Assembly (NCBI RefSeq): GCF_900142205.1
Contig: NZ_FRAA01000006.1
Coordinates: 186,001-250,000 of the forward strand
Source of the DNA: Reichenbachiella agariperforans
GTDB taxonomy: Bacteria > Bacteroidota > Bacteroidia > Cytophagales > Cyclobacteriaceae
Direction: 5' to 3'
Length of the DNA: 64,000 nt
Positions 1 to 64,000 of this stretch are shown one piece after another. The position numbers and the translations under genes were made by a program. The notes under the pieces were generated by a model that was not told where the DNA came from, did not search any database, and saw only the letters and a list, made by a program, of their open reading frames with translations. Numbering within the stretch: position 1 is the first letter of the stretch; each line of letters begins with the position of its first letter.

Positions 1-1
1 G

Positions 2-1057
2 GTGCCGGAGTTTGAGGATGCGGCATTTGCTTTACAGAACCCAGGAGACATGAGTGAGCCAGTGGAGACGCGGTTTGGGTGGCATATTATAATGCTGCTG
101 GAGAAAAAGCCTGTTGGGAGTTTCGAGGACATGCAGGCAGAATTAGAGCAGCGTGTCAAGCGGGATAGCAGATCAAAAGCGACACAATCTGTGGTGATCA
201 CTACGCTCAAAAAAGAACATGCCTATCAGTTGGATTCAGTGGTTTGGCGGGAGGCGCTATCTGCTATGGATTCTACTGTGAAGATGGGGCAGTGGAGTTA
301 CGACACGACGAGTACAACGCTTGCCAATGCGCTCTTTACGCTGGAAGATCAGGAATACACTGTTGGAGACTTTTATGCTTTTGCGGAGGAGAATCAACGA
401 AACAGACAGTCTGCAGATTTGGAAGCGTATAAGCGACAGCTCTACCAGCGCTTCGAGACCAAACGTATTTTGGATGCAGAGATGCTTTTCGTCGAGCAGA
501 ACAATGTGGAGTATCAGCGGATTTTGGATGAATACAGGAGCGGTATTTTGCTGTTTAACCTGATGGAGAAGGAGGTCTGGCAAAAAGCATTGACGGATAG
601 TGTAGGGCTACAGGACTATTATGAATCCAACAAGGATGTCTATGTTTCTGAGGAGTTCCTACAGGTACGGAAATTGACCGCAGAGGACAAAGCGGTTTTG
701 GATAGTGCGAGCAGTTACCTGAGCTTTTCAAATTCCCAGTTGGATAGTCTATTCAATTCCCAAGAAGCTTTAGCTTTGCAAATTGATGATTTGAAAATTA
801 AGAAAGGAGAAGTTGATTTTCTTGATCAAAACTGGACGGTGGGCAATCACCGCCAATCTACGGAGGATTATCACATCCTATGGGTGGTCAGCAAAGTGAT
901 TCCTGCTGCACAGCGACCATTGGACAGTGTGAGAGGTCTCGTGATTTCAGATTATCAAATGGAACTAGAGCAACTATGGATTGCGCAATTGCGCAAAAAG
1001 TACCCATATAAGCTGAACAAAAAAGTACTGAAGAGTTTTGTTAAAACATTCAATTAA
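2..1057 (+). CDS. Parvulin-type peptidyl-prolyl isomerase, 3' part (5' end outside window)
   Basis: The reading frame is open from the window edge, so the true start lies outside. The visible part begins inside the end of a parvulin (PpiC) domain: PEFEDAAFAL followed by GDMSEPVETRFGWHII closely parallels PEFEAAALGM...SEPVETQFGFHLI in the SurA-like gene two genes downstream. About 310 further residues follow, mostly charged and helical, without a second clear parvulin fold. It is the first of three overlapping genes for periplasmic folding factors; its stop codon overlaps the next gene by about 20 bases, which implies one transcript. Inferred role: chaperone/isomerase for outer-membrane protein maturation. 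Family assignment is firm; the specific role is not. Confidence 0.85.
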   Translation: MPEFEDAAFALQNPGDMSEPVETRFGWHIIMLLEKKPVGSFEDMQAELEQRVKRDSRSKATQSVVITTLKKEHAYQLDSVVWREALSAMDSTVKMGQWSYDTTSTTLANALFTLEDQEYTVGDFYAFAEENQRNRQSADLEAYKRQLYQRFETKRILDAEMLFVEQNNVEYQRILDEYRSGILLFNLMEKEVWQKALTDSVGLQDYYESNKDVYVSEEFLQVRKLTAEDKAVLDSASSYLSFSNSQLDSLFNSQEALALQIDDLKIKKGEVDFLDQNWTVGNHRQSTEDYHILWVVSKVIPAAQRPLDSVRGLVISDYQMELEQLWIAQLRKKYPYKLNKKVLKSFVKTFN

Positions 1058-1904
1058 TATTGCCCTATTGCTGAGTCTAGTCTTATTTGGCTGTGAGAAA
1101 CTCTATGCTCCGTTAGAACCAGTTGTCGAAGAGGACAAGAAGGCCATAGCTCGCGTCAATGAGGTGTACCTGTATGAAGATGATATCGAAGGGTTGACAG
1201 GCTCAGGGAGTACTGATAGTGCTCAGATCATTCAGAAGTACGTTGATTCGTGGATTAGAAAGCAATTAACAATTTCACGCGCTTCGCAAGAGATCGATTT
1301 TGATGAGGCGAATATCGAACGCAAAGTACTAGACTATCGCTATGCACTGATGGTTCATGAGTTTGAAAAGTACTACGTGAACCAGCGTTTGGAGAAGAAT
1401 ATCTCAGAAGATGAAATCAAGACCTATTACGACGATAAGTTTGAAAATTTTATTCTCCGACAAAACATCATCAGGTGCCTTTATGCGGTAGTACCTGCCG
1501 AAGCGCCTCAGATGGATAATTTTCGCAAGCTGATTCGCTCCTACCCTAATTCTGACCTAGAAGAGATCCAATCTTATTGTTATCGGTTTGCCTCTCAGTC
1601 TTCGCTGGAGACGGAGCTGTGGCTCAATTTCGATGAAGTGATCGCTAGCACACCCTTTGCCAATGTGCAGGACAAGGTCACCTTTTTAAAAAACAATAGC
1701 TACATAGAGAGCTCGGATGAATCCAACTATTACTTCATACGCTTGCTTGATTATAAAATTTCCAATCAAATTTCTCCATTGGAATACATCCATGACAACA
1801 TAGAAAGCATTCTAATCAATAAGAAGAAGGTCGAACTGAGGAGACAGCTAGAGGAGGACCTATTAAAGAACGCAAAAGAGAACAATGAATTCGAAATATA
1901 TTAA
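1038..1904 (+). CDS. SurA/PpiC-like lipoprotein without a recognisable parvulin core
   Basis: A 288-aa protein with a lipoprotein signal: hydrophobic segment ending in SLVLFGC, Cys at about residue 19. The following AIARVNEVYLYEDDIEG matches the opening strand of SurA-type chaperones (a VN-x-x-Y/I motif) and is followed by a long helical SurA_N-like region. The segment after ILRQNIIRCLYAVVP sits where the parvulin domain should be, but the usual GG-D-LG-F and SEPV-x-T-x-F-G-x-H signatures are missing. It may therefore be a non-catalytic chaperone subunit. The start is a TTG preceded by AAGAG and overlaps the previous gene; no ATG in frame would keep the signal peptide. Its 3' end overlaps the next gene by 20 bases. 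Confidence 0.7.
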   Translation: MLKHSINIALLLSLVLFGCEKLYAPLEPVVEEDKKAIARVNEVYLYEDDIEGLTGSGSTDSAQIIQKYVDSWIRKQLTISRASQEIDFDEANIERKVLDYRYALMVHEFEKYYVNQRLEKNISEDEIKTYYDDKFENFILRQNIIRCLYAVVPAEAPQMDNFRKLIRSYPNSDLEEIQSYCYRFASQSSLETELWLNFDEVIASTPFANVQDKVTFLKNNSYIESSDESNYYFIRLLDYKISNQISPLEYIHDNIESILINKKKVELRRQLEEDLLKNAKENNEFEIY

Positions 1905-3228
1905 GGCAAGTCTGATCATGTTGCTACTGACCTGTTCGGTAGCGATGGGACAAAAGGCAGACAAGGGAGTGGTGATAGACAAGATCATCGCCAAGGTGGA
2001 TGATTATATTGTGCTCAAGTCTGAGTTGGAAAAAGGCTATATGGAGTTCATGTCCAGAGGGGAGATTACCCAGGGAGATGTGAAGTGTCAGATATTAGAG
2101 AGCCTCGTGATCAATAAACTCATGGTAGCCAAAGCAGAACTCGATTCGGTGGAGGTGATGGACATACAGGTAGAGCAGGAATTGGGTCAGCGGATGTCTT
2201 ATTTTATCCAGCAGATCGGTTCCGAAGAAAAGCTAGAAGAAGTCTACGGTAAGACAGTGGCTCAGTTTAGAGAGGAACTCTTTGATCAGATCAAAGAGCA
2301 GATGATTGTACGAAAGATGCAGGGGCTCATCAGTGCGGATGTCAGTATTACTCCTTCGGAGGTTAAGAGTTTCTTTAAGAAGATCCCATCGGATAGCTTG
2401 CCGTATTTTTCTACCGAAGTGACGATTGGCCACTTGGTTAAAATCCCTGAGCCTAATGACAAGGTGAAAGATCAAATCCGACTGGAACTTCTAGAGTTCA
2501 AGGATCAAATTGAAAATGGGATGGATTTTGGGGTACTGGCAAGTAAGTACTCGATGGACCCAGGGTCGGCGCGTCAGGGAGGCGAGTTAGGTTTCTTTAA
2601 CCGTGGCGAACTCGCGCCAGAGTTCGAAGCAGCAGCTTTGGGCATGAAGCCAGGAGAAATTTCCGAGCCAGTAGAGACCCAGTTTGGGTTTCACTTGATT
2701 CAGCTCATCGAGCGCCGAGGAAATCGGTACAACTCCAGACACATTTTGTTGATCCCCAAAGCAACACAGTCAGATATTCAGGAGAGCAAGGACTTTTTGG
2801 ATAGCTTGAGAACGAGTATTGTCAGAGACAGTATGCGATTCGATATATTGGCCAAGGAGCACTCAGATGACAAGCAGACCAGTGGTAATGGGGGATATTT
2901 TAGTGATGCAGATGGTGCCATGCGTATCTCTGTGGAGGAGCTAGATCCTACGATGTTTTTCACCATCGACACGATGAAAGTCGGCGAGGTGTCCAAACCT
3001 TTTGAGTATAAGATGCCTGATGGCAAAGCTGCCGTTAGAATTGTATATTACAGAGCAAAAATACCACCCCACCAAGCGAATCTTTTGGATGACTATCAGA
3101 AGATCAGGTCGGCAGCACTTGCTAACAAGCGCAACGGTATCATGTCTGACTGGTTCAAAGGTGCTCAAGGCGAGGTATACATCAACATAGACGAAGAGTA
3201 CGATTATTGTCGTATCCTGCTAGATTAA
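1885..3228 (+). CDS. SurA-like periplasmic peptidyl-prolyl isomerase with two parvulin domains
   Basis: A 447-aa protein with a signal peptide (hydrophobic LIMLLLTCSVAMG then Q). SurA_N-like helices (VVIDKIIAKVDDYIVLKSEL) come first. Parvulin domain 1 spans roughly residues 175-275 with the canonical SMDPGSARQGGELGFF and SEPVETQFGFHLI. A second, more divergent parvulin unit spans about 278-385 (YNSRHILL, HSDDKQTSGNGGYFS). Overall architecture matches SurA, which escorts unfolded outer-membrane proteins to the BAM complex; BamA is encoded in the same window at 58838-61522. Third gene of the chaperone operon. The ATG at 1885 lies inside the previous gene and gives an intact signal peptide. Confidence 0.88.
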   Translation: MNSKYIKASLIMLLLTCSVAMGQKADKGVVIDKIIAKVDDYIVLKSELEKGYMEFMSRGEITQGDVKCQILESLVINKLMVAKAELDSVEVMDIQVEQELGQRMSYFIQQIGSEEKLEEVYGKTVAQFREELFDQIKEQMIVRKMQGLISADVSITPSEVKSFFKKIPSDSLPYFSTEVTIGHLVKIPEPNDKVKDQIRLELLEFKDQIENGMDFGVLASKYSMDPGSARQGGELGFFNRGELAPEFEAAALGMKPGEISEPVETQFGFHLIQLIERRGNRYNSRHILLIPKATQSDIQESKDFLDSLRTSIVRDSMRFDILAKEHSDDKQTSGNGGYFSDADGAMRISVEELDPTMFFTIDTMKVGEVSKPFEYKMPDGKAAVRIVYYRAKIPPHQANLLDDYQKIRSAALANKRNGIMSDWFKGAQGEVYINIDEEYDYCRILLD

Positions 3229-3236
3229 GAAATCAT

Positions 3237-4199
3237 ATGACCGAATTCAAAAATGAAGTAGAAGCAGCGGATGCCTTGCACAAGGCTTACACTGATCTCA
3301 AAGCGGAAATTTCTAAAGTAATCATCGGACAAGATGATGTCGTGAAACTACTGTTGACGGCTATATTCTGTCAGGGGCACTCTTTGTTGGTAGGGGTGCC
3401 AGGACTTGCCAAAACGCTTTTGATCAAAACGATTTCTTCGGCACTTCATTTAGATTTTAGTCGTATTCAGTTCACACCTGACCTAATGCCGTCGGATATT
3501 TTGGGAGCGGAGACTCTGGATAAAGACCGAAACTTTAAATTTATCAAAGGGCCTATCTTCTCGAATATCGTACTCGCTGATGAGATCAACCGTACGCCAC
3601 CTAAGACGCAGGCGGCATTGCTAGAGTCGATGCAAGAGTATTCGGCGACTGTCGGAGGAAAGAAATGGGAATTAGAAAAACCATTTTTTGTACTCGCGAC
3701 ACAGAACCCAATAGAGCAAGAGGGGACTTATCCGCTACCCGAAGCGCAGCTTGATCGATTCATGTTCATGGTGACGCTAGATTATCCGTCTTTTGCGTCC
3801 GAAGTAGATATCGTCAAGCAAAAGATAAATGTATCGGAAGGAGTGAAACCAGTATTGAATGGAGAGCAAATCATCGCTTTTCAGCAGTTGGTGAACGACG
3901 TGCCTGTGGCAGACAATGTGGTAGAGTATGCCGTAGACCTAGTGCATAAGACACGTCCTAACTCTGATCGTGCTACAGATGTGACCAAATCTTATCTAGA
4001 GTGGGGAGCTGGACCTAGAGCATCACAGTTCCTCATCAAGGCGGCCAAATGCAATGCGCTACTAAGTGGTAAATATTCACCGGATATCGAAGATGTCAAG
4101 GCTATCGCCGAACCTGTGCTGCGTCACCGTATCGTGCGCAACTTCAAAGCGGAGGCAGAAGGCATGTCCATGACCAAAATCATACAAGCGTTATTATAG
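3237..4199 (+). CDS. MoxR-family AAA+ ATPase
   Basis: A 320-aa MoxR ATPase. Walker A is GVPGLAKT (about residues 53-60) and Walker B ADEINR (about 113-118), followed by the sensor region ATQNPIEQEGTYPLPEAQLDRF typical of the family (motif quoted in part: ATQNPIEQEG). MoxR proteins are cytoplasmic chaperone-like ATPases that usually activate partner proteins with von Willebrand factor A domains; no VWA gene is adjacent here. The ATG at 3237 is preferred over a TTG at 3207, which would reach back into the upstream gene. It lies 8 bases after the SurA-like gene, so co-transcription is likely. Confidence 0.92.
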   Translation: MTEFKNEVEAADALHKAYTDLKAEISKVIIGQDDVVKLLLTAIFCQGHSLLVGVPGLAKTLLIKTISSALHLDFSRIQFTPDLMPSDILGAETLDKDRNFKFIKGPIFSNIVLADEINRTPPKTQAALLESMQEYSATVGGKKWELEKPFFVLATQNPIEQEGTYPLPEAQLDRFMFMVTLDYPSFASEVDIVKQKINVSEGVKPVLNGEQIIAFQQLVNDVPVADNVVEYAVDLVHKTRPNSDRATDVTKSYLEWGAGPRASQFLIKAAKCNALLSGKYSPDIEDVKAIAEPVLRHRIVRNFKAEAEGMSMTKIIQALL

Positions 4200-4239
4200 G
4201 TCGCATTTAGATGATCTTTGATAGGAGTCTTCGTTTTTA

Positions 4240-4271
4240 ATTGCTCCTCGCTTTCTGATTTTTTATCTTTG
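4240..4271 (+). promoter_or_regulatory. Bacteroidota-type promoter before the hemerythrin gene
   Basis: ATTG at 4240-4243, a 20-base spacer, then TATCTTTG at 4264-4271. This fits the Bacteroidota consensus TTTG-N19-21-TAnnTTTG with one mismatch in the upstream box. The start codon follows 25 bases later, so a short leader is expected. It separates the downstream genes from the chaperone/MoxR transcript. Confidence 0.55.
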
Positions 4272-4296
4272 GTAGACGCTATTACTCAATAACCCT

Positions 4297-5031
4297 ATGG
4301 AGAACAAATCAATAGAAAGCTTAATCAACGAGAATTTTGTCTATGCCAAAGTGCTGGATTTTTTTGGAGTTGAGTTTTATGAATCCAGAAACAAAACCTT
4401 GAAAGAGGTGTGTGCTGAACACAATCTCTCCTCGGAGCAACTGTCTGCCGTGCTAGAAAATAGCAGAAGCGAACGGGCGATGGATTTTTTAGCTTTAAGA
4501 AAATGTCCGGTAGAGTTGGTGATCGCTTATCTCAAGCATTCACATCAGGTATTTATCAAGGATGCGCTACCCTTTCTGCTCAAGACTGTCAACCGACTCA
4601 ATGGAGGAACGACTTCTGTATTAAAGGAAGATTTGAAAATGATCTTACCGATGTTTGTAGAGGATTTTATCAAACATATCTACGAAGAGGAGGATAAGTT
4701 TTTTGCGTACATTCTCGACCTTGATAGCTACTTAACCGAACCGAATTCTCGTAACCCACTCTTGGATCGAGATGATTTTTCTATTCAAGAATTTGCACTC
4801 CACCACCACGACTCTGACGATGAGATGGCGGGTATTCGTGGGATTACCAATAGCTATAGCTTGGTAGATTTGCAGGATGTCCAGCTCAAGGTTATCCTGC
4901 AGGAGCTGAAGGCCTTTGATGACAAGCTACAGGTGCATGCGCGTATAGAGAACGATATTTTGTTTCCAAAAGCCATGGAACTAGAGAAAAGGGCTAAGGC
5001 ACTTTTCAGAACCAAAGTAATCCAAAACTAA
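4297..5031 (+). CDS. RIC/ScdA-like hemerythrin-domain protein (di-iron, Fe-S repair type)
   Basis: A 244-aa protein. The N-terminal part (about residues 1-60) resembles the ScdA_N/DUF542 helical domain, with ARID-like spacing FFGVEFYESRNKTLKEVC. The C-terminal part is hemerythrin-like: conserved His in DFIKHIYEEEDKFF, the HHHDSDDEMAGIRG motif around residue 170, and H/E ligands in LQVHARIENDILFPKA. Family members (RIC, YtfE, ScdA) repair Fe-S clusters after nitrosative or oxidative damage in the cytoplasm. It has its own promoter and its stop overlaps the ruvX start by one base (TAATG). Hemerythrin assignment is strong; the repair role is inferred from the family. Confidence 0.8.
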   Translation: MENKSIESLINENFVYAKVLDFFGVEFYESRNKTLKEVCAEHNLSSEQLSAVLENSRSERAMDFLALRKCPVELVIAYLKHSHQVFIKDALPFLLKTVNRLNGGTTSVLKEDLKMILPMFVEDFIKHIYEEEDKFFAYILDLDSYLTEPNSRNPLLDRDDFSIQEFALHHHDSDDEMAGIRGITNSYSLVDLQDVQLKVILQELKAFDDKLQVHARIENDILFPKAMELEKRAKALFRTKVIQN

Positions 5032-5444
5032 TGGGGAGAGTGCTCGCCATAGACTATGGCAAAAAGAGAACAGGGCTAGCAGTGACCGACCCATTGCAGA
5101 TCATCGCATCACCTTTAGATACTGTGCCAACATATCAGGCGCTGGACTACTTAGTCAAGTATCACGAGACCGAGGGGATTGAGACGATTGTGATCGGGAT
5201 GCCGAAGGATTTGATGAATAAGGATACAGATAGTACCGCATCTGTAAGGCATTTTATAACTTTGCTCCAGAAAAAATTTCCAACGCACCAAATTCATACC
5301 GTTGACGAGCGTTTTACCAGCAAGATGGCTAAAAAAGCGATGCTAGATGGCGGGATGAAAAAAAGTGACCGAAGGAAAAAAGAGAACGTCGACAAATTGA
5401 GTGCGACGATTATTTTACAGTCGTTTTTAGAGTCTAGTATATGA
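5031..5444 (+). CDS. ruvX: Putative pre-16S rRNA nuclease / Holliday junction resolvase RuvX (YqgF)
   Basis: A 137-aa protein, normal length for YqgF. It has the RNase H-like opening AIDYGKKRTGLAVTDP, the central VIGMPKDLMNKD and the acidic motif DERFTSKMA, and ends with a DKLSAT-x-ILQ helix typical of the family. E. coli YqgF processes the 5' end of pre-16S rRNA. The gene overlaps the hemerythrin gene by one base and def by four (ATGA), indicating a translationally coupled operon. Confidence 0.92.
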   Translation: MGRVLAIDYGKKRTGLAVTDPLQIIASPLDTVPTYQALDYLVKYHETEGIETIVIGMPKDLMNKDTDSTASVRHFITLLQKKFPTHQIHTVDERFTSKMAKKAMLDGGMKKSDRRKKENVDKLSATIILQSFLESSI

Positions 5445-6007
5445 TTTATCCGATCGTGGTATATGGAGATCCTGTTTTGAAGAAAGAAGCTCAGGATATA
5501 GAAGAAGGAAGTATTGATGTAAAGAAGCTCGCTGAGGATATGTTCGAGACCATGGCGAGTGCCAGTGGGATCGGTCTAGCAGCACCACAGATTGGTATGT
5601 CGATACGTATGTTCGTCGTGGATGGTAGCCCCCTAGACGATGAGGAGGGTGAAGAGGATATGTCCGACTTTCGAAAAGTATTCATCAACCCAGAGATACT
5701 CTGGGAAGATGGAGAGGAATGGGTTTTTACCGAAGGCTGTTTGAGTATCCCTGGCATACGTGAAGACGTGAGCCGACCAGAACGTCTGCGAATCAACTAT
5801 CTAGACGAGAATTTCAAAGAACACGAAGAGGAATTTGACGGGATGAAAGCCCGTATTATTCAGCACGAGTACGATCATATTGAGGGAGTCTTGTTCACGG
5901 ATTACCTGACGCCTTTCAAAAAGCGCATTCTCAAAGGAAAACTCGCCAACATCACCAAGGGTAAGTGTGATGCAGATTATAAAATAAAACTCCCTAAGAA
6001 AAAGTAG
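5441..6007 (+). CDS. def: Peptide deformylase
   Basis: A 188-aa protein with all three deformylase motifs: GIGLAAPQIG (about residues 44-53), EGCLSIP (about 107-113) and QHEYDHIEG (about 150-158). The Cys of motif 2 and the two His of motif 3 bind the catalytic metal. It removes the formyl group from nascent proteins. The start overlaps the ruvX stop in an ATGA arrangement, and the next gene begins 4 bases after its stop. Confidence 0.95.
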   Translation: MIYPIVVYGDPVLKKEAQDIEEGSIDVKKLAEDMFETMASASGIGLAAPQIGMSIRMFVVDGSPLDDEEGEEDMSDFRKVFINPEILWEDGEEWVFTEGCLSIPGIREDVSRPERLRINYLDENFKEHEEEFDGMKARIIQHEYDHIEGVLFTDYLTPFKKRILKGKLANITKGKCDADYKIKLPKKK

Positions 6008-6011
6008 TAAA

Positions 6012-6806
6012 ATGAAGGACCTCAAGATTGCCATCATACAAGCAGAACTCCACTGGGAAAATGCCGATGGGAATCTGGCGATGTTCGAGGAGAAAATCTG
6101 GACTATCCATGAGGAGGTGGATTTGATTTTGCTCCCTGAGATGTTCAGTACGGGGTTTTCTATGAACCCCGCAGAGCTCGCTGAGGTGTCAGGCCTCAAG
6201 ACGCAAAAGTGGATGCTACAGATGGCTGCCCAGCGCGATGCATTAGTTGGAGGTAGCTACATCGTGCGTCAAGGGGAGCACTTTTACAACCGTTTTGTGT
6301 TTGCTTTTCCTGACGGTACGATTCAGTTCTATGACAAACGGCACTTGTTTTCGTTGGCCAAGGAGGAGGATTACTTCACTGTAGGACAGGAGCGTCTGGT
6401 AGTGACTTACAAAGGCTGGCGTATATGTCCGATGGTATGCTATGACTTGCGTTTTCCAGTATGGGCACGTAATCATGTGACGCTGGACGGAGACTATGGC
6501 TATGACCTGCTGTTATATGTCGCCAACTGGCCCAAAGTACGGATTAAGGCTTGGGACACCTTGCTGCCTGCACGTGCGATCGAGAATCTGGCGTATGTGG
6601 CAGGCGTCAACCGGACAGGTTTGGATGGTAACGAGCATCTATATGATGGGCACAGTGCAGTGTATGATGCACTAGGAGAGCAGATGACACGTCCCCTGAT
6701 AGGTGAAGAAGGGATACTAATCCAAAAAGTAGATAAACTGGCTCTGGATATGGTACGACAAAAGTTTGCTTTCTTGCGTGATGCGGATGCGTTTGATATC
6801 CGTTAA
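6012..6806 (+). CDS. Nitrilase-family amidase, omega-amidase (YafV/Nit2) type
   Basis: A 264-aa carbon-nitrogen hydrolase. The catalytic triad is visible: Glu in LLPEMFSTGF, Lys in FYDKRHLFS and Cys in MVCYDLRFPVWARN. The length and the CYDLRFP signature fit the omega-amidase subgroup, which hydrolyses alpha-ketoglutaramate or ketosuccinamate produced by glutamine and asparagine transaminases. It is the last gene of the operon with def, and its stop lies 3 bases from the stop of a convergent gene. Substrate is inferred from family resemblance. Confidence 0.85.
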   Translation: MKDLKIAIIQAELHWENADGNLAMFEEKIWTIHEEVDLILLPEMFSTGFSMNPAELAEVSGLKTQKWMLQMAAQRDALVGGSYIVRQGEHFYNRFVFAFPDGTIQFYDKRHLFSLAKEEDYFTVGQERLVVTYKGWRICPMVCYDLRFPVWARNHVTLDGDYGYDLLLYVANWPKVRIKAWDTLLPARAIENLAYVAGVNRTGLDGNEHLYDGHSAVYDALGEQMTRPLIGEEGILIQKVDKLALDMVRQKFAFLRDADAFDIR

Positions 6807-6809
6807 AAC

Positions 6810-8933
6810 TCAATCAACAATAATTTTCTGAGAAGCTTTAGCATTTCCAGACTGGATGTAGGCGATGTAAACCCCCTTCCTTAGTGTAGAGAAGTCTAAG
6901 GTCTGAGGTTGTCCAGCTCGTAAGGACACGCCTTTGAGAACGAGATGTCCAGCGGTGGTGAGGAGGTAGAGCGTAGCATCCTGGTTTGAGCGAAATGTTG
7001 CTTGACGATCCGCTCCAGTAGGGTTAGGGTAGGCGAGCAATGTTAGGTCTGGTGCATCTGAAGGAGAGGCTTGATATAGCCATAGCCCCCCTTGTATGCT
7101 GCCTGCTGCGACGACTGTTTTGCCGAAAAGCTGACCGATTATAGGTTTGGTGTAGCGACCTAGTCGGGTGGTGTGCAGAGAGGTATTGGGTTCGTATTGC
7201 ACTTGCAGGCTGTAGGGCTGGTCTAGCTGGTTTGGGAAGTCGTTGTACACCGTCATTTGGCCTGAACGGTCGGTGGTCAGTAGGTCGTTCGAACCGTTAC
7301 TGTCCAAGTCTCCTATAGTTATCGATAGATTGGTAGGTGCGCCCTTTTCTGCATCGAGTAGATTAAAGGTCTCGATGACGAAGTTCATTTCGCCAGTGTT
7401 GCGGTAGTAGTCTAGCTCGCCATAGCTCCGAGCGATAAGTGCATCGAGTATTCCATCATCGTCCATATCGTATAACAATACGTCATCACCCGAGGTGTAG
7501 CTAATGGTGATTTCTGTCAGCTGGCTTAGATTAAAAGTCATCTCTTCTCCACTGCCAAGATTGAGTAGGTAGTGCATTTTGTTTCTAAACCTTTCGTCTA
7601 CAGACGTAAATACCAAGTCGAGTCTATGGTCACCGTTGATGTCTACGAATTGTGGTTTGATGTCGGTGTGTCCCAAACTCCCAAGCCCAAACTGATCCGA
7701 GTTATGGAATGAAAAACTGCCATCGGCTTGACCGAGGTATATCGTTAGCGTGCTGACGTATTGGTCATGGAGCAATGAGCCTTTGTTGCCAAGTACGAGA
7801 TCGTTGATGCCGTCTCCATTGATGTCTGCGATGCTGGGATAGGCCCATTCACCTACGTCTATCATTTCCTGTTGTAGGAATGCTCGTGAGCTAGTAAAAC
7901 TGTTAGCGCCTTGATTGGGATAAACCAAACTGGATTGTTGGAAGTTGATATTCCGCTGGGAGTTGTCTCTCACATTTGGAGAGATGAGCAGATCTTTTTG
8001 ACCATCAAAGGTCACGTCCTCGTAGAAGCTTGCTGGAAAAAGTGTAAAATCGAGTGGTTCGTTTTCGGAGGGGAAATCAGGAAACAAGGAGTTGAAAAGT
8101 GCCATTCCGCTATTGCCTTGGTTGGCTAGATAGTTGAGTTCTGGACAATCTTCTTCACTGATGATTAAGTCCATTAGCCCGTCTTGGTTTTGGTCTATAG
8201 AGAGTATGGCTTTTCCGGCGAGGTGTTTGAGCCGACCGCCAGCCGAGCAGTCACCTGCGAACTGATAGTTGTCACAGTCGCATACCTGAAGTCCTCCATA
8301 GTTGTCAGAGGCATGGGTGTAGATCAGGTCACATGTCTTGTTGAGATCCATGGAGAGATTTTCATGAAAGTCGATGGTGATACCCGTTGCAAAGTCGAAC
8401 ACCAGAATGTCTATATCTCCGTCACCATCTAGGTCTTCTATAGATGGGATATCCGTAGTGTTGAGAAAGATGTTGATGGGATTGGTGTTGATATTGGTGA
8501 GTAGTGGGTTGGCGACTTCTTCCCAACTGATGGAGAAGTCATCTGAGGTGTTTTGATAGACATGAATACCGAGTTGCGAGGAGGTGAATAGGTCTTTACG
8601 TCCATCGCAGTTATAATCTTTGAGTATCATCCAGTTTTGAATCCCTGACGGAAACAGATGTTCGAACTCGGGGTGGTATGTATAGTGGTCTTGTTGGTTT
8701 TCGTAGCAGTTGATTTTGTCCGACGATCGATCAAAAACAATCAAATCCAGGTCTCCATCATGATCCAAATCCATCGTTTGATATTGGGCACTATTGATGC
8801 CGCCAGCGAAGGGGAAATGGATTTGTTCCTGATGGTAGACGACAGGTGTGTAGGGAGAAAGCGTGGTTTGTGCTTTGGCCGCCCCGTGGAGGGTGAGCGT
8901 AGATAATATGACTATTTTTAGAAGACTTTTCAT
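6810..8933 (-). CDS. Secreted FG-GAP/VCBS-repeat protein with T9SS sorting domain
   Basis: A 707-aa protein. An N-terminal signal peptide (KIVILSTLTLHGAAKA) is followed by many FG-GAP/VCBS repeats with calcium-loop motifs such as DLDHDGDLDLIVFD, DLDGDGDIDILVFD, DINGDGINDLVLG, DINGDHRLDLVF and DMDDDGILDALIA, predicted to fold as a beta-propeller. The C-terminal about 80 residues form a T9SS type A sorting domain (LAYPNPTG...RKGVYIAYIQSG...KIIVD). It is therefore predicted to be exported and attached to or released from the cell surface. Function is unknown beyond binding or scaffolding. It is divergent from murF and convergent with the amidase. Confidence 0.85.
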   Translation of the reverse strand: MKSLLKIVILSTLTLHGAAKAQTTLSPYTPVVYHQEQIHFPFAGGINSAQYQTMDLDHDGDLDLIVFDRSSDKINCYENQQDHYTYHPEFEHLFPSGIQNWMILKDYNCDGRKDLFTSSQLGIHVYQNTSDDFSISWEEVANPLLTNINTNPINIFLNTTDIPSIEDLDGDGDIDILVFDFATGITIDFHENLSMDLNKTCDLIYTHASDNYGGLQVCDCDNYQFAGDCSAGGRLKHLAGKAILSIDQNQDGLMDLIISEEDCPELNYLANQGNSGMALFNSLFPDFPSENEPLDFTLFPASFYEDVTFDGQKDLLISPNVRDNSQRNINFQQSSLVYPNQGANSFTSSRAFLQQEMIDVGEWAYPSIADINGDGINDLVLGNKGSLLHDQYVSTLTIYLGQADGSFSFHNSDQFGLGSLGHTDIKPQFVDINGDHRLDLVFTSVDERFRNKMHYLLNLGSGEEMTFNLSQLTEITISYTSGDDVLLYDMDDDGILDALIARSYGELDYYRNTGEMNFVIETFNLLDAEKGAPTNLSITIGDLDSNGSNDLLTTDRSGQMTVYNDFPNQLDQPYSLQVQYEPNTSLHTTRLGRYTKPIIGQLFGKTVVAAGSIQGGLWLYQASPSDAPDLTLLAYPNPTGADRQATFRSNQDATLYLLTTAGHLVLKGVSLRAGQPQTLDFSTLRKGVYIAYIQSGNAKASQKIIVD

Positions 8934-9032
8934 CTTAGCGTGTTGATACCTCCATTATACGCCAATACTTTGGATTGTTTATTGAATGACCCATAAATAA
9001 ATTTTACCTTACGACGGCAAAAGACAAAAATA

Positions 9033-10307
9033 TTGAAAGAATTCATTTCTAGTTTATACGATAAGTTTTTAAGCAGTACTGGTGTCAATACCGATACACG
9101 ATCTATTGAAAAGGGGCAGCTCTTTTTTGCCCTCCGTGGCGACAATTTTGATGGAAACCAATACGCACAGCAAGCCATAGCATCTGGAGCTTCTTATGCT
9201 GTGGTCGATGACCCTGCTATAGCGAAGGATGACCGCTTTATTTTGGTGGATAGTGTGCTACAGACTCTACAGTTGCTCGCTAATCATCACCGCAGACAAT
9301 TTACATTTCCCTTCCTAGCGATCACAGGGTCTAACGGCAAAACGACAACCAAAGAACTGACTGCACGCGTACTCGGTGAGCGATACAAAGTGCACTATAC
9401 TAGGGGTAATCTTAACAATCATATCGGGGTACCGCTGACCTTATTAGGGATCAATAGTGAGGTCGATTTTGCGATCATCGAGATGGGAGCGAATCACCTT
9501 GGAGATATTTCGTTGCTCTGCCGTATCGCAGAGCCGACGCATGGTCTGATTACCAATATAGGTACGGCACATATCGGAGAGTTTGGCGGGCGAGACAATA
9601 TCATTCGAGCCAAAAGTGAACTGTTCGATTACTTACGAAAGACAGATGGGCTCCCCTTCATCAACAAGCTAGATTCTGTACTGGTCAATATGTCCAAGCG
9701 TTTTGAAAAATCGGTTGATTATCCGAACGACAGTTGTAAGCTGATCGAAGCAAAACCCTATGTAAACTACCTCGATGACCAAGATCACGAGCATAGTACG
9801 GAAATCATAGGTGAGTATAATTATATGAATATAGCGGCAGCTGTCACGGTTGCAAAGCATTTTGAAGTGGACTATCCGTACAATGCCATAGATACCTACC
9901 AACCAGATAACAATCGATCACAGATCGTGGAAATCGGTTCCAATACGATCATTCTGGATGCCTATAATGCAAATCCAGATTCTATGAAGGCTGCATTGAG
10001 GAATCTCGCAAATATGAATGTGGGAAAGAAAATAGCCATGCTCGGTGAGATGAAGGAACTCGGAGACTATACGATGGTAGAGCATGAGCGTATCGTCTCT
10101 GAAGCGGAGGAGTTAGGGATTAAGAATCTTTACTTAGTCGGAAATGAGTTTAAGAAAGCTTCTGAGTTTGTGCATGTATTGCTCGACGTGGATAGACTCA
10201 TAGATTATCTAAGGGAAGATAAAATCTCGGGAGCTACAGTTTTGATCAAAGGATCAAGGAGTATGCAAATGGAACGCCTCATTCAAAACAAAGAGATATG
10301 GGATTAA
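9033..10307 (+). CDS. murF: UDP-N-acetylmuramoyl-tripeptide--D-alanyl-D-alanine ligase
   Basis: A 424-aa Mur ligase. The N-terminal domain has STGVNTDTRSIEKGQLFFAL (uridine-nucleotide binding), then the ATP loop ITGSNGKTTTKEL, the central EMGANHLGDI and ITNIGTAHIGEFG, and the C-terminal ILDAYNANPDSMKAAL typical of MurF. It adds D-Ala-D-Ala to the UDP-MurNAc-tripeptide in peptidoglycan synthesis. The start is TTG; no upstream ATG exists in frame, and the alignment with the usual MurF N-terminus supports this site. The 3' end overlaps the next gene by 10 bases. Confidence 0.95.
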   Translation: MKEFISSLYDKFLSSTGVNTDTRSIEKGQLFFALRGDNFDGNQYAQQAIASGASYAVVDDPAIAKDDRFILVDSVLQTLQLLANHHRRQFTFPFLAITGSNGKTTTKELTARVLGERYKVHYTRGNLNNHIGVPLTLLGINSEVDFAIIEMGANHLGDISLLCRIAEPTHGLITNIGTAHIGEFGGRDNIIRAKSELFDYLRKTDGLPFINKLDSVLVNMSKRFEKSVDYPNDSCKLIEAKPYVNYLDDQDHEHSTEIIGEYNYMNIAAAVTVAKHFEVDYPYNAIDTYQPDNNRSQIVEIGSNTIILDAYNANPDSMKAALRNLANMNVGKKIAMLGEMKELGDYTMVEHERIVSEAEELGIKNLYLVGNEFKKASEFVHVLLDVDRLIDYLREDKISGATVLIKGSRSMQMERLIQNKEIWD

Positions 10308-10954
10308 AACCAGTTGTAGATTTTTTGAAGGAGCTCAGCAAGAATAATAATAAGGAATGGTTTGATGAGCACCGCACAGCCTATCAAGGTCACCGTGTGG
10401 AGTTCTTGGGCTTAGTCCAGGTGCTCATTGACGGTATCGCGATGTTCGATCCATCGCTCACAGGAGTAGATCCCAAAAAATGTGTTTTCCGAATCAATCG
10501 AGACATTCGTTTTAGCAAAGATAAGACGCCATATAAAACCAATTTTGGTGCACTGATGGGAGATCAAGGAAAAAAATCTGAAGGGACAGGGTTTTATCTG
10601 CACTTGGCACCAGGACATAATTTCGTAGGAGGAGGGATGTATAAGCCTCAGCCTGATATGCTAGCGAAGATACGGCAAGAGATAGATTATAACCCTAAGG
10701 ATTTAATGGCTGTGATAGATACGGAGGATTTCAAATCCACCTTTGGCAAGATTCAAGGTGAGCAACTCAAGACAGCCCCAAAAGGCTATCCAAAGGATCA
10801 TCCTTTTATCGATCTACTTCGGTACAAAAGTTTCTATGTGCTTAAAGAGTTTTCGGATGAGGAGGTAGCTGCTCAAGGTTTTGTAGAGGAGGCACTAGTC
10901 GTGTGTCAAAAGACCGCCAAATTCAATGAATTCCTACGAAATGCAATTAATTGA
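10298..10954 (+). CDS. DUF2461 (TIGR02453) family protein
   Basis: A 218-aa protein with the DUF2461 hallmarks: LKELSKNNNKEWFDEHR near the start, FRINRDIRFSKDKTPYKTNF around residue 65, and GFYLHLAPG...GGGMYKP in the middle. No biochemical function is established for the family, which is widespread in bacteria and fungi. It is translationally coupled to murF by a 10-base overlap, the only hint of a cell-envelope connection. Confidence 0.85.
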   Translation: MGLKPVVDFLKELSKNNNKEWFDEHRTAYQGHRVEFLGLVQVLIDGIAMFDPSLTGVDPKKCVFRINRDIRFSKDKTPYKTNFGALMGDQGKKSEGTGFYLHLAPGHNFVGGGMYKPQPDMLAKIRQEIDYNPKDLMAVIDTEDFKSTFGKIQGEQLKTAPKGYPKDHPFIDLLRYKSFYVLKEFSDEEVAAQGFVEEALVVCQKTAKFNEFLRNAIN

Positions 10955-10972
10955 AAATTTATCCTCGTAATG

Positions 10973-11003
10973 TTTGCAATAATGAATTTGGTTTCTATTT
11001 TTG
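10973..11003 (+). promoter_or_regulatory. Promoter of the tRNA-Val gene
   Basis: TTTG at 10973-10976, a 19-base spacer and TATTTTTG at 10996-11003: an exact match to the Bacteroidota consensus. The tRNA begins 50 bases downstream, leaving room for a processed 5' leader. Confidence 0.75.
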
Positions 11004-11053
11004 CACTCCCAAATCAACGGATTTAGGAACAAGTAGTGAAAAAATACACACTT

Positions 11054-11128
11054 GGGCGCTTAGCTCAGCTGGTTCAGAGCACCTCGTTTACACCGAGGGG
11101 GTCGGGGGTTCGAATCCCTCAGCGCCCA
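11054..11128 (+). tRNA. tRNA-Val (anticodon TAC)
   Basis: A full cloverleaf folds. The acceptor GGGCGCT (11054-11060) pairs perfectly with AGCGCCC (11121-11127). The D arm is GCTC...GAGC; the anticodon stem CCTCG/CGAGG encloses TTTACAC with anticodon TAC at 11089-11091; the T arm is GGGGG-TTCGAAT-CCCTC with one G-T pair. The discriminator is A and no CCA is encoded. It has its own promoter and terminator, so it is a monocistronic unit. Confidence 0.97.
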
Positions 11129-11133
11129 CACTA

Positions 11134-11161
11134 AGACAGTCATTTACGGCTGTCTTTTTTT
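11134..11161 (+). terminator. Intrinsic terminator after tRNA-Val
   Basis: AGACAGTC (11134-11141) pairs with GGCTGTCT (11148-11155) with one T-G pair around loop ATTTAC, directly followed by a run of T to 11161. It sits 6 bases after the tRNA. Confidence 0.8.
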
Positions 11162-11317
11162 GTGTCTATACTTTTCGTGTTATGTAAAATACGGATCAAT
11201 CCGTATTTCTGTAGAGAGATCGAGGATTACTTCGTGATTCAAGATTCATTATTGTTTTTCGTGAATAACCAGCTACTATGAGCCTTTGAGGTAATATTTA
11301 AATGATTGGAGTAATGA

Positions 11318-11580
11318 TTATTGAATGCTCAATGTCGAATATTGATTCCTACCCATAGGAATACGGAGTGATCCAGCTTCACCAAAATGACCTCATCAGA
11401 AAACCTTAACTTTTACTCTTGTGAATGGCTAAAAACCTGTCAGGTTTAGGGCTCCTCTCATTCGTTGAAGCGAAGAGGGGCTTATCGATCTGGATCCGGT
11501 TGATAGATTCCTCCAAGAAATTACTTTTGGAGATTGTGTCGGATTGTTTTCGCTTCTGTTTTGGGGTCAGCTTTTAGCGA
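11318..11580 (-). pseudogene. Frameshifted remnant of a LytTR DNA-binding domain
   Basis: Three in-frame fragments on the minus strand recall a LytTR domain in the right order. First, DRFLAIHKS (FLAIHKS at 11415-11435) matches the family signature F-L-R-I-H-K-S. Second, KLRFSDEVILVKLDHSV (about 11362-11412) matches the strand after it. Third, IPMGRNQYSTLSIQ then a stop (11318-11362) matches the usual I-P-I-G-R end. Each sits in a different frame, so at least two frameshifts are needed, and the upstream half of the domain (11436-11580) is not recognisable, suggesting a deletion. Together with the receiver at 11581-11949 this is the wreck of a LytR/AlgR-type response regulator. The call rests on motif reading, not on an alignment score. 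Confidence 0.7.
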
Positions 11581-11949
11581 TCACCTCTTAGCAATTGCAT
11601 TAAATAGCGTGTCGGTGAATTGCTCTGTACCTTTGAGTGGTTTGGTGATGAAGGCGTCTATGCCGTGTTTTGCGGCGGTGTCTGCGTGCTCCCAGTGTGA
11701 GGTGATCATGATCACGATAGGGTTGTAATCTAGCGCGTCTATGAACGTGAACCCATTGATCTCGGGTAGGTCTATGTCTATAAAAATGATGTCAGGCTTG
11801 GATTGATCGACTTCATTAAGGGCAAGCATAGGGTTGGTGAAGGTGGCTTCCAGTTTTAGGAAGTCAAGATTTTTGATGTACTTGGAAAGGATTTCCAGAA
11901 ATAGTCTGTCATCGTCTATACAGACACAACTATAGGTTTCTTTTTTCAT
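11581..11949 (-). CDS. Response-regulator receiver domain (truncated LytTR-type regulator)
   Basis: A 122-aa CheY-like receiver. It has the acidic pair in CIDDDR, the phospho-acceptor Asp in FIDIDLPEING, the Thr/Ser in IMITSHW and the Lys in FITKPLKG, so the phosphorylation site looks intact. The frame stops right after the last receiver helix. Degraded LytTR coding follows downstream (11318-11580), so this is best read as the surviving front half of a broken LytR/AlgR regulator rather than a native single-domain CheY. No histidine kinase gene is adjacent. It may still be translated. Confidence 0.75.
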   Translation of the reverse strand: MKKETYSCVCIDDDRLFLEILSKYIKNLDFLKLEATFTNPMLALNEVDQSKPDIIFIDIDLPEINGFTFIDALDYNPIVIMITSHWEHADTAAKHGIDAFITKPLKGTEQFTDTLFNAIAKR

Positions 11950-12027
11950 AGCTTTTTGGCAAGCGTGATTTGTTGATGAAATAAAAGTCTAAGTTGTGAT
12001 TTGCGCGAAGATAAGTTAAATGCTCCT

Positions 12028-12035
12028 TATTTTTG
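12028..12035 (+). promoter_or_regulatory. -7 promoter box of the cysteine desulfurase gene
   Basis: TATTTTTG matches TAnnTTTG and ends 4 bases before the ATG at 12040. A TTTG lies at 12000-12003, but the spacer (24) is longer than usual. Transcription would begin at or next to the ATG, giving a leaderless message. Confidence 0.4.
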
Positions 12036-12039
12036 TCCG

Positions 12040-13176
12040 ATGAAAGTATATCTCGATAATTCTGCTACTACACCTGTTGATCCTGAAGTTTTGGAAGAAA
12101 TGATGCCCTATTTTTCCGAAATTTTTGGGAATCCCTCCTCTATACATGCGCATGGTAGAGCGGCACGTTCTGTGGTAGAGCGGTCACGTAAAAAGATAGC
12201 AGAATTGCTCAACACTTCGCCCGCAGAGATATTTTTCACCTCTGGTGGCACAGAGGCTGACAACATGGTGTTGCGATCCGCTGTAGAGACGCTAGGGCTG
12301 CAGGTGGTTATCACGTCGGTACTAGAGCATCATGCGGTCTTGCATACTCTGGAAGCAATGGAGCGACAGGGTGTGATCTGCGTGAGGTATGTTCGATTGC
12401 TCGATGGAGGAGCACTTGATGTGGAGCACCTTGAGGTGTTGCTACAGGAAAATCCTGGTGCAATGGTGTCGCTCATGCATGCCAACAATGAGCTGGGTAA
12501 TCTAAATGATGTCTTGGCTATTGCAGGGTTGTCTAAAGCGTATGGTGCTTTATACCACAGCGATACGGTGCAGGCGATGGGGAAATATGTTCATTCGCTA
12601 GCGGATAGTCAACTTGATTTCGTGGTAGGGTCTGGTCATAAGTTCCATGGGCCTAAGGGGGTTGGTTTTGTGTATATTAATCATGAGACGAAAATTCACC
12701 CTTTTGTCTATGGCGGTGCGCAGGAACGAAATATGCGCGGAGGTACAGAGAATCTAGCGGGTATAGTAGGAATAGCTAAGGCTCTGGAGATATCCTACAG
12801 AGATATGGCAACTAACCGTACGCATATAGAGGGGTTAAAAAGGCTCATGATCACGGAATTGAATGAGAAAGTGAAGGGGGTATCCTACAACGGTCTTTCG
12901 GCCGATATGGATAGGAGCCTGTATTCTGTTCTCAATATTGGTGTACCAGAGTCCGAAGAGAACGATATGCTGCTTTTTAATTTAGACATCAAGGGGATCT
13001 CCGTCTCTGGCGGTAGCGCTTGTGCGAGTGGTTCGAGCATTGGTTCTCATGTGTTGGAGGCGATACACTCTGACCCTATGCGTGGAGCGATTCGTTTTTC
13101 GCTCTCCAAATATACGACACGAGAAGAAGTAATCTACGCTGTAGATTCTTTGGCTGAGATTGTTAATAATCGCTAA
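12040..13176 (+). CDS. Cysteine desulfurase (NifS/IscS family, class V aminotransferase)
   Basis: A 378-aa PLP enzyme. It starts MKVYLDNSATTPVDPEVL, the classic NifS opening. The cofactor Lys is in VGSGHKFHGPKG, PLP-binding His in LEHHAVLHT, and the catalytic Cys loop is SGGSACASGS at about residue 325. It mobilises sulfur from cysteine for Fe-S clusters or tRNA thiolation. The ATG at 12040 is chosen over a TTG at 12001 because the extra 13 residues are atypical and a promoter box lies just upstream of the ATG. No iscU or isc genes are adjacent, so the acceptor is unclear. It is convergent with hemH, 6 bases apart. Confidence 0.92.
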   Translation: MKVYLDNSATTPVDPEVLEEMMPYFSEIFGNPSSIHAHGRAARSVVERSRKKIAELLNTSPAEIFFTSGGTEADNMVLRSAVETLGLQVVITSVLEHHAVLHTLEAMERQGVICVRYVRLLDGGALDVEHLEVLLQENPGAMVSLMHANNELGNLNDVLAIAGLSKAYGALYHSDTVQAMGKYVHSLADSQLDFVVGSGHKFHGPKGVGFVYINHETKIHPFVYGGAQERNMRGGTENLAGIVGIAKALEISYRDMATNRTHIEGLKRLMITELNEKVKGVSYNGLSADMDRSLYSVLNIGVPESEENDMLLFNLDIKGISVSGGSACASGSSIGSHVLEAIHSDPMRGAIRFSLSKYTTREEVIYAVDSLAEIVNNR

Positions 13177-13182
13177 GGGTCA

Positions 13183-14187
13183 TTAATCTCTTGCCATATC
13201 AGTTACACAGTCGATCCAGGTCTCTTCTACGTTGAGACTGGGTACTAAATCCCACTGTTGTCCGCCTGCTGCGATGAATTCTTCTTGGTAGGTCTCTCCT
13301 ACCTCTAGTGTAGTTTCTAGGCAGTCCGCCACGAATGCGGGAGAGAAAACCAGAACCTTTTTGATTCCGTTTTTTGCGAGTTCTTGGAGGTGAACATCCG
13401 TGTAGGGTTGTATCCACGGAGTTTTTCCTAATCGGGATTGAAAAGTAGTGGCAATTCGGTCAGCTGGGATATTTAGTTTTTGGGCTAATAATCTGGTGGT
13501 TTCGAAGCATTGCGCGCGGTAGCAGTATCTATTGGCATCACCAAAATGTTCACAACAGCTTCCAAGTTGACATTTCTTGATTTCAGCTTTCATGATCTGT
13601 CGTTCGGGTAGTCCGTGGTAGCTGAATAGGAAATGATCATAATCCGTAGTAGCCATGAATTTTTGCGCATTAGCGACGATGGTGTCTAGGAATTTCTCAT
13701 TCTCGATGAACTGACTCACAAAGTCAAGCTTAGGAATGACTTGCCAGTTTGAAACAACTCGCATGACCTCTTCTATCACAGATCCCGTACTGGCAGAGGC
13801 GTATTGTGGAAACAGTGGAATGATTTTGAGAGAAGAAATGTTAGTTTTTTTGAGAGAAGCAAGTGCCGAGGCTATGGAGGGAGACTGGTAGCGCATTGCT
13901 AGCTCTACTTGATAGTTGTTCCCTAGTTTGTCTTGTACAAGATCTCTTAGATCTTCGCTGTAGAATTTGAGAGGAGAGCCACGGTCTTCCCAGAGTCTTT
14001 GGTATTCTTTGGCGGATTTGGGTCCACGAAATGGTGCAATGATCAAATTGATCAAAAACCATCTGGATATATATGGGATATCGATGACCCGTCCGTCCAT
14101 GAGAAATTCACGCAAATACTTTCTGACATTAGGAACACTAGGGCTATCTGGTGTGCCGAGGTTGACCAACAAAACTCCTTTTTTCAT
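13183..14187 (-). CDS. hemH: Ferrochelatase
   Basis: A 334-aa protein, the usual bacterial length. KKGVLLVNLGTPDSP opens the protein; the catalytic His lies in SYHGLPERQ; a Cys-rich stretch (KCQLGSCCEHFGDANRYC) and SRLGKTPWIQPYTD follow, as in the family. It inserts Fe2+ into protoporphyrin IX to form heme. The ATG at 14187 is preferred over TTG at 14196 because a TAGATTTG promoter box overlaps that TTG. The four-Cys pattern around residue 200 is noteworthy, since some bacterial ferrochelatases carry a 2Fe-2S cluster; ligation here is not proven. Confidence 0.94.
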   Translation of the reverse strand: MKKGVLLVNLGTPDSPSVPNVRKYLREFLMDGRVIDIPYISRWFLINLIIAPFRGPKSAKEYQRLWEDRGSPLKFYSEDLRDLVQDKLGNNYQVELAMRYQSPSIASALASLKKTNISSLKIIPLFPQYASASTGSVIEEVMRVVSNWQVIPKLDFVSQFIENEKFLDTIVANAQKFMATTDYDHFLFSYHGLPERQIMKAEIKKCQLGSCCEHFGDANRYCYRAQCFETTRLLAQKLNIPADRIATTFQSRLGKTPWIQPYTDVHLQELAKNGIKKVLVFSPAFVADCLETTLEVGETYQEEFIAAGGQQWDLVPSLNVEETWIDCVTDMARD

Positions 14188-14193
14188 AGACTG

Positions 14194-14201
14194 CAAATCT
14201 A
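14194..14201 (-). promoter_or_regulatory. -7 promoter box of hemH
   Basis: TAGATTTG on the minus strand matches TAnnTTTG and ends 6 bases before the ATG at 14187. No convincing TTTG at the -33 distance was seen. It supports the ATG start and a leaderless or near-leaderless message. Confidence 0.4.
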
Positions 14202-14238
14202 CAGTGTCTGTGGTAAATGTACCGAGGAGTAGGGGGAT

Positions 14239-14269
14239 AAAAAAAGCTCCAGAACGGGAATTCTGGAGC
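14239..14269 (-). terminator. Intrinsic terminator, minus strand, between hemH and the giant gene
   Basis: Read on the minus strand, GCTCCAGAA (14269-14261) and TTCTGGAGC (14254-14246) form a 9-bp perfect stem around a 6-base loop, followed by seven T (14245-14239). It would end transcription coming from the giant gene before hemH. Confidence 0.8.
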
Positions 14270-14433
14270 CAGCAGCATTTGAGAAAAATTAATTATTATG
14301 TACTTGCTAAATAACGCTTGTCTGATTTTATCATCCTGCCATATGTCTTTATAATCATGACAAAGTGATGGTTTTGGGATGATATTTTTTCGAGTATTGA
14401 TTTTTTATACCAATTCTAAGAGGGGATAAATAA

Positions 14434-14453
14434 GGAGCGGCTCTCACCGCTCC
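14434..14453 (-). terminator. GC-rich hairpin just after the giant gene
   Basis: GGAGCGG (14434-14440) pairs with CCGCTCC (14447-14453) around CTCTCA. On the minus strand the bases after it are only moderately T-rich (CCTTATTTATCC). It lies about 30 bases after the stop of the giant gene and may be a first, weak terminator or an mRNA-stabilising hairpin. Confidence 0.45.
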
Positions 14454-14484
14454 CTGAAGATAGTTTTGAAACCTTATACCTAGG

Positions 14485-17400
14485 CTATCTTCGTATCACT
14501 AATCTAGTTGTTGTAGTTATATCTTGGTTTGTGATTTTCATGAGGTAGACACCCGATTGGAGGCTATGTACTGATAGCCGCTGATCTTCCATGATTATTT
14601 CAGTCATGATGTGTGTTCCTCGAAGGTCGAAAACTTGAATCTGGGCTTCATTTGATTGTATTCCGCTTACACTGACCCAATCCGTAGCGGGGTTAGGGTA
14701 GTACTGAATCTTGACCTCAGGGGCAACAGCTGTCACGGTAGATTCTTCAGTCACGTCAAAGCTAATAACTGACTCTGCGGAGTGGTAGTTGTCATCTCCT
14801 GCTTGACTAACCGTGACAGTCACAGTTCCTGCTATTCCATCCAAAGTAATCGAAGCATCGTTGATGGTTGCTGGACCACTGACAGCATAGCTTAGGGTCA
14901 AACCTGATGTAGTACTTGCTACTATCTCTACGGGTTCTCCATTGGTGGTTTGATTTTCGATCGCTTCTATGGTGATGACCTGATCAGCTTTCTCAACGGT
15001 GAATGTTTGTGTGACTTGACTCGCTGCGTTGAAAGTTTCATCTCCCGACTGATCTGCTGCGATGACTATTTCACCCGCTCCCGTGATGGTCACGGTACTG
15101 CCTGCGATAGTCGCTGGCCCACTTACTACGCTGAAGGTAACATCTAGGCTAGAACTGGCCGTAGCGTTTAGATCAAAATCAGCATCCCCGAAGACTTTGT
15201 CGGCCAGTGCGTCGAAAGAGATCGTTTGATCTGTTTTGTCAGGATCGGTGACGTTAAAAGTCACTTGCTCACTAGCAGAGTTGTAATTGTCATCTCCTGC
15301 TTGACTGACCGTGACTGTCACCAGTCCAGCAGTTCCAGTCAGGGTAACTGTAGTGCCTGAAAGTGTTGCAGAGCCAGATACTTGGTAGGTCAAGCTGAGT
15401 CCAGAGGTAGTACTTGCTACTATCTCTAGGGGTTCTCCATCGGTGGTTTGATCTTGGATCGCTTCTATGGTGATTACCTGATCAGCTTTCTCAACGGTGA
15501 ATGTTTGTGTGACTTGACTCGCTGCGTTGAAAGTTTCATCTCCCGACTGATTTGCTGCGATGACTATTTCACCTGCTCCCGTGATGGTCACGGTGTTTCC
15601 TGCGATAGTCGCTGGCCCACTTACTACGCTGAAGGTAACATCTAGGCTAGAACTGGCCGTAGCGTTTAGATCAAAATCAGCATCCCCGAAGACTTTGTCG
15701 GCCAGTGCGTCGAAAGAGATCGTTTGATCTGTTTTTTCTACTGTGATGATAAATGTATCACTCACTGATTCGCCATCGCTATCTTCCACTGTCACCGTGA
15801 TAGTAGATATCCCGATGTTTCCTTCAGTGATTTGCAGTACATTGTTGTTGGATACTGCTACCGTTACCACTTCCGTATCGCTGCTACTGACGCTATAATT
15901 CAAAAGATCTCCATCCACATCTGTGAAGACGTCATTTAGGTCAATATCTATCGTTGCAAAACCTGCAGCCTGTGTTAGGTCTGCCAATGCATTGGTGAGA
16001 GTAGGCGCTGCATTGTCTTCTAGATCATTGATCGTGATCGTAAAAACTTGCTGATACGTTCCCCCATTATTATCGTCTACCTGTAGACGAATCGAATAAC
16101 TGGTTTTGGTTTCGAAATCAAATACTTCGTTAGACCTCAAATGAAGACCATTGACGGAGAATGAGGCATTGTCTGTATCTCCATCACCTGCTACCAAGCT
16201 GTAGGTTGGTTCATCGTACAAGTTCACATCTGTTCTACTCATTAGCGCGATGATCGTACCGACGGGGAGATTTTCATCTATGGATATATTATCCAGCATG
16301 ATTGCGGTTGGTGCTGCTTGGGCTACAAAATTCACCGTGAAGTTGAACGTAGCATCGGTCGTTCCACCATTGCCATCATCAGCTGTGACAGTAATCACCG
16401 CCGTGCCTAAGCCTACTTCGGACACGGTTAAAATACCATCTTCATCAATAGCAGCTGTAACGATCATTTCGTCACTGCTAGATACTGTTAGTATGATATT
16501 ATCACCATCCACATCTGTGAAAGCGCCTGACAAATCTCTGGTGGAGAGGTCAAACCCATTGATATCCGTATGATCAGCGATTACATCCACCAGAGCAGGA
16601 GGCGTGTTCGCAATACTAACGGTCACCACCCAATCCTGTGTCGTGACACCATTCTGAGCAGTTACAGTATAGGTAAAAGAGTTTGTGAAATCCTGTGCGC
16701 CATCTGGTGTGATCATAGCACCGTCTGATAGGGTAATCGTTGGTGTAAGGTTGGATATCTCAGTGCCTGGCTCTACTTCTATACTGATGGAATGATTGCC
16801 CGCATTGATAGTTGCGGCATCTGATTGCTCGTCTAGAACGAAGCTCACTATGTCCGACGCACTGTTAGGAGCCTCCGACAGGGTCACAACCCATTCCTCT
16901 GTAAATGTTGGCTCCTCTGCAGTGACTGTGTAGGTCACTGGAGTGCTAAAATCCTGTGCACCGAGAGGAGAAATATCCGCCCCTGCTGATACTGTGATCG
17001 TGGGTATCAAACTCGTCATATCAGTACCATAGGCAACTTCTAGAGATATGGTATTGGTCTCATTATCGACGACAGCAGTACCCGTTTGTTCTAGCAATAC
17101 AAAAGTCAGGATATTTGTATCCGTGGATTCTGCCTCATCATCTATCGAGATGGTAAAGGTTCTTTCTAAAGAGTACCCATTGCCATCATCAGTACTGACT
17201 CGAATAGCATAGGAGCTTTTTACCTCGTAGTTGAAACTTTCGGTCGTGAAGATTTCGTCATCAATGACTTCAAAAGAACTGTTGTCATCGCTACCTGTAC
17301 CCGTCACCAGTTCATACGTGAAACTCCCGGACAAATCTTCTCCAGCCGTTGATAAAGCACCTACTAGCGTGCCTGCGTCAGCATTTTCTACGACAGTAGT

Positions 17401-20400
17401 ATTATCCAAATCGATAGAGGTGATAGATGCAGCTAGGTCATTGACAGAAATCGTAAATGATTCTTCATAAATCCCACCATTACCGTCATTTGTCTGTACG
17501 AGAATTGAATAGCTGGTTTGTGATTCATAATCTAAAACCTCGGTAGTCACTAATTGATCTCCGGAGATCGCAAATGAGGCATTGCCTTCATCGCCTGTAC
17601 CTGAGACCAAGGTGTAGGTATGGGTTTGCCCTTCGTCTTCGTCGGTCGTACTGAAGGAGCCAATCACAGTACCTACTGGGTTGCTTTCATTAATCTCCAA
17701 GCTAGACAACTCCAGATCAGTGGGTGTTTCATTTACATCGTTGATATTGATGATGAACTGTTCGACGTATAGCCCACCGTTTCCATCATCGGTTTGCACT
17801 CTGATCGAATAGGCACTTTTCGTTTCGTGATCAAATATGGTATTGGCTTGCAACTCATTGCCGTCAATGGTGAAAGAAGCATTGTCTGCGTCTCCTGTAC
17901 CACTAGCCAGTGTGTAGGTGTGACTATCTGCGAAACTTGCATCTACTGTAGATAAAGTGCCAACCAAATCACTGACGGCATTATTTTCATCAATAGTAGA
18001 CTCAGAGATCGAGATGTCGGTAGGGCTGGCCAGAGCCTCCGTTACGCTTACAGTTATAGCGTTAGAAGTCGCGTCCTCTGCTGTGACGGTATAGACTACT
18101 GGAGAAGTAAAGTCTTGTTCAATGCCACTCTCTGGAGAAACCGTCGCACCGTCCGACACGGTGACCGTAGGAGTCAAAGCAGATATATCTGTACCTGCGA
18201 CCACCTCTATGGACACTGTGCTGCCTTCACCATTGTCAATGGTCGCTGCACCTGTTTGCTCTGAAAGAGTAAACGACAATATTTCGTCATCTGAATTGGC
18301 TAGAAAATCGATTCCTGCATTGATGCTATGATTCGTCGCATTTGCGACTTCAGATGCCTCATAGTTAGTAAAAGCTGCATCGGTAAAGTTAAAAATCAAG
18401 TTGCTGAGGTCGTCGGTATCTTTGTGATCAACCGCACTGCCAGTAAGTGTCACAGTAGCTGTATAACCATCCGAAGAGACAGACATTAAAGACGTCAGCC
18501 CTGTAGGTAAATTCGTAATACTGTAGGCAGTCAACACCCCACCAGGGTTGGTAAAAGTGTCGTCGGTCAGAGATATACTAAGTTCACCTTCGACAGCTCC
18601 GTTATTTACAACCGTTTCGGTGAATCCTCCAAAATCCATTTCAAACTGATGAATGCTAGCCCCAGTACCTTCATTAATATCAATTATAAAAACGCGACTG
18701 CCATCGGGTTGAATCGCAATACTATGGGCATAGTCAATTTCACCATCTATCTCTAAAGGTGTACCATTGATCGCAATACCATTTGATATATCGAATGGTG
18801 TATTGAGAATATAGCTTACCGCATATCCACTCGACAGCATAAGAAAATAACGCCCATCAGGAGAAATTACTCCACCTGAGAGCCCCTCTAGCTCAGGTTC
18901 ATAAGTCGCCTCGAAGGTGGCATTGGTAAGGTCAAATGGTGTAGGAAGACCAAACTGATGTATACCATCTCCCATTAGGTACATTTTCGTGCCATCAGGA
19001 CTCATTGTCATCGCTGATCCACTGCTGTAAGTGTTTACACCCAAAGAGTTGCCACTATAAGTGGCTCCTGTTGTGATCTCGAAAGGAGTGCTTAGGTTAT
19101 ACTCATAGATGACATAGCTGTCATCACCCAGTACGTACATTTTTGAACCATCTTCAGAAAAAACGATGTCTTCTGGGTGTTCATCTTCCATGCTCACATC
19201 AAACGACCCATTAAAACTAACCCCAGAGGTAATTTGATAAGGAATGGACAGGCTGTACTGATGAATAGCTGAGTTATCTCCACCTGCGGTGAACATTTTT
19301 GTTCCGTCATGGCTAAATACAATTCCAGCAGGGTAGGTTTCTTCACTATACACATCTAGTGGGCTACCCGCATTCGTGGCGTATTCCATATTCAAGCCAT
19401 TGCCATAAAAAAGCATAGGATGGTTGTCTCTAAAATCAACTGACCGACCGCTAGAGCCTGCTACAGCATTAGCTACTACGGAAGCGTCATTACCGACAAA
19501 TGCCGAATTATTGAAGGTAAATTGAAGGTCATCCACATCATGTATATCCTGATGATGTTCACCTTTATCTGTCAGTGTCAAAGTAGCAGAAAACCCATCT
19601 TCAGCTACATCCAATGTAGCTGTTAAACCTGTCGGAAGGTTGTCGATCGTATAGTCAGAACCATACGTCAAAATACTTCCTGCTGAAGTGAATCGCTCAT
19701 CATCGATCTCTATAAATAGAGAGCCAGCCACATCTCCATCATTTTTGTCCACTTCCATAAATCCATCGACTGGCAATGCCAATTGCAAGATTTCTTGGTT
19801 ATTGGCCAGTACCCAAAGGAATTTTCCGTTTGGACTGATGCGCGCATCTCCGGCATGGTTGGTCAATTCAAACAGACTTTTACCACCGATGCTCGTCACG
19901 CCGCTGCTCAGGTCATTTGCGATATTCATTTGATATTGCCGAATCGACGTTTGTCCTGGATACGAAGTGTTGATCAGATAAATCTCTCTGCCATTGTCCG
20001 AAAGCAAAATCCCGGCATAATTGTATCCAGGGACACTGTACGAAACGTCATCATAGTCTACAGTACCTGTCAGGTCAAAAGGTGTTTCTAACGTGTACTC
20101 ATATATTTTATCCGTATGCGACCCGATCATGTACATTTTTTTACCATCACGGCTAAAGGTGATACCACTTGGCTGAATATCGTTGCCCATATCGTATGAC
20201 CCCTCGTAACTCACACCACCGGACAGGTCAAAAGGTGTAGTCAGGTGATATTGAAGTATGTCGTCGGAGCTGATCTGTACATACATTTTGACTCCATCGT
20301 GACTAAAATCAACATCCCCAGGCGATACCCCTTCATTAGAAACATCAAAGGATACAGAAGCATATGCTGCTCCATCTGATAGGTCAAAAGGCGTGGTGAG

Positions 20401-23400
20401 ATCATACTGATAAATGGCATTTTCTTCCCAGCTGGAAACAAATATCCTCATGCCATCCTGACTGACGGCAAAGCTAGATCCTGCATTCTCGTTAGCGACA
20501 CTGAATTTGGCTACCTGGTTCCAGTTAAACTGCTCAGTAAAGTCAAGTTTGTTGCCATACATGATCCTGCGATCATTTTCATCAAAGTCAATTTTTCCTC
20601 CTGAACCGTGTGCTGTCGAATTGAAAACTACATCTGCGTCATAGGTAGTAAAGGCAGAATTTTCGAATGTAAAGATAAGGTCATCCATATCATCTGTATC
20701 CTGATGATGAGTAGCTGTACCGCTGAATGTGAGTGTTGCATTCAAGCCATTGGCTGATACTGACAGGTTTGGTATTAATCCATCAGGAATATCTGCGATC
20801 GTATAATCTTCCCCTTCAGTAAGTGTACCTCCTGCATTGGTAAATGTGTCATTAATTATATGAAGGCCCATTGCCCCCGTTAGTTCTCCTTCATTTTGAT
20901 AGGTTTCTGAAAAAATACGGGCATTATAGTTAATGGTAGCATTGTCCAGAAAATCAAAATCCAGTAGAAACGCAAGTGTTGAATTTTGGATACTAGCTGC
21001 ATCACCCGAGTCAAAAGACCCATCTAGCAGCGACAAGCTGATTTCGGCTGTAAGATCATCGGCATCCTGATGTGCTTCAGCATTGCCAGTCACAGTCAAT
21101 GTAATCGACAATCCATCGGCTGCAACATTCAATGCTTCTGACAGTCCTGCAGGCAGTCCGCTCAGTGTATAGTCTGTACCAGCTTCTAAGACATCACCAG
21201 CCTTGGCAAATGCTTCGCCATTGATTTGAATCTCAAACGACCCAGAAACTTCCCCATTATTGGCCGCTAATTCACTAAATACTGCCGTGTGCATGCTTTC
21301 ATACTGGAGAATTACATCACCTACCCCTCCAGATACCAAAAATTTCGTACCATCACTGCTAATGACAAAACCTAGTGGGGCAGAGTCATCCGGTCGGACA
21401 TAGATACTCTCACTCGTACTTTCGGCTGTGGTTATATCAAACCCTTGGGAAAGATTGAACTGATAAATCACATCTGAGTTACTATTGATAATAAATAACT
21501 CCTCCCCACTGGGGGAAAACCTAGGGGAATAATTACCAGCAGAGACTGTTCCCGTTAGCGTTACCGTGCCTGTGATGTCAAACGGTGTTTCCAAAGCATA
21601 TTGTTTCAGTGTCGAGCTCGATAAAGAGGTCGTGTACATCTGAGTCCCGTCTACACTGAAGGTGAGCCCAACACCTTGTGTGACAGCATATTCTCCCTCA
21701 TGCGTCACGGTACTGTTGATGTCAAATGCTGTAGAGAGATCAAACTGATGGATTTTGTCACTGGCATAGCCGATGATGAACATCGTATGTCCATCGGTAC
21801 TAAAGGCGATATCAAAGGCTCCAGTTTCATATTCAGATATGTCCAAAGGCGTACCATCCAATACGGCACCTGCGGCGATTTCATAAGGTGTAGTCAGCGT
21901 ATATTGATTGACCGTTGCATTAGTAGAGGCTAACATAAACAACTTGGTGCCATCTGGGTTAAATGCTAAGCCTGATGGATTGGAGGCTTGTTCTGACACG
22001 TCAAAAGTCGTTTCGTTCACTGCCATATTAGTTACCTGAAAACCATTGTCTGCATAAATTACTCCTTCGATTTCTCTGAAGGTGATACCACACCCACTAC
22101 TGGCGCTTGCGGCATTTGTTACATTACTTGCGTCACCATTACCGAAGGCACTGTTGCTAAACGTGAATACCAAATCGGACACATTATCTGTTTTTTCGTT
22201 ATCGGTTGCTTTCCCTGCAAAAGTTAAAAGAGCAGACCAACCATCTGCTGCTACGGTGAGCACTGGCGTCAATCCAGCGGGTATAGGGCTGATCGTATAG
22301 TCATCGCCATAGCTAAGCGTTTCTCCAGCATTGTTGAAAGAATCATCAGTAACAGTCACTGTGAACTCTCCGAGCACCGAACCGTCGTCCGCATAGGATT
22401 CGTTAAAGCTGGTGAAGGTTTCGTTTTCATAAGTAATAGATGCTGTACCGTCTCTGAAATCTATGTCGATACCTGAGTTAGCAGATGTAGTATTTAGTAT
22501 AGCTGAGGCATCACCACCCGAAAATGCCGAATTATTAAAAGTAAATATCAAGCTACTGATGTCATCTGAGTCTGAATTATTGGTGGCATTACCCGTAAAT
22601 GAAAGTGTTGCACTCGTCCCACTGTTAGCTACCTCTAATACAGGTGTCAGACCGGCTGGTAGGTTAGCAATCGTGTAGTCACTACCGTGAGCAAGTGTAT
22701 TTCTCTGATTGGTAAAAGTTTCTCCTTTCAATAAAAAACCCTGAACGGTAGTCAATATCGACCCATTGTTAGAGTTACTTTCTACAAAACCAGCACTGAC
22801 CAGTTCATATTGTGTCACTTGATCACCCCACCCCGTCATAAACAATCTGTTGCCCGCAGGTGAAAACACCATGCCTTGTGCCTGGCTATGTATAGGTTCA
22901 GTACTGAAAATACTTTCTCCCTTTATCATGGTAGAAGTCAAATCAAAAGCACTGCTCAAAAAGTAAGTTTCTAGTTGATTGTCTCCAGTCAATACCACAA
23001 GATTTTTTCCATCTGCACTAAGATCAAAATCATATATGTTACCCAATTCCACAGTCGAGTGAACAAATGTTGTCGTGGAGGTAATGTCGTAAGCACTTGT
23101 CAATTGATATTTGTGGATTTTCATGCTAGTGATTCCTCCTATATACATCGTCATACCATCATCACTAAATTTCATGCTGTATGGGTTGATTTCTTGAGCA
23201 GTGGCATTAAATGACCCTTCGGGCGTGACAGTAGAGGTAATGTCAAAATTGACCGAAAGACCAAACTGATGTACCTGTCGAGAACCTGTGCCTAATACAA
23301 ATAACTTTGACCCATCGTCATTGAAAGTCATAGTTCGTGGGTAAGAATCCCCACTGGTTATTGATCCTTCGTGTGTTAAACCAGCTCTGAGGTCATACGC

Positions 23401-25974
23401 CGACACTAACCCATATTGGTTGATTAAGTCTCCCTCGCTACCAATCACAAATAACTTTAATCCATCATGGCTGAACACTAGGTCATTGGCATAATTCTCC
23501 TCATCACCTATGTAGTGTGATGTCTGAATAGTAGCACCTCCTGTTAGGTCAAAAATAGATCCATATGTGAGTGAGCCTCCATCATCGATAAAATCAACCC
23601 CAATGCCACTATTGGCACTGATAGCATTGGTTACAATAGATGCATCATCTAGTTCGAAAGCTTGATCAGCGAAAGTAAAAACAAGCGCCTCCAGGTCGTT
23701 GATGTTTTGGTGATTCGTAGCTTTACCCGAAAAAGTAACAATACCAGACTGACCATCAGCAGCCACAGAAAAGGAAGGAGTTAGTCCAGCGGGGAGATTA
23801 TCAATGGTATAGTCAGCACCGTGGGTAAGGCTTCCTCCTGCATAACTGAATTGATCGTCTGATATTTTGATTGAAAATGAACCAATCAGACTACCATCGC
23901 TTGATCCATCACCTGCTACCGCTTCTATAAGTATTTGAGGGTTCGAAATCTGAAAGTGATTTACCACCTCGTCGTAATATCCCACGGTAAACAAGGAACT
24001 ACCCGTCGCATTGAAACAGAATCCATTTGGAAAGGCGTCAACCGCTCCCATATAAAAAGTATTAGTGACAAAAGTTACACCTTCTGTAATGTCAAATGGC
24101 CTCTCTAATGAATAAATATTGATATCTCTACCTGCTCCGCCTAAGATATACATTTCAGTACCTGTACCGTTGAATGCTATATCCATAGGGTTGTAATCTT
24201 CGGACAATACACTGAATGGACTCTCGTCAAATGTCACACCAGTCGTAAGGTCAAATGCGTTAGATAATGAGTACTGATTGACTTCATCTCCACTAGTCCC
24301 CACTATAAACATCTTGGTGCCATCGGGGCTAAAAGTCACACCTGTGGCTGCCCCCTCCTGTGAAGTCACTAAATGAGTGACGGTATGCGAAACAGTTCCC
24401 GTCAAATCCCATGGCGAATTGACGCTGTATTGATTTACAGCTCCTCCATGGTCTAGAACGAACATTCTAGTCCCATCACGGCTAAAAGTAATATCATGGG
24501 GCGCATTGACCTGACTAGAAACATCCATGGCAATATCCAAACTATATCCAGCACTGGGGGCGAATGGTTTGGCTAATGAATATTGATTTACGTTATCAGC
24601 TGCATCACCCGTAATGTACATTTTTAATCCATTGGTGCTAAATGTCACGCCACGTGCATCGGGCTCTTCAGAAGAGATGCTGTAAGACCCAAGTAGTTGG
24701 GGGACAGCCGTATCAAGGTTGAAGCCATCACCATATGCAACCACTGGCCTGTTTTGTTTAAAATCAATTGATATACCACTACTGGCAGATATAGCATTTT
24801 CTACTGCTGAAGCATCTCCACCAGTAAAAGCAGAATTGGCAAATGTGAAGAGTAGACCGGACACATCATCAGCGTCTTGGTGTGATATGCTTGTTCCCGT
24901 TAAGGTCAGTTCGACTGATAAACCATCCGCTGCTACAGTCAATACTGGTGTCAAGCCTTTGGGTATGCCTGACACTCCATAATCAGTTTTGTATATCAAT
25001 GTACCACCAGCATGGGTGAATGTATCTCCACTGATATGAATTTTAGCGGAGTTTTCAATACCACCTTTGTTATCTCCATTTTCGTTAAAGACAGTTGGAT
25101 TCAAATCGTATTGAATGATGTCGTTCCCATCATCACCTAGCACGATGAGAGCTGTGCCTGTTTGGTTGATCAGAAGATCCCTTGGAAAGCCTTCCTCATT
25201 TGAAATATCCACTTCGTATATTGTCTTGGTCACCCCAGTTGTAATATCATATGGTGTACTTAGCAGATACTCTGAAATCACATCATAGTTTGGTGTGACC
25301 GAATAGAGTTTTGTTCCATCATTGTTGAAGGCCATACCCATGCTTTGGTAGTACCAAGTAAACGTGACGCTGAGCCCATCTACTGTCACACCTGTACTAA
25401 TGTCAAAAGGGGTTGACAAAGTGTATTGTCTTGCACTATATGGAGATCCCGAGCTATTAACGTACATTTTTGTTCCATCCGGATTGAATATTAAGCCTGA
25501 TGCTCCAGAGACATTGGCGTCAAATACAATGTCATCATACTCCACTGTGGAGGAAAGGTCAAACCCGATGCTGACAGAGAATTGATGGACATCACCAGCT
25601 ATATCTAAAACAAATAACTTTTCTCCTGTGTTATTGAAAGCCATCCCTCTGTTGCTGGATACATCACTGGATAAATCCTGAAATACATTGTCATAAGAGA
25701 CGCCACCGCTTATTTCAAAAGGTGTGACCAGACTATACTGAAATACTTCTCCGCCATTTTCAGCCACATAAAGTTTGGTGCCATCCGGGTTCATGATCAT
25801 ACTACGAGGAGCACCTGTCTGCCCAAGGATCAAAAAATTGTCATTATAAGTCGCTCCATTCGAAAGGTCAAACGATGAATTATAAGAAATCGACTGTGCC
25901 TGAGACTGATCGATTGCCATGAGGCTAATCATCATCAGACACCATAAATGGATAAGGTTAAGTGAATTTTTCAT
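14485..25974 (-). CDS. Giant secreted repeat protein with propeller-like blocks, cadherin/Ig domains and T9SS tail
   Basis: About 3829 aa. A signal peptide (LMMISLMAIDQSQAQ) starts it; ATG 25974 is preferred over GTG 26013 because it gives a normal signal peptide. Then come six blocks of five repeats of about 52 aa (consensus P-x-G-x-x-F-S-x-D-G-T-K-M-F-V-x-G ... I-x-Q-Y-x-L-S-x-P-F-D-I). They are separated by eight copies of a hinge domain of about 110 aa (DYTI-x-NLPAGLTPVL, TLTG-x-A-x-HQD-x-DD, FTF-x-NSAF). Next are a DUF5018-like unit, three cadherin-like repeats (ending DDGNGG), two DUF5018-like units, VCBS/Ig-like and a fourth cadherin unit (15745-17110), and two near-identical 166-aa Ig-like pairs. 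The tail YYPNPATDWVSVSG...GVYLMKI...RLVIRR is a T9SS type A sorting domain. Predicted role: surface adhesin or scaffold. No enzyme motif seen. Confidence 0.9.
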   Translation of the reverse strand: MKNSLNLIHLWCLMMISLMAIDQSQAQSISYNSSFDLSNGATYNDNFLILGQTGAPRSMIMNPDGTKLYVAENGGEVFQYSLVTPFEISGGVSYDNVFQDLSSDVSSNRGMAFNNTGEKLFVLDIAGDVHQFSVSIGFDLSSTVEYDDIVFDANVSGASGLIFNPDGTKMYVNSSGSPYSARQYTLSTPFDISTGVTVDGLSVTFTWYYQSMGMAFNNDGTKLYSVTPNYDVISEYLLSTPYDITTGVTKTIYEVDISNEEGFPRDLLINQTGTALIVLGDDGNDIIQYDLNPTVFNENGDNKGGIENSAKIHISGDTFTHAGGTLIYKTDYGVSGIPKGLTPVLTVAADGLSVELTLTGTSISHQDADDVSGLLFTFANSAFTGGDASAVENAISASSGISIDFKQNRPVVAYGDGFNLDTAVPQLLGSYSISSEEPDARGVTFSTNGLKMYITGDAADNVNQYSLAKPFAPSAGYSLDIAMDVSSQVNAPHDITFSRDGTRMFVLDHGGAVNQYSVNSPWDLTGTVSHTVTHLVTSQEGAATGVTFSPDGTKMFIVGTSGDEVNQYSLSNAFDLTTGVTFDESPFSVLSEDYNPMDIAFNGTGTEMYILGGAGRDINIYSLERPFDITEGVTFVTNTFYMGAVDAFPNGFCFNATGSSLFTVGYYDEVVNHFQISNPQILIEAVAGDGSSDGSLIGSFSIKISDDQFSYAGGSLTHGADYTIDNLPAGLTPSFSVAADGQSGIVTFSGKATNHQNINDLEALVFTFADQAFELDDASIVTNAISANSGIGVDFIDDGGSLTYGSIFDLTGGATIQTSHYIGDEENYANDLVFSHDGLKLFVIGSEGDLINQYGLVSAYDLRAGLTHEGSITSGDSYPRTMTFNDDGSKLFVLGTGSRQVHQFGLSVNFDITSTVTPEGSFNATAQEINPYSMKFSDDGMTMYIGGITSMKIHKYQLTSAYDITSTTTFVHSTVELGNIYDFDLSADGKNLVVLTGDNQLETYFLSSAFDLTSTMIKGESIFSTEPIHSQAQGMVFSPAGNRLFMTGWGDQVTQYELVSAGFVESNSNNGSILTTVQGFLLKGETFTNQRNTLAHGSDYTIANLPAGLTPVLEVANSGTSATLSFTGNATNNSDSDDISSLIFTFNNSAFSGGDASAILNTTSANSGIDIDFRDGTASITYENETFTSFNESYADDGSVLGEFTVTVTDDSFNNAGETLSYGDDYTISPIPAGLTPVLTVAADGWSALLTFAGKATDNEKTDNVSDLVFTFSNSAFGNGDASNVTNAASASSGCGITFREIEGVIYADNGFQVTNMAVNETTFDVSEQASNPSGLAFNPDGTKLFMLASTNATVNQYTLTTPYEIAAGAVLDGTPLDISEYETGAFDIAFSTDGHTMFIIGYASDKIHQFDLSTAFDINSTVTHEGEYAVTQGVGLTFSVDGTQMYTTSLSSSTLKQYALETPFDITGTVTLTGTVSAGNYSPRFSPSGEELFIINSNSDVIYQFNLSQGFDITTAESTSESIYVRPDDSAPLGFVISSDGTKFLVSGGVGDVILQYESMHTAVFSELAANNGEVSGSFEIQINGEAFAKAGDVLEAGTDYTLSGLPAGLSEALNVAADGLSITLTVTGNAEAHQDADDLTAEISLSLLDGSFDSGDAASIQNSTLAFLLDFDFLDNATINYNARIFSETYQNEGELTGAMGLHIINDTFTNAGGTLTEGEDYTIADIPDGLIPNLSVSANGLNATLTFSGTATHHQDTDDMDDLIFTFENSAFTTYDADVVFNSTAHGSGGKIDFDENDRRIMYGNKLDFTEQFNWNQVAKFSVANENAGSSFAVSQDGMRIFVSSWEENAIYQYDLTTPFDLSDGAAYASVSFDVSNEGVSPGDVDFSHDGVKMYVQISSDDILQYHLTTPFDLSGGVSYEGSYDMGNDIQPSGITFSRDGKKMYMIGSHTDKIYEYTLETPFDLTGTVDYDDVSYSVPGYNYAGILLSDNGREIYLINTSYPGQTSIRQYQMNIANDLSSGVTSIGGKSLFELTNHAGDARISPNGKFLWVLANNQEILQLALPVDGFMEVDKNDGDVAGSLFIEIDDERFTSAGSILTYGSDYTIDNLPTGLTATLDVAEDGFSATLTLTDKGEHHQDIHDVDDLQFTFNNSAFVGNDASVVANAVAGSSGRSVDFRDNHPMLFYGNGLNMEYATNAGSPLDVYSEETYPAGIVFSHDGTKMFTAGGDNSAIHQYSLSIPYQITSGVSFNGSFDVSMEDEHPEDIVFSEDGSKMYVLGDDSYVIYEYNLSTPFEITTGATYSGNSLGVNTYSSGSAMTMSPDGTKMYLMGDGIHQFGLPTPFDLTNATFEATYEPELEGLSGGVISPDGRYFLMLSSGYAVSYILNTPFDISNGIAINGTPLEIDGEIDYAHSIAIQPDGSRVFIIDINEGTGASIHQFEMDFGGFTETVVNNGAVEGELSISLTDDTFTNPGGVLTAYSITNLPTGLTSLMSVSSDGYTATVTLTGSAVDHKDTDDLSNLIFNFTDAAFTNYEASEVANATNHSINAGIDFLANSDDEILSFTLSEQTGAATIDNGEGSTVSIEVVAGTDISALTPTVTVSDGATVSPESGIEQDFTSPVVYTVTAEDATSNAITVSVTEALASPTDISISESTIDENNAVSDLVGTLSTVDASFADSHTYTLASGTGDADNASFTIDGNELQANTIFDHETKSAYSIRVQTDDGNGGLYVEQFIININDVNETPTDLELSSLEINESNPVGTVIGSFSTTDEDEGQTHTYTLVSGTGDEGNASFAISGDQLVTTEVLDYESQTSYSILVQTNDGNGGIYEESFTISVNDLAASITSIDLDNTTVVENADAGTLVGALSTAGEDLSGSFTYELVTGTGSDDNSSFEVIDDEIFTTESFNYEVKSSYAIRVSTDDGNGYSLERTFTISIDDEAESTDTNILTFVLLEQTGTAVVDNETNTISLEVAYGTDMTSLIPTITVSAGADISPLGAQDFSTPVTYTVTAEEPTFTEEWVVTLSEAPNSASDIVSFVLDEQSDAATINAGNHSISIEVEPGTEISNLTPTITLSDGAMITPDGAQDFTNSFTYTVTAQNGVTTQDWVVTVSIANTPPALVDVIADHTDINGFDLSTRDLSGAFTDVDGDNIILTVSSSDEMIVTAAIDEDGILTVSEVGLGTAVITVTADDGNGGTTDATFNFTVNFVAQAAPTAIMLDNISIDENLPVGTIIALMSRTDVNLYDEPTYSLVAGDGDTDNASFSVNGLHLRSNEVFDFETKTSYSIRLQVDDNNGGTYQQVFTITINDLEDNAAPTLTNALADLTQAAGFATIDIDLNDVFTDVDGDLLNYSVSSSDTEVVTVAVSNNNVLQITEGNIGISTITVTVEDSDGESVSDTFIITVEKTDQTISFDALADKVFGDADFDLNATASSSLDVTFSVVSGPATIAGNTVTITGAGEIVIAANQSGDETFNAASQVTQTFTVEKADQVITIEAIQDQTTDGEPLEIVASTTSGLSLTYQVSGSATLSGTTVTLTGTAGLVTVTVSQAGDDNYNSASEQVTFNVTDPDKTDQTISFDALADKVFGDADFDLNATASSSLDVTFSVVSGPATIAGSTVTITGAGEIVIAADQSGDETFNAASQVTQTFTVEKADQVITIEAIENQTTNGEPVEIVASTTSGLTLSYAVSGPATINDASITLDGIAGTVTVTVSQAGDDNYHSAESVISFDVTEESTVTAVAPEVKIQYYPNPATDWVSVSGIQSNEAQIQVFDLRGTHIMTEIIMEDQRLSVHSLQSGVYLMKITNQDITTTTRLVIRR
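14909..15237. repeat. Copy A of a near-identical direct repeat (period 498 bp)
   Basis: This 329-base stretch matches 15407-15735 base for base apart from a handful of substitutions. The offset is exactly 498 bases (166 codons), so the repeat keeps the reading frame. It encodes the Ig-like DKVFGDADFDL...VEKADQVITIEAI segment of the giant protein. Confidence 0.9.
15407..15735. repeat. Copy B of the near-identical direct repeat (period 498 bp)
   Basis: Partner of 14909-15237. Differences are scattered, for example GATTTGCTG against GATCTGCTG and GGTGTTTCC against GGTACTGCC. Identity ends sharply at the TTTGATCTGTTTT segment, which marks the domain border. Confidence 0.9.
18295..25890 (-). repeat. 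Six five-repeat propeller-like blocks separated by eight hinge domains
   Basis: Approximate positions, N- to C-terminal: block 1 25890-25075, hinge 25070-24750; block 2 24745-23920, hinge 23915-23585; block 3 23575-22775, two hinges 22770-22070; block 4 22060-21270, two hinges 21265-20570; block 5 20560-19755, hinge 19750-19425; block 6 19415-18610, hinge 18605-18295. Each block holds five repeats and opens with the short Y-G-x-x-F/L-D/N motif. Repeats are divergent at the protein level, so this is an old array, unlike the 498-bp duplication at the C-terminus. Boundaries were read by eye. Confidence 0.8.
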
Positions 25975-26030
25975 GGTATAAGATTTAAGTTTCAATACCG
26001 TGAAATTCTTCACTTCCTAACAGGATCAGC

Positions 26031-26071
26031 CTACACCATAGGGATAGTTCTGTACCTATCCCATGGGATAG
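26031..26071. promoter_or_regulatory. Nested palindromes before the giant gene, candidate operator
   Basis: CTATCCCATGGGATAG at 26056-26071 is a perfect 16-base palindrome. Its half site recurs as GGGATAG at 26041-26047, itself the right arm of an imperfect palindrome CTACACCATAGGGATAG (26031-26047). The elements lie 57-97 bases upstream of the giant gene's ATG and directly after the stop of the TPR/LuxR regulator gene. Paired inverted repeats in this place are typical of dimer-binding sites; that the neighbouring LuxR-type protein binds them is an inference. Confidence 0.6.
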
Positions 26072-26106
26072 TTTTTTATAAAACACCCCATACGGCTCTT
26101 AAAGAG

Positions 26107-27579
26107 CTATTTCAATTTAACCACATATTTGAGTGCTTCTTTGCGATTGGACACGCCTAGTTTTTGATAGACGTTCTTGAGATGAAACTTGACGGTGCTC
26201 AGTGTGACGAATAGCGCATCCGCGACCTCTTGATTGGTCTTACCAGTCATACTACTTTGCAGCACTTCGTACTCACGATCGGTTAGTGGATTGACCAGCT
26301 TGGCATTGAACATGTCTAGGGCAATATCCAAATCAATTTTGGCTGGGCCACTGAGGAGTTCTACATATCTACGCTGCAACTCTTCCATTCTTAACTTCTG
26401 CTCGAGCTTATCTGACTGTGCTTTTTTTGCTTTGATCCAAAACAATAATCCCCCAATCAGAAGAACCATCAGTACCCCACCAATCAAAACAGCGATTTGC
26501 CAGCGAGCCTGTGTTAGACTCGCCAGTTTCAATTCGTTTTCTAATGTGAGCTTTTCTATTTTAGACTCCTTGAGAGAGGTTTCATACTTGGCTTGAAGAT
26601 CATTGATCTGAAGCGACTTTTCGGTATTGAATATCTTTTGTTGCAGTTCATATTGCTGCTTCTGATATTGGTAGGCTTGTCGATAGTCTTGTTTGGATTC
26701 GTACACCTTCTTCATCAGCTCATAGAGGTAGATTTCGTCCTGTTCAAAATGATGATCCATCACGAGTGCAAGTGCACGTCGAGAGATCGCCAAACTTTTT
26801 TCATTTTGCCCCTCCAGATGATAGTTCTCCGCAAGGTTCAAGTAGGCGTGTATCACACCAGAGGTATAACCGATCTCCTTAAAAATCCCCAGAGCCTGCC
26901 GGTAATTTGTCTCAGCTAGTTCATACTTACCTAGCATCGAATAGACCGTACCAGTATTGAGCAGCGTGTTGGCATAACCTTCTTTTTCCCCTATGTGCTT
27001 AAATAAACCAGCCGCTTGATCATAGCGATCAAGTTCCTCATCGGTTTTGTTTTCATATCCATCGAGCATCCCGAGATTATTGAGTGCATGCGCCCAACGG
27101 AGGGTATCTCTATAGCTTTTGGCTAGAGATTCCAGTTGCATGTAGTAGGTTCTTGAGGTGACATAATCCTCCTGATACATGAAATCAATCCCCAGATTGT
27201 TATACCCATCCATAATACAGATTGTATCCTTATTGGATCGTGCCAAATCTAGTGCTCTGATGGAGTAGGCTACTGAGCTATCATATTGTGCTTTGTAGCT
27301 GTAGGCTATCGACCGTAGGTTATAGACCCATGCCTTTAAGGAATCGTTTGGATGCAAGTCGAGCGTTTTCATGATTTGATCTGAAACAATCAGTGCTGAA
27401 TCAGGTTTCGACTCGGTTAACTGTTTTCCTATTTGGAGGAGTATGATACTATACGCCCCACTTTCAGATTCATAGTTAGTAAGAATGCTTCGCAGGGAAT
27501 CTAAATCGGAATATCCTCTGCTAGTCAATGAGGTCATCGACAGGTACAAGAGCATCATGCAAGTACATAATCTCGCCAT
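26107..27579 (-). CDS. Membrane-anchored TPR protein with LuxR-type HTH domain
   Basis: A 490-aa protein. A hydrophobic N-terminus (signal sequence) is followed by about 300 residues of TPR helices (for example YNNLGIDFMYQEDY, ALNNLGMLDG, TLLNTGTVYSMLGKYELAE). Then comes a coiled coil, one membrane segment (about 358-382, IAVLIGGVLMVLLIGGLLFW), a short linker and a LuxR/GerE HTH (about 430-490: LTDREYEVLQ, GKTNQEVADALFVTLSTVKFH, KLGVSNRKEALK). TPR repeats would face the periplasm and the HTH the cytoplasm. This architecture is common in Bacteroidota. It lies 132 bases upstream of the giant gene's ATG on the same strand, with palindromes between, so it is the likely regulator of that gene. Confidence 0.85.
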   Translation of the reverse strand: MARLCTCMMLLYLSMTSLTSRGYSDLDSLRSILTNYESESGAYSIILLQIGKQLTESKPDSALIVSDQIMKTLDLHPNDSLKAWVYNLRSIAYSYKAQYDSSVAYSIRALDLARSNKDTICIMDGYNNLGIDFMYQEDYVTSRTYYMQLESLAKSYRDTLRWAHALNNLGMLDGYENKTDEELDRYDQAAGLFKHIGEKEGYANTLLNTGTVYSMLGKYELAETNYRQALGIFKEIGYTSGVIHAYLNLAENYHLEGQNEKSLAISRRALALVMDHHFEQDEIYLYELMKKVYESKQDYRQAYQYQKQQYELQQKIFNTEKSLQINDLQAKYETSLKESKIEKLTLENELKLASLTQARWQIAVLIGGVLMVLLIGGLLFWIKAKKAQSDKLEQKLRMEELQRRYVELLSGPAKIDLDIALDMFNAKLVNPLTDREYEVLQSSMTGKTNQEVADALFVTLSTVKFHLKNVYQKLGVSNRKEALKYVVKLK

Positions 27580-27809
27580 AATGGTTTAGCTAGGTTTCAA
27601 GGTTTCTTACTTCGAAATTAACCCAAAAGCACACATATCCCTAGTGGACAGGTACAAAAGCCTACAGGTTGAAAGTGTATTCAAATACAAACGGGGTTGA
27701 AATACCCTCTGAATGACATGAATTTTGTGATTACTTCATGGGTATGGAATGCTGCAAGTTTTATGCATTATTTTGACTGTTTTGCATGTATAGATTCCGG
27801 CTAATATCA

Positions 27810-27817
27810 TATTTTTG
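27810..27817 (+). promoter_or_regulatory. -7 promoter box of the FAD/Fe-S dehydrogenase gene
   Basis: TATTTTTG fits TAnnTTTG and ends 5 bases before the ATG at 27823. A TTTG lies at 27781-27784 but with a 25-base spacer. A leaderless or near-leaderless message is implied. Confidence 0.4.
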
Positions 27818-27822
27818 CGACC

Positions 27823-30747
27823 ATGAAAAATGCACTGGGGAAATTGGCGAATACGCTAAAAGGGGATTTGTTTGTAGATGAGACGTTGCGTACGCTGTAT
27901 GCTACGGATGCGTCGGCGTATCGTGAGCTTCCTCTCGCAGTAGCTATGCCTATCGACAAGGAGGATATTCGTCTCCTGATTCAGTTTGCCAATGAACACA
28001 ACACCTCGCTGATTCCTCGTACGGCTGGTACTTCTCTGGCAGGACAGGTGGTCGGAAATGGTATCGTAGTGGATGTGTCTAAGCATTTTAATCAAGTACT
28101 GGAAGTCAACCCAGAAGGAAACTGGGTGAGACTTCATCCAGGTGTAATCCGCGACGACCTCAACCGTCACTTGAAGCCCTTTGGGATGTTCTACGGGCCA
28201 GAAACCTCTACAGCCAATCGTGCGATGGTCGGTGGCATGGTTGGTAACAATTCCTGTGGATCGAACTCTGTGGTCTACGGTAGTGCCCGTGAACATTTGT
28301 TAGAAGTAACGGGCTTTTTGTCAGACGGTAGTGAGGTGACCTTTGGGGCGGTGAGTCAGGAAGGTTTTACAGCGAAAGCAGCGGAGGATTCTCTAGAAGG
28401 ACAAATCTACCGTGAGATTAATTCTCTTTTGCAGCCTGCGGAGGTACGTGAAGAGATCGCCAAGGAATTTCCCAAACCGAGTATTCCTAGAAGAAATACA
28501 GGCTATGCAGTGGATTTATTGGCTATTAACCAACCGTTCGAAAGTACAGGTGAGCCATTTAACTTCTGTAAACTGATCGCGGGTTCTGAGGGGACTTTGA
28601 TGTTTATCACAGAACTGAAGCTCAATACCCTGCCTTTGCCTCCCAAGAACAAAGCCTTGGTATGTATCCACTGCAACGACATCAATGAGTCGCTATTGGC
28701 CAACTTGGTCGGACTAAAATATGAGCCACACGCCAGTGAGCTGATCGATGACATCATCCTTCAGTGTACCAAAGAAAATATAGAACAGCAGAAGAATCGC
28801 TTTTTTGTCCAAGGTGATCCAGGTGCGATACTCGTAGTAGAGCTAGCTGCAGAAAATGACGAGATGCTAGACCAAAAGTGTGAAGCGATGATCGCTGAAC
28901 TCAAAAAGGATGGACTCGGTTATCATTATCCTATTTTGAAAGGCGGAGATATAGGCAAAGTCTGGAATCTCAGAAAAGCAGGACTTGGTCTCTTAGCCAA
29001 TATCCCTGGAGATGCTAAGGCTCAGCCTGTGATCGAAGATACGGCGGTGGACGTGCAAGACTTACCAGAGTATATTCGTGAGTTTAACGAGACTTTGGCT
29101 CAGTATAATCTGAACTGTGTGCACTATGCACATGCTGGGTCTGGGGAGCTGCACTTGCGTCCAGTACTCAACATGAAGACCGAAGAAGGTCACCGGATGT
29201 TCAGGGTAGTGGCGGAAGAAATTTCTCGTTTGGTCAAAAAATATCGAGGCTCTCTCAGTGGGGAGCATGGAGACGGTCGTCTTAGAGGGGAGTTTATCCG
29301 GGAGCAGATAGGAGAAAAAAATTATCAATTGATCAGAGCGGTCAAGAAATCTTGGGATCCAAAAGGGATTTTTAACCCTGGGAAGATAACTGACACGGCA
29401 AAGATGGACGAGTTCCTAAGGTATGAGCCGAACCAGCCAGACCCAGAGATCAAGACTTATTTTAACTGGGACAAAAGCAAAGGAATCCTACGTGCAGCAG
29501 AGCTGTGCAATGGTTCAGGTGATTGTCGAAAATCTGAAGGGAGTGGAGGCACGATGTGTCCTAGTTTCATGGCGACCCGAAACGAAAAAGATACGACTCG
29601 TGCCCGTGCCAATATGCTGCGAGAAGTACTCACTCATTCTGATAAACTCAACAAGTTTGACAGTGTGCAGATCAAAGAGGTGATGGATTTGTGCCTGTCA
29701 TGTAAGGGATGTAAATCGGAGTGTCCTTCTAATGTGGACATGGCTAGACTCAAGGCGGAATTTGAACAGCAGTACTATGATGCTAACGGGATGCCACTAG
29801 CCAAACGCATGATGGGTGAATACGACCTCAGTATGAAAATGGCCTCTTTGGTGCCATGGGCATACAATGCGGTTTTTAAAAACACATTGACTGGAAAACT
29901 GGGGAAAGCCCTTATGGGTGTACATGAGGACAGGTCTATGCCTCTCATGCCAAAGAGGACTATGAGTGCTTGGTTTAAGAAGAATAGATCAAAACTCAAG
30001 AGCCAGCAGTCTGATAAGAAGTTGTACCTATTCTTTGATGAGTTTACTAACTATCTGGATGCAGAAATCGGAATCACCGCGATACAGCTCTTGGACGAGC
30101 TGGGCTTTAATGTTATGCAGTTAGATCATGACCAGTCTGGGCGTGCGTTGATCTCCAAGGGTATGGTGCGAAAGGCAAAAAAAGTAGCCAACAAGAATGT
30201 CAATATACTTCATGGTAAAATCTCTTCAGAGACTCCTTTCGTCGGGATAGAACCTTCTACGATTTTGACATTACGGGATGAATATCCAGATCTCTGTGAT
30301 GTCGAGTTGAAGCAAAAAGCGACCGAAGTAGCAGACGCTTGTTTGACCATCGAGGAGTTTTTGTCACGTGAGTTTAGGAGAGGAAATATTGATGCTTCGC
30401 GTTTTACCACGGAGAGTAAGCAGCTCAAAGTACATGGGCATTGTCATCAGAAGGCCTTATCGTCAGTGATTACACTAAAAGACACTTTGTCCATTCCTGC
30501 CAACTTTGAGGTAGAAGTCATTCAGTCAGGTTGCTGTGGAATGGCGGGTTCGTTCGGGTACGAAAAGGAACATTATGAAACCTCTATGAAGGTCGGTGAA
30601 TTGGTGTTATTCCCCGCTGTGCGCACGGCTACTGAGGAGACGATCATCTCTGCGCCAGGGACGAGCTGTCGTCATCAGATCAAAGATGGTACAGGCAAAG
30701 TGGCACTTCACCCTGTGGAGGTGCTTTATCAGGCATTGAATCGCTAG
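27823..30747 (+). CDS. FAD-linked oxidase/Fe-S protein (D-lactate or glycolate dehydrogenase type)
   Basis: A 974-aa fusion. The N-terminal half is a GlcD/Dld-type flavoprotein: FAD-binding PRTAGTSLAGQVVGNGIVVDV (motif PRTAGTSLAGQ), GGMVGNNSCGSNSVVYG, the catalytic-domain HYAHAGSGELHLRP and SGEHGDGRLRGEF. The C-terminal half is GlcF-like: Cys clusters CNGSGDCRK...GTMCPS and CLSCKGCKSECPSNVDMAR bind Fe-S clusters, and HGHCHQKAL and SGCCGMAGSFGYE are CCG-domain motifs. Members oxidise D-lactate, glycolate or D-2-hydroxyacids at the inner face of the membrane and pass electrons to quinone. The substrate cannot be read from sequence. Its stop shares CTAG with the convergent gene. Confidence 0.9.
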   Translation: MKNALGKLANTLKGDLFVDETLRTLYATDASAYRELPLAVAMPIDKEDIRLLIQFANEHNTSLIPRTAGTSLAGQVVGNGIVVDVSKHFNQVLEVNPEGNWVRLHPGVIRDDLNRHLKPFGMFYGPETSTANRAMVGGMVGNNSCGSNSVVYGSAREHLLEVTGFLSDGSEVTFGAVSQEGFTAKAAEDSLEGQIYREINSLLQPAEVREEIAKEFPKPSIPRRNTGYAVDLLAINQPFESTGEPFNFCKLIAGSEGTLMFITELKLNTLPLPPKNKALVCIHCNDINESLLANLVGLKYEPHASELIDDIILQCTKENIEQQKNRFFVQGDPGAILVVELAAENDEMLDQKCEAMIAELKKDGLGYHYPILKGGDIGKVWNLRKAGLGLLANIPGDAKAQPVIEDTAVDVQDLPEYIREFNETLAQYNLNCVHYAHAGSGELHLRPVLNMKTEEGHRMFRVVAEEISRLVKKYRGSLSGEHGDGRLRGEFIREQIGEKNYQLIRAVKKSWDPKGIFNPGKITDTAKMDEFLRYEPNQPDPEIKTYFNWDKSKGILRAAELCNGSGDCRKSEGSGGTMCPSFMATRNEKDTTRARANMLREVLTHSDKLNKFDSVQIKEVMDLCLSCKGCKSECPSNVDMARLKAEFEQQYYDANGMPLAKRMMGEYDLSMKMASLVPWAYNAVFKNTLTGKLGKALMGVHEDRSMPLMPKRTMSAWFKKNRSKLKSQQSDKKLYLFFDEFTNYLDAEIGITAIQLLDELGFNVMQLDHDQSGRALISKGMVRKAKKVANKNVNILHGKISSETPFVGIEPSTILTLRDEYPDLCDVELKQKATEVADACLTIEEFLSREFRRGNIDASRFTTESKQLKVHGHCHQKALSSVITLKDTLSIPANFEVEVIQSGCCGMAGSFGYEKEHYETSMKVGELVLFPAVRTATEETIISAPGTSCRHQIKDGTGKVALHPVEVLYQALNR

Positions 30748-31556
30748 AAGTTCATCTCGTAGGTGATGCCAAAATGCTGCTGGAGCAGTGAGCAGAATTC
30801 ATCGTGATTTAGAATGTCCTGCTCCTGTTTTTCGCCTAGTCGTTGTGTGATCAATTTTTTATCTGTTAGTGTGATTCGACCATCTGGTTTGGCCTGAGAG
30901 ATGATGTTTTGTTTGGTGAAATGCGACTTTGGGTTGGTCTGATGATAATGGCACATATCGATGAATTCTACCAATTGATATTCTTTTTTGCTAAACACAT
31001 ATTGCGCATCAAACTGTAGCGAATCTTCAGACTTAGAGAGTGTGTAGTCTTCATCAGCGTTTTTATCTATCCTGAAATAGCGGGTATAGTCCATTTGTAA
31101 TTCTCCGGGGTGTATGACTTTCGGAGAACTAAAGGAATCGCCAAACCCAACGTCACAGAGGTAGATATTGTCATCTAAGTAGACTAGCAGTGCGGCATGA
31201 TCTAGCACTGGGCCTAAGTTGCCCTGCCGGTCGTAGACTTGCGCTCCTATTAGATGTACCTCGAACCCTAGTGATTGTAGCAAGCAATAGAAAAAACCAT
31301 TGAGCTCATAACAGAACCCCCCACGTCTTTTGATTAGAATCTTTTCATTCAGGTGTTTGATGTCCAATATGATTTCCCTTCGCATAGAAATGTCAAGATT
31401 CTCGAAAGGAATATTCATTAGATGATTTCGGTGGAGCAGTCTGAGATACCTCAGGGATGGTTTGAGTTCGCGAGGAGTTCGTATTCGAGCGAGGTATTGG
31501 CTAATCTCTTGTTCGCTTAGTTTGGGCTTTTGTCTTTTTAGATAACCTGTCGACAT
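30744..31556 (-). CDS. Arylamine N-acetyltransferase family protein
   Basis: About 270 aa. The Cys-His-Asp triad of NAT enzymes is visible: Cys in KRRGGFCYELNGFF, His in VLDHAALLVYL and Asp in IYLCDVGFGDSF. RYLRLLHRNHLMNIPFENLDI is the usual N-terminal signature (motif NIPFENLDI). The family transfers acetyl or acyl groups from CoA to arylamines or hydrazines; some bacterial members act in secondary metabolism. ATG 31556 is preferred to TTG 31580. The stop codon overlaps that of the dehydrogenase gene by 4 bases (CTAG). Confidence 0.88.
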   Translation of the reverse strand: MSTGYLKRQKPKLSEQEISQYLARIRTPRELKPSLRYLRLLHRNHLMNIPFENLDISMRREIILDIKHLNEKILIKRRGGFCYELNGFFYCLLQSLGFEVHLIGAQVYDRQGNLGPVLDHAALLVYLDDNIYLCDVGFGDSFSSPKVIHPGELQMDYTRYFRIDKNADEDYTLSKSEDSLQFDAQYVFSKKEYQLVEFIDMCHYHQTNPKSHFTKQNIISQAKPDGRITLTDKKLITQRLGEKQEQDILNHDEFCSLLQQHFGITYEMNF

Positions 31557-31712
31557 ATTTTTTAGATAATTTTCGAGCAACTAGAATCCTTTGTCCGAAC
31601 AAGAATAGCTTTTCCCTATCAAAGATTTTACTCCTCTGCTTGTTTTATTTGGTTCGGAAAATACCCGACTAAATAGGGTTGGGAACTCCTTTTTAGAATC
31701 CTATAATGATAT

Positions 31713-31745
31713 TTTATCTAAGTTTACATTCGTAAATTTATCTAA
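31713..31745. promoter_or_regulatory. Direct repeat TTTATCTAA flanking a small inverted repeat
   Basis: TTTATCTAA occurs at 31713-31721 and again at 31737-31745, 24 bases apart. Between them TTTAC (31723-31727) and GTAAA (31732-31736) form an inverted repeat. The group ends 24 bases before the RmlD-like gene and could be a regulator site in the divergent promoter region; chance is not excluded in such A+T-rich DNA. Confidence 0.3.
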
Positions 31746-31769
31746 AGTATACAGAAGAAAACCTAGAGG

Positions 31770-32678
31770 ATGAAAGTATTGATAACAGGTGCAAATGGGC
31801 TTTTGGGACAGAAGTTGGTCAAACTCCTCTTGGACAAAGGAGAAGAGGTCATCGCCACTTCGCACGGAAAGAGTCGGTTGGACTACCTAGAGCAGTCATT
31901 CGAGTATGCACGGATGGATATTACGCAGCAGGCCGAGGTGCTAGAGGTGATTCAGTACTATCAGCCAGATGTAGTGGTCAATACAGCTGCTATGACTAAT
32001 GTTGATCAGTGTGAGACTGCCCGCGAAGAATGTCGTCAACTCAATGTGGATGCGGTGCAGTACTTGGTAGATGCGTGTCGTCTATCGGGTAGTTTTTTGG
32101 TGCACTTGTCCACGGATTTTATCTTTGATGGAGAGGCGGGGCCTTATACGGAGAATGATCCAGCTAAACCATTGAGTTACTATGGGCAGAGCAAATTGGA
32201 TGCGGAGACTATCGTGCAGGATAGCGGTATTGACTGGTCTATACTTCGGACAGTACTGGTCTATGGGATTACTCCTGGGATGAGTCGCTCCAATATCGTG
32301 CTTTGGGTCAAGAGCAGCCTAGAAGAAGGCAAAGAACTAAAGATTGTAGATGATCAGTGGCGTACACCGACCTTAGCAGAGGATCTAGCGATGGGCTGTT
32401 ATCTATCAGCGGCCAAAAGAGCGCAGGGCATTTTTAATATCTCAGGAAAAGACATGCTGACTCCCTACGACATGGCAATGAAAACCTGTGACTATTTCGA
32501 GTTGGATAAGGCTAAGATTACGAAAGTAGACGGTTCTACCTTTACACAAACAGCAAAGAGACCACCCAAAACAGGGTTTGTAATAGAAAAGGCTCGACTG
32601 GTGCTGGGCTATGAACCCGTTAGCTTTGACGAAGGAATACAGATTTTGGATACTCAGGTACGTGATTTGGCGGTCTAA
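31770..32678 (+). CDS. RmlD-like NAD(P)-dependent sugar-nucleotide reductase
   Basis: A 302-aa extended short-chain dehydrogenase. The Rossmann motif is VLITGANGLLGQKL at the start; NTAAMTNVDQCE, LSTDFIFDGEAGPYTE and the active-site YGQSKLDAE (Tyr-x-x-x-Lys) match the RmlD_sub_bind family. RmlD reduces dTDP-4-keto-rhamnose, but standalone homologues act on other sugar nucleotides. No rmlABC genes are in the window. It is a single gene between two strand switches; the exopolysaccharide locus starts about 2 kb further on. Confidence 0.85.
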   Translation: MKVLITGANGLLGQKLVKLLLDKGEEVIATSHGKSRLDYLEQSFEYARMDITQQAEVLEVIQYYQPDVVVNTAAMTNVDQCETAREECRQLNVDAVQYLVDACRLSGSFLVHLSTDFIFDGEAGPYTENDPAKPLSYYGQSKLDAETIVQDSGIDWSILRTVLVYGITPGMSRSNIVLWVKSSLEEGKELKIVDDQWRTPTLAEDLAMGCYLSAAKRAQGIFNISGKDMLTPYDMAMKTCDYFELDKAKITKVDGSTFTQTAKRPPKTGFVIEKARLVLGYEPVSFDEGIQILDTQVRDLAV

Positions 32679-32802
32679 CCGCGCTGATATTGTTCCTACA
32701 TGAGTTAGTGTGAGTTTTTCTCTATTGAGTCAAATGATTTTTTTGAGTAAAAATCCTCTTGTCAAAATCCGTTGGCGTTACTTCTTTTAATGTGAAATAG
32801 AA

Positions 32803-32810
32803 TAAATTTG
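32803..32810 (+). promoter_or_regulatory. -7 promoter box of rpoN
   Basis: TAAATTTG matches TAnnTTTG exactly and ends 26 bases before the rpoN ATG. No TTTG is seen at the expected -33 distance. Confidence 0.4.
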
Positions 32811-32836
32811 GTGGATTCATCTAAAAGTAATTATTC

Positions 32837-34270
32837 ATGCAAAAATTAGGATTAATACAATCCCTCGGTCAGAAACTGTCGCCGCAACAGATACAGTTCA
32901 TCAAGCTGCTACAGGTGCCTACTGCTGAGTTGGAGGCAAGAATAAAAGAAGAAATGGAGGTCAACCCTGCGCTAGAGGAAGGCAAGGATGATGACGAGGA
33001 AGTGAGTAACGAAGAAGAACGTGCTGAGAACACCGATAGCGATGAGCTCAATGTCGATGACTACCTCAATGAGGATGATTATGTAGGATATAAAATGCAA
33101 GGTGATGGCAATCACCAAGAGGAAGAACGAGAGATGCCCATCTCCTCAGGGACTTCTCTTCAGGATCAACTGATTGTACAGTTGGGTTTTTTGAAGTTAG
33201 ATGAGACCCAAGAAATCATAGGACGACAGCTTATTGGTAGCATAGAGTCCGATGGCTATATTCGACGTGATCTTGAAGCGATCATGAACGATCTGGCTTT
33301 CTCTCAAAATATTGAAACAAGCTTGGAGGAGTTGGAAGAGATTCTAACCAAGATACAAGGGTTTGACCCAGCGGGCATAGCTGCGCGATCACTCCAAGAG
33401 TGTCTGATGATACAGTTGGAGAAAAAAGAAGTGCATGGTGATGAGGTTGATCTAGCACTAAAAATAGTGGGGAGCTGTTTTGAGGAGTTTACTAAAAAGC
33501 ACTATGATAAAATCATCAAAAAACTAGATGTCACGGATGAGGCACTCAAAGATGCCATTCATATGATCACAAAGCTCAACCCAAAACCTGGTGGGACGAA
33601 CGATAGTTTGGTGAGAATACAGTATCTGCTGCCAGATTTTATATTGACGAACGATGACGGCAAGTTGGAGTTGATTTTGAACTCTAAGAATGCTCCAGAG
33701 CTCAAAGTTAGTCGCTCATATTCGGACATGTTTCAGTCCTATCACAAGAGTGACAAGAAGGACAAGAAACTCAAGGAGACGGTGTCTTTCGTGAAGCAAA
33801 AGCTAGATGCGGCCAAGTGGTTTATTGACGCTGTGAAGCAGCGTCAGCAGACTTTGCTCAACACCATGAATGCGATCATCAAATATCAATATGATTTCTT
33901 TTTGGATGGAGATGAGTCTAAGCTGCGACCGATGATATTGAAGGATATCGCCGAGATCATTGGGATGGATATTTCGACGATTTCTCGTGTAGCGAATAGC
34001 AAATCTATCCAGACGGAGTTTGGGATTTTCCCACTCAAATATTTCTTCTCTGAAGGAATCGCTACGGACTCTGGCGAAGATGTAAGTAGCAGAGAAGTCA
34101 AGTTAAAACTGAAGACTTTTATCGAGAACGAGGACAAGTCTAAGCCTTTGTCGGATGACAAATTAGAAAAACTCCTGAAGGCTGAGGGGTACAATATTGC
34201 GCGCCGTACGGTAGCGAAGTACAGAGAACAGCTCAATTTGCCAGTAGCAAGATTACGAAAGGAGTTATAG
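32837..34270 (+). CDS. rpoN: RNA polymerase sigma-54 factor
   Basis: A 477-aa protein. Region I is Gln/Leu rich (QSLGQKLSPQQIQFIKLLQ, EEMEVNPALEE); an acidic region II follows (about 48-90). The core-binding part contains FDPAGIAARSLQECL and LNPKPGG. Region III has the HTH (IAEIIGMDISTISRVANSK) and the near-invariant RpoN box ARRTVAKYRE. Sigma-54 recognises -24/-12 promoters and needs AAA+ activators, none of which is encoded in this window. Its stop shares one base with the GTG start of the next gene. Confidence 0.96.
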   Translation: MQKLGLIQSLGQKLSPQQIQFIKLLQVPTAELEARIKEEMEVNPALEEGKDDDEEVSNEEERAENTDSDELNVDDYLNEDDYVGYKMQGDGNHQEEEREMPISSGTSLQDQLIVQLGFLKLDETQEIIGRQLIGSIESDGYIRRDLEAIMNDLAFSQNIETSLEELEEILTKIQGFDPAGIAARSLQECLMIQLEKKEVHGDEVDLALKIVGSCFEEFTKKHYDKIIKKLDVTDEALKDAIHMITKLNPKPGGTNDSLVRIQYLLPDFILTNDDGKLELILNSKNAPELKVSRSYSDMFQSYHKSDKKDKKLKETVSFVKQKLDAAKWFIDAVKQRQQTLLNTMNAIIKYQYDFFLDGDESKLRPMILKDIAEIIGMDISTISRVANSKSIQTEFGIFPLKYFFSEGIATDSGEDVSSREVKLKLKTFIENEDKSKPLSDDKLEKLLKAEGYNIARRTVAKYREQLNLPVARLRKEL

Positions 34271-34878
34271 TGAGAGATAAGGTTAGCCAAATCGTCTCTC
34301 ATTTGTTTCATCCATTGCTGATGCCGACGCTGACTTTTTGTTTGTTGTTTGCATTTGCTCCACACTTGATACAACCTATCTCGTTGATGACACTCCCGTT
34401 TTTGTTCGTCACGACATTTGTGATCCCGATGATTAGTATTTCTATTCTTAAAGTTTCGGGATCGATCAAAAGTCTACGAATGGAGGACAGAGAAGAGCGC
34501 ATGGTGCCCTTTGTTTTTATCACCTTGTTTTTTATGATGACGACCTATTTGTTTATCTATAAAGTAGGCGTCAACCAGATCGTGGGGGTGATTTTTCTGT
34601 CCACTACACTATTACTCATCTTGCTGACTTTAGTGACTTCTCGTTACAAAATCAGTATTCATGCTGCAGCGTTAAGTGGTGTGTGTGGTTATTTGCTTGC
34701 GCTGTGCTGGAGGTACCCGAACGGTATGTTGGTCTATCCTTTGATTGCGACGCTGATTGTTGCAGGAGGGGTGATGAGTGCTCGGCTTCAACTGAATGCT
34801 CACCGAGCGCATGAGATCTTAGCAGGTAGCCTACTAGGGCTATTGACCTGCTTTGCTGCTCTTTATTGGTTTATTTAG
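34270..34878 (+). CDS. PAP2-superfamily-like integral membrane protein
   Basis: A 202-aa protein with about five or six membrane segments. KISIHAAALSG and SARLQLNAHRAHEILAG occupy the places of the C2 and C3 phosphatase motifs of PAP2 enzymes, but the PSGH and SR-x5-H-x3-D consensus is only partly kept, so activity is doubtful. Homologues of this size sit in many Bacteroidota genomes without assigned function. GTG start at 34270 overlaps the rpoN stop by one base, so it is translated with rpoN. Its stop overlaps the stop of the convergent gene by 4 bases (TTAG). Confidence 0.7.
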   Translation: MRDKVSQIVSHLFHPLLMPTLTFCLLFAFAPHLIQPISLMTLPFLFVTTFVIPMISISILKVSGSIKSLRMEDREERMVPFVFITLFFMMTTYLFIYKVGVNQIVGVIFLSTTLLLILLTLVTSRYKISIHAAALSGVCGYLLALCWRYPNGMLVYPLIATLIVAGGVMSARLQLNAHRAHEILAGSLLGLLTCFAALYWFI

Positions 34879-35576
34879 AAACCAGAGATAGAGACACCGA
34901 TTGTGGAGTAGGTGATATCCTCTCCATCCAAAGGACCTCTGCTCGTAAATACAGGAGTGAAATACTGCTTGTAGAAGATACTAAAGCTACCCCAGCCTAT
35001 TCTAGCCTGTGCTCCAAGTCTTAGTTTTGAAGTCCCTTGATCACCTTTTTCTTTGATTTTTCTGGTTTTTCCATCTAAATCATACTTTACTTTCGTTTTT
35101 TGATCGAAGATGATACCAGCCATACCTCCTACGGAGATGAAAGGGCTCGCTTTGTGGTCGTTACCTGTGATGTTGAACCTAAACTCCATAGGGATCTCGG
35201 CATAGTTGAGACTGTACTGAGCCTTGGTATAGCTCCAATCATCATCAACGTCTTCATATTTGTCTCCTAAGAAGTCGCCATTTTTTGACCCTAGTTTGTC
35301 TAGGCTTACGCCAATCCCAGGCCTAAATTCTATTTTCTTACTGAGTTCAAAAGGTTTTACGAAGTATATAGCAACCGATTTAGATCTCCACCAGTGGGTA
35401 TCGCTCCAGTAGCCTGGTTTACCGGTCATAAGGTTGAATCCAAAATCCACCATCAATTCACCAGGTAGTTCAGGTGTTTTTTTGGTCACTTCTTCGCTCA
35501 ACTGAGCATTTGCTTCTATATGTAAAGTAAGGAGAAGTGTGAGCGCTCCTAGGATAACTGTGATTCTATTCTTCAT
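34875..35576 (-). CDS. Outer-membrane beta-barrel protein (porin family-like)
   Basis: A 233-aa protein with a signal peptide (VILGALTLLLTLHIEANA). Alternating hydrophobic strands follow, among them KIEFRPGIGVSL, LNYAEIPMEFRFNI, PFISVGGMAGIIF and KLRLGAQARIGWGSFSIFYKQYF, ending in Gly-Phe as outer-membrane barrels do. The pattern fits PorT/OmpW-like small barrels of Bacteroidota. It is the last gene of the minus-strand exopolysaccharide group, though separated by 92 bases and preceded by its own promoter box, so it may be independent. Specific function unknown. Confidence 0.75.
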   Translation of the reverse strand: MKNRITVILGALTLLLTLHIEANAQLSEEVTKKTPELPGELMVDFGFNLMTGKPGYWSDTHWWRSKSVAIYFVKPFELSKKIEFRPGIGVSLDKLGSKNGDFLGDKYEDVDDDWSYTKAQYSLNYAEIPMEFRFNITGNDHKASPFISVGGMAGIIFDQKTKVKYDLDGKTRKIKEKGDQGTSKLRLGAQARIGWGSFSIFYKQYFTPVFTSRGPLDGEDITYSTIGVSISGF

Positions 35577-35610
35577 TTGCTTGATTTAAAGCCTTTCGAT
35601 TTTCGACTGG

Positions 35611-35618
35611 CAAAGATA
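35611..35618 (-). promoter_or_regulatory. -7 promoter box of the beta-barrel gene
   Basis: TATCTTTG on the minus strand fits TAnnTTTG and ends 34 bases before the ATG at 35576. The -33 box is not evident. Confidence 0.4.
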
Positions 35619-35668
35619 GATGAATTTTGAAATTATAAGTTTTCAGCGGTGTTTATCTATGCCTAGTG

Positions 35669-36391
35669 TTACAATGAGTTGTTGAGTAGTGAAAGTTGCC
35701 CTGCCTTCTTGAAATATTTTGTTTTCATGGCCTTTTGATAATTGGCTAGGTGTTGCTCATGATGGATATCAGATCCGATGAAGTGTACTTGCCCTTGTTT
35801 GACAAGGTGCTCAGCTGTTTTTTTTGCTTCTTTGGAGTAATAACCAATGAAGGAGCTGGAATTGATTTGTAGTTTGACACCCATATCGATGATGGGTTGG
35901 ATCAGACTATAGTTTTCTTGGAGGTACTGATATCGCTCTGGGTGAGCTAGGATAGGGGTGAACCCCTTTGCTCGTAGTTTAAAAAACACCTCTTCTAATT
36001 GCAGAGGCTTGTTCATAAAAGCTGTTTCTACCAGTATGTATTGGTTGCCAAAGGTGAGTAATTCTGTGTCATCATCAATCGCTGCGATGAACCAATCGTC
36101 TATATAGTATTCTGCTCCTGCTATTACTTTAGCCTTAATATCGGCCTCTGTGAGCCGCTGATTTAACTCTTCTACCCCGGCTAAGATTGTCTCAGGCTTA
36201 TTGGGGTAGTAGTCGTTGATGATGTGTGGTGTCGTTATGATTTTGTTAACACCTAATGCATAAAGCCCTTGAATAATATTTAATGATTGCTCCCAAGATT
36301 TTACTCCATCATCGATCCCTGGGATGAGGTGTGAATGGAGATCTGTATGAATTGAGGGCTGTGGTTTTCGATGGTTAAACCAATTGATCAT
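35669..36391 (-). CDS. CpsB/YwqE-type PHP tyrosine-protein phosphatase
   Basis: A 240-aa PHP-fold phosphohydrolase. Metal-binding motifs are DLHSHLIPGIDDG near residue 20, TTPH about residue 55, LAHPERY about residue 145 and GSDIHH about residue 200. This set defines CpsB/YwqE phosphatases that remove phosphate from the C-terminal tyrosines of capsule-assembly kinases. Its start shares one base with the stop of the Wzc-like kinase gene, the expected partner. Confidence 0.9.
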   Translation of the reverse strand: MINWFNHRKPQPSIHTDLHSHLIPGIDDGVKSWEQSLNIIQGLYALGVNKIITTPHIINDYYPNKPETILAGVEELNQRLTEADIKAKVIAGAEYYIDDWFIAAIDDDTELLTFGNQYILVETAFMNKPLQLEEVFFKLRAKGFTPILAHPERYQYLQENYSLIQPIIDMGVKLQINSSSFIGYYSKEAKKTAEHLVKQGQVHFIGSDIHHEQHLANYQKAMKTKYFKKAGQLSLLNNSL

Positions 36392-38775
36392 TATGATTTT
36401 TTTCTAAAGAAGCTTCTTTTTTTAGATTTAACGGTTTCTTCATAGTAGCCTGATGTGCCACCTGAGCCGTATCCATAGCCATAGGTTCCTTTGTTACTAG
36501 CGGAGTTGAATATGACGGACATGTTATGAAATTTGTTGTTTCTAATCAGTCCGTGTACAGACTTAAGGTAGGATCGTTTAGAATAGTTGGCACGAACTAC
36601 ATAGAGCGGAAGGTCACTTTTCTTCATCACAAGTATACCATCGGTCACTAGTCCCACTGGTGGTGTGTCTAACATGATGATGTCAAACTTTTCTTTTAGT
36701 TCAGATATAAATTCATCGTACCGTTTGCCGAGCAATAGTTCTGAGGGGTTCGGAGGTGTCGGGCCAGCACTGATATAGTGCAGATCTTCTACTTCGGTCG
36801 TATTGAGACATTCATCAACCGTGTTTTTGCCGATGAGAATGGTACTAACACCTTTGCTCGTTTCTTGTTTTCCGAAAGCCAAGTGAACCTTAGGCTTACG
36901 CATATCTAGATCGATGACTACCACTTTGAGTCCTGAATAAGCAAATATGGCTGCTAGATTGACCGTGATAAAAGTTTTCCCTTCTCCACTAACTGTAGAA
37001 GTGATGGAGATGATTTTCCGGCCATTGCCAGAGGACATGAACTCCATGTTGGTACGGATAGATCGCAGTGCCTCACTCATAGATGACTTAGGGTTGTTAG
37101 ATACCACAAGTCTAGTCGTAGGGAGTTTTTCTGCCCTATACTTTGGCACTACGCCGAGTAGTGGAGCCATTAGGTGTTTCTCGAGCTCGCGCGAATTTGA
37201 AATTTTGTCATCACTGATGTAAGCAATCGCGCCAAATAGAAAACAAATCACTAAACTGATGATTGCGCCAGCACCATAGATGATTAATTTTTTTGGCTTT
37301 ATTGGTTCGTTGGGCATGGAGGCTGGAGAGAGAATAACAAAGTTGGTGACAGTACCTGCCTTAGCAATCTCTAGCTCTATCTTACTGTGGATGAGAGAGA
37401 AATAAAATTCTTCTTGTAAGGAATGAAGCCTGCGGTTTTTGTTGTAGGAGGTTCCCATAGAAGGGAGTTCTGCAAAGTTACTTTCAAGGAATTTGCGTTT
37501 TTCGGCCAGCTCTTTTTGCGTCGAGATTAGGTTGTCTAGGTAAGAGGTAAGTCTAAATTTTGCAGAATTTTGGCTGATTTCTAACCTTTGATTTAAACGT
37601 TGTATGACTTGTGTGTTCTCATTGTAACTTTCGAGTTTTAACATTCTTTCATTTTTCAGCTTGTTGTAGTCGACCAACAACTGCATGATTTCTTTGGGCA
37701 TGTCTACTGGGCTGATAGGGGTGCCCTCGTCTAGTTGCTCGGAGGCTAGTTCGATGGCAGTGATTTGATTTCGGATTTTGAAACGCTGCGAGTCGAGTTG
37801 ATTAAGTAACTGAATGGTATTGTTCAGGTCTCTGGACAAGTCTGTGGTTCGGTTTTGGATGGTGAACTTCTCAAAGTAGTCTTCATATTGTTCTAATTCG
37901 ACTTGTGTTTTTTTCATCTGTCTATCAAGGAAAGAGATTTTTTGCTCTACTGCTAGATTTTTGGCCGCCTTAGTGAAGTTCAGATATATCGTGTCTATTG
38001 CTTGGAGTAGACTTTTTGCTTTGTATTTGTTAGGGTCAGAGAGGGCTATTTTTATGGTGTTTGCGTTGAAGTTAATAGGCTCTACGACGATGTTTTTTTG
38101 AAAATAATTAATCAGAGCATCTTCACTATTGATGATGAAATAGAACTCTACAAGGTTCTTTTGTGATGCAAAATTGCTGGTCTTTTGGATGGTGAGTTCT
38201 CCAAGTCTGTGGGAGATCATTTCTCCAAACTTGTATTTGGGCCTCCCTTCTGTCTGATCATGATCTAGGCTGAGATAAAAATGGTTGTCCCCTACAAATT
38301 CTATGTAGATACGGCGGTCTAGTAGCTCTGAGCTCAGTTCATTGTACAATACCTGAAATGGAGAGTTGCCGTAACGCTCATCTGAGAGGTGGCTTCTTCC
38401 TGGGCGGAAATAAGACACATCCATGCCCACGGCATTAACTACTTGACTAGCAAATAATCTAGATTTCAGAATTTCTATTTCCCCAGAAAGTCCTTTGATG
38501 TCTTGATCCATTGGGTTTTGTATCCCCAATATGCCAGCCTCACTTTTGATGTCGAGTTTTAGAATAGACTCGGAGCTATAGATGGGCTTGGTATAGCGGA
38601 CATAGAGTACGGTACTGGCGTTGATGAGTAATAGAATGAGTAGCATCCAGATGACGTTTTTGACAAAAACCTGCTTGATTTTGTCAAAATCCAAATCATC
38701 AAGTGGTGAGCCACTACTATCAGCGTTCTGATTGTTGGTTTGGTTGAGGACGTTATGTTCTGGCGAAAAATTCAA
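36391..38775 (-). CDS. Wzc-like polysaccharide co-polymerase and tyrosine autokinase
   Basis: A 794-aa protein. A Wzz-like domain begins after the first membrane segment (about 38-60, WMLLILLLINASTVLYV) and a long periplasmic coiled coil follows. The second membrane segment lies at about 498-520 (IIYGAGAIISLVICFLFG). The cytoplasmic kinase has Walker A SGEGKTFITVNLA, Walker A' VVVIDLDMRKP and Walker B IMLDTPPVG, and ends in a Tyr/Gly-rich tail (YGYGYGSGGTSGYYEE), the autophosphorylation cluster. It controls chain length and export of exopolysaccharide. It lies directly between wza-like and cpsB-like genes. Confidence 0.93.
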   Translation of the reverse strand: MNFSPEHNVLNQTNNQNADSSGSPLDDLDFDKIKQVFVKNVIWMLLILLLINASTVLYVRYTKPIYSSESILKLDIKSEAGILGIQNPMDQDIKGLSGEIEILKSRLFASQVVNAVGMDVSYFRPGRSHLSDERYGNSPFQVLYNELSSELLDRRIYIEFVGDNHFYLSLDHDQTEGRPKYKFGEMISHRLGELTIQKTSNFASQKNLVEFYFIINSEDALINYFQKNIVVEPINFNANTIKIALSDPNKYKAKSLLQAIDTIYLNFTKAAKNLAVEQKISFLDRQMKKTQVELEQYEDYFEKFTIQNRTTDLSRDLNNTIQLLNQLDSQRFKIRNQITAIELASEQLDEGTPISPVDMPKEIMQLLVDYNKLKNERMLKLESYNENTQVIQRLNQRLEISQNSAKFRLTSYLDNLISTQKELAEKRKFLESNFAELPSMGTSYNKNRRLHSLQEEFYFSLIHSKIELEIAKAGTVTNFVILSPASMPNEPIKPKKLIIYGAGAIISLVICFLFGAIAYISDDKISNSRELEKHLMAPLLGVVPKYRAEKLPTTRLVVSNNPKSSMSEALRSIRTNMEFMSSGNGRKIISITSTVSGEGKTFITVNLAAIFAYSGLKVVVIDLDMRKPKVHLAFGKQETSKGVSTILIGKNTVDECLNTTEVEDLHYISAGPTPPNPSELLLGKRYDEFISELKEKFDIIMLDTPPVGLVTDGILVMKKSDLPLYVVRANYSKRSYLKSVHGLIRNNKFHNMSVIFNSASNKGTYGYGYGSGGTSGYYEETVKSKKRSFFRKKS

Positions 38776-39543
38776 TTATTTTAGGTTTTGAAGTACCAAT
38801 ACGAGTGCTAGGGTACTACTGAGCAAGCTTAGAACAGGTGCAATGTCTTTGGTAGCCTGTAGCCATGGTCTTCTCCATGGTTCGATATATATGACATCTC
38901 CAGGTTCCATGTTGATCATGGTGTCGGTCATTCCATGGATAGTGCTCAGGTTGATTTGGTACACTTCGGGCTTGTTGAGAGCACCTCTGATTATTTTAAT
39001 GTTTTGCGCTTTCGCCCCTAACTCTAGACCTCCTGCGAGTGCTAAAACCTCGAGTAAACTCATATTTTCATTGGTGAGAGGGATGAGTTGGCCACCTACA
39101 GCACCGAGAACGATGACTCTTTTATTGCTGTAGCTTAGCTTGACAAAAGCGTCTTTATAGTACTCGTCGAAACGTTCTTCTAGAAGTTTTTCCGCTTGGT
39201 TGAGGGTTAGGCTATCTAGGTGTATTTGTCCGACAATGGGTATCTTGACAGTGCCATCTTTTTGTACGAGATAGGAAAGCTCTTCACGCATGCGCTGGTT
39301 GTTGCCCGTCATGCCTTGTTGCAGTTCGTTGTTAGGATCAATGAGTCGCTCACCTTTGTTGGTGTATACATCTATCTCTAAGTAGTCGTTGGTTTGGATG
39401 ACGTAGTTGCGCTCAGCATGGAGTATGGCTGTTGATAGTTGAGCTTCGGAAAATTTCGAATCCAGCTTGAACATAATGTCTTGCTTGTATGCCTTGCAGG
39501 AGCATAAAAAGGCGAGTAAGATCAATGTTATGGTTTTGTTCAA
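38776..39543 (-). CDS. Wza-like polysaccharide export lipoprotein
   Basis: About 255 aa. The lipobox LLAFLCSC near residue 16 marks an outer-membrane lipoprotein if the TTG at 39543 is used (MNKTITLILL...); a longer form from TTG 39597 is possible but gives an unusual signal peptide. The Poly_export domain (YVIQTNDYLEIDVYTNKGE, GTVKIPIVGQIHLDSLTL) is followed by a SLBB-like unit (VIVLGAVGGQLIPLTNENMSLLEVLALAGGL; motif VLGAVGGQ). A C-terminal hydrophobic helix (LSLLSSTLALVLVLQ) ends it. Wza forms the outer-membrane channel for exopolysaccharide; the kinase gene starts at the next base after its stop. Confidence 0.88.
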   Translation of the reverse strand: MNKTITLILLAFLCSCKAYKQDIMFKLDSKFSEAQLSTAILHAERNYVIQTNDYLEIDVYTNKGERLIDPNNELQQGMTGNNQRMREELSYLVQKDGTVKIPIVGQIHLDSLTLNQAEKLLEERFDEYYKDAFVKLSYSNKRVIVLGAVGGQLIPLTNENMSLLEVLALAGGLELGAKAQNIKIIRGALNKPEVYQINLSTIHGMTDTMINMEPGDVIYIEPWRRPWLQATKDIAPVLSLLSSTLALVLVLQNLK

Positions 39544-39642
39544 GTACGTGTCAATTTTGTAGTGTGCAATTTTATTAAATGCCCTGAAGTACAGCAAATA
39601 AAAGGAGTAATATACCTGAGAATAGCTACTTCTTTTCTCTTC

Positions 39643-40749
39643 TTAGGAGAGAATCTTGTATGTCTCGGTTAGATAATGATTTATAATGATCGATTCATCA
39701 AATTTTTTCTCTACCAGTTTTCGGCCTGCTTTCCCCATTTCTACGAGTGTGTCATGGTCTAGGGTGAGCATTTTTTCTAGCTTTTTTTGTAGATCTGTAG
39801 TGTTTTTGACCATGCACAAATATCCGTTTTGTCCATCGATGATGACTTCTCTGCATCCAGGTACATCCGTCGTGACGATAGGCTTACTCATGGCGGAGGC
39901 TTCTAGTAGTGTCTTTGGGGTCCCTTCTCGGTATGAGGGGAGTACGACACAGCTGCAGGGCTCTATGGTCGCCTTGACTTGATCACTGGTGCCTAGGTAG
40001 CTTACAGATCCATCGTCTATGTAAGTCTGAAGAGTACTGGCACTGAGGCCTCTAGCATGACCTTCATCGAGTTGCCCCAGTAGCTGGAAGGTGACTTCAG
40101 GGTGTGTTTTTTTGAGTTCCCGAGCAGCATCTAGGTATTCAATGATTCCTTTGTCTAAGATTAGACGTGCAATCATGAGGAAGGTAAATGGGGTAGTAAC
40201 CAGCTCCTGTTCAGATTTGAATTCGGATAGATTAATACCCGACCCTGGTAGTAGTTTTGTTTTGAGTCTAGGTAGCTTAATTTGATCGGTAAAATCCTTT
40301 CTGTCGTCTTGATTTTGAAAGAAAACTAATTCGACTTTTTGGAAGGCTTGTCTATAGAGAAGCTTGGCTATACGAGGGGTGATTCCTTTGTTTAGAAATA
40401 CAGTACCTAAACCGCTAACATTGTTGATGACTGGGATGCTGAGTGATTTAGCAGCCATTGATCCATAGATGTTTGGTTTGACGGTGTACTGGTAGATGAT
40501 GTCAGGTTTTTCTTCTCGATAGATTGTCTTGAGTTGAGTGTATAGTTTTAGGTCTTTGATGGGGTTAGAACCCGTATTGTTCATGGTGACGTCTCGGTAG
40601 ATGCACCCCATGTCGATGAGTCGTTGGGAGAATTCATCTTTGGGTGCCACGGCAATGATTGTATGACCTTGTGCCAATAGTACTCTGATCAGTCCTGACC
40701 TAAAGTTGTATATATTCCAAGACGTATTGACGGTAATGGCAATTCTCAT
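39643..40749 (-). CDS. Glycosyltransferase family 4 (GT-B fold)
   Basis: A 368-aa protein. The N-terminal half has IYNFRSGLIRVLLAQGH and PDIIYQYTVKPNIYG, typical of WcaA/GT4 N-terminal domains. The C-terminal half has MIARLILDKGIIEYLDAA, LPSYREGTPKTLLEASA and GYLCMVKNTTDLQKKLEKML, with the E-x7-E-like nucleotide-sugar motif EGTPKTLLE. It probably adds a sugar during synthesis of the polymer exported by the next genes. ATG 40749 is preferred over TTG 40764. First gene of the minus-strand operon and divergent from hflX. Confidence 0.88.
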   Translation of the reverse strand: MRIAITVNTSWNIYNFRSGLIRVLLAQGHTIIAVAPKDEFSQRLIDMGCIYRDVTMNNTGSNPIKDLKLYTQLKTIYREEKPDIIYQYTVKPNIYGSMAAKSLSIPVINNVSGLGTVFLNKGITPRIAKLLYRQAFQKVELVFFQNQDDRKDFTDQIKLPRLKTKLLPGSGINLSEFKSEQELVTTPFTFLMIARLILDKGIIEYLDAARELKKTHPEVTFQLLGQLDEGHARGLSASTLQTYIDDGSVSYLGTSDQVKATIEPCSCVVLPSYREGTPKTLLEASAMSKPIVTTDVPGCREVIIDGQNGYLCMVKNTTDLQKKLEKMLTLDHDTLVEMGKAGRKLVEKKFDESIIINHYLTETYKILS

Positions 40750-40826
40750 GAATGGATTCTTCAAGGATTTGATGTAAAACTATACTAAATCCAGATAATT
40801 GATGAATTTTGTAAAAAAATCAAAGA

Positions 40827-41996
40827 ATGGGAGATTATTATCTAACAGAGAAGGAGACAGAACGAGCGGTGTTAGTGGCATTGTCACCACAGAAACAATC
40901 TGAGGAGAAAACACAAGAGTATTTAGACGAGCTGGAATTCCTAGCAAGTACGCTGGGTATAGAGACTTCTAAGACCTTCGTGCAAAAGTTAGATAAGCCA
41001 GACATTCGGAGTTTTGTAGGGAAAGGTAAGTTGGAGGAGATTCATACCTATGTGGTAGATCGTGAGATTAATATTGTGATCTTCGATGATGACTTGACGC
41101 CATCGCAGTTGCGTAATTTGGAGCGTGATCTTGAGGTTAAGATTTATGATCGTAGTTTGTTGATTCTTGATATTTTTCTCAAAAGAGCAAAAACGGCTCA
41201 GGCAAAGACTCAAGTGGAACTAGCGAGATATCAATACCTGATGCCTCGATTGACTAGAATGTGGACGCACCTAGAGCGTCAGCGTGGAGGGACTGGTACC
41301 AGAGGTGGAGCAGGTGAAAAGGAGATAGAGACGGACAGAAGGATGATTCGGGATCAAATTGCCGTTTTGAAAAAGAAGCTGGAGAAAATAGATAAGCAAG
41401 GAGAGACTAGGAGAAAATCTAGAGAGGGTGTAGTACGCGTAGCATTGGTGGGGTATACCAACGTGGGTAAGTCTACTATTATGAAGATGCTCTGCAAGGA
41501 AGAAGAAATATACGCCAAGGATGAGCTTTTTGCGACGGTAGATTCTACGGTCAGAAAAGTAGTGATCAATACCGTGCCTTTCTTGTTGTCAGATACGGTT
41601 GGGTTCATTAGAAAACTACCTCATAACCTGATAGAATCGTTTAAGTCTACCTTGGAGGAAGTGAGAGAAGCAGATATTCTCCTACACGTAGTTGATATTT
41701 CTCATCCATCATTCGAAGAACAAATGACGGTGGTGAATGATACCTTGACTGAGCTAGGTGCTGGGGATAAAGAGATGATCGTGGTTTATAACAAGATAGA
41801 TCAACTTGGATCTCCTGAAGAAGGAGGCTTTGATTTTTCGTCTGGTATAGACACGACCTCTACGAGTAAAACCAATATATTTATATCGGCAGTGAAAAAA
41901 CAGAATGTAGCGGAGTTTAGAAGGATGCTCTTTGAGAAAGTCAAAAAGCACCACTTACAGATATATCCTAATTACTTAGCACCAGACTACTATTAG
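40827..41996 (+). CDS. hflX: GTPase HflX
   Basis: A 389-aa protein. The N-terminal HflX domain shows FVGKGKLEEI and the Gly-rich GGTGTRGGAGEKEIETDRR linker (motif RGGTGTRGGAGE). The G domain has G1 GYTNVGKST, G3 DTVGFI and G4 NKID. HflX binds and splits stalled or hibernating ribosomes, for example after heat stress. It is a single gene divergent from the exopolysaccharide operon; its stop overlaps the convergent FISUMP gene (TTAG). Confidence 0.95.
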   Translation: MGDYYLTEKETERAVLVALSPQKQSEEKTQEYLDELEFLASTLGIETSKTFVQKLDKPDIRSFVGKGKLEEIHTYVVDREINIVIFDDDLTPSQLRNLERDLEVKIYDRSLLILDIFLKRAKTAQAKTQVELARYQYLMPRLTRMWTHLERQRGGTGTRGGAGEKEIETDRRMIRDQIAVLKKKLEKIDKQGETRRKSREGVVRVALVGYTNVGKSTIMKMLCKEEEIYAKDELFATVDSTVRKVVINTVPFLLSDTVGFIRKLPHNLIESFKSTLEEVREADILLHVVDISHPSFEEQMTVVNDTLTELGAGDKEMIVVYNKIDQLGSPEEGGFDFSSGIDTTSTSKTNIFISAVKKQNVAEFRRMLFEKVKKHHLQIYPNYLAPDYY

Positions 41997-42574
41997 TAGT
42001 CCTTTACGCATCTACAGCTGTTCATATTACGCGCACTGATTACATCGTGTGATACTTCGTCATAGTCAGCATAAAGCGATATCAAACCTGCAGTCCTTTT
42101 ATCACCGAGTTCTGCATCCCAGAGATGGGCAGTTTTGCTGATGTCACTAAACTGACCCTCTACGTTTGAGAAGCCCCCCATAATGATGCCTAGATTGCTG
42201 GAACCACCCTCTTTGAGGTGCTTTCCTGCAGTCTTGTATCCGCCATAGGCGATCATGAGTTCTTGCCATTCGAGCTGAGTAGAGAGATGCCAGTTTTCTG
42301 GACATGCAGATTTAGCATCTACCCAGTTGTACAAACGACCGAACTTGCCACAGTAGGCGGGGTAGTTCTTGTAACAGACCGAATTTTCCATTTCAAAATT
42401 CAGGTTTTCGGCCATCCATTCTCTTTCGATAAAAATCCCACCTTCTAGTTCGATTTGTAGTTTCACAGTCTTATACACTTTTCCGTCACGAGCATCGGTC
42501 ATCGTACTCATCTCTTGGCCGTAGGAGCTTAGTGTGGTTGTGAAAATTATCAGCAACAGTAATAATTTTTTCAT
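41993..42574 (-). CDS. Secreted FISUMP-domain protein
   Basis: A 193-aa protein with a signal peptide (KLLLLLIIFTTTLSSYG). The body has the FISUMP (Fibrobacter succinogenes major paralogous domain) signature: VYKTVKL, REWMAENLNFE, GRLYNW-x-DAKSACPENWHLST, and the terminal SARNMNSCRCVKDY. These small Cys-containing domains are secreted or surface proteins of unknown function. No T9SS tail is present. The gene is convergent with hflX. Confidence 0.85.
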   Translation of the reverse strand: MKKLLLLLIIFTTTLSSYGQEMSTMTDARDGKVYKTVKLQIELEGGIFIEREWMAENLNFEMENSVCYKNYPAYCGKFGRLYNWVDAKSACPENWHLSTQLEWQELMIAYGGYKTAGKHLKEGGSSNLGIIMGGFSNVEGQFSDISKTAHLWDAELGDKRTAGLISLYADYDEVSHDVISARNMNSCRCVKDY

Positions 42575-42716
42575 AGGATTTAATTGAGTTCTCTTATTTA
42601 GGTATAATTCCAGTTCTTAATAATTTGAATTATGCTAAGTATAGTTTTACGTAGCACGCCCAAAAATATAAAATTTTCTAGCAATCTGTGGTGATTTTGT
42701 GCTTTCTTGGGTTCTA

Positions 42717-42755
42717 GCTTAAATTTAAGCGATAAAATAGCACATTTCGAAGTGT
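42717..42755. promoter_or_regulatory. Two adjacent palindromes in the FISUMP/unknown divergent region
   Basis: GCTTAAATTTAAGC at 42717-42730 is a perfect 14-base palindrome. ACATTTCGAAGTGT at 42742-42755 is palindromic apart from one pair, centred on TTCGAA. Centres are 25 bases apart, in an A+T-rich 256-base spacer between divergent genes. A regulator site is possible but no regulator gene is next to it. Confidence 0.35.
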
Positions 42756-42830
42756 ATTTTCACCTTAAGCTATGCTAAATTGCATGGATCGATGAACTAC
42801 ACACCATTGACGACCAAAAAAACATAGCTG

Positions 42831-43499
42831 ATGACAGACGAAAGTTCAAGCTCTCATAACCCTATAATTACCTTGGTTGTAATTACACTGTCCATCGTTG
42901 CGCTTCACCTTTCGGTAATTAATACGCATACGGAAGAAAAGGTGACCCACCAACGTGTCATTATAGACGAGGAGGGGAATGTGCAGCCTATAGAAAATTA
43001 CAGTTTATTCATAGACAGCGGAAAGACAATTAACCAGCCTCACAAGGTTAAAATACTCAAGACCAAACCTGAGGCAAAGCTCAAACCTGTGAAGGATCTG
43101 AATACAGATTCTTTGTTTTATGCAGAACTGATGCGACAATCTCCAGAGTACGGCTCTCCCGTCAAAAAGACAATCATTCGGTACTATGTTAAAGATAAAG
43201 ACGCAGACAAGGTGTATGGATTGGAAAAGTATGGGTTTTATATCCATGAGAGGCCTTCTCCTTTGCGAGCGAGCGATCAATCCAACGCCATGTACGTGGG
43301 AGACTCTGTGAGTAATGCCGATGTGTTACTCGTCGGTTACACTCTGATTCGTGCGGGTTTGGAGATTAAGACCATTTCTTTTTCGAGAGCGCACGCTGGA
43401 TGGAAGTCGAATTCAATAGAAATAGGTACAGATACTACCGCTACGGATTTGCCTCCACTGACCTTGAGCGACCTCAAGCAGGACTGGGGCAATATGTAG
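42831..43499 (+). CDS. Uncharacterised membrane-anchored protein
   Basis: A 222-aa protein not assigned to a named family. One N-terminal membrane anchor (IITLVVITLSIVALHLSV, about residues 12-30) precedes an external domain. Conserved-looking parts are IRYYVKDKDADKVYGLEKYGFYIHERP (motif KYGFYIHERP) around residue 125 and DVLLVGYTLIRAGLEIKTI around residue 165, ending WKSNSIEIG. The core looks like a small alpha/beta domain. The UbiA gene starts 7 bases after its stop, suggesting co-transcription. Confidence 0.65.
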   Translation: MTDESSSSHNPIITLVVITLSIVALHLSVINTHTEEKVTHQRVIIDEEGNVQPIENYSLFIDSGKTINQPHKVKILKTKPEAKLKPVKDLNTDSLFYAELMRQSPEYGSPVKKTIIRYYVKDKDADKVYGLEKYGFYIHERPSPLRASDQSNAMYVGDSVSNADVLLVGYTLIRAGLEIKTISFSRAHAGWKSNSIEIGTDTTATDLPPLTLSDLKQDWGNM

Positions 43500-43506
43500 G
43501 ATATAT

Positions 43507-44379
43507 ATGCCAATCAAATCTCATTTTAGATTACTAATCGATGCGCTCAAACTGAGCCGTGTCAATAATCTTTTCATCATCGGATGCACGCAGTACGCTG
43601 GAGCGGTGTTTGTGCTCGGGCGCAATCAAAATCCATTCGACCTATTGATGGATGCTCGATTGCTCGGATTGGTAGTAGCGACTATGATTGTAGCGGCCAG
43701 CGGATACTTTATCAATGACTACTACGATATTAAAATAGACCTCATCAATAAGCCCAACAAAGTGATCGTTGGGAAAAACATCAAACGAAGACCTGTGATG
43801 CTGGCTCACCTTGGTATGAATACCGCTGGTATATTACTAGGTGTATGGGTGTCGGTATGGGTGGGGTTGGTTAATTTGGTCTGTGCGGTATTGCTATGGT
43901 GGTATTCGAATCAGTTGAAAAGACTACCTTTTGTGGGGAATTTTGTCGTGGCACTGATGACCGCAGCGACATTGCTGGTATTAGGCGTGTTTTACCAGCG
44001 GTTTGATTTGTTGCTTTTTGTGTATGCCTTTTTTGCCTTTGGGATTACATTGATTCGTGAGGTGATCAAGGATATAGAAGATATGGAGGGAGACGAACGA
44101 TTCGGTGGTGCAACATTACCTATAGTCATAGGTATGAGGAAAACAAAATATGTGTTATATGTACTCATGGTGGCTTTCTTTTTTGCGCTGTGTTACTTTT
44201 TGTATCGTTTGGCCAGTTTGGAAATGACCATTTATTTTTCAATCATGGGGTTGTTTTATGTTCACTTTATTGGACTACTGGTACGCGCGGATACAAAAAT
44301 TGCCTTCACGCGTTTGAGTAATTATTGTAAGTGGCTTATTGTTGCAGGCATATTCAGCATGGCTATTCTTTATATATAA
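43507..44379 (+). CDS. UbiA-family prenyltransferase
   Basis: A 290-aa integral membrane protein with about eight helices. The two Asp-rich motifs of UbiA enzymes are present: NDYYDIKIDLINKP (about residue 75) and DIEDMEGDERFG (about residue 190), which bind Mg2+-prenyl-diphosphate. The sequence after motif 1 (NKPNKVIVG) resembles geranylgeranylglycerol-phosphate synthase-like members of Bacteroidota. The acceptor cannot be read from sequence. A one-base gap separates its stop from the purN ATG. Confidence 0.88.
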   Translation: MPIKSHFRLLIDALKLSRVNNLFIIGCTQYAGAVFVLGRNQNPFDLLMDARLLGLVVATMIVAASGYFINDYYDIKIDLINKPNKVIVGKNIKRRPVMLAHLGMNTAGILLGVWVSVWVGLVNLVCAVLLWWYSNQLKRLPFVGNFVVALMTAATLLVLGVFYQRFDLLLFVYAFFAFGITLIREVIKDIEDMEGDERFGGATLPIVIGMRKTKYVLYVLMVAFFFALCYFLYRLASLEMTIYFSIMGLFYVHFIGLLVRADTKIAFTRLSNYCKWLIVAGIFSMAILYI

Positions 44380-44380
44380 T

Positions 44381-44962
44381 ATGGGCAAGATAAAAATCGC
44401 AATATTCGCATCTGGTAGTGGTTCTAACGCCGAGCAAATCACAAATTATTTCTCAGGTCATGACCAGATAGAGGTCGTGCTCATCTTGTCTAATAAACCT
44501 ACTGCCTATGTGCTAGAGCGAGCTGCCAAACTGGGGGTTCCTTCACAGGTTTTCGATCGTCCGACATTTTATCAAAGCGAGAACGTGTTAGATAGTTTAC
44601 GTACGCATGAGGTAGACTACATCGTGCTGGCGGGTTTTCTTTGGTTAGTTCCCCAATATTTGATAGAAGCCTACCGTGAGAAGATGATCAACATTCATCC
44701 GGCTCTCTTGCCTAAGTATGGAGGGAAAGGTATGTATGGAGATCGGGTGCACCGTGCAGTGATAGCGGATCAGGAGACCGAAAGTGGGATCACGATTCAT
44801 CTCGTAGATGAGGTCTATGACAATGGCCGGATATTGTGTCAGGAGCGTGTCAGTTTAGTAGCAGATGATACGCCTGATAGCCTTGCCGAAAAAATTCACG
44901 AATTAGAATACGCTTATTTTCCTAAAGCTATCGAGTCTTATCTTCTAGAACATAAAGGCTAG
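44381..44962 (+). CDS. purN: Phosphoribosylglycinamide formyltransferase
   Basis: A 193-aa protein. IAIFASGSGSNAEQI binds the glycinamide ribonucleotide phosphate; NIHPALLPKYGGKGMYG carries the catalytic His, and SGITIHLVDEVYDNGRI the Asp. This GART step uses 10-formyl-tetrahydrofolate. ATG 44381 (MGKIKIAIFASG) is the clear start; a longer in-frame version would overlap the UbiA gene. purH, for the last two steps of the pathway, follows 75 bases later. Confidence 0.95.
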   Translation: MGKIKIAIFASGSGSNAEQITNYFSGHDQIEVVLILSNKPTAYVLERAAKLGVPSQVFDRPTFYQSENVLDSLRTHEVDYIVLAGFLWLVPQYLIEAYREKMINIHPALLPKYGGKGMYGDRVHRAVIADQETESGITIHLVDEVYDNGRILCQERVSLVADDTPDSLAEKIHELEYAYFPKAIESYLLEHKG

Positions 44963-45005
44963 GGAATCTTTAGAGAGAACACTATGCGTCTGTCAATTAA
45001 ATAAG

Positions 45006-45013
45006 TAGCTTTG
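45006..45013 (+). promoter_or_regulatory. -7 promoter box of purH
   Basis: TAGCTTTG fits TAnnTTTG and ends 24 bases before the purH ATG. A matching TTTG upstream at 19-21 bases is absent. No purine riboswitch-like structure was seen in the 75-base spacer. Confidence 0.4.
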
Positions 45014-45037
45014 CAGCTTATTTTTTAAGCAGAGAAA

Positions 45038-46564
45038 ATGGGTTCTAAAAAAATCAAATCCGCACTTATTTCAGTCTTTCACAAAGACAATTTAGATCAG
45101 TTGGTTAAAGTTTTGGCTGACAATAATGTTCAGCTTTATTCTACAGGAGGTACGCAAAAGTTCATCGAAGATTTGGGTATAGCCGTGACACCTGTCGAAG
45201 AGATCACAGACTATCCGTCTATATTTTCTGGTCGTGTCAAAACACTTCATCCTAAAATTTTCGGAGGTATTCTAAACCGTCGAGACAATGAAAGTGACAA
45301 AGAAGAGAAAGCGACGCATAGCATTCCAGATATTGATTTGGTCGTAGTGGATTTGTACCCATTCGAAGCTACAGTGGCTAGCGGAGCACCCGAAGCAGAG
45401 ATTATAGAGAAGATAGATATCGGAGGGATTTCGCTCATTAGAGGTGCGGCTAAGAATTTTAATGACGTACTGATCGTTTCGTCAATGGAGCAGTATGCAG
45501 AAACAGTTGATATACTTTCTGCTCAAAACGGAGAGACAACTTTAGAGCAGAGAAAGAGATTTGCTACCAAAGCATTTGATATCTCATCTCACTACGATAG
45601 TGCGATATTCAATTACTTTAATCAGGGAGGCCAAGAGGATGTTTTCAAAGAAAGTATTCGTCAGGCTTCTCCATTGAGATATGGAGAAAACCCTCATCAG
45701 CAGGGCGCTTTCTTTGGGGATTTGAATGAACTGTTTGACAAACTGAACGGTAAGGAGCTTTCTTACAACAATCTCGTCGATGTAGACGCTGCGGTTAACC
45801 TCATTAGAGAATTTGAAGGAGAGACAGCGTTTGCAATCATCAAGCATACTAACGCTTGTGGTGTTGCCAAAGGGACATCAGTAAAGGAGGCCTATCTTAG
45901 AGCATTATCATCTGATAATATTTCGGCCTTTGGTGGAGTGCTTGTTACCAATGCGAAAGTAGACATGGCTGCTGCAGAAGAAATTAACAAGTTGTTTTGT
46001 GAGGTGCTTATCGCTCCAGAGTATGACGAAGAGGCCGTAACGCTTTTGAAGTCTAAAAAGAATAGAATTATCCTCAAGATCAAGCCTGTTGCTACGAGCA
46101 AGAAGCAATTCAAGACGCTTCTTAATGGTGTGATCATGCAAGATGCAGATCTGAAAACCGATGTAGCGGAAGATCTGAAAACAGTAACTAAAACAGCACC
46201 TACGCAGGAGCAAGTGGAGGCCATGCTTTTTGCATCTAAAGTCTGTAAGCATACCAAGTCTAATACGGTGGTGTTTGCGAACAAGGACATGATGCTATCG
46301 AGTGGGACTGGTCAGACCTCTAGAGTCGATGCACTCAACCAAGCGGTAGAAAAAGCGGCAACTTTCGGGATGGAGCTAAAAGGAGCTGTGATGGCATCCG
46401 ATGCATTTTTCCCATTCCCAGACTGTGTTGAATTTGCAGACAATGCAGGGGTAGTAGCGGTGATTCAGCCTGGTGGATCGATTAAGGATCAACTGTCAAT
46501 CGACTACTGTGACGAGCACGGAATGGCGATGGTCATGACAGGTACGAGGCACTTTAAGCATTAA
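45038..46564 (+). CDS. purH: Bifunctional AICAR transformylase/IMP cyclohydrolase
   Basis: A 508-aa protein. The N-terminal IMP cyclohydrolase (MGS-like) part has YSTGGTQKFIEDLGI and SGRVKTLHPKIFGGIL. The AICAR transformylase part has LRYGENPHQQGAFFG, TAFAIIKHTNACGVA (catalytic Lys-His) and the C-terminal SDAFFPFPDCVEFADNAGV (motif SDAFFPFPD) and GTRHFKH end. It carries out the last two steps of IMP synthesis. Length and motif order are normal. Confidence 0.97.
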   Translation: MGSKKIKSALISVFHKDNLDQLVKVLADNNVQLYSTGGTQKFIEDLGIAVTPVEEITDYPSIFSGRVKTLHPKIFGGILNRRDNESDKEEKATHSIPDIDLVVVDLYPFEATVASGAPEAEIIEKIDIGGISLIRGAAKNFNDVLIVSSMEQYAETVDILSAQNGETTLEQRKRFATKAFDISSHYDSAIFNYFNQGGQEDVFKESIRQASPLRYGENPHQQGAFFGDLNELFDKLNGKELSYNNLVDVDAAVNLIREFEGETAFAIIKHTNACGVAKGTSVKEAYLRALSSDNISAFGGVLVTNAKVDMAAAEEINKLFCEVLIAPEYDEEAVTLLKSKKNRIILKIKPVATSKKQFKTLLNGVIMQDADLKTDVAEDLKTVTKTAPTQEQVEAMLFASKVCKHTKSNTVVFANKDMMLSSGTGQTSRVDALNQAVEKAATFGMELKGAVMASDAFFPFPDCVEFADNAGVVAVIQPGGSIKDQLSIDYCDEHGMAMVMTGTRHFKH

Positions 46565-46624
46565 GGAATACAAATAATATATTCGTAGTTGTATAATGTT
46601 GATTGAGAGTTAAATTGTGCGTAA

Positions 46625-46656
46625 TTTGTCACAATCCACTCAATATAAAATTTTTG
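46625..46656 (+). promoter_or_regulatory. Promoter of the mre/rod operon
   Basis: TTTG at 46625-46628, a 20-base spacer and AATTTTTG at 46649-46656. The downstream box differs from TAnnTTTG at its first base only. It ends 14 bases before the mreB ATG. Confidence 0.5.
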
Positions 46657-46670
46657 ATTAAGCTATCAGT

Positions 46671-47699
46671 ATGGGATTTTTAGATTTGTTTTCGAGCGAC
46701 ATTGCCATTGACTTGGGTACCGCTAACACGTTGATTATTAGTAGAGGACAAGTGGTTGTAGACGAACCTTCAATTATTGCTATCGATAAAGCTAAAAACA
46801 AGGTGTTGGCTATCGGGCGTGAGGCCATGCAGATGCATGAAAAAACGCATGAAAGCATAAAGACCATACGTCCTCTCAAAGACGGTGTGATCGCAGATTT
46901 TCAGGCAGCCGAATCTATGATCCGTGGTATGATCAAAATGATCGACAAGGACAAAAGAAGATTATTTCCTGTTTCACATCGAATGATTGTCTGTATCCCA
47001 TCAGGTATTACCGAAGTGGAAAAAAGAGCAGTAAGAGATTCGTGTGAGCATGCAGGCGCCAAAGAAGTATATATGATCCATGAGCCAATCGCCGCGGCGA
47101 TTGGAATAGGGATAGATATTGAAAGACCTGTTGGTAGTATGATTGTAGATATTGGAGGGGGGACGACAGAGATTGCGGTGATTGCCCTGTCGGGTATCGT
47201 ATGTGATCAATCGATCCGTGTAGCGGGAGATGCTTTCAATAAGGATATTTTGGATTACATGAGACGTCAGCATAACCTGCTCATCGGTGAGCGAACTGCT
47301 GAGAAAGTGAAAATCAACGTGGGTTCAGCTCTAACAGAGTTGGATGAGGGGCCTGAGGATTTTGATATCCGAGGTAGAGATTTGATGACAGGGATTCCTA
47401 AAGTGATCAAATTATCTTATTCAGAAGTGGCGTTTGCAATTGACAAATCGGTTTCTAAAATAGAAGAGGCTGTGCTCAAAGCACTAGAGATAGCACCACC
47501 AGAGTTGTCGGCAGATATCTATGACAATGGGATCTACCTAACGGGCGGAGGAGCTTTGCTCAGAGGGCTAGACAAGCGTCTGGGACTGAAAACAAAACTG
47601 CCGATACACATCGCAGAAGATCCGCTAAAGGCCGTCGTAAGAGGTACTGGTGAGGCGCTTAAAAACATCGAAGCTTTCAAGGCTGTATTAATGTCATAG
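46671..47699 (+). CDS. mreB: Rod shape-determining protein MreB
   Basis: A 342-aa actin-like protein. Phosphate-1 motif IAIDLGTANTLI, phosphate-2 IVDIGGGTTEIAVI and adenosine motif YLTGGGALLRGLD are present, with IHEPIAAAIGIGIDI between. It forms membrane-associated filaments that guide lateral cell-wall synthesis. First gene of a complete mreBCD-mrdA-rodA operon whose genes are 3 bases apart or overlap. Cells are therefore predicted to be rod-shaped. Confidence 0.97.
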   Translation: MGFLDLFSSDIAIDLGTANTLIISRGQVVVDEPSIIAIDKAKNKVLAIGREAMQMHEKTHESIKTIRPLKDGVIADFQAAESMIRGMIKMIDKDKRRLFPVSHRMIVCIPSGITEVEKRAVRDSCEHAGAKEVYMIHEPIAAAIGIGIDIERPVGSMIVDIGGGTTEIAVIALSGIVCDQSIRVAGDAFNKDILDYMRRQHNLLIGERTAEKVKINVGSALTELDEGPEDFDIRGRDLMTGIPKVIKLSYSEVAFAIDKSVSKIEEAVLKALEIAPPELSADIYDNGIYLTGGGALLRGLDKRLGLKTKLPIHIAEDPLKAVVRGTGEALKNIEAFKAVLMS

Positions 47700-47702
47700 T
47701 AA

Positions 47703-48551
47703 ATGAACAGACTCCTTCAGTTTCTATTCAAGTATAGAACACTACTGGTGTTCATTGTCTTGGAGGGAATCTGTTTTTTCGTGATTGTTAAAAGCAACAG
47801 CTACCATAGTGCGACGTATTTTACTTCGTCAAATCAGGTGGCTGCATCCCTATATAAAACGTCTTCGTCGGTCACCAATTATTTTTCTCTCCTAGAGCGA
47901 AATAATGAATTAATAGCAGAGAATGCTATGCTTCGTCAGCAGCTATTGGATTTTGGAGATACTTCGACCTTGCCTTTGATTACTGCTGTGACAGATACTT
48001 TGGATAGCAGTATGGTTACTCAAACTCCCGCGCTACATGCACGTGTGATAGACAACTCCGTTTTCTTCCGAAACAACTACTTGACGATTGACCGAGGGCT
48101 GGCTGATGGCGTGAAAGAACGCATGGGCGTGATCAGTTCTAATGGTATCGTGGGGCAGGTTAAATATGTCTCGGAGCATTATGCGACCGTGGTGTCGTTG
48201 TTACATGGACGGGCGATGATTTCTGCCAAACATGGCTTGTCCAATGGGCTCTGTACGATCTCATGGAGTGGCGAAGATCCAGAGTATGCCGATATAGAAT
48301 ATTTCCCAAGGCACATTGCGCTTAATGTGGGGGACTCTATTGTGACTTCTGGGTACAATTCGATTTTTCCAGAAGGGGAGTTGATAGGTACAGTGAGTGA
48401 AGTACACTTAGAAGATCAAGCGACTTTTTATGATGCACAGATTAAGCTAGCTACTGATTTTTACAGACTGAAACATGTCTATTTGTTGTCTTTGCCAGAC
48501 AAAATGGAAATAGATTCTTTGATCCAAATAACGACTCGAGAGGATGGGTAG
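47703..48551 (+). CDS. mreC: Rod shape-determining protein MreC
   Basis: A 282-aa protein with an N-terminal membrane helix (LLVFIVLEGICFFVIV), a coiled coil (LLERNNELIAENAMLRQQL) and the beta-rich MreC domain (RVIDNSVFFRNNYLTIDRG, GVISSNGIVGQVKYVS). It links MreB to periplasmic wall enzymes. It overlaps mreD by 8 bases. Confidence 0.94.
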   Translation: MNRLLQFLFKYRTLLVFIVLEGICFFVIVKSNSYHSATYFTSSNQVAASLYKTSSSVTNYFSLLERNNELIAENAMLRQQLLDFGDTSTLPLITAVTDTLDSSMVTQTPALHARVIDNSVFFRNNYLTIDRGLADGVKERMGVISSNGIVGQVKYVSEHYATVVSLLHGRAMISAKHGLSNGLCTISWSGEDPEYADIEYFPRHIALNVGDSIVTSGYNSIFPEGELIGTVSEVHLEDQATFYDAQIKLATDFYRLKHVYLLSLPDKMEIDSLIQITTREDG

Positions 48552-49059
48552 ATTTAGAGTTTTCGAGGGATTACTGGGTGTTTTCTTGCTCTTACTAGGG
48601 CAGGTATTGTTGTTCAAGAACATGGTGCTCTTTGACGTAGCTTTTTGTTTTGGTTATTTGATGATCTTGCTGTTGATCCCTGTAGACACTGGAGCTATTA
48701 TTCAGCTCATATTGGCATTCATCGTGGGTATGATTGTCGATGTTTTTTATAATACGCTAGGTATGCATGCTGCGGCTTGTTTGGGTTTGGTGTATCTAAA
48801 AATGTACTGGTCTCGAGTGATGACACCTAGTGGAGGCTATGACGCGGGAGCCAAAATCAATATCCGAAATCAAGGTTTTCGATGGTTTGTGATGTTTGCC
48901 TACCCTTTGATATTGATTCATAGTTTACTGATATTCTTTATAGAGGCAGCAGGGTTTTCGATGTTTTGGAAGACACTTAGTACTGCATTTTATACCTCTC
49001 TGTTTACGTTAGCCATGATATTGATTATTCAGTATTTGTTTTATCGAAAGATCAAATAG
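48544..49059 (+). CDS. mreD: Rod shape-determining protein MreD
   Basis: A 171-aa integral membrane protein with about five helices, short and hydrophobic as MreD proteins are. Little primary-sequence conservation is expected; the call rests on size, topology and position between mreC and mrdA. It overlaps mreC by 8 bases and lies 2 bases before mrdA. Confidence 0.88.
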   Translation: MGRFRVFEGLLGVFLLLLGQVLLFKNMVLFDVAFCFGYLMILLLIPVDTGAIIQLILAFIVGMIVDVFYNTLGMHAAACLGLVYLKMYWSRVMTPSGGYDAGAKINIRNQGFRWFVMFAYPLILIHSLLIFFIEAAGFSMFWKTLSTAFYTSLFTLAMILIIQYLFYRKIK

Positions 49060-49061
49060 GG

Positions 49062-50861
49062 ATGCATGATGATAGAAAATATATCGTCAGGATCTTCATC
49101 GTACTGATCGCTGCGACCTTTTTGGTCAAGTTATTTTTTATTCAGATTTTGGATGAAAATTATAAAGCAGCAGCAGAAAACAACATCATCCACAAGGTCG
49201 TCGAATATCCCTATCGCGGGTTGATCTATGATAGAAATAACCAGCTCATCGTACACAATGAGCCAATATTCGACCTGATGGTCATTCCCAAAGAGGTCTT
49301 TATTCCCGACACTTTGGCATTTTGTAAGTTGTTTAGGATCACCCGAGAGGATTTTGATGCGACGATGAACAAGGCCAAGAGGTACTCTTATATTCAGCCT
49401 TCACAGTTTGCTAAGCAAATTTCTAGTGAGTGGTTTGCCTCTATTTCGGATCAAATGACGGGTGTAAAGGGATTCTACCCCGAAGCACGGACGATTCGCG
49501 GTTACAGTTTTGACAACCTCAGTAATGTTCTCGGGTACATCGGGGAGATCAACCAGAGGCAATTACGAGCGGACACAACGAACTACTATCGACAGGGAGA
49601 TTATCTTGGTATCACGGGTATAGAGTCTTCTTACGAGAATGAGTTACGTGGTAAACGTGGTGTAGAGTACAAAATGGTGAACGTTCGAGGCGTGGATCAA
49701 GGCTCATTCAAAGATGGAGAATTGGATACCCTTTCTATACCTGGCGATGATTTATTATTATCAATAGATTTGGATTTACAGCGATATGCCGAGAAGCTGA
49801 TGGAGGGGAAGACTGGTAGTGTGGTAGCGATCGAACCCTCGACAGGAGAGATATTGGCTTTTGTTTCTGCACCGACTTATAAACCCAGTTTACTAAGTGG
49901 CCGTGAGTTTAGTAGCAACTATGGAAAGCTAACTCAGGACAGTCTGAAGCCACTTTTTAACCGCCCATTAATGGCGATGTATCCACCAGGGTCTATTTTT
50001 AAAGTAGTGCAAGGGCTCATAGCCCTAGAGGAAGGTGTGGTCACTGCCAACGAACAAATTTACTGTGACAACAGCTTGATAGGGGATCATGCTCCTCCTG
50101 GGTACTACGATATGCGAAAGGGAATCATGTATTCGTCTAACAATTATTTTCTCAAAGTATTTAGAAGGATTATCAATCAGCATCCAGAACTGAGTCAATT
50201 CGAACAGGCTCCTATTGGATTGAAGAATTGGAAAGAGCAGATGCACAAATTTGGTTTGGGAACTCCCCTAGGTGTGGATCTCCCTAACGAAAAGGCGGGA
50301 CAAGTGCCAGGTCCACAGCTGTACAATAGGATTTATGGAACTGGGAGATGGAAGGTGTCGAATCTGAGTTCGCTTAGTATTGGCCAAGGAGAAACGTTAC
50401 TCAACCCGATTCAGATGGCTAATCTAGCAGCGATTATGGCCAATCGGGGGCATTACTATAGACCTCATGTGGTCAAGTCGGTAGGTTCTACGAAATATTT
50501 GGATCCCTATTATTCTGAGAAAATCGAAACGGGGATTAAGCCAGAGCATTTTCAAGTAGTGATAGAGGGAATGCAACGGGCACTAAGTGGTACAGCAGGC
50601 CGTGCTATTATCAAAGATATTGAGATATGTGGCAAGACAGGGACGGTTCAGAACCCACATGGCGAGGATCATTCTACCTTCATGGCGTTTGCACCTATGG
50701 AGCAACCGAAGATTGCTATATCGGTATATGTAGAAAATGCCGGCTGGGGAGGTAGGGCTGCAGCCTCGATTTCGAGTTTGATGATAGAGTCCTACATCAA
50801 GGGAGAAATAACCCGCCAGTGGCTTGAGGATTTTGTATTAAAAGGGGACTTTTTGTATTGA
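49062..50861 (+). CDS. mrdA: Penicillin-binding protein 2 (transpeptidase of the rod complex)
   Basis: A 599-aa class B PBP. One N-terminal membrane helix (IFIVLIAATFLVKLFF) is followed by the dimerisation domain (YRGLIYDRNNQLIVHNEP; motif GLIYDRN). The transpeptidase motifs are S-x-x-K in PPGSIFKVV, S-x-N in SSNNYF and KTG in CGKTGT. It cross-links peptidoglycan with RodA during elongation. The stop overlaps the rodA TTG start by 4 bases. Confidence 0.96.
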   Translation: MHDDRKYIVRIFIVLIAATFLVKLFFIQILDENYKAAAENNIIHKVVEYPYRGLIYDRNNQLIVHNEPIFDLMVIPKEVFIPDTLAFCKLFRITREDFDATMNKAKRYSYIQPSQFAKQISSEWFASISDQMTGVKGFYPEARTIRGYSFDNLSNVLGYIGEINQRQLRADTTNYYRQGDYLGITGIESSYENELRGKRGVEYKMVNVRGVDQGSFKDGELDTLSIPGDDLLLSIDLDLQRYAEKLMEGKTGSVVAIEPSTGEILAFVSAPTYKPSLLSGREFSSNYGKLTQDSLKPLFNRPLMAMYPPGSIFKVVQGLIALEEGVVTANEQIYCDNSLIGDHAPPGYYDMRKGIMYSSNNYFLKVFRRIINQHPELSQFEQAPIGLKNWKEQMHKFGLGTPLGVDLPNEKAGQVPGPQLYNRIYGTGRWKVSNLSSLSIGQGETLLNPIQMANLAAIMANRGHYYRPHVVKSVGSTKYLDPYYSEKIETGIKPEHFQVVIEGMQRALSGTAGRAIIKDIEICGKTGTVQNPHGEDHSTFMAFAPMEQPKIAISVYVENAGWGGRAAASISSLMIESYIKGEITRQWLEDFVLKGDFLY

Positions 50862-52123
50862 GAGGAGATAGCGTATTAGATCGAATTGATTGGACAGTGG
50901 TCCTACTATACTTTGCCATGGTGATACTAGGCTGGGTGAATATCTATGCAGCAGTCTATGAAGAAGAGCTGGCATCTAGTATGTTCTCTTTGTCTTTCAA
51001 TCCCGGTAAGCAGCTGGTATGGATAGGTACTTCTATTCTGCTGATCATTGGTGTGATTAGTCTGGACTACAAATTTTTTGACTCCTTTGGTTATATAATC
51101 TATGGTGTGATGGTGTTTTTGCTTATCGCGGTACTCTTGTTTGGACGTGAAGTCGCTGGATCTACGTCATGGTTTCAGATCGGTGGCTTCAGGTTTCAGC
51201 CATCTGAGTTTAGCAAGTTCGCCACAGCTTTGGCATTAGCGAAATACCTAGGTGATATTCATGTCAAGATGACGAATGTCAAGACACAACTGATTGCTGC
51301 GGGTATTATGTTTTTGCCTATGGTACTAATCGTCATGCAGGGGGATACTGGTTCTGCTATGGTATTTGCTGCGTTTGCTATTATACTGTTTAGAGAAGGG
51401 CTCTCCCCGATTTATTTTATACTGGCGATTGGATTAGTTGTCTTGTTTGTGCTGACACTTTTGGTGAGCAAAACTGTAATCTTTATTACGGCAGGTGTAC
51501 TTTGTTTGGTGATAATCGGAGCATCGGTGAAGCACCCGAAACGCATTTTGATCACTGTGGTAGTAGGTTTTGGAATTTTTGCAACGGTGACGAGTGTAGA
51601 CTTTATTATGAAAAATGTTCTGAAACCTCATCAGCGTAGTAGGGTCGTATCATTGATCAATCCTGACGCAGACCCCTTAGGTGCTGGATGGAATGTGACA
51701 CAGTCTAAAATTGCGATAGGATCGGGTGGATTTTTTGGGAAAGGATTTTTACAAGGAACTCAGACCAAGTTTGATTTTGTGCCAGAGCAAAGTACAGATT
51801 TTATCTTCTGTACGCTGGGAGAAGAATGGGGCTGGATGGGTAGCTTGGTGATGGTTGTTTTATTTGTGACCCTACTGATACGAATTTCAATTATCGCCGA
51901 ACGACAAAAGACACAATTTGCTCGTGTATATGGCTATGGCGTGTTGGCCGTTATTTTCTTTCACTTCGCTGTGAACATAGCCATGACCATAGGTTTGTTT
52001 CCGGTAATTGGTATTCCCCTCCCATTTTTTAGCTACGGGGGGTCGTCCCTCTGGTCATTTACTGTTTTGCTTTTTATTCTACTTGCTTTAGATGCCAATA
52101 GGATGCAGGTACTAGTGAGATAG
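50858..52123 (+). CDS. rodA: Rod shape-determining protein RodA (SEDS glycosyltransferase)
   Basis: A 421-aa SEDS-family membrane protein with about ten helices. The SEDS signatures FQPSEFSKFA, MQGDTGSAMVF, QSKIAIGSGGFFGKGF (with QGTQTKFDFVPEQSTDFIF; motif VPEQSTDFIF) and GIPLPFFSYGGSS are all present. It polymerises lipid II into glycan strands. Start is TTG, overlapping the mrdA stop. It ends 5 bases from the stop of the convergent gene. Confidence 0.96.
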   Translation: MRGDSVLDRIDWTVVLLYFAMVILGWVNIYAAVYEEELASSMFSLSFNPGKQLVWIGTSILLIIGVISLDYKFFDSFGYIIYGVMVFLLIAVLLFGREVAGSTSWFQIGGFRFQPSEFSKFATALALAKYLGDIHVKMTNVKTQLIAAGIMFLPMVLIVMQGDTGSAMVFAAFAIILFREGLSPIYFILAIGLVVLFVLTLLVSKTVIFITAGVLCLVIIGASVKHPKRILITVVVGFGIFATVTSVDFIMKNVLKPHQRSRVVSLINPDADPLGAGWNVTQSKIAIGSGGFFGKGFLQGTQTKFDFVPEQSTDFIFCTLGEEWGWMGSLVMVVLFVTLLIRISIIAERQKTQFARVYGYGVLAVIFFHFAVNIAMTIGLFPVIGIPLPFFSYGGSSLWSFTVLLFILLALDANRMQVLVR

Positions 52124-52128
52124 CGTAT

Positions 52129-53373
52129 TTATCTAAAGCGTTTAAAGATCACTTTTAGCAGCTCTTTCACCTCATCAGAGTTCATGTCCCAAGCGTATTT
52201 TTTAGCATAGCTTTGAACGAGTAATTCTACTGATGCATCAAAAGACTTGCTTGTCTCCATTTGGTAAAGAGCCTTTTCATAGTCTTTTTCGTTTCCTTCG
52301 AATAGATCTTTGATGAACAGGTAACGCTGATTGATACTGATAGAGCTGACCAACTCTGGCGTAGGTTTGGACTCATGGGATGAGGCGATCGTTGCTTGCT
52401 CTCCTGATTCTTCGTAGCGCTGGTGTAGTGTACGTATGTCTTGTGGAGCAAACTGCTCATTCAAGTTAGGCTTAGATGAAGTGCCTTTTTTCTTAGGTTT
52501 TTCTTCTACAGGAGTTTCAGGTTCAAATGTGGTTGGTGCAACCTCTGGCTCGAACTCCTCTACCATCGAGTCTTCTTCATAGATTGGACTAGGCCTTTCT
52601 TCAGGCGCTGTGATGAGTTCCTCTTTTTGTGGCTCTGGTTCTATCGGTTCTGGTGAGACATGAACGGGTTCTTCGGGTAGCTCTTCTAGCGTATCAAAGA
52701 AATTTACTTCTTCTGCTGTCTCAGGCTCGGAGGCTACTGGCTCTACAGGCGTTTCTTTTTCTAGGAGATCAAAAGGAGTCACGGTATTGAAGAGTATCTC
52801 TATTTCCTGTTGCTCTTCTTGATTGAGCGCGTAATTTTCTACCCCGTTTTTAATTACACTTTTTAGAACAGGTGCATCTGTTGACATGCCCTTTTCCAGA
52901 TTTTGTATGATCGCATCGTACAGGTCTTTATAGAGCTTGATATATTTTCCTAGATTTTTTAACTCTTGGATTAGATCAGTAGAATTCAGTTTGGTAGCTT
53001 CTTGTAGCAGATAATCACTCGGCGTATAGAGGTAGTCTATGGTTTCTGTGACAGCCCGCTCTAGTAGTGGTCTTAGATCTTCCTTTTGGATATGAATGTG
53101 CTTGGATAGCGTATTGACCAACGTGTGAAGGGCATGACTCACCTCTTCGTTTTGGTAGTTAAAATATGGGCTTTTGAATTTTTTGGTCTCCTCCTGCCAT
53201 TCCTCAAAAAGTACCTTTAAAATAAAGAAGTTAACTTGTTTGATGGAAGTGAGAGAAATGATTTGTTGCCCGCTGATTGCTTCGTTTTGTCCGAAAAAAT
53301 CGTCCAATATGAGCTGGCTATAATCGTGAATGAAGGAGTGTTTGGCTTGGGGATTTAATTTGCTACCGTGCAT
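52129..53373 (-). CDS. Conserved Bacteroidota protein of unknown function
   Basis: A 414-aa cytoplasmic protein with no signal peptide. The N-terminal domain (about 1-210) is helical (LKVLFEEWQEETKKF, ALHTLVNTLSKH). The middle (about 210-300) is a low-complexity Glu/Pro linker (EEPVHVSPEPIEPEP). The C-terminal about 80 residues form a helical unit (SSISINQRYLFIKDLFEGN, YEKALYQMETSKS, AKKYAWDMNSDEVKELLKVI) of a kind that recurs at the end of several uncharacterised Bacteroidota proteins. I do not recognise a function. It is divergent from the ferredoxin gene with 31 bases between and convergent with rodA. Confidence 0.75.
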   Translation of the reverse strand: MHGSKLNPQAKHSFIHDYSQLILDDFFGQNEAISGQQIISLTSIKQVNFFILKVLFEEWQEETKKFKSPYFNYQNEEVSHALHTLVNTLSKHIHIQKEDLRPLLERAVTETIDYLYTPSDYLLQEATKLNSTDLIQELKNLGKYIKLYKDLYDAIIQNLEKGMSTDAPVLKSVIKNGVENYALNQEEQQEIEILFNTVTPFDLLEKETPVEPVASEPETAEEVNFFDTLEELPEEPVHVSPEPIEPEPQKEELITAPEERPSPIYEEDSMVEEFEPEVAPTTFEPETPVEEKPKKKGTSSKPNLNEQFAPQDIRTLHQRYEESGEQATIASSHESKPTPELVSSISINQRYLFIKDLFEGNEKDYEKALYQMETSKSFDASVELLVQSYAKKYAWDMNSDEVKELLKVIFKRFR

Positions 53374-53404
53374 AATAATTGCTTCTTTTGTAAAGTTATA
53401 GAAT

Positions 53405-53731
53405 ATGCTGAGAATCGTTATACAAAACCTTCACAAGAAGGAAATTTTCACCAACGACGAAGATAAAAACCTTTTAGAACTGATCCATCAAAACCATGTG
53501 GATTGGATGTTTGCCTGTGGAGGCAAAGGTCGGTGTACGACCTGTCGTGCTATCGTGCTACAAGGTTCAGACCAGCTTTCGGAATTATCCCCTGTGGAAG
53601 AAAAATTTAGGGCTAATAGTCGCCTTCAGCCTAACGAAAGGCTAGCATGTCAATGCTCCGTGCTGGGAGATGTTGTGATCAAGGTGGCGGAAGAAAATAA
53701 ATTTATGCATCTCGAATATTCGGAAGATTAA
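53405..53731 (+). CDS. 2Fe-2S ferredoxin
   Basis: A 108-aa protein, plant-type ferredoxin fold. The ligands are in FACGGKGRCTTCRAIV (C-x5-C-x2-C) and the fourth Cys lies in RLACQCSVLGD. Small 2Fe-2S ferredoxins of this type carry electrons to oxygenases or serve in Fe-S assembly; no reductase gene is adjacent. tdk starts 3 bases after its stop, so they are probably co-transcribed. Confidence 0.9.
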   Translation: MLRIVIQNLHKKEIFTNDEDKNLLELIHQNHVDWMFACGGKGRCTTCRAIVLQGSDQLSELSPVEEKFRANSRLQPNERLACQCSVLGDVVIKVAEENKFMHLEYSED

Positions 53732-53734
53732 GCT

Positions 53735-54340
53735 ATGTTCATAGAACCAGGGATTGATCAGGGAGGAGCTATGGGTGCCAAGTCATCAGGTTGGATAGAG
53801 GTGATTTGTGGGTCTATGTTTTCAGGCAAAACAGAGGAACTGATTCGTAGGCTCAACCGTGCCGTGATTGCCAATCAAAAGGTTGAGATTTTCAAACCTG
53901 CTATAGATACGAGATATCATGATACGAATGTGGTGTCGCATAATGAAAACTCCATACGATCGACCCCAGTGCAGTTTGCCGATGATATCCTGCTGTTGAC
54001 AGGTAACTCAGATGTGGTGGGGATAGACGAAGCGCAGTTTTTTGACAAGGAACTGGTAGCCGTATCACGTAAGCTGGCCAACTCAGGTAAGCGCGTAATC
54101 ATAGCTGGTTTGGATATGGACTTTGAGGGAGAGCCATTTGGGCCTATTCCAGCACTAATGGGCATAGCTGAGTATGTCACCAAAGTCCGAGCGATTTGTA
54201 TGAAGTGCGGGAGTGTCGCTTCGTTTTCGTATCGGCTGTCAGCGACCAAGGACAAGGTGATGTTGGGGGAGAAGAATGTGTACGAAGCGAGATGTAGAAA
54301 ATGTTTCTATGAGGATTTTGATCCCAAAGAAAAATTATGA
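53735..54340 (+). CDS. tdk: Thymidine kinase (type II)
   Basis: A 201-aa protein. Walker A is [15 protein letters not shown], Walker [10 protein letters not shown] and the lasso region [13 protein letters not shown]. Zinc ligands are C-x-x-C in [10 protein letters not shown] and C-x-x-C in ARCRKCF. It phosphorylates thymidine in the salvage pathway. The ATG at 53735 gives an N-terminal extension of about 15 residues before the conserved [11 protein letters not shown] 53771 is an alternative. Confidence 0.95.
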
Positions 54341-54399
54341 GCTATATGGTCGTGTGTCAGTTGCTGAATTGGAATTTCGCTAGGTCAAATTTTTAGCAC

Positions 54400-55092
54400 A
54401 TGCTACATAAGACGAAAGGAATAGTTCTCAACTATATCAAATACCGCGAAAGTTCGATCATCGCACGCATCTATACTGACGAATTCGGTTTACAATCCTA
54501 TATCATCAATGGGGTGAGAAGCCAGAGATCGAAGAAGGGCCTGGCGCTGCTACAGCCTCTTACACTATTGGAAATGGTAGTCTATCACAAGGACAACAAG
54601 GTCGATCAGCTGCAGCGAATATCAGAGTACAAGTCTGCCTATACGCTTTCGAGTATCCCATTTGAGGTCAAGAAGTCGTCTATCGCTCTCTTTGTGACGG
54701 AGCTGCTGCACAAAGTCCTCAGGGAGGAAGATCAACGGGGAATAGTCTTCGAATTTTTATGTCATTTTATCATGCTGCTGGATCAGAGAACCAATGGATA
54801 TGAAAGTATGCATGTGTATTTGATGGTCCACCTGACCCATTTTATTGGTTTTGGGATCCACCAAAAATCAGAACTCGAAAAGGACAACATACTCCAGCGT
54901 GTCAATACAGATTTTAATCAGATTTATGATAGTATATTGTATATGAACAATCATGATCTTAATGCTCCGCTAGTATTGGACAATAGGCTGAGGAAGGACT
55001 GTCTTAGTTATATGGTCAACTATTATGGTCAGCACATTGAAGGGTTTGGGGAACTAAAATCAATGACGGTGCTGTCACAATTGTTTAAGTAG
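54400..55092 (+). CDS. recO: DNA repair protein RecO
   Basis: A 230-aa protein. The OB-fold start HKTKGIVLNYIKYRESSIIARIYTDEFG (motif RESSIIARIYT) and GVRSQRSKKGLALLQPLTLLE are typical. The C-terminal helical domain lacks the Cys cluster (zinc finger) of many RecO proteins, as often in Bacteroidota. RecO loads RecA together with RecR. It is preceded by a 59-base spacer after tdk. Confidence 0.9.
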   Translation: MLHKTKGIVLNYIKYRESSIIARIYTDEFGLQSYIINGVRSQRSKKGLALLQPLTLLEMVVYHKDNKVDQLQRISEYKSAYTLSSIPFEVKKSSIALFVTELLHKVLREEDQRGIVFEFLCHFIMLLDQRTNGYESMHVYLMVHLTHFIGFGIHQKSELEKDNILQRVNTDFNQIYDSILYMNNHDLNAPLVLDNRLRKDCLSYMVNYYGQHIEGFGELKSMTVLSQLFK

Positions 55093-55165
55093 TCTCCCTC
55101 AATCTGGTGAACATATATTAATTTAACAGTCGAAATGAACAACAACTACTTCAAATCAAAATGAC

Positions 55166-56137
55166 ATGAGTGAGCATCTATATGACGAGATACCGTCACT
55201 GGATTTGGCAGATTTTTTATCCACAGATCCAGACATTAAAGCCCATTTCGTAGCTGAACTGGGTCGTGCCTATACCAACATTGGTTTCGTGGCAATAAAA
55301 AATCATGGGTTATCTGATGCATTGGTTCAAAATCTATATCAATGTGTGCAGGATTTTTTTTCCCTGCCGACGGAGGTCAAAGAAAAGTACGAAGTGCCAG
55401 AGTTGTTTGGTCAGAGAGGATACATCGGCAAGGGCAAGGAGCACGCGAAAGGTAGAAAGACAGGGGATTTAAAAGAATTTTATCACGTTGGACAAATAGT
55501 AGAGGATGATGACCCCATCAAGGAACAGTATCCAGATAATATATGGCCTGCCGAAGTGGTCGCATTTGAGAATGTAGCGTCAGAGGCCTACAAAACCTTA
55601 GAATCGACGGGTAAAAATATGCTGCGAGCAATTGCGCTGTATCTTGATTTGGAAGAGGACTATTTCGAAAGTCGTGTACATAATGGCAACAGTATCCTGC
55701 GTCCGATTCACTATTTCCCAATAGACAACCCTGAGGAGATACCAGCAGATGCAGTACGTGCTGCGGAGCATGGTGATATTAATTTGATCACGCTACTGAT
55801 GGGGGCTAGTGCGGATGGACTCCAGGTCAAGCGTAGAGATGACAAGTGGATACCTATTACCGCCCTGCCTGAGCAGATCATTGTGAATGTAGGAGATATG
55901 CTGGCTCGGCACACCAATGATGAATTGAAATCAACAATACATCGGGTGGTCAATCCACCAAGAGAACTGATGAGGACATCTCGTTTTTCTATTCCGTTCT
56001 TTATGCACCCAAGATCGGAAATGGATTTGACCTGTTTGCCTGGGTGTGTAGATGACGAACATCCAAAAAAATACGAAGATATCACTGCGGGAGAGTTTTT
56101 GCATCAGCGTCTCGCTGAGATTGGGTTGAAAAAATGA
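55166..56137 (+). CDS. 2-oxoglutarate/Fe(II)-dependent oxygenase, isopenicillin N synthase-like
   Basis: A 323-aa protein of the DIOX_N/2OG-FeII_Oxy family. The iron ligands are His-x-Asp in EHGDINLITLLMG and His in STIHRVVNP; the 2OG-binding Arg-x-Ser is in RTSRFSIPFF. The N-terminal domain has IGFVAIKNHGLSDALVQ, as in isopenicillin N synthase and plant 2OG oxygenases. The substrate is unknown. Its stop overlaps the start of the chromate transporter by 4 bases (ATGA), so the two proteins are translated together. Confidence 0.9.
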   Translation: MSEHLYDEIPSLDLADFLSTDPDIKAHFVAELGRAYTNIGFVAIKNHGLSDALVQNLYQCVQDFFSLPTEVKEKYEVPELFGQRGYIGKGKEHAKGRKTGDLKEFYHVGQIVEDDDPIKEQYPDNIWPAEVVAFENVASEAYKTLESTGKNMLRAIALYLDLEEDYFESRVHNGNSILRPIHYFPIDNPEEIPADAVRAAEHGDINLITLLMGASADGLQVKRRDDKWIPITALPEQIIVNVGDMLARHTNDELKSTIHRVVNPPRELMRTSRFSIPFFMHPRSEMDLTCLPGCVDDEHPKKYEDITAGEFLHQRLAEIGLKK

Positions 56138-57333
56138 CCATTAAGAAAGTTCGATATTATATTTTTTTAAGAGATGTGATCATCTTAGCTGTGACTGCAT
56201 TCGGTGGCCCACAGGCTCATTTTGCTATGATGCTAGATATGATGGTCAAGAAGAGACGATATCTCGACGAGAAGGATTTTATAGAGCTCCATGCGCTTTG
56301 TCAATTTTTGCCAGGTCCTACCTCCACTCAGACACTTACCGCGATAGGCTTCAAGGTAGGAGGGCCAAATTTGGCATATTTAACACTCTTAGTTTGGATC
56401 ATCCCTGCGTTTATCATTATGTCTACGGCTGGTGTGTTGATTTCGTCTTTGGAGGAGCATGATATATCGTTGAGTTTCACGAGGTATATACAGCCAACGG
56501 CGGTAGGGATCGTTAGCTACTCGGCATATATAATCATTAGAAAAGTGATTCACACTAGGTTGGCGATAGGTCTGATGATCGCTGCTGCTGTTAGTAGTTT
56601 TCTCATCCGTACACCCTATGTTTTTCCCGCTTTGATTTTAATCGGAGGGGCAATTACAGGGGTCAATTACAAACGTCAGCAAAAGGAAGAGAAGGAGGGG
56701 ATCAATATAGAATGGGCTAATTTCTTTCTTTGGGGAGCTGTGTTATTAGGAGCTGCAGGTTTAGGTGCTGTGACACATTGGAGAGGAATAGATCTTTTTG
56801 AGAATTTCTATCGAATTGGTAGTTTGATATTTGGTGGGGGGCAAGTGCTCGTGCCGTTCCTGTTTACGGAGTTTGTAGAGTTCAAGGGGTATTTGTCATC
56901 AGAAGAGTTTTTGTCTGGCTATGCCTTGGTACAGGCAGTGCCTGGTCCCGTATTTTCTTTTGCTGGTTTTGTAGGGTCTGTATCTATGAGGGAGTATGGT
57001 GTTTTAGGTCAATATTTAGGCGGCTTTCTGTCTGCCGTGGGCGTATTTCTACCAGGTGCATTTTTGATCTTCTTTGTGATTCGTTTTTGGGATGAATTAA
57101 AGAAATTTAGAATTGTAAAGGCCTCCTTAGATGGAGTCAATGCAGTAAGTGCGGGTATGATTTTAGCAGCTGCTTTGTTATTGCTTTTACCACTGATAGA
57201 TTTTTCTTTCCCTGGGTATGAGAGCTATCTTAACATTGGTATTGTCTTGTCTACCATTTTGGTTCTCATCTATACTAAGATCCCTGCACCTGTATTGATT
57301 GGACTTGGATTGATTCTAGGGATATTACTATAG
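56134..57333 (+). CDS. chrA: Chromate transporter, long-chain CHR family (ChrA-like)
   Basis: A 399-aa membrane protein made of two homologous CHR halves. Half 1 has FGGPQAHFAMM and LCQFLPGPTSTQT; half 2 has FGGGQVLVPFLFTEFV and ALVQAVPGPVFSFAGFVG. About ten membrane segments are predicted. Family members export chromate, though many homologues have other, unknown anion substrates. It is coupled by ATGA overlap to the oxygenase gene, an odd pairing. Confidence 0.9.
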   Translation: MTIKKVRYYIFLRDVIILAVTAFGGPQAHFAMMLDMMVKKRRYLDEKDFIELHALCQFLPGPTSTQTLTAIGFKVGGPNLAYLTLLVWIIPAFIIMSTAGVLISSLEEHDISLSFTRYIQPTAVGIVSYSAYIIIRKVIHTRLAIGLMIAAAVSSFLIRTPYVFPALILIGGAITGVNYKRQQKEEKEGINIEWANFFLWGAVLLGAAGLGAVTHWRGIDLFENFYRIGSLIFGGGQVLVPFLFTEFVEFKGYLSSEEFLSGYALVQAVPGPVFSFAGFVGSVSMREYGVLGQYLGGFLSAVGVFLPGAFLIFFVIRFWDELKKFRIVKASLDGVNAVSAGMILAAALLLLLPLIDFSFPGYESYLNIGIVLSTILVLIYTKIPAPVLIGLGLILGILL

Positions 57334-57591
57334 TAATAAATTAGGAGATTGTCTTTGGCTAATACTATCATACTTGTTGTCTTGTACCAGTTGCGATTGT
57401 TTTGGATCAATCAATTATGCTAGAGTGAAATTCAATACCTGTTTAATTTGTTAGAGGGTGCGTGAGTGTTCGATATTCTATTGTTGCTCATGGAAACGCT
57501 ATCTCTATACTGCATAGAAAAAGTATTTGAATAATGAAGCAATTCTCGGGAATATAGACTGCACTATTGTTTTGTTGGAAACGTGGCGCAG
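57334..57591. other. Convergent intergenic region without a recognised gene
   Basis: These 258 bases between chrA and the ompH terminator show no open frame with coding character, no tRNA and no clear repeat on either strand. Confidence 0.6.
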
Positions 57592-57627
57592 AAAAAAGGC
57601 CTTGTCTAACATCTGTTAAACAAGGCC
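57592..57627 (-). terminator. Intrinsic terminator of the bamA-ompH operon
   Basis: On the minus strand GGCCTTGTTTAAC (57627-57615) pairs with GTTAGACAAGGCC (57610-57598) over 13 bp with one G-T pair around a 4-base loop, followed by six T (57597-57592). It lies about 25 bases after the last ompH stop. Confidence 0.9.
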
Positions 57628-57651
57628 CTAAAAACGTTTTGTAGCTTCTGA

Positions 57652-58203
57652 TTAGTTACCTGCTCCGCCAGTAGTAGGAGGAGTGATGCCTAATTTCTTG
57701 AAAATTAAATCTGATACGTCAAATTTCTCATCAGCATCCAATAAAATATCAACGCCTGGTACACCTGTGCTGAATATAGCATCGAACCCTTGCTCAGTTC
57801 TAACAGCCTTAATCGCTGTTCCTATTTCCTCAAAAAGTGGCGCATACAGCTCGTTTTGCTTTTTTTGTAATGACACTTGCGCATCTTGTTGGAATTTTTC
57901 CAATCGCGCTTGTAGATTTTGCAATTCAGACTCTTTGTCAGCTCTCATGATGTCGGTCATTGTAGCAGCTCCTTGCTGATACTCTTGCAGTTTAGTTTGG
58001 AATTCTTGTCCTTTTGACTGCAATTGGTTTTGAAGCTGAGACTCGTAGGTTTTGTACTCAGAGTCTACTTGTTTAGCTTTTGGCATTTGGCTCAATATAT
58101 ATTCTACATTGGTGTATCCAAATTTGAAAGAGGTTGCCTGAGCTTGAACCCCAAGCGATACAGATACCAATACCAATACTGCGATTAATGATTTGATCTT
58201 CAT
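57652..58203 (-). CDS. OmpH/Skp family periplasmic chaperone (second copy)
   Basis: A 183-aa protein with a signal peptide (LIAVLVLVSVSLGVQAQA). The opening FGYTNVEYILSQMPKAKQVDSEYKTYESQL is the OmpH start (motif YILSQMPKAK); a long charged coiled coil follows, then the barrel strand AIFSTGVPGVDILLDA. Skp trimers hold unfolded outer-membrane proteins on the way to BamA. It ends in a Gly/Pro/Thr tail (TPPTTGGAGN). Last gene of the operon, 14 bases after the first ompH. Confidence 0.92.
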   Translation of the reverse strand: MKIKSLIAVLVLVSVSLGVQAQATSFKFGYTNVEYILSQMPKAKQVDSEYKTYESQLQNQLQSKGQEFQTKLQEYQQGAATMTDIMRADKESELQNLQARLEKFQQDAQVSLQKKQNELYAPLFEEIGTAIKAVRTEQGFDAIFSTGVPGVDILLDADEKFDVSDLIFKKLGITPPTTGGAGN

Positions 58204-58217
58204 ATTTCTATCCTAAA

Positions 58218-58781
58218 TTAGTTATTACTTATTACATCGTTTTTATCACCCAACCCTAATTCTTCTAACACATAATCCGTGTAGTCATGCACAGGATCGG
58301 TATATATCATGACTAGATCACCAGATTTGTCAAAAACAATCTGCAATCTATGAACTTTTGCTACTTTTTCTACTGATTCGAAAACTTTGTCTTGAACAGG
58401 TTTGATGAGTTCTTTCTTTTTGAGAAAAAACAAGCCTTCAAATCCGAATATCTTATTCTGATACTCTTTTACTTCGTTCCATTTTCGATCGATTTCCTTG
58501 TAACGATCATCTTTCATTTCCTTAGTTAGCAAGACTTCTTCTGCTTTTAAGGATGTCTCCAGCGCTTGGATTTCCTTGTACATTTCTTGTATTTCGGCCT
58601 CCCATGCTTTGGATAATTTTGCAATCTCTGCATTAGCTTCTTTGTATTCAGACATCTGACTTAGCACGTAATCCGTGTCTACGTAACCAAATTTTTGTGC
58701 CAAAAGCGCATTTGACTGACATAGAAGCAGTATTACAAGAATCGAACCGAAATTAATTATATTCTTCATTTTGCGCATCAT
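58218..58781 (-). CDS. OmpH/Skp family periplasmic chaperone (first copy)
   Basis: About 187 aa from ATG 58781. The signal peptide (IINFGSILVILLLCQSNALLAQ) argues against the ATG at 58823, which would add 14 residues; ATG 58778 and 58769 are also possible. KFGYVDTDYVLSQMSEYKEANAEI is the OmpH start (motif YVLSQMSEYKEA), followed by a coiled coil and a final IVFDKSGDLVMIYTDP strand. Directly downstream of bamA, as in other Bacteroidota. It differs clearly from the second copy, so the pair is an old duplication. Confidence 0.9.
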   Translation of the reverse strand: MMRKMKNIINFGSILVILLLCQSNALLAQKFGYVDTDYVLSQMSEYKEANAEIAKLSKAWEAEIQEMYKEIQALETSLKAEEVLLTKEMKDDRYKEIDRKWNEVKEYQNKIFGFEGLFFLKKKELIKPVQDKVFESVEKVAKVHRLQIVFDKSGDLVMIYTDPVHDYTDYVLEELGLGDKNDVISNN

Positions 58782-58837
58782 AGGATTTAAAATTAGTCCA
58801 TTGTTTGCTAATGATTTGTTCATTCTTGCTTTTTATT

Positions 58838-61522
58838 CTAGCGTAGGGTTTGGCCGATTGAGAAGTGAATCTGACCACCACTAGCCGACCCGTTCGGGTT
58901 GCTTGGGTCTGGATCGAAACCATAGCCCCAGTCAATGCCTAAGAGACCAAATGCGGGCATGAATATCCTGACACCAGCACCTGCCGAGGTGTAGAGGTTG
59001 TTAGGATTGTACTCTGTAAAGTCGAGCCAGTTGTTGCCCGCTTCTGCAAAACTCAATACATATATGGTTGCCGATGGGTTCAATGATACTGGATATCTCA
59101 GTTCGAAAACGAACTTGTTGTACAAAGTACCTCCTCTGATCACGTTACCATTGACTGTTTCGGTAGGAGTGATCGAGTTGTTGTCATACCCTCTGAGTCC
59201 AATGATATCATTACCCAAGAGGAAGTTAGAGCCTGTGAGACCGTCACCCCCGAGTTGGAACCTCTCGAATGGACCTATTCCTGTAGTACTTTGATATGAT
59301 CCTAAATATCCCATGTGTGCTCGTGCAGATAGGACTAGGTTACCCGCTAGCTGCATGTAGTATTTGGCGTCAAACATCCATTTGTGATATTCTACCCATT
59401 TGTATCGGTCGTTGTTAGATGCAGATTGGTAGTCTAGGTCATTGAACAAAGAATACGGAGGAGTTAGTGCTAAACTCAAGCTGATTGATGACCCATTTCT
59501 AGGGTACATCGGGCTGTCGACACTATTCCTTGATAGCGTAGTAGTGAAGGTAAAGTTGTTTGCTATACCAGTTCCTTCATCAAAACCTAGGCTCTGCCCA
59601 AATCGGTAAAGGTTGTAGTTCGTGTAAGATACAGCGTTACTCAGTGTGAAATAGTCATCAGGCCACTTGAGTCGTTGTCCCAAACTAACTGTCACACCTG
59701 TTACCTGCATTGACCCTAGTATTTCTCTTCTGTTGTAGGGGTTGAGACTGCGTTGTACAGAATAGTTGTAGCTCACGCCGAAAGATTTCGGTTTTTTACC
59801 GCCTAACCAAGGTTCAGAGAAGCTAATAGAGTAACTCTGGAATTGGCGGCCATTGGCTTGCAATCTAAGAGACAGCTTTTGACCATCACCTACGGGGAGA
59901 GGTCTCCATTTGTCAAAGTGAGTCAAGTTTCTCAAAGAGAAATTGTTGAAAGTCAGTCCTAAGGTTCCTACAAACCCGAAAGATCCACCCCATCCACCGG
60001 ATAGCTCGATTTGATCACTTGGTCTTTCTTCTAGTGACCATTCTATATCCACGGTCTCGTCTACAGGGTTTGGTATCGGATTAGGTGATACTGTTTCGGG
60101 GTTGAAGTAGCCAAGTTGTGATAGTTCGCGCTGTGTCCTGATAAGCTCCGATCTGCTGAATTTTTGTCCAGGAAGCGTTCTGAGTTCACGCATGATCACA
60201 TGGTCGTTGGTACGGTCGTTACCTGTTACGTATACCTTACGTATAGTTGCTTGTGCCCCTTCGTAGATTCTCATTTCCACATCAATGGAGTCTCCTTCAA
60301 TCTTGACCTCCACTGGATTGACGGAGAAGAATAGATACCCATTGTCCATGTACAGCGAACTGATGTCTGGGCCGTTCGGGTTATAATTTAGTTTCTTGTC
60401 CAGAGATTCCATATTGTAGATGTCACCTCGCTCTACACCCAAAATTTGATCAAGTGTTCTGTCATCATGGATAAAGTTACCCGTCCACGTGATCTCTCTA
60501 AAAAAGTACTGTTGACCAGGAACGATGCGTATGTCTATGTCAACAGAGTTCTCGTCTATGGTGACAATGGTGTCTTCTGCGATGTAGGCATCACGATACC
60601 CTTTGGAGTTGTAAAATGCAATAAGTGCCTCTTTGTCCTCTTTGTACTTTTCTTCTACGAATTTAGAAGATTTGAAAACGTTTAGTTTAACGTTTTCAAT
60701 CACTAAGTTTATTAGTGGTTTAGTGAGACTGTACCATGCTGTGTCTTCTTCGTCTTTGATTTTTACACGTTTGTCTTTGGGCTTTAAGGCATTGATACCT
60801 GTCGCGATTAATGCTCCTGCGATTTTGAATCTTGGTCTTTCTCCAGTATTCTTCATTTTCCCTTTTAGTTTCATCTCAGGGAAGTTCTCATTGCCAACGA
60901 AATTGACGTTTCTGATTTTAACTTTTCTATTTTTTTCGATATCAATGTCTAACATGACACTATTGCTGATAATAGAGTCTTGGCTGTATCTGATATCTAC
61001 TTGTGTGTTTAGAAATCCTTTTTCATAGAAGTACTTTTTGACAGTGAGTTCGCTGTTTTTGATAATAGCGTCTGTCATCACACGTCCTCGGATAAGGTTA
61101 ATTTTCTCCCGTAGGTCAGACTCTTCACTTTTGGTAATACCATGAAAGTTGAATCGACTAAGCCTTGGACGTTCGGTTAGTTCAATAGTGAGGTAAATAT
61201 TAGAGCCCTCTACTTTGGTGGCATAGATTTCTACATTACCGATTAGTCCTTGTTTCCAAAGTTTTTTGATGGCCTGAGTGATGTCATCACCAGGAATTTT
61301 CACTTTGTCACCGACTTTGAGCCCAGAGATGGATGTCAGCGCGATATGGTCGAGGTATTCGGCACCTACTACTTGGATTTCAGCGATAGTGTATTCTTTA
61401 GGGTTGGAATAGTTGATACGTACGGTATTTTCCGATTTGGTTCTACCGTAGTTGCCATACCTAATCTGCCCAAAAGCACCTGTGCATGTTATAAGAAGTA
61501 TAAATAATAACTTGATTTTCAT
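58838..61522 (-). CDS. bamA: Outer-membrane assembly factor BamA
   Basis: An 894-aa protein with a signal peptide (KLLFILLITCTGAFG). Five POTRA-like domains (for example EYTIAEIQVVGAEYLDHIAL, VKIRNVNFVGNENFPEMKL, ATIRKVYVTGNDRTNDHVI) take up about residues 45-480. The Omp85 beta-barrel follows, with the conserved RFQLGGDGLTGSN and LRGYDNNSITP and a final strand HFSIGQTLR (BamA proteins often end with an aromatic residue; here the last residue is Arg). It inserts proteins into the outer membrane. It lies 28 bases downstream of uppS and 56 bases before the first ompH start. Confidence 0.95.
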   Translation of the reverse strand: MKIKLLFILLITCTGAFGQIRYGNYGRTKSENTVRINYSNPKEYTIAEIQVVGAEYLDHIALTSISGLKVGDKVKIPGDDITQAIKKLWKQGLIGNVEIYATKVEGSNIYLTIELTERPRLSRFNFHGITKSEESDLREKINLIRGRVMTDAIIKNSELTVKKYFYEKGFLNTQVDIRYSQDSIISNSVMLDIDIEKNRKVKIRNVNFVGNENFPEMKLKGKMKNTGERPRFKIAGALIATGINALKPKDKRVKIKDEEDTAWYSLTKPLINLVIENVKLNVFKSSKFVEEKYKEDKEALIAFYNSKGYRDAYIAEDTIVTIDENSVDIDIRIVPGQQYFFREITWTGNFIHDDRTLDQILGVERGDIYNMESLDKKLNYNPNGPDISSLYMDNGYLFFSVNPVEVKIEGDSIDVEMRIYEGAQATIRKVYVTGNDRTNDHVIMRELRTLPGQKFSRSELIRTQRELSQLGYFNPETVSPNPIPNPVDETVDIEWSLEERPSDQIELSGGWGGSFGFVGTLGLTFNNFSLRNLTHFDKWRPLPVGDGQKLSLRLQANGRQFQSYSISFSEPWLGGKKPKSFGVSYNYSVQRSLNPYNRREILGSMQVTGVTVSLGQRLKWPDDYFTLSNAVSYTNYNLYRFGQSLGFDEGTGIANNFTFTTTLSRNSVDSPMYPRNGSSISLSLALTPPYSLFNDLDYQSASNNDRYKWVEYHKWMFDAKYYMQLAGNLVLSARAHMGYLGSYQSTTGIGPFERFQLGGDGLTGSNFLLGNDIIGLRGYDNNSITPTETVNGNVIRGGTLYNKFVFELRYPVSLNPSATIYVLSFAEAGNNWLDFTEYNPNNLYTSAGAGVRIFMPAFGLLGIDWGYGFDPDPSNPNGSASGGQIHFSIGQTLR

Positions 61523-61550
61523 TGTATATGTGCCGACGCTCCTGCCGTTA

Positions 61551-62288
61551 TTATTGCGTTAGTTGTTCACTGGTTTTGCCGTATCTTCTTTCCCTATTTT
61601 GGAAGTCAATTACAGCCTCGAAGAGATCATTTTTCCTAAAGTCAGGCCAAAGTTTGTCGGTAAAGTATAACTCAGCATAGGCGAGTTGCCATAGCAAAAA
61701 ATTGCTCACTCTATGTTCTCCACTGGTCCTGATCATTAGTTCCACGTCAGGAGTACTGTGTTCGCTGATATAGCTATTGATATATGAGTTGTCGATTTGA
61801 TCAATGTCAATTTTGTTATCCTTGATGTTTTGTAACAGTTTATTCACACTTTTTCCAATTTCCCATCGGCCACTGTAGTTCAGAGCTAAGGAGAGAATCA
61901 TGCCATCGTTTTTGCTAGTTTCTAATATCCCTTGCTCGAGGTTCTTTTGTGCCTCCTTTGGTAAATGCGAGATGTCCCCGATTGGTTGCAACCGGATATT
62001 GTTTTTCATCAAAGTTGGTATCTCTTTTTTGATAGTAGAGACGAGTAGGTTCATTAAGCCATCTACTTCGACTTTGGGTCTGTTCCAGTTTTCAGTGGAA
62101 AAAGCATAGAGTGTCAATCGTCCTACCCCTATCTCGGCACAGCCTTCTGTTGTGTCTCGAACAGCTTTAATGGCATTCCTGTGACCAAACAGGCGAGTAG
62201 CACCGCGTTGCTTGGCCCACCGCCCATTGCCGTCCATGATAACTGCTACGTGTTTTGGGATATTTGTTGAATCAATCTTCTCCTTCAT
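61551..62288 (-). CDS. uppS: Isoprenyl transferase (undecaprenyl diphosphate synthase)
   Basis: A 245-aa protein. VAVIMDGNGRWAKQRG (substrate and Mg2+ binding), GHRNAIKAVRD, LTLYAFSTENWNRP and the C-terminal LMIRTSGEHRVSNFLLWQLAYAELYF (motif RTSGEHRVSNFLLWQ) are all canonical. It makes the C55 lipid carrier for cell-wall and polysaccharide synthesis. It heads the bamA-ompH operon. Confidence 0.96.
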   Translation of the reverse strand: MKEKIDSTNIPKHVAVIMDGNGRWAKQRGATRLFGHRNAIKAVRDTTEGCAEIGVGRLTLYAFSTENWNRPKVEVDGLMNLLVSTIKKEIPTLMKNNIRLQPIGDISHLPKEAQKNLEQGILETSKNDGMILSLALNYSGRWEIGKSVNKLLQNIKDNKIDIDQIDNSYINSYISEHSTPDVELMIRTSGEHRVSNFLLWQLAYAELYFTDKLWPDFRKNDLFEAVIDFQNRERRYGKTSEQLTQ

Positions 62289-62373
62289 GCCGAATTGCTC
62301 TGGCTTTTATCTCTAAATAACCCGCAAAGTTGTACTTTTTTTTACTGAAAATGAACTCTAGAGAGGGATTTCC

Positions 62374-63072
62374 TTAGCGGTACAGTGTTTTGTTTGGTTG
62401 ATACTTATAGGTACATGGTACTTTGAAAATCACGTAGGATACAGACACGCCTACGAAGTAATACCAGTCTTTGTCTTCAGGATTGCCAAATTGAAAAGTT
62501 GGTTTTTCAAATAGTTCATTATCGGATATCCCATCGAATTGATCGGTAAAGGTTTTTCTGGCGCCAAACTCAAGCCCGACATTGAATTTTCTACCTATGA
62601 GATGCTTTACCCCTCCTCCGAACGGGATGACAGGCTGAATGCCGCTGATATCCTCTGATCCAGTATCAAAAATCTTCATTACTCCCACACCTCCAAATAT
62701 ATATGGAGACCATTTAATGAGGGATTTTGGATTCTTGTAATCTAAGAAATGAAATTCTATTGTAGCACTTCCTTCTAGTACTCTTCGTTCAAAACTCGCA
62801 TTTCTAACCTCTCCGAGAGCGTCGAATGGGTGTTCGTCACTTCCAGATACTTTTCCATAAAGTGCTGAAAATCTGAAGCTGACATCTTTGTCATAATTCA
62901 CTCGGTATAGAAGTTGTGCACCGAGGTTTTGGTTCAGTACATCATAGCCTCTATAGAGGTCTCCCGAGTAGCTCATGCCACCGATTCCTATGCCGACTTC
63001 TGTACGTTGTGCAAAAGCGAATTGTCCCAAAAAAAGAAATGCCGACAGAATCGGCAAAATTTTATATTTCAT
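62374..63072 (-). CDS. Outer-membrane beta-barrel protein, DUF6089-like
   Basis: A 232-aa protein with a signal peptide (ILPILSAFLFLGQFAFA). EVGIGIGGMSYSGDLYRG near the start, SFERRVLEGSATIEFHFLDY and SPYIFGGVGVMKI in the middle, and NVGLEFGARKTFTDQFDGIS near the end match the small DUF6089 barrels common in Bacteroidota. Function is unknown. It stands upstream of uppS, 85 bases before it, and follows a related gene by 27 bases. Confidence 0.8.
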   Translation of the reverse strand: MKYKILPILSAFLFLGQFAFAQRTEVGIGIGGMSYSGDLYRGYDVLNQNLGAQLLYRVNYDKDVSFRFSALYGKVSGSDEHPFDALGEVRNASFERRVLEGSATIEFHFLDYKNPKSLIKWSPYIFGGVGVMKIFDTGSEDISGIQPVIPFGGGVKHLIGRKFNVGLEFGARKTFTDQFDGISDNELFEKPTFQFGNPEDKDWYYFVGVSVSYVIFKVPCTYKYQPNKTLYR

Positions 63073-63099
63073 AACAGCGTATGCTAAGATGTCTTAAAC

Positions 63100-64000
63100 T
63101 TATCTGAACTTCCCTCTAGCCATTCCTTTTTTATCTAGGACATAGACTAATCTAATCTGAGTTGTCACCAAGAAGTCTTTATTACTAGCGTCTGCCCTGT
63201 CTGTACCAGGAATATAGTTCCATCCATGGGTGTAGGAGGAACTTGCATTAGGGTCCCACTGTAGACTAGGGTCGTTAACGTTTAAGTTAGTATTTGTACT
63301 GGTTGTAGGTACATCGTGTGGCTTGTTTTCCATTAGAGCTACACCCTCGCCACCACGCTCCGAAAGCGCTCTAGCTAAATGGTCACTACCGAAGTAGTCT
63401 AGGTTCGCATATTTGCCCCCTATGTCATCTAAGTAATCTGTAAATAGGTATCTAAAACCAACTTCGAAATTGAGGTCAAAGTTTCTGGCCAATTTGATTT
63501 TTACTCCTAAACCTAGAGGTATTGCAAATTGAAATTTACTGTATGGTTTTAGGTTTAGTGAGTCTGAATACTGTCCTTCTGTACCGATTTTTTGGAGATC
63601 TACCCATTCTCCTCCATGACCTGTAGGGTTGCCTGCTTGGTCCGTTTCAGGAGCTTTGGCCTTAGGGGCATGGTGAAATACAGCTGCTCCTAGATACATA
63701 TATGGATTGATTGGAAAACGGTTTTTTGCACCACCTTTCGTTGGGAAGAAGTCTATTTCTAAGCCTAGGGAGAGCTCTTTAATAGAGTTTTTGAAATGGT
63801 AGTTTCGTTGGTATCTTCCGTAATCATTAGGATCACCATCTGGATCACTACTACCCGTACTGTAGTCAGATGCTTTGATAGTGCCATAGTTGAAGCCTGC
63901 TCTAGCGAATATGCCAGGATATAGTGATTTGGATGCAGTAATCCCGAATCCATCAGGGATGAACTTGTAGTCAGTACTGAACCTGCCATTGTTATTGGAA
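63100..64000 (-). CDS. Outer-membrane beta-barrel protein, DUF6089-like, 5' end outside window
   Basis: The minus-strand frame runs open from the window end to the stop at 63100 with no start in reach, so this is the 3' part (about 300 codons) of a longer gene. Visible strands include FGITASKSLYPGIFARAGFNYG (motif KSLYPGIFARAGF), LSLGLEIDFFPTKG, INPYMYLGAAVFHHAP, LGVKIKLARNFDLNFEVGFRYLFTDYLDDIGG (motif NFEVGFRYLFTDYLDD) and a final VTTQIRLVYVL. It resembles its downstream neighbour in the LEFG/FEVG-F/R-x-L/T-FTD motif, suggesting a tandem paralogue pair. Confidence 0.8.
   Translation of the reverse strand, partial: SNNNGRFSTDYKFIPDGFGITASKSLYPGIFARAGFNYGTIKASDYSTGSSDPDGDPNDYGRYQRNYHFKNSIKELSLGLEIDFFPTKGGAKNRFPINPYMYLGAAVFHHAPKAKAPETDQAGNPTGHGGEWVDLQKIGTEGQYSDSLNLKPYSKFQFAIPLGLGVKIKLARNFDLNFEVGFRYLFTDYLDDIGGKYANLDYFGSDHLARALSERGGEGVALMENKPHDVPTTSTNTNLNVNDPSLQWDPNASSSYTHGWNYIPGTDRADASNKDFLVTTQIRLVYVLDKKGMARGKFR

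Follow-up and report, generated by a model that had tools for sequence, protein, structure and literature searches.

The locus examined here raises the question of what a bacterium builds, and for what use, with a single open reading frame of 3,829 codons that consists largely of repeats in regular groups. The window, i.e., the whole stretch of Reichenbachiella agariperforans DNA that was analysed (64,000 nucleotides), carries this frame on the minus strand from an ATG at 25974 to a stop at 14485, with zero inner stops in the translation. The encoded protein is acidic (computed pI 4.05, approximately 402 kDa minus the first 27 residues) and is ordered as an apparent signal peptide, six repeat blocks followed by one, one, two, two, one and one spacers, a stalk, and a sorting domain of the type IX secretion system (T9SS), type A (Table 1). 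When residues 1-693 were used as a query against the protein's own genome, the sole match was the protein itself.

The initial annotation had described six groups of five repeats of about 52 residues, each closed by one or, after groups 3 and 4, two copies of a domain of about 110 residues. A profile of the blade, derived solely from this protein by iterating from 17 motif-picked seeds, recovered 29 of the 30 blades at 26.6-64.9 bits and a pitch of approximately 52. The 30th, at residue ~2041, is degenerate: it is missed by the protein's own profile and scores 0 bits with a wider model, though its spacing is right, and the grouping is borne out. A spacer profile found eight copies of approximately 112 residues (132-160 bits), doubled after blocks 3 and 4 only, just as described; five other hits to this profile in the protein all fell below 0 bits. 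The title of that annotation, which named propeller blocks and hinges, was correct in these parts, but left out the DUF5018 and cadherin-like domains ahead of the sorting domain (PF16410, 74.6 bits against a cut-off of 38.2; PF00028, 62.8 against 28.8). Blades at the same position of different blocks are slightly more alike than in shuffles (identity 0.376 versus 0.361, reached by 0 of 500 shuffles), which weakly supports blade position as the duplication unit, a candidate that we set aside.

Table 1. Features of the giant gene and its upstream neighbour (window positions; residues refer to the 3,829-residue protein)
Feature	Positions	Strand	Basis
TPR-LuxR-type regulator, upstream of the giant gene	26107..27579	-	PF13424 + PF00196
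Apparent signal peptide, residues 1-26, cut before Gln27	25897..25974	-	By eye from the translation
Propeller block 1, residues 28-295; blades at 56, 108, 158, 211, 264; closing strand ~32-44	25090..25893	-	Blade HMM
Ig-like spacer 1, residues 296-408	24751..25089	-	Spacer profile, 158.7 bits
Propeller block 2, residues 409-689; blades at 440, 492, 543, 596, 649	23908..24750	-	Blade HMM; AlphaFold2 model
Ig-like spacer 2, residues 690-797	23584..23907	-	Spacer profile, 149.1 bits; inside AlphaFold2 model with block 2
Propeller block 3, residues 798-1062; blades at 829, 879, 931, 980, 1032	22789..23583	-	Blade HMM
Ig-like spacer 3a, residues 1063-1175	22450..22788	-	Spacer profile, 148.6 bits; AlphaFold2 double-spacer model
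Ig-like spacer 3b, residues 1190-1301	22072..22407	-	Spacer profile, 157.3 bits; AlphaFold2 double-spacer model; fold match
Propeller block 4, residues 1302-1565; blades at 1333, 1386, 1434, 1481, 1533	21280..22071	-	Blade HMM
Ig-like spacer 4a, residues 1566-1678	20941..21279	-	Spacer profile, 132.3 bits
Ig-like spacer 4b, residues 1688-1800	20575..20913	-	Spacer profile, 158.6 bits
Propeller block 5, residues 1801-2071; blades at 1832, 1885, 1935, 1986, degenerate 2041	19762..20574	-	Blade HMM
Ig-like spacer 5, residues 2072-2184	19423..19761	-	Spacer profile, 160.1 bits
Propeller block 6, residues 2185-2450; blades at 2215, 2267, 2319, 2365, 2416	18625..19422	-	Blade HMM
Ig-like spacer 6, residues 2451-2560	18295..18624	-	Spacer profile, 140.3 bits
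Stalk, residues 2561-3757: DUF5018, cadherin-like domains, then repetitive stretches (by eye)	14704..18294	-	Pfam PF16410, PF00028
T9SS type A C-terminal sorting domain, residues 3759-3829	14488..14700	-	TIGR04183, 44.9 bits (cut-off 23); PF18962

With a sorting domain that scores above the TIGR04183 cut-off, the protein is putative T9SS type A cargo, as the annotation had it, and the genome encodes the translocon gene SprA (SprA_N, 491.1 bits) together with 96 sorting-domain matches, 94 of them above the cut-off. A second T9SS cargo lies nearby (window 6810-8933, minus strand; 707 aa) and combines FG-GAP repeats with a sorting domain. The TPR-LuxR-type regulator upstream is, by association, a possible controller of the giant gene. 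Near 25 related loci, strong matches to it occur in two only (L136 and L029, from one Imperialibacter genome), with weak matches in L045; in L136 (814-3859), two such regulators sit directly upstream of the giant gene where the window has one. A fixed adjacency was therefore rejected, as these are too few of the 25 loci for a rule, several of which have short flanks.

How widespread and how old is this array? In the bacterial family, blade or spacer matches were found in 23 of 148 genomes and 20 of 84 genera, the own genome included. Two other Reichenbachiella genomes in this sample are without a blade or spacer match, and the protein is thus accessory. In the phylum sample, block 2 was matched in 17 of 395 genomes (own included), and the open frames there reach 7,518 aa. 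An 8,194-aa open frame in a genome of the same bacterial family (G042:C12) has a five-blade propeller and a spacer in its examined part. Those relatives that carry a name come from Imperialibacter and from three metagenome-assembled genomes titled Cytophagaceae, Flammeovirgaceae and Cyclobacteriaceae, all of which we take to belong to Cytophagales. Seven mapped relatives hold three to six five-blade blocks with the same spacers, and the layout, judged by sequence, is common to a family and not unique to the 3,829-aa protein.

In a tree of 37 blocks from eight proteins, six other proteins contribute their last block to the clade that holds block 6 of the window protein (100/99). Block 5 clusters with blocks that stand second to last in five other proteins (100/99), block 4 shares a clade with four more blocks, of which three likewise precede a double spacer (99/98), and block 3 pairs with block 1 of L033 (98/92). 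A simple position rule is contradicted by window blocks 1 and 2, which are unplaced, by the penultimate block of L029 (block 5), which groups elsewhere, and by the three L030 blocks, which cluster together. Since each of window blocks 3-6 clusters with specific blocks from other genera, this part of the array predates those genera, and the same grouping rules out a recent tandem duplication of blocks 3-6. A search of a plasmid collection for the array gave zero matches, leaving spread by plasmids unsupported.

With respect to function, we consider it probable that this is a T9SS-exported surface protein whose six five-bladed propellers act as a multivalent, multi-specific adhesin or lectin-like string. 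We infer this because a conserved scaffold with one variable face is repeated six times on Ig-like joints and is kin to phage tail-region proteins. The sorting domain would take the protein through the T9SS to the cell surface, where the stalk of DUF5018 and cadherin-like domains would lead from the propellers to the sorting domain, probably holding them outside the cell. Each propeller would be a complete domain, with one or two Ig-like sandwich spacers joining it to the next.

The ligand-binding part of this proposal comes from the loops. In a propeller, one face carries the BC and DA loops and the opposite face the AB and CD loops; propellers commonly have variable loops on one face, which is no proof of binding. 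Over 42 blocks, variability among the loops is highest in BC (2.88-3.01 bits) and DA (2.56-2.99 bits), whereas AB and CD are conserved (1.41-2.04 and 1.29-1.96 bits). The BC/DA face would thus be the one in contact with ligands, for which glycans or surface polymers are the likeliest candidates, and six diverged propellers would make the adhesin multivalent and multi-specific. Two observations speak against such a ligand face: strand d is about as variable as these loops (2.04-3.07 bits, 42 blocks), and a recount restricted to single-pitch blades, which returned the same variable positions and agreed in 294 viral blades, gave a weaker contrast in 40 bacterial ones.

Alternatively, the propellers may be structural beads that add length and stiffness and hold distal domains off the cell, with no specific ligand. 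The spacer-like alternation of propellers with Ig-like domains, the long stalk and the retention of blocks 3-6 between genera would all suit such beads. However, beads have no need of a variable face, yet the BC and DA loops vary more than AB and CD (if less so in the recount); the propellers are themselves the distal, N-terminal end; and a lone propeller occurs within larger proteins of the family (L031, L032, L037, L039, L045). We therefore regard beads as unlikely and keep to the adhesin.

It is also conceivable, though quite improbable, that the surface displays the propellers as an array of enzymes, whether of lactonase, lyase or glycosidase type. Weak SGL and Lactonase matches (37 and 21 of the 42 blocks, E up to 0.1), the score of the whole protein above the SGL cut-off (42.5 versus 26.3) and His/Arg-containing stretches shared by single-domain relatives (by eye) point in this direction. 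Against it, block 2, the one block whose scores were set against the curated cut-offs, stays below all of them (PD40 20.2 versus 20.9; SGL 16.6 versus 26.3), and the invariant and near-invariant positions of the 42 blocks, namely Gly, Leu, Phe, Ala, Pro, Asn and one Glu, form no obvious catalytic set. As to the stand-alone five-blade open frames L181-L186 from the phylum (299-363 codons), inspection by eye showed a lipobox in several and shared stretches around VAHGLF and RGHDFDF; they are possibly a distinct functional, maybe enzymatic, branch.

The kinship with phages shows, for one, in ten phage records that match, from Roseobacter, Lentibacter and Synechococcus phages, one uncultured phage and one named only Caudoviricetes. 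In CRP-13, the matching gene adjoins a putative tail structural protein and lies near a putative fiber protein, and in ICBM2 it lies between genes annotated as tail assembly chaperones; both matching genes are themselves annotated as hypothetical. No dedicated model for the five-bladed family was found in Pfam or NCBIfam. Four nameless PHROGs families match one to three of the 42 blocks, and one phage protein has hits to two whose function is unknown, so that unnamed PHROGs may hold parts of the family. The presence of the same five-blade module in viral contigs and phage records, and top BFVD matches that are phage or marine virus proteins (in a library that contains viral proteins only), might suggest that phage tail genes were the source of the array, which was then domesticated as a surface adhesin. 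We think this very unlikely, as blocks 3-6 have been in the bacterial family since before the sampled genera split.

A more tentative extension of the adhesin reading, which we regard as possible but somewhat doubtful, is that the unnamed five-bladed family, its blade number constant from marine phage proteins through single-domain proteins to giant Bacteroidota surface proteins, is an interchangeable recognition cassette and the window protein a poly-lectin of six differently specific cassettes on Ig-like joints. If true, such a protein could bind several ligands at once, with the same building block that would serve marine phages in their tails.

The propeller itself is best approached through the count of five, which the annotation had found regular within the protein and which blade profiles confirm, with five in each block. 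Among 193 non-redundant complete runs drawn from IMG/VR contigs, phage records, the bacterial family, the phylum and the window, 186 have 5, 10 or 15 blades at a lenient cut-off (165 of five, 14 of ten, 7 of fifteen, 6 of four and one of fourteen blades). This count accepted hits of at least 0 bits with either of two models that start in the first half of the model, required two blades of 15 bits per run, and set aside 39 runs as near-duplicates and 8 that a contig end truncates; an eight-blade run in L106 was removed as a near-duplicate and is thus not among the exceptions. By set, multiples of five made up 4/5 runs in phage records, 6/6 in the window, 49/54 in the family and 18/18 in the phylum, the last two sets having been found by local matches, and 109/110 in IMG/VR, where the loci are the best 80 of at least 586 confirmed, ordered by how closely they resemble a five-blade query, an order that may give preference to full-length matches. 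The seven exceptions are runs of four in L030, L038, L040 (twice), L044 and L051 and of fourteen in L088. In L038 and L040, the stretch from blade 4 to the spacer is long enough for a candidate degenerate fifth blade. At a stricter cut-off, the share of complete runs that are multiples of five was 105 of 116 for viruses and 49 of 62 for bacteria, with the window counted among the latter, lower often because blade 5 is the weakest and many odd runs had lost a weak last blade. Ahead of its blade block, L038 has six weak repeats of 42-residue pitch (residues 102-313), excluded by the two-blade rule, that look like an ordinary YVTN-type propeller.

It had been proposed that the five units of a group close into a propeller. 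Because the structure predictions gave no coordinates, closure was read from strand order and fold matches. In the AlphaFold2 model of block 2 with its spacer (pLDDT 93), blades 1-4 have four strands and blade 5 three, with an N-terminal strand left over to complete blade 5. The block would accordingly be five repeats of a four-stranded blade, as in a five-bladed beta-propeller. In block 1, residues 32-44 partially match (4.9 bits) the outer-strand end of the blade model, and in held-out relatives the closing-strand motif lies ahead of blade 1 in 50 of 55 runs and past blade 5 in 2 of 55. Sequence and predicted strands thus support each block as a five-bladed propeller in which a strand from the other end completes blade 5, and the model fits the closure proposed; six of them would form a string of rigid discs. 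Of the two outcomes that the annotation had named as refuting it, five units that fail to close and irregular numbers per block, neither was seen, with programs other than those it had suggested. That the repeats form an open solenoid, or rings mixing blades of neighbouring blocks, as the degenerate blades 4 and 5 (mean identities 0.313 and 0.291, versus 0.41-0.44 for blades 1-3) and spacer-less 10- or 15-blade arrays of some phages might suggest, is hardly credible against the closing-strand positions, the strand order of block 2, the multiples of five and six single-domain proteins of five blades each. Uninterrupted ten-blade runs occur on the phage contigs L054 (178-681), L105, L102, L127, L128 and L082, with blade 5 about as strong as the others; their sequence would be compatible with two linked five-rings or one ten-blade ring.

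The suggestion that the hinges are beta-sandwiches gains support from an AlphaFold2 model of the double spacer (3a and 3b) and from a fold match, both of which point to an Ig-like fold. The nearest match, over 112 residues at 18% identity, is the Ig-2 domain of the chitinase ChiW, also the top Foldseek row (E 4.2e-4), and the spacers look Ig-like and closest to this domain. In L187, a 3,026-aa frame, one five-blade propeller and spacer are followed by three more spacers at approximately 625-residue spacing, such that the spacer recurs with a different large unit; in L041, L042, L044 and L046, five-blade blocks are parted by other linkers of approximately 130-250 residues in place of the Ig-like spacer.

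Five-bladed propellers, strings of propellers and giant T9SS proteins have each been known before. Their combination, with the fixed count of five and the link to phages, appears undescribed within the open literature searched: no description of the 3,829-aa protein or of the five-blade family was found there, mostly by title and start of abstract. The initial claim of a layout without described precedent holds to this extent, although the seven relatives share the layout. One module of approximately 260 residues thus connects giant Bacteroidota surface proteins with marine phage proteins, and as the module is small, its ligand can be tested directly on single recombinant blocks.

Among the PDB matches listed, the best by sequence profile is 1l0q, a 'Surface layer protein' (E 2.6e-16) with a similar blade core, presumably the YVTN/WD40-like propeller of Methanosarcina mazei with seven blades and a pitch of ~42, as opposed to ~52 and five here. 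The C-terminal domain of E. coli YjiK (3qqz) has 11% identity and is a single domain. The spacer's likeness to ChiW Ig-2 of Paenibacillus extends, in the text available for that chitinase, to its setting, since an Ig-like beta-sandwich there separates the large domains of a protein on the cell surface, but in ChiW GH18 domains flank it, whereas here propellers do and the spacer is sometimes doubled (PMC5132251). The motility adhesins SprB and RemA, the latter termed a lectin in a cited title, are likewise T9SS-exported surface adhesins of Bacteroidota; we set them beside our protein by description only, and the available part of that description mentions no propeller string (PMC3796261). Highly repetitive propellers, according to the accessible text on them, gain many blades through amplification, and mature lineages retain a preferred blade number; the blocks here are diverged and old, with no fresh amplification, and 'five-bladed', '5-bladed', 'phage' and 'giant' are absent from that text (PMC9218822). 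The five-bladed family is a clear case of such a preferred number, even though blade arrays lengthen easily. The propeller of PMC10386132 belongs to a tail-tube protein and was set aside as a different one. The receptor-binding protein of the Staphylococcus phage phi11 does not appear among the 60 of 107 PDB sequence matches listed for the blocks. It has, going by the part of its report available, a five-bladed propeller in which an N-terminal strand and three C-terminal strands make up blade 5, with a cavity proposed for GlcNAc (PMC4901313). There, one propeller per chain assembles into a trimer, in contrast to a T9SS giant with Ig-like spacers. That sugar binding has been proposed for a propeller of five blades thus has a precedent in print (PMC4901313).
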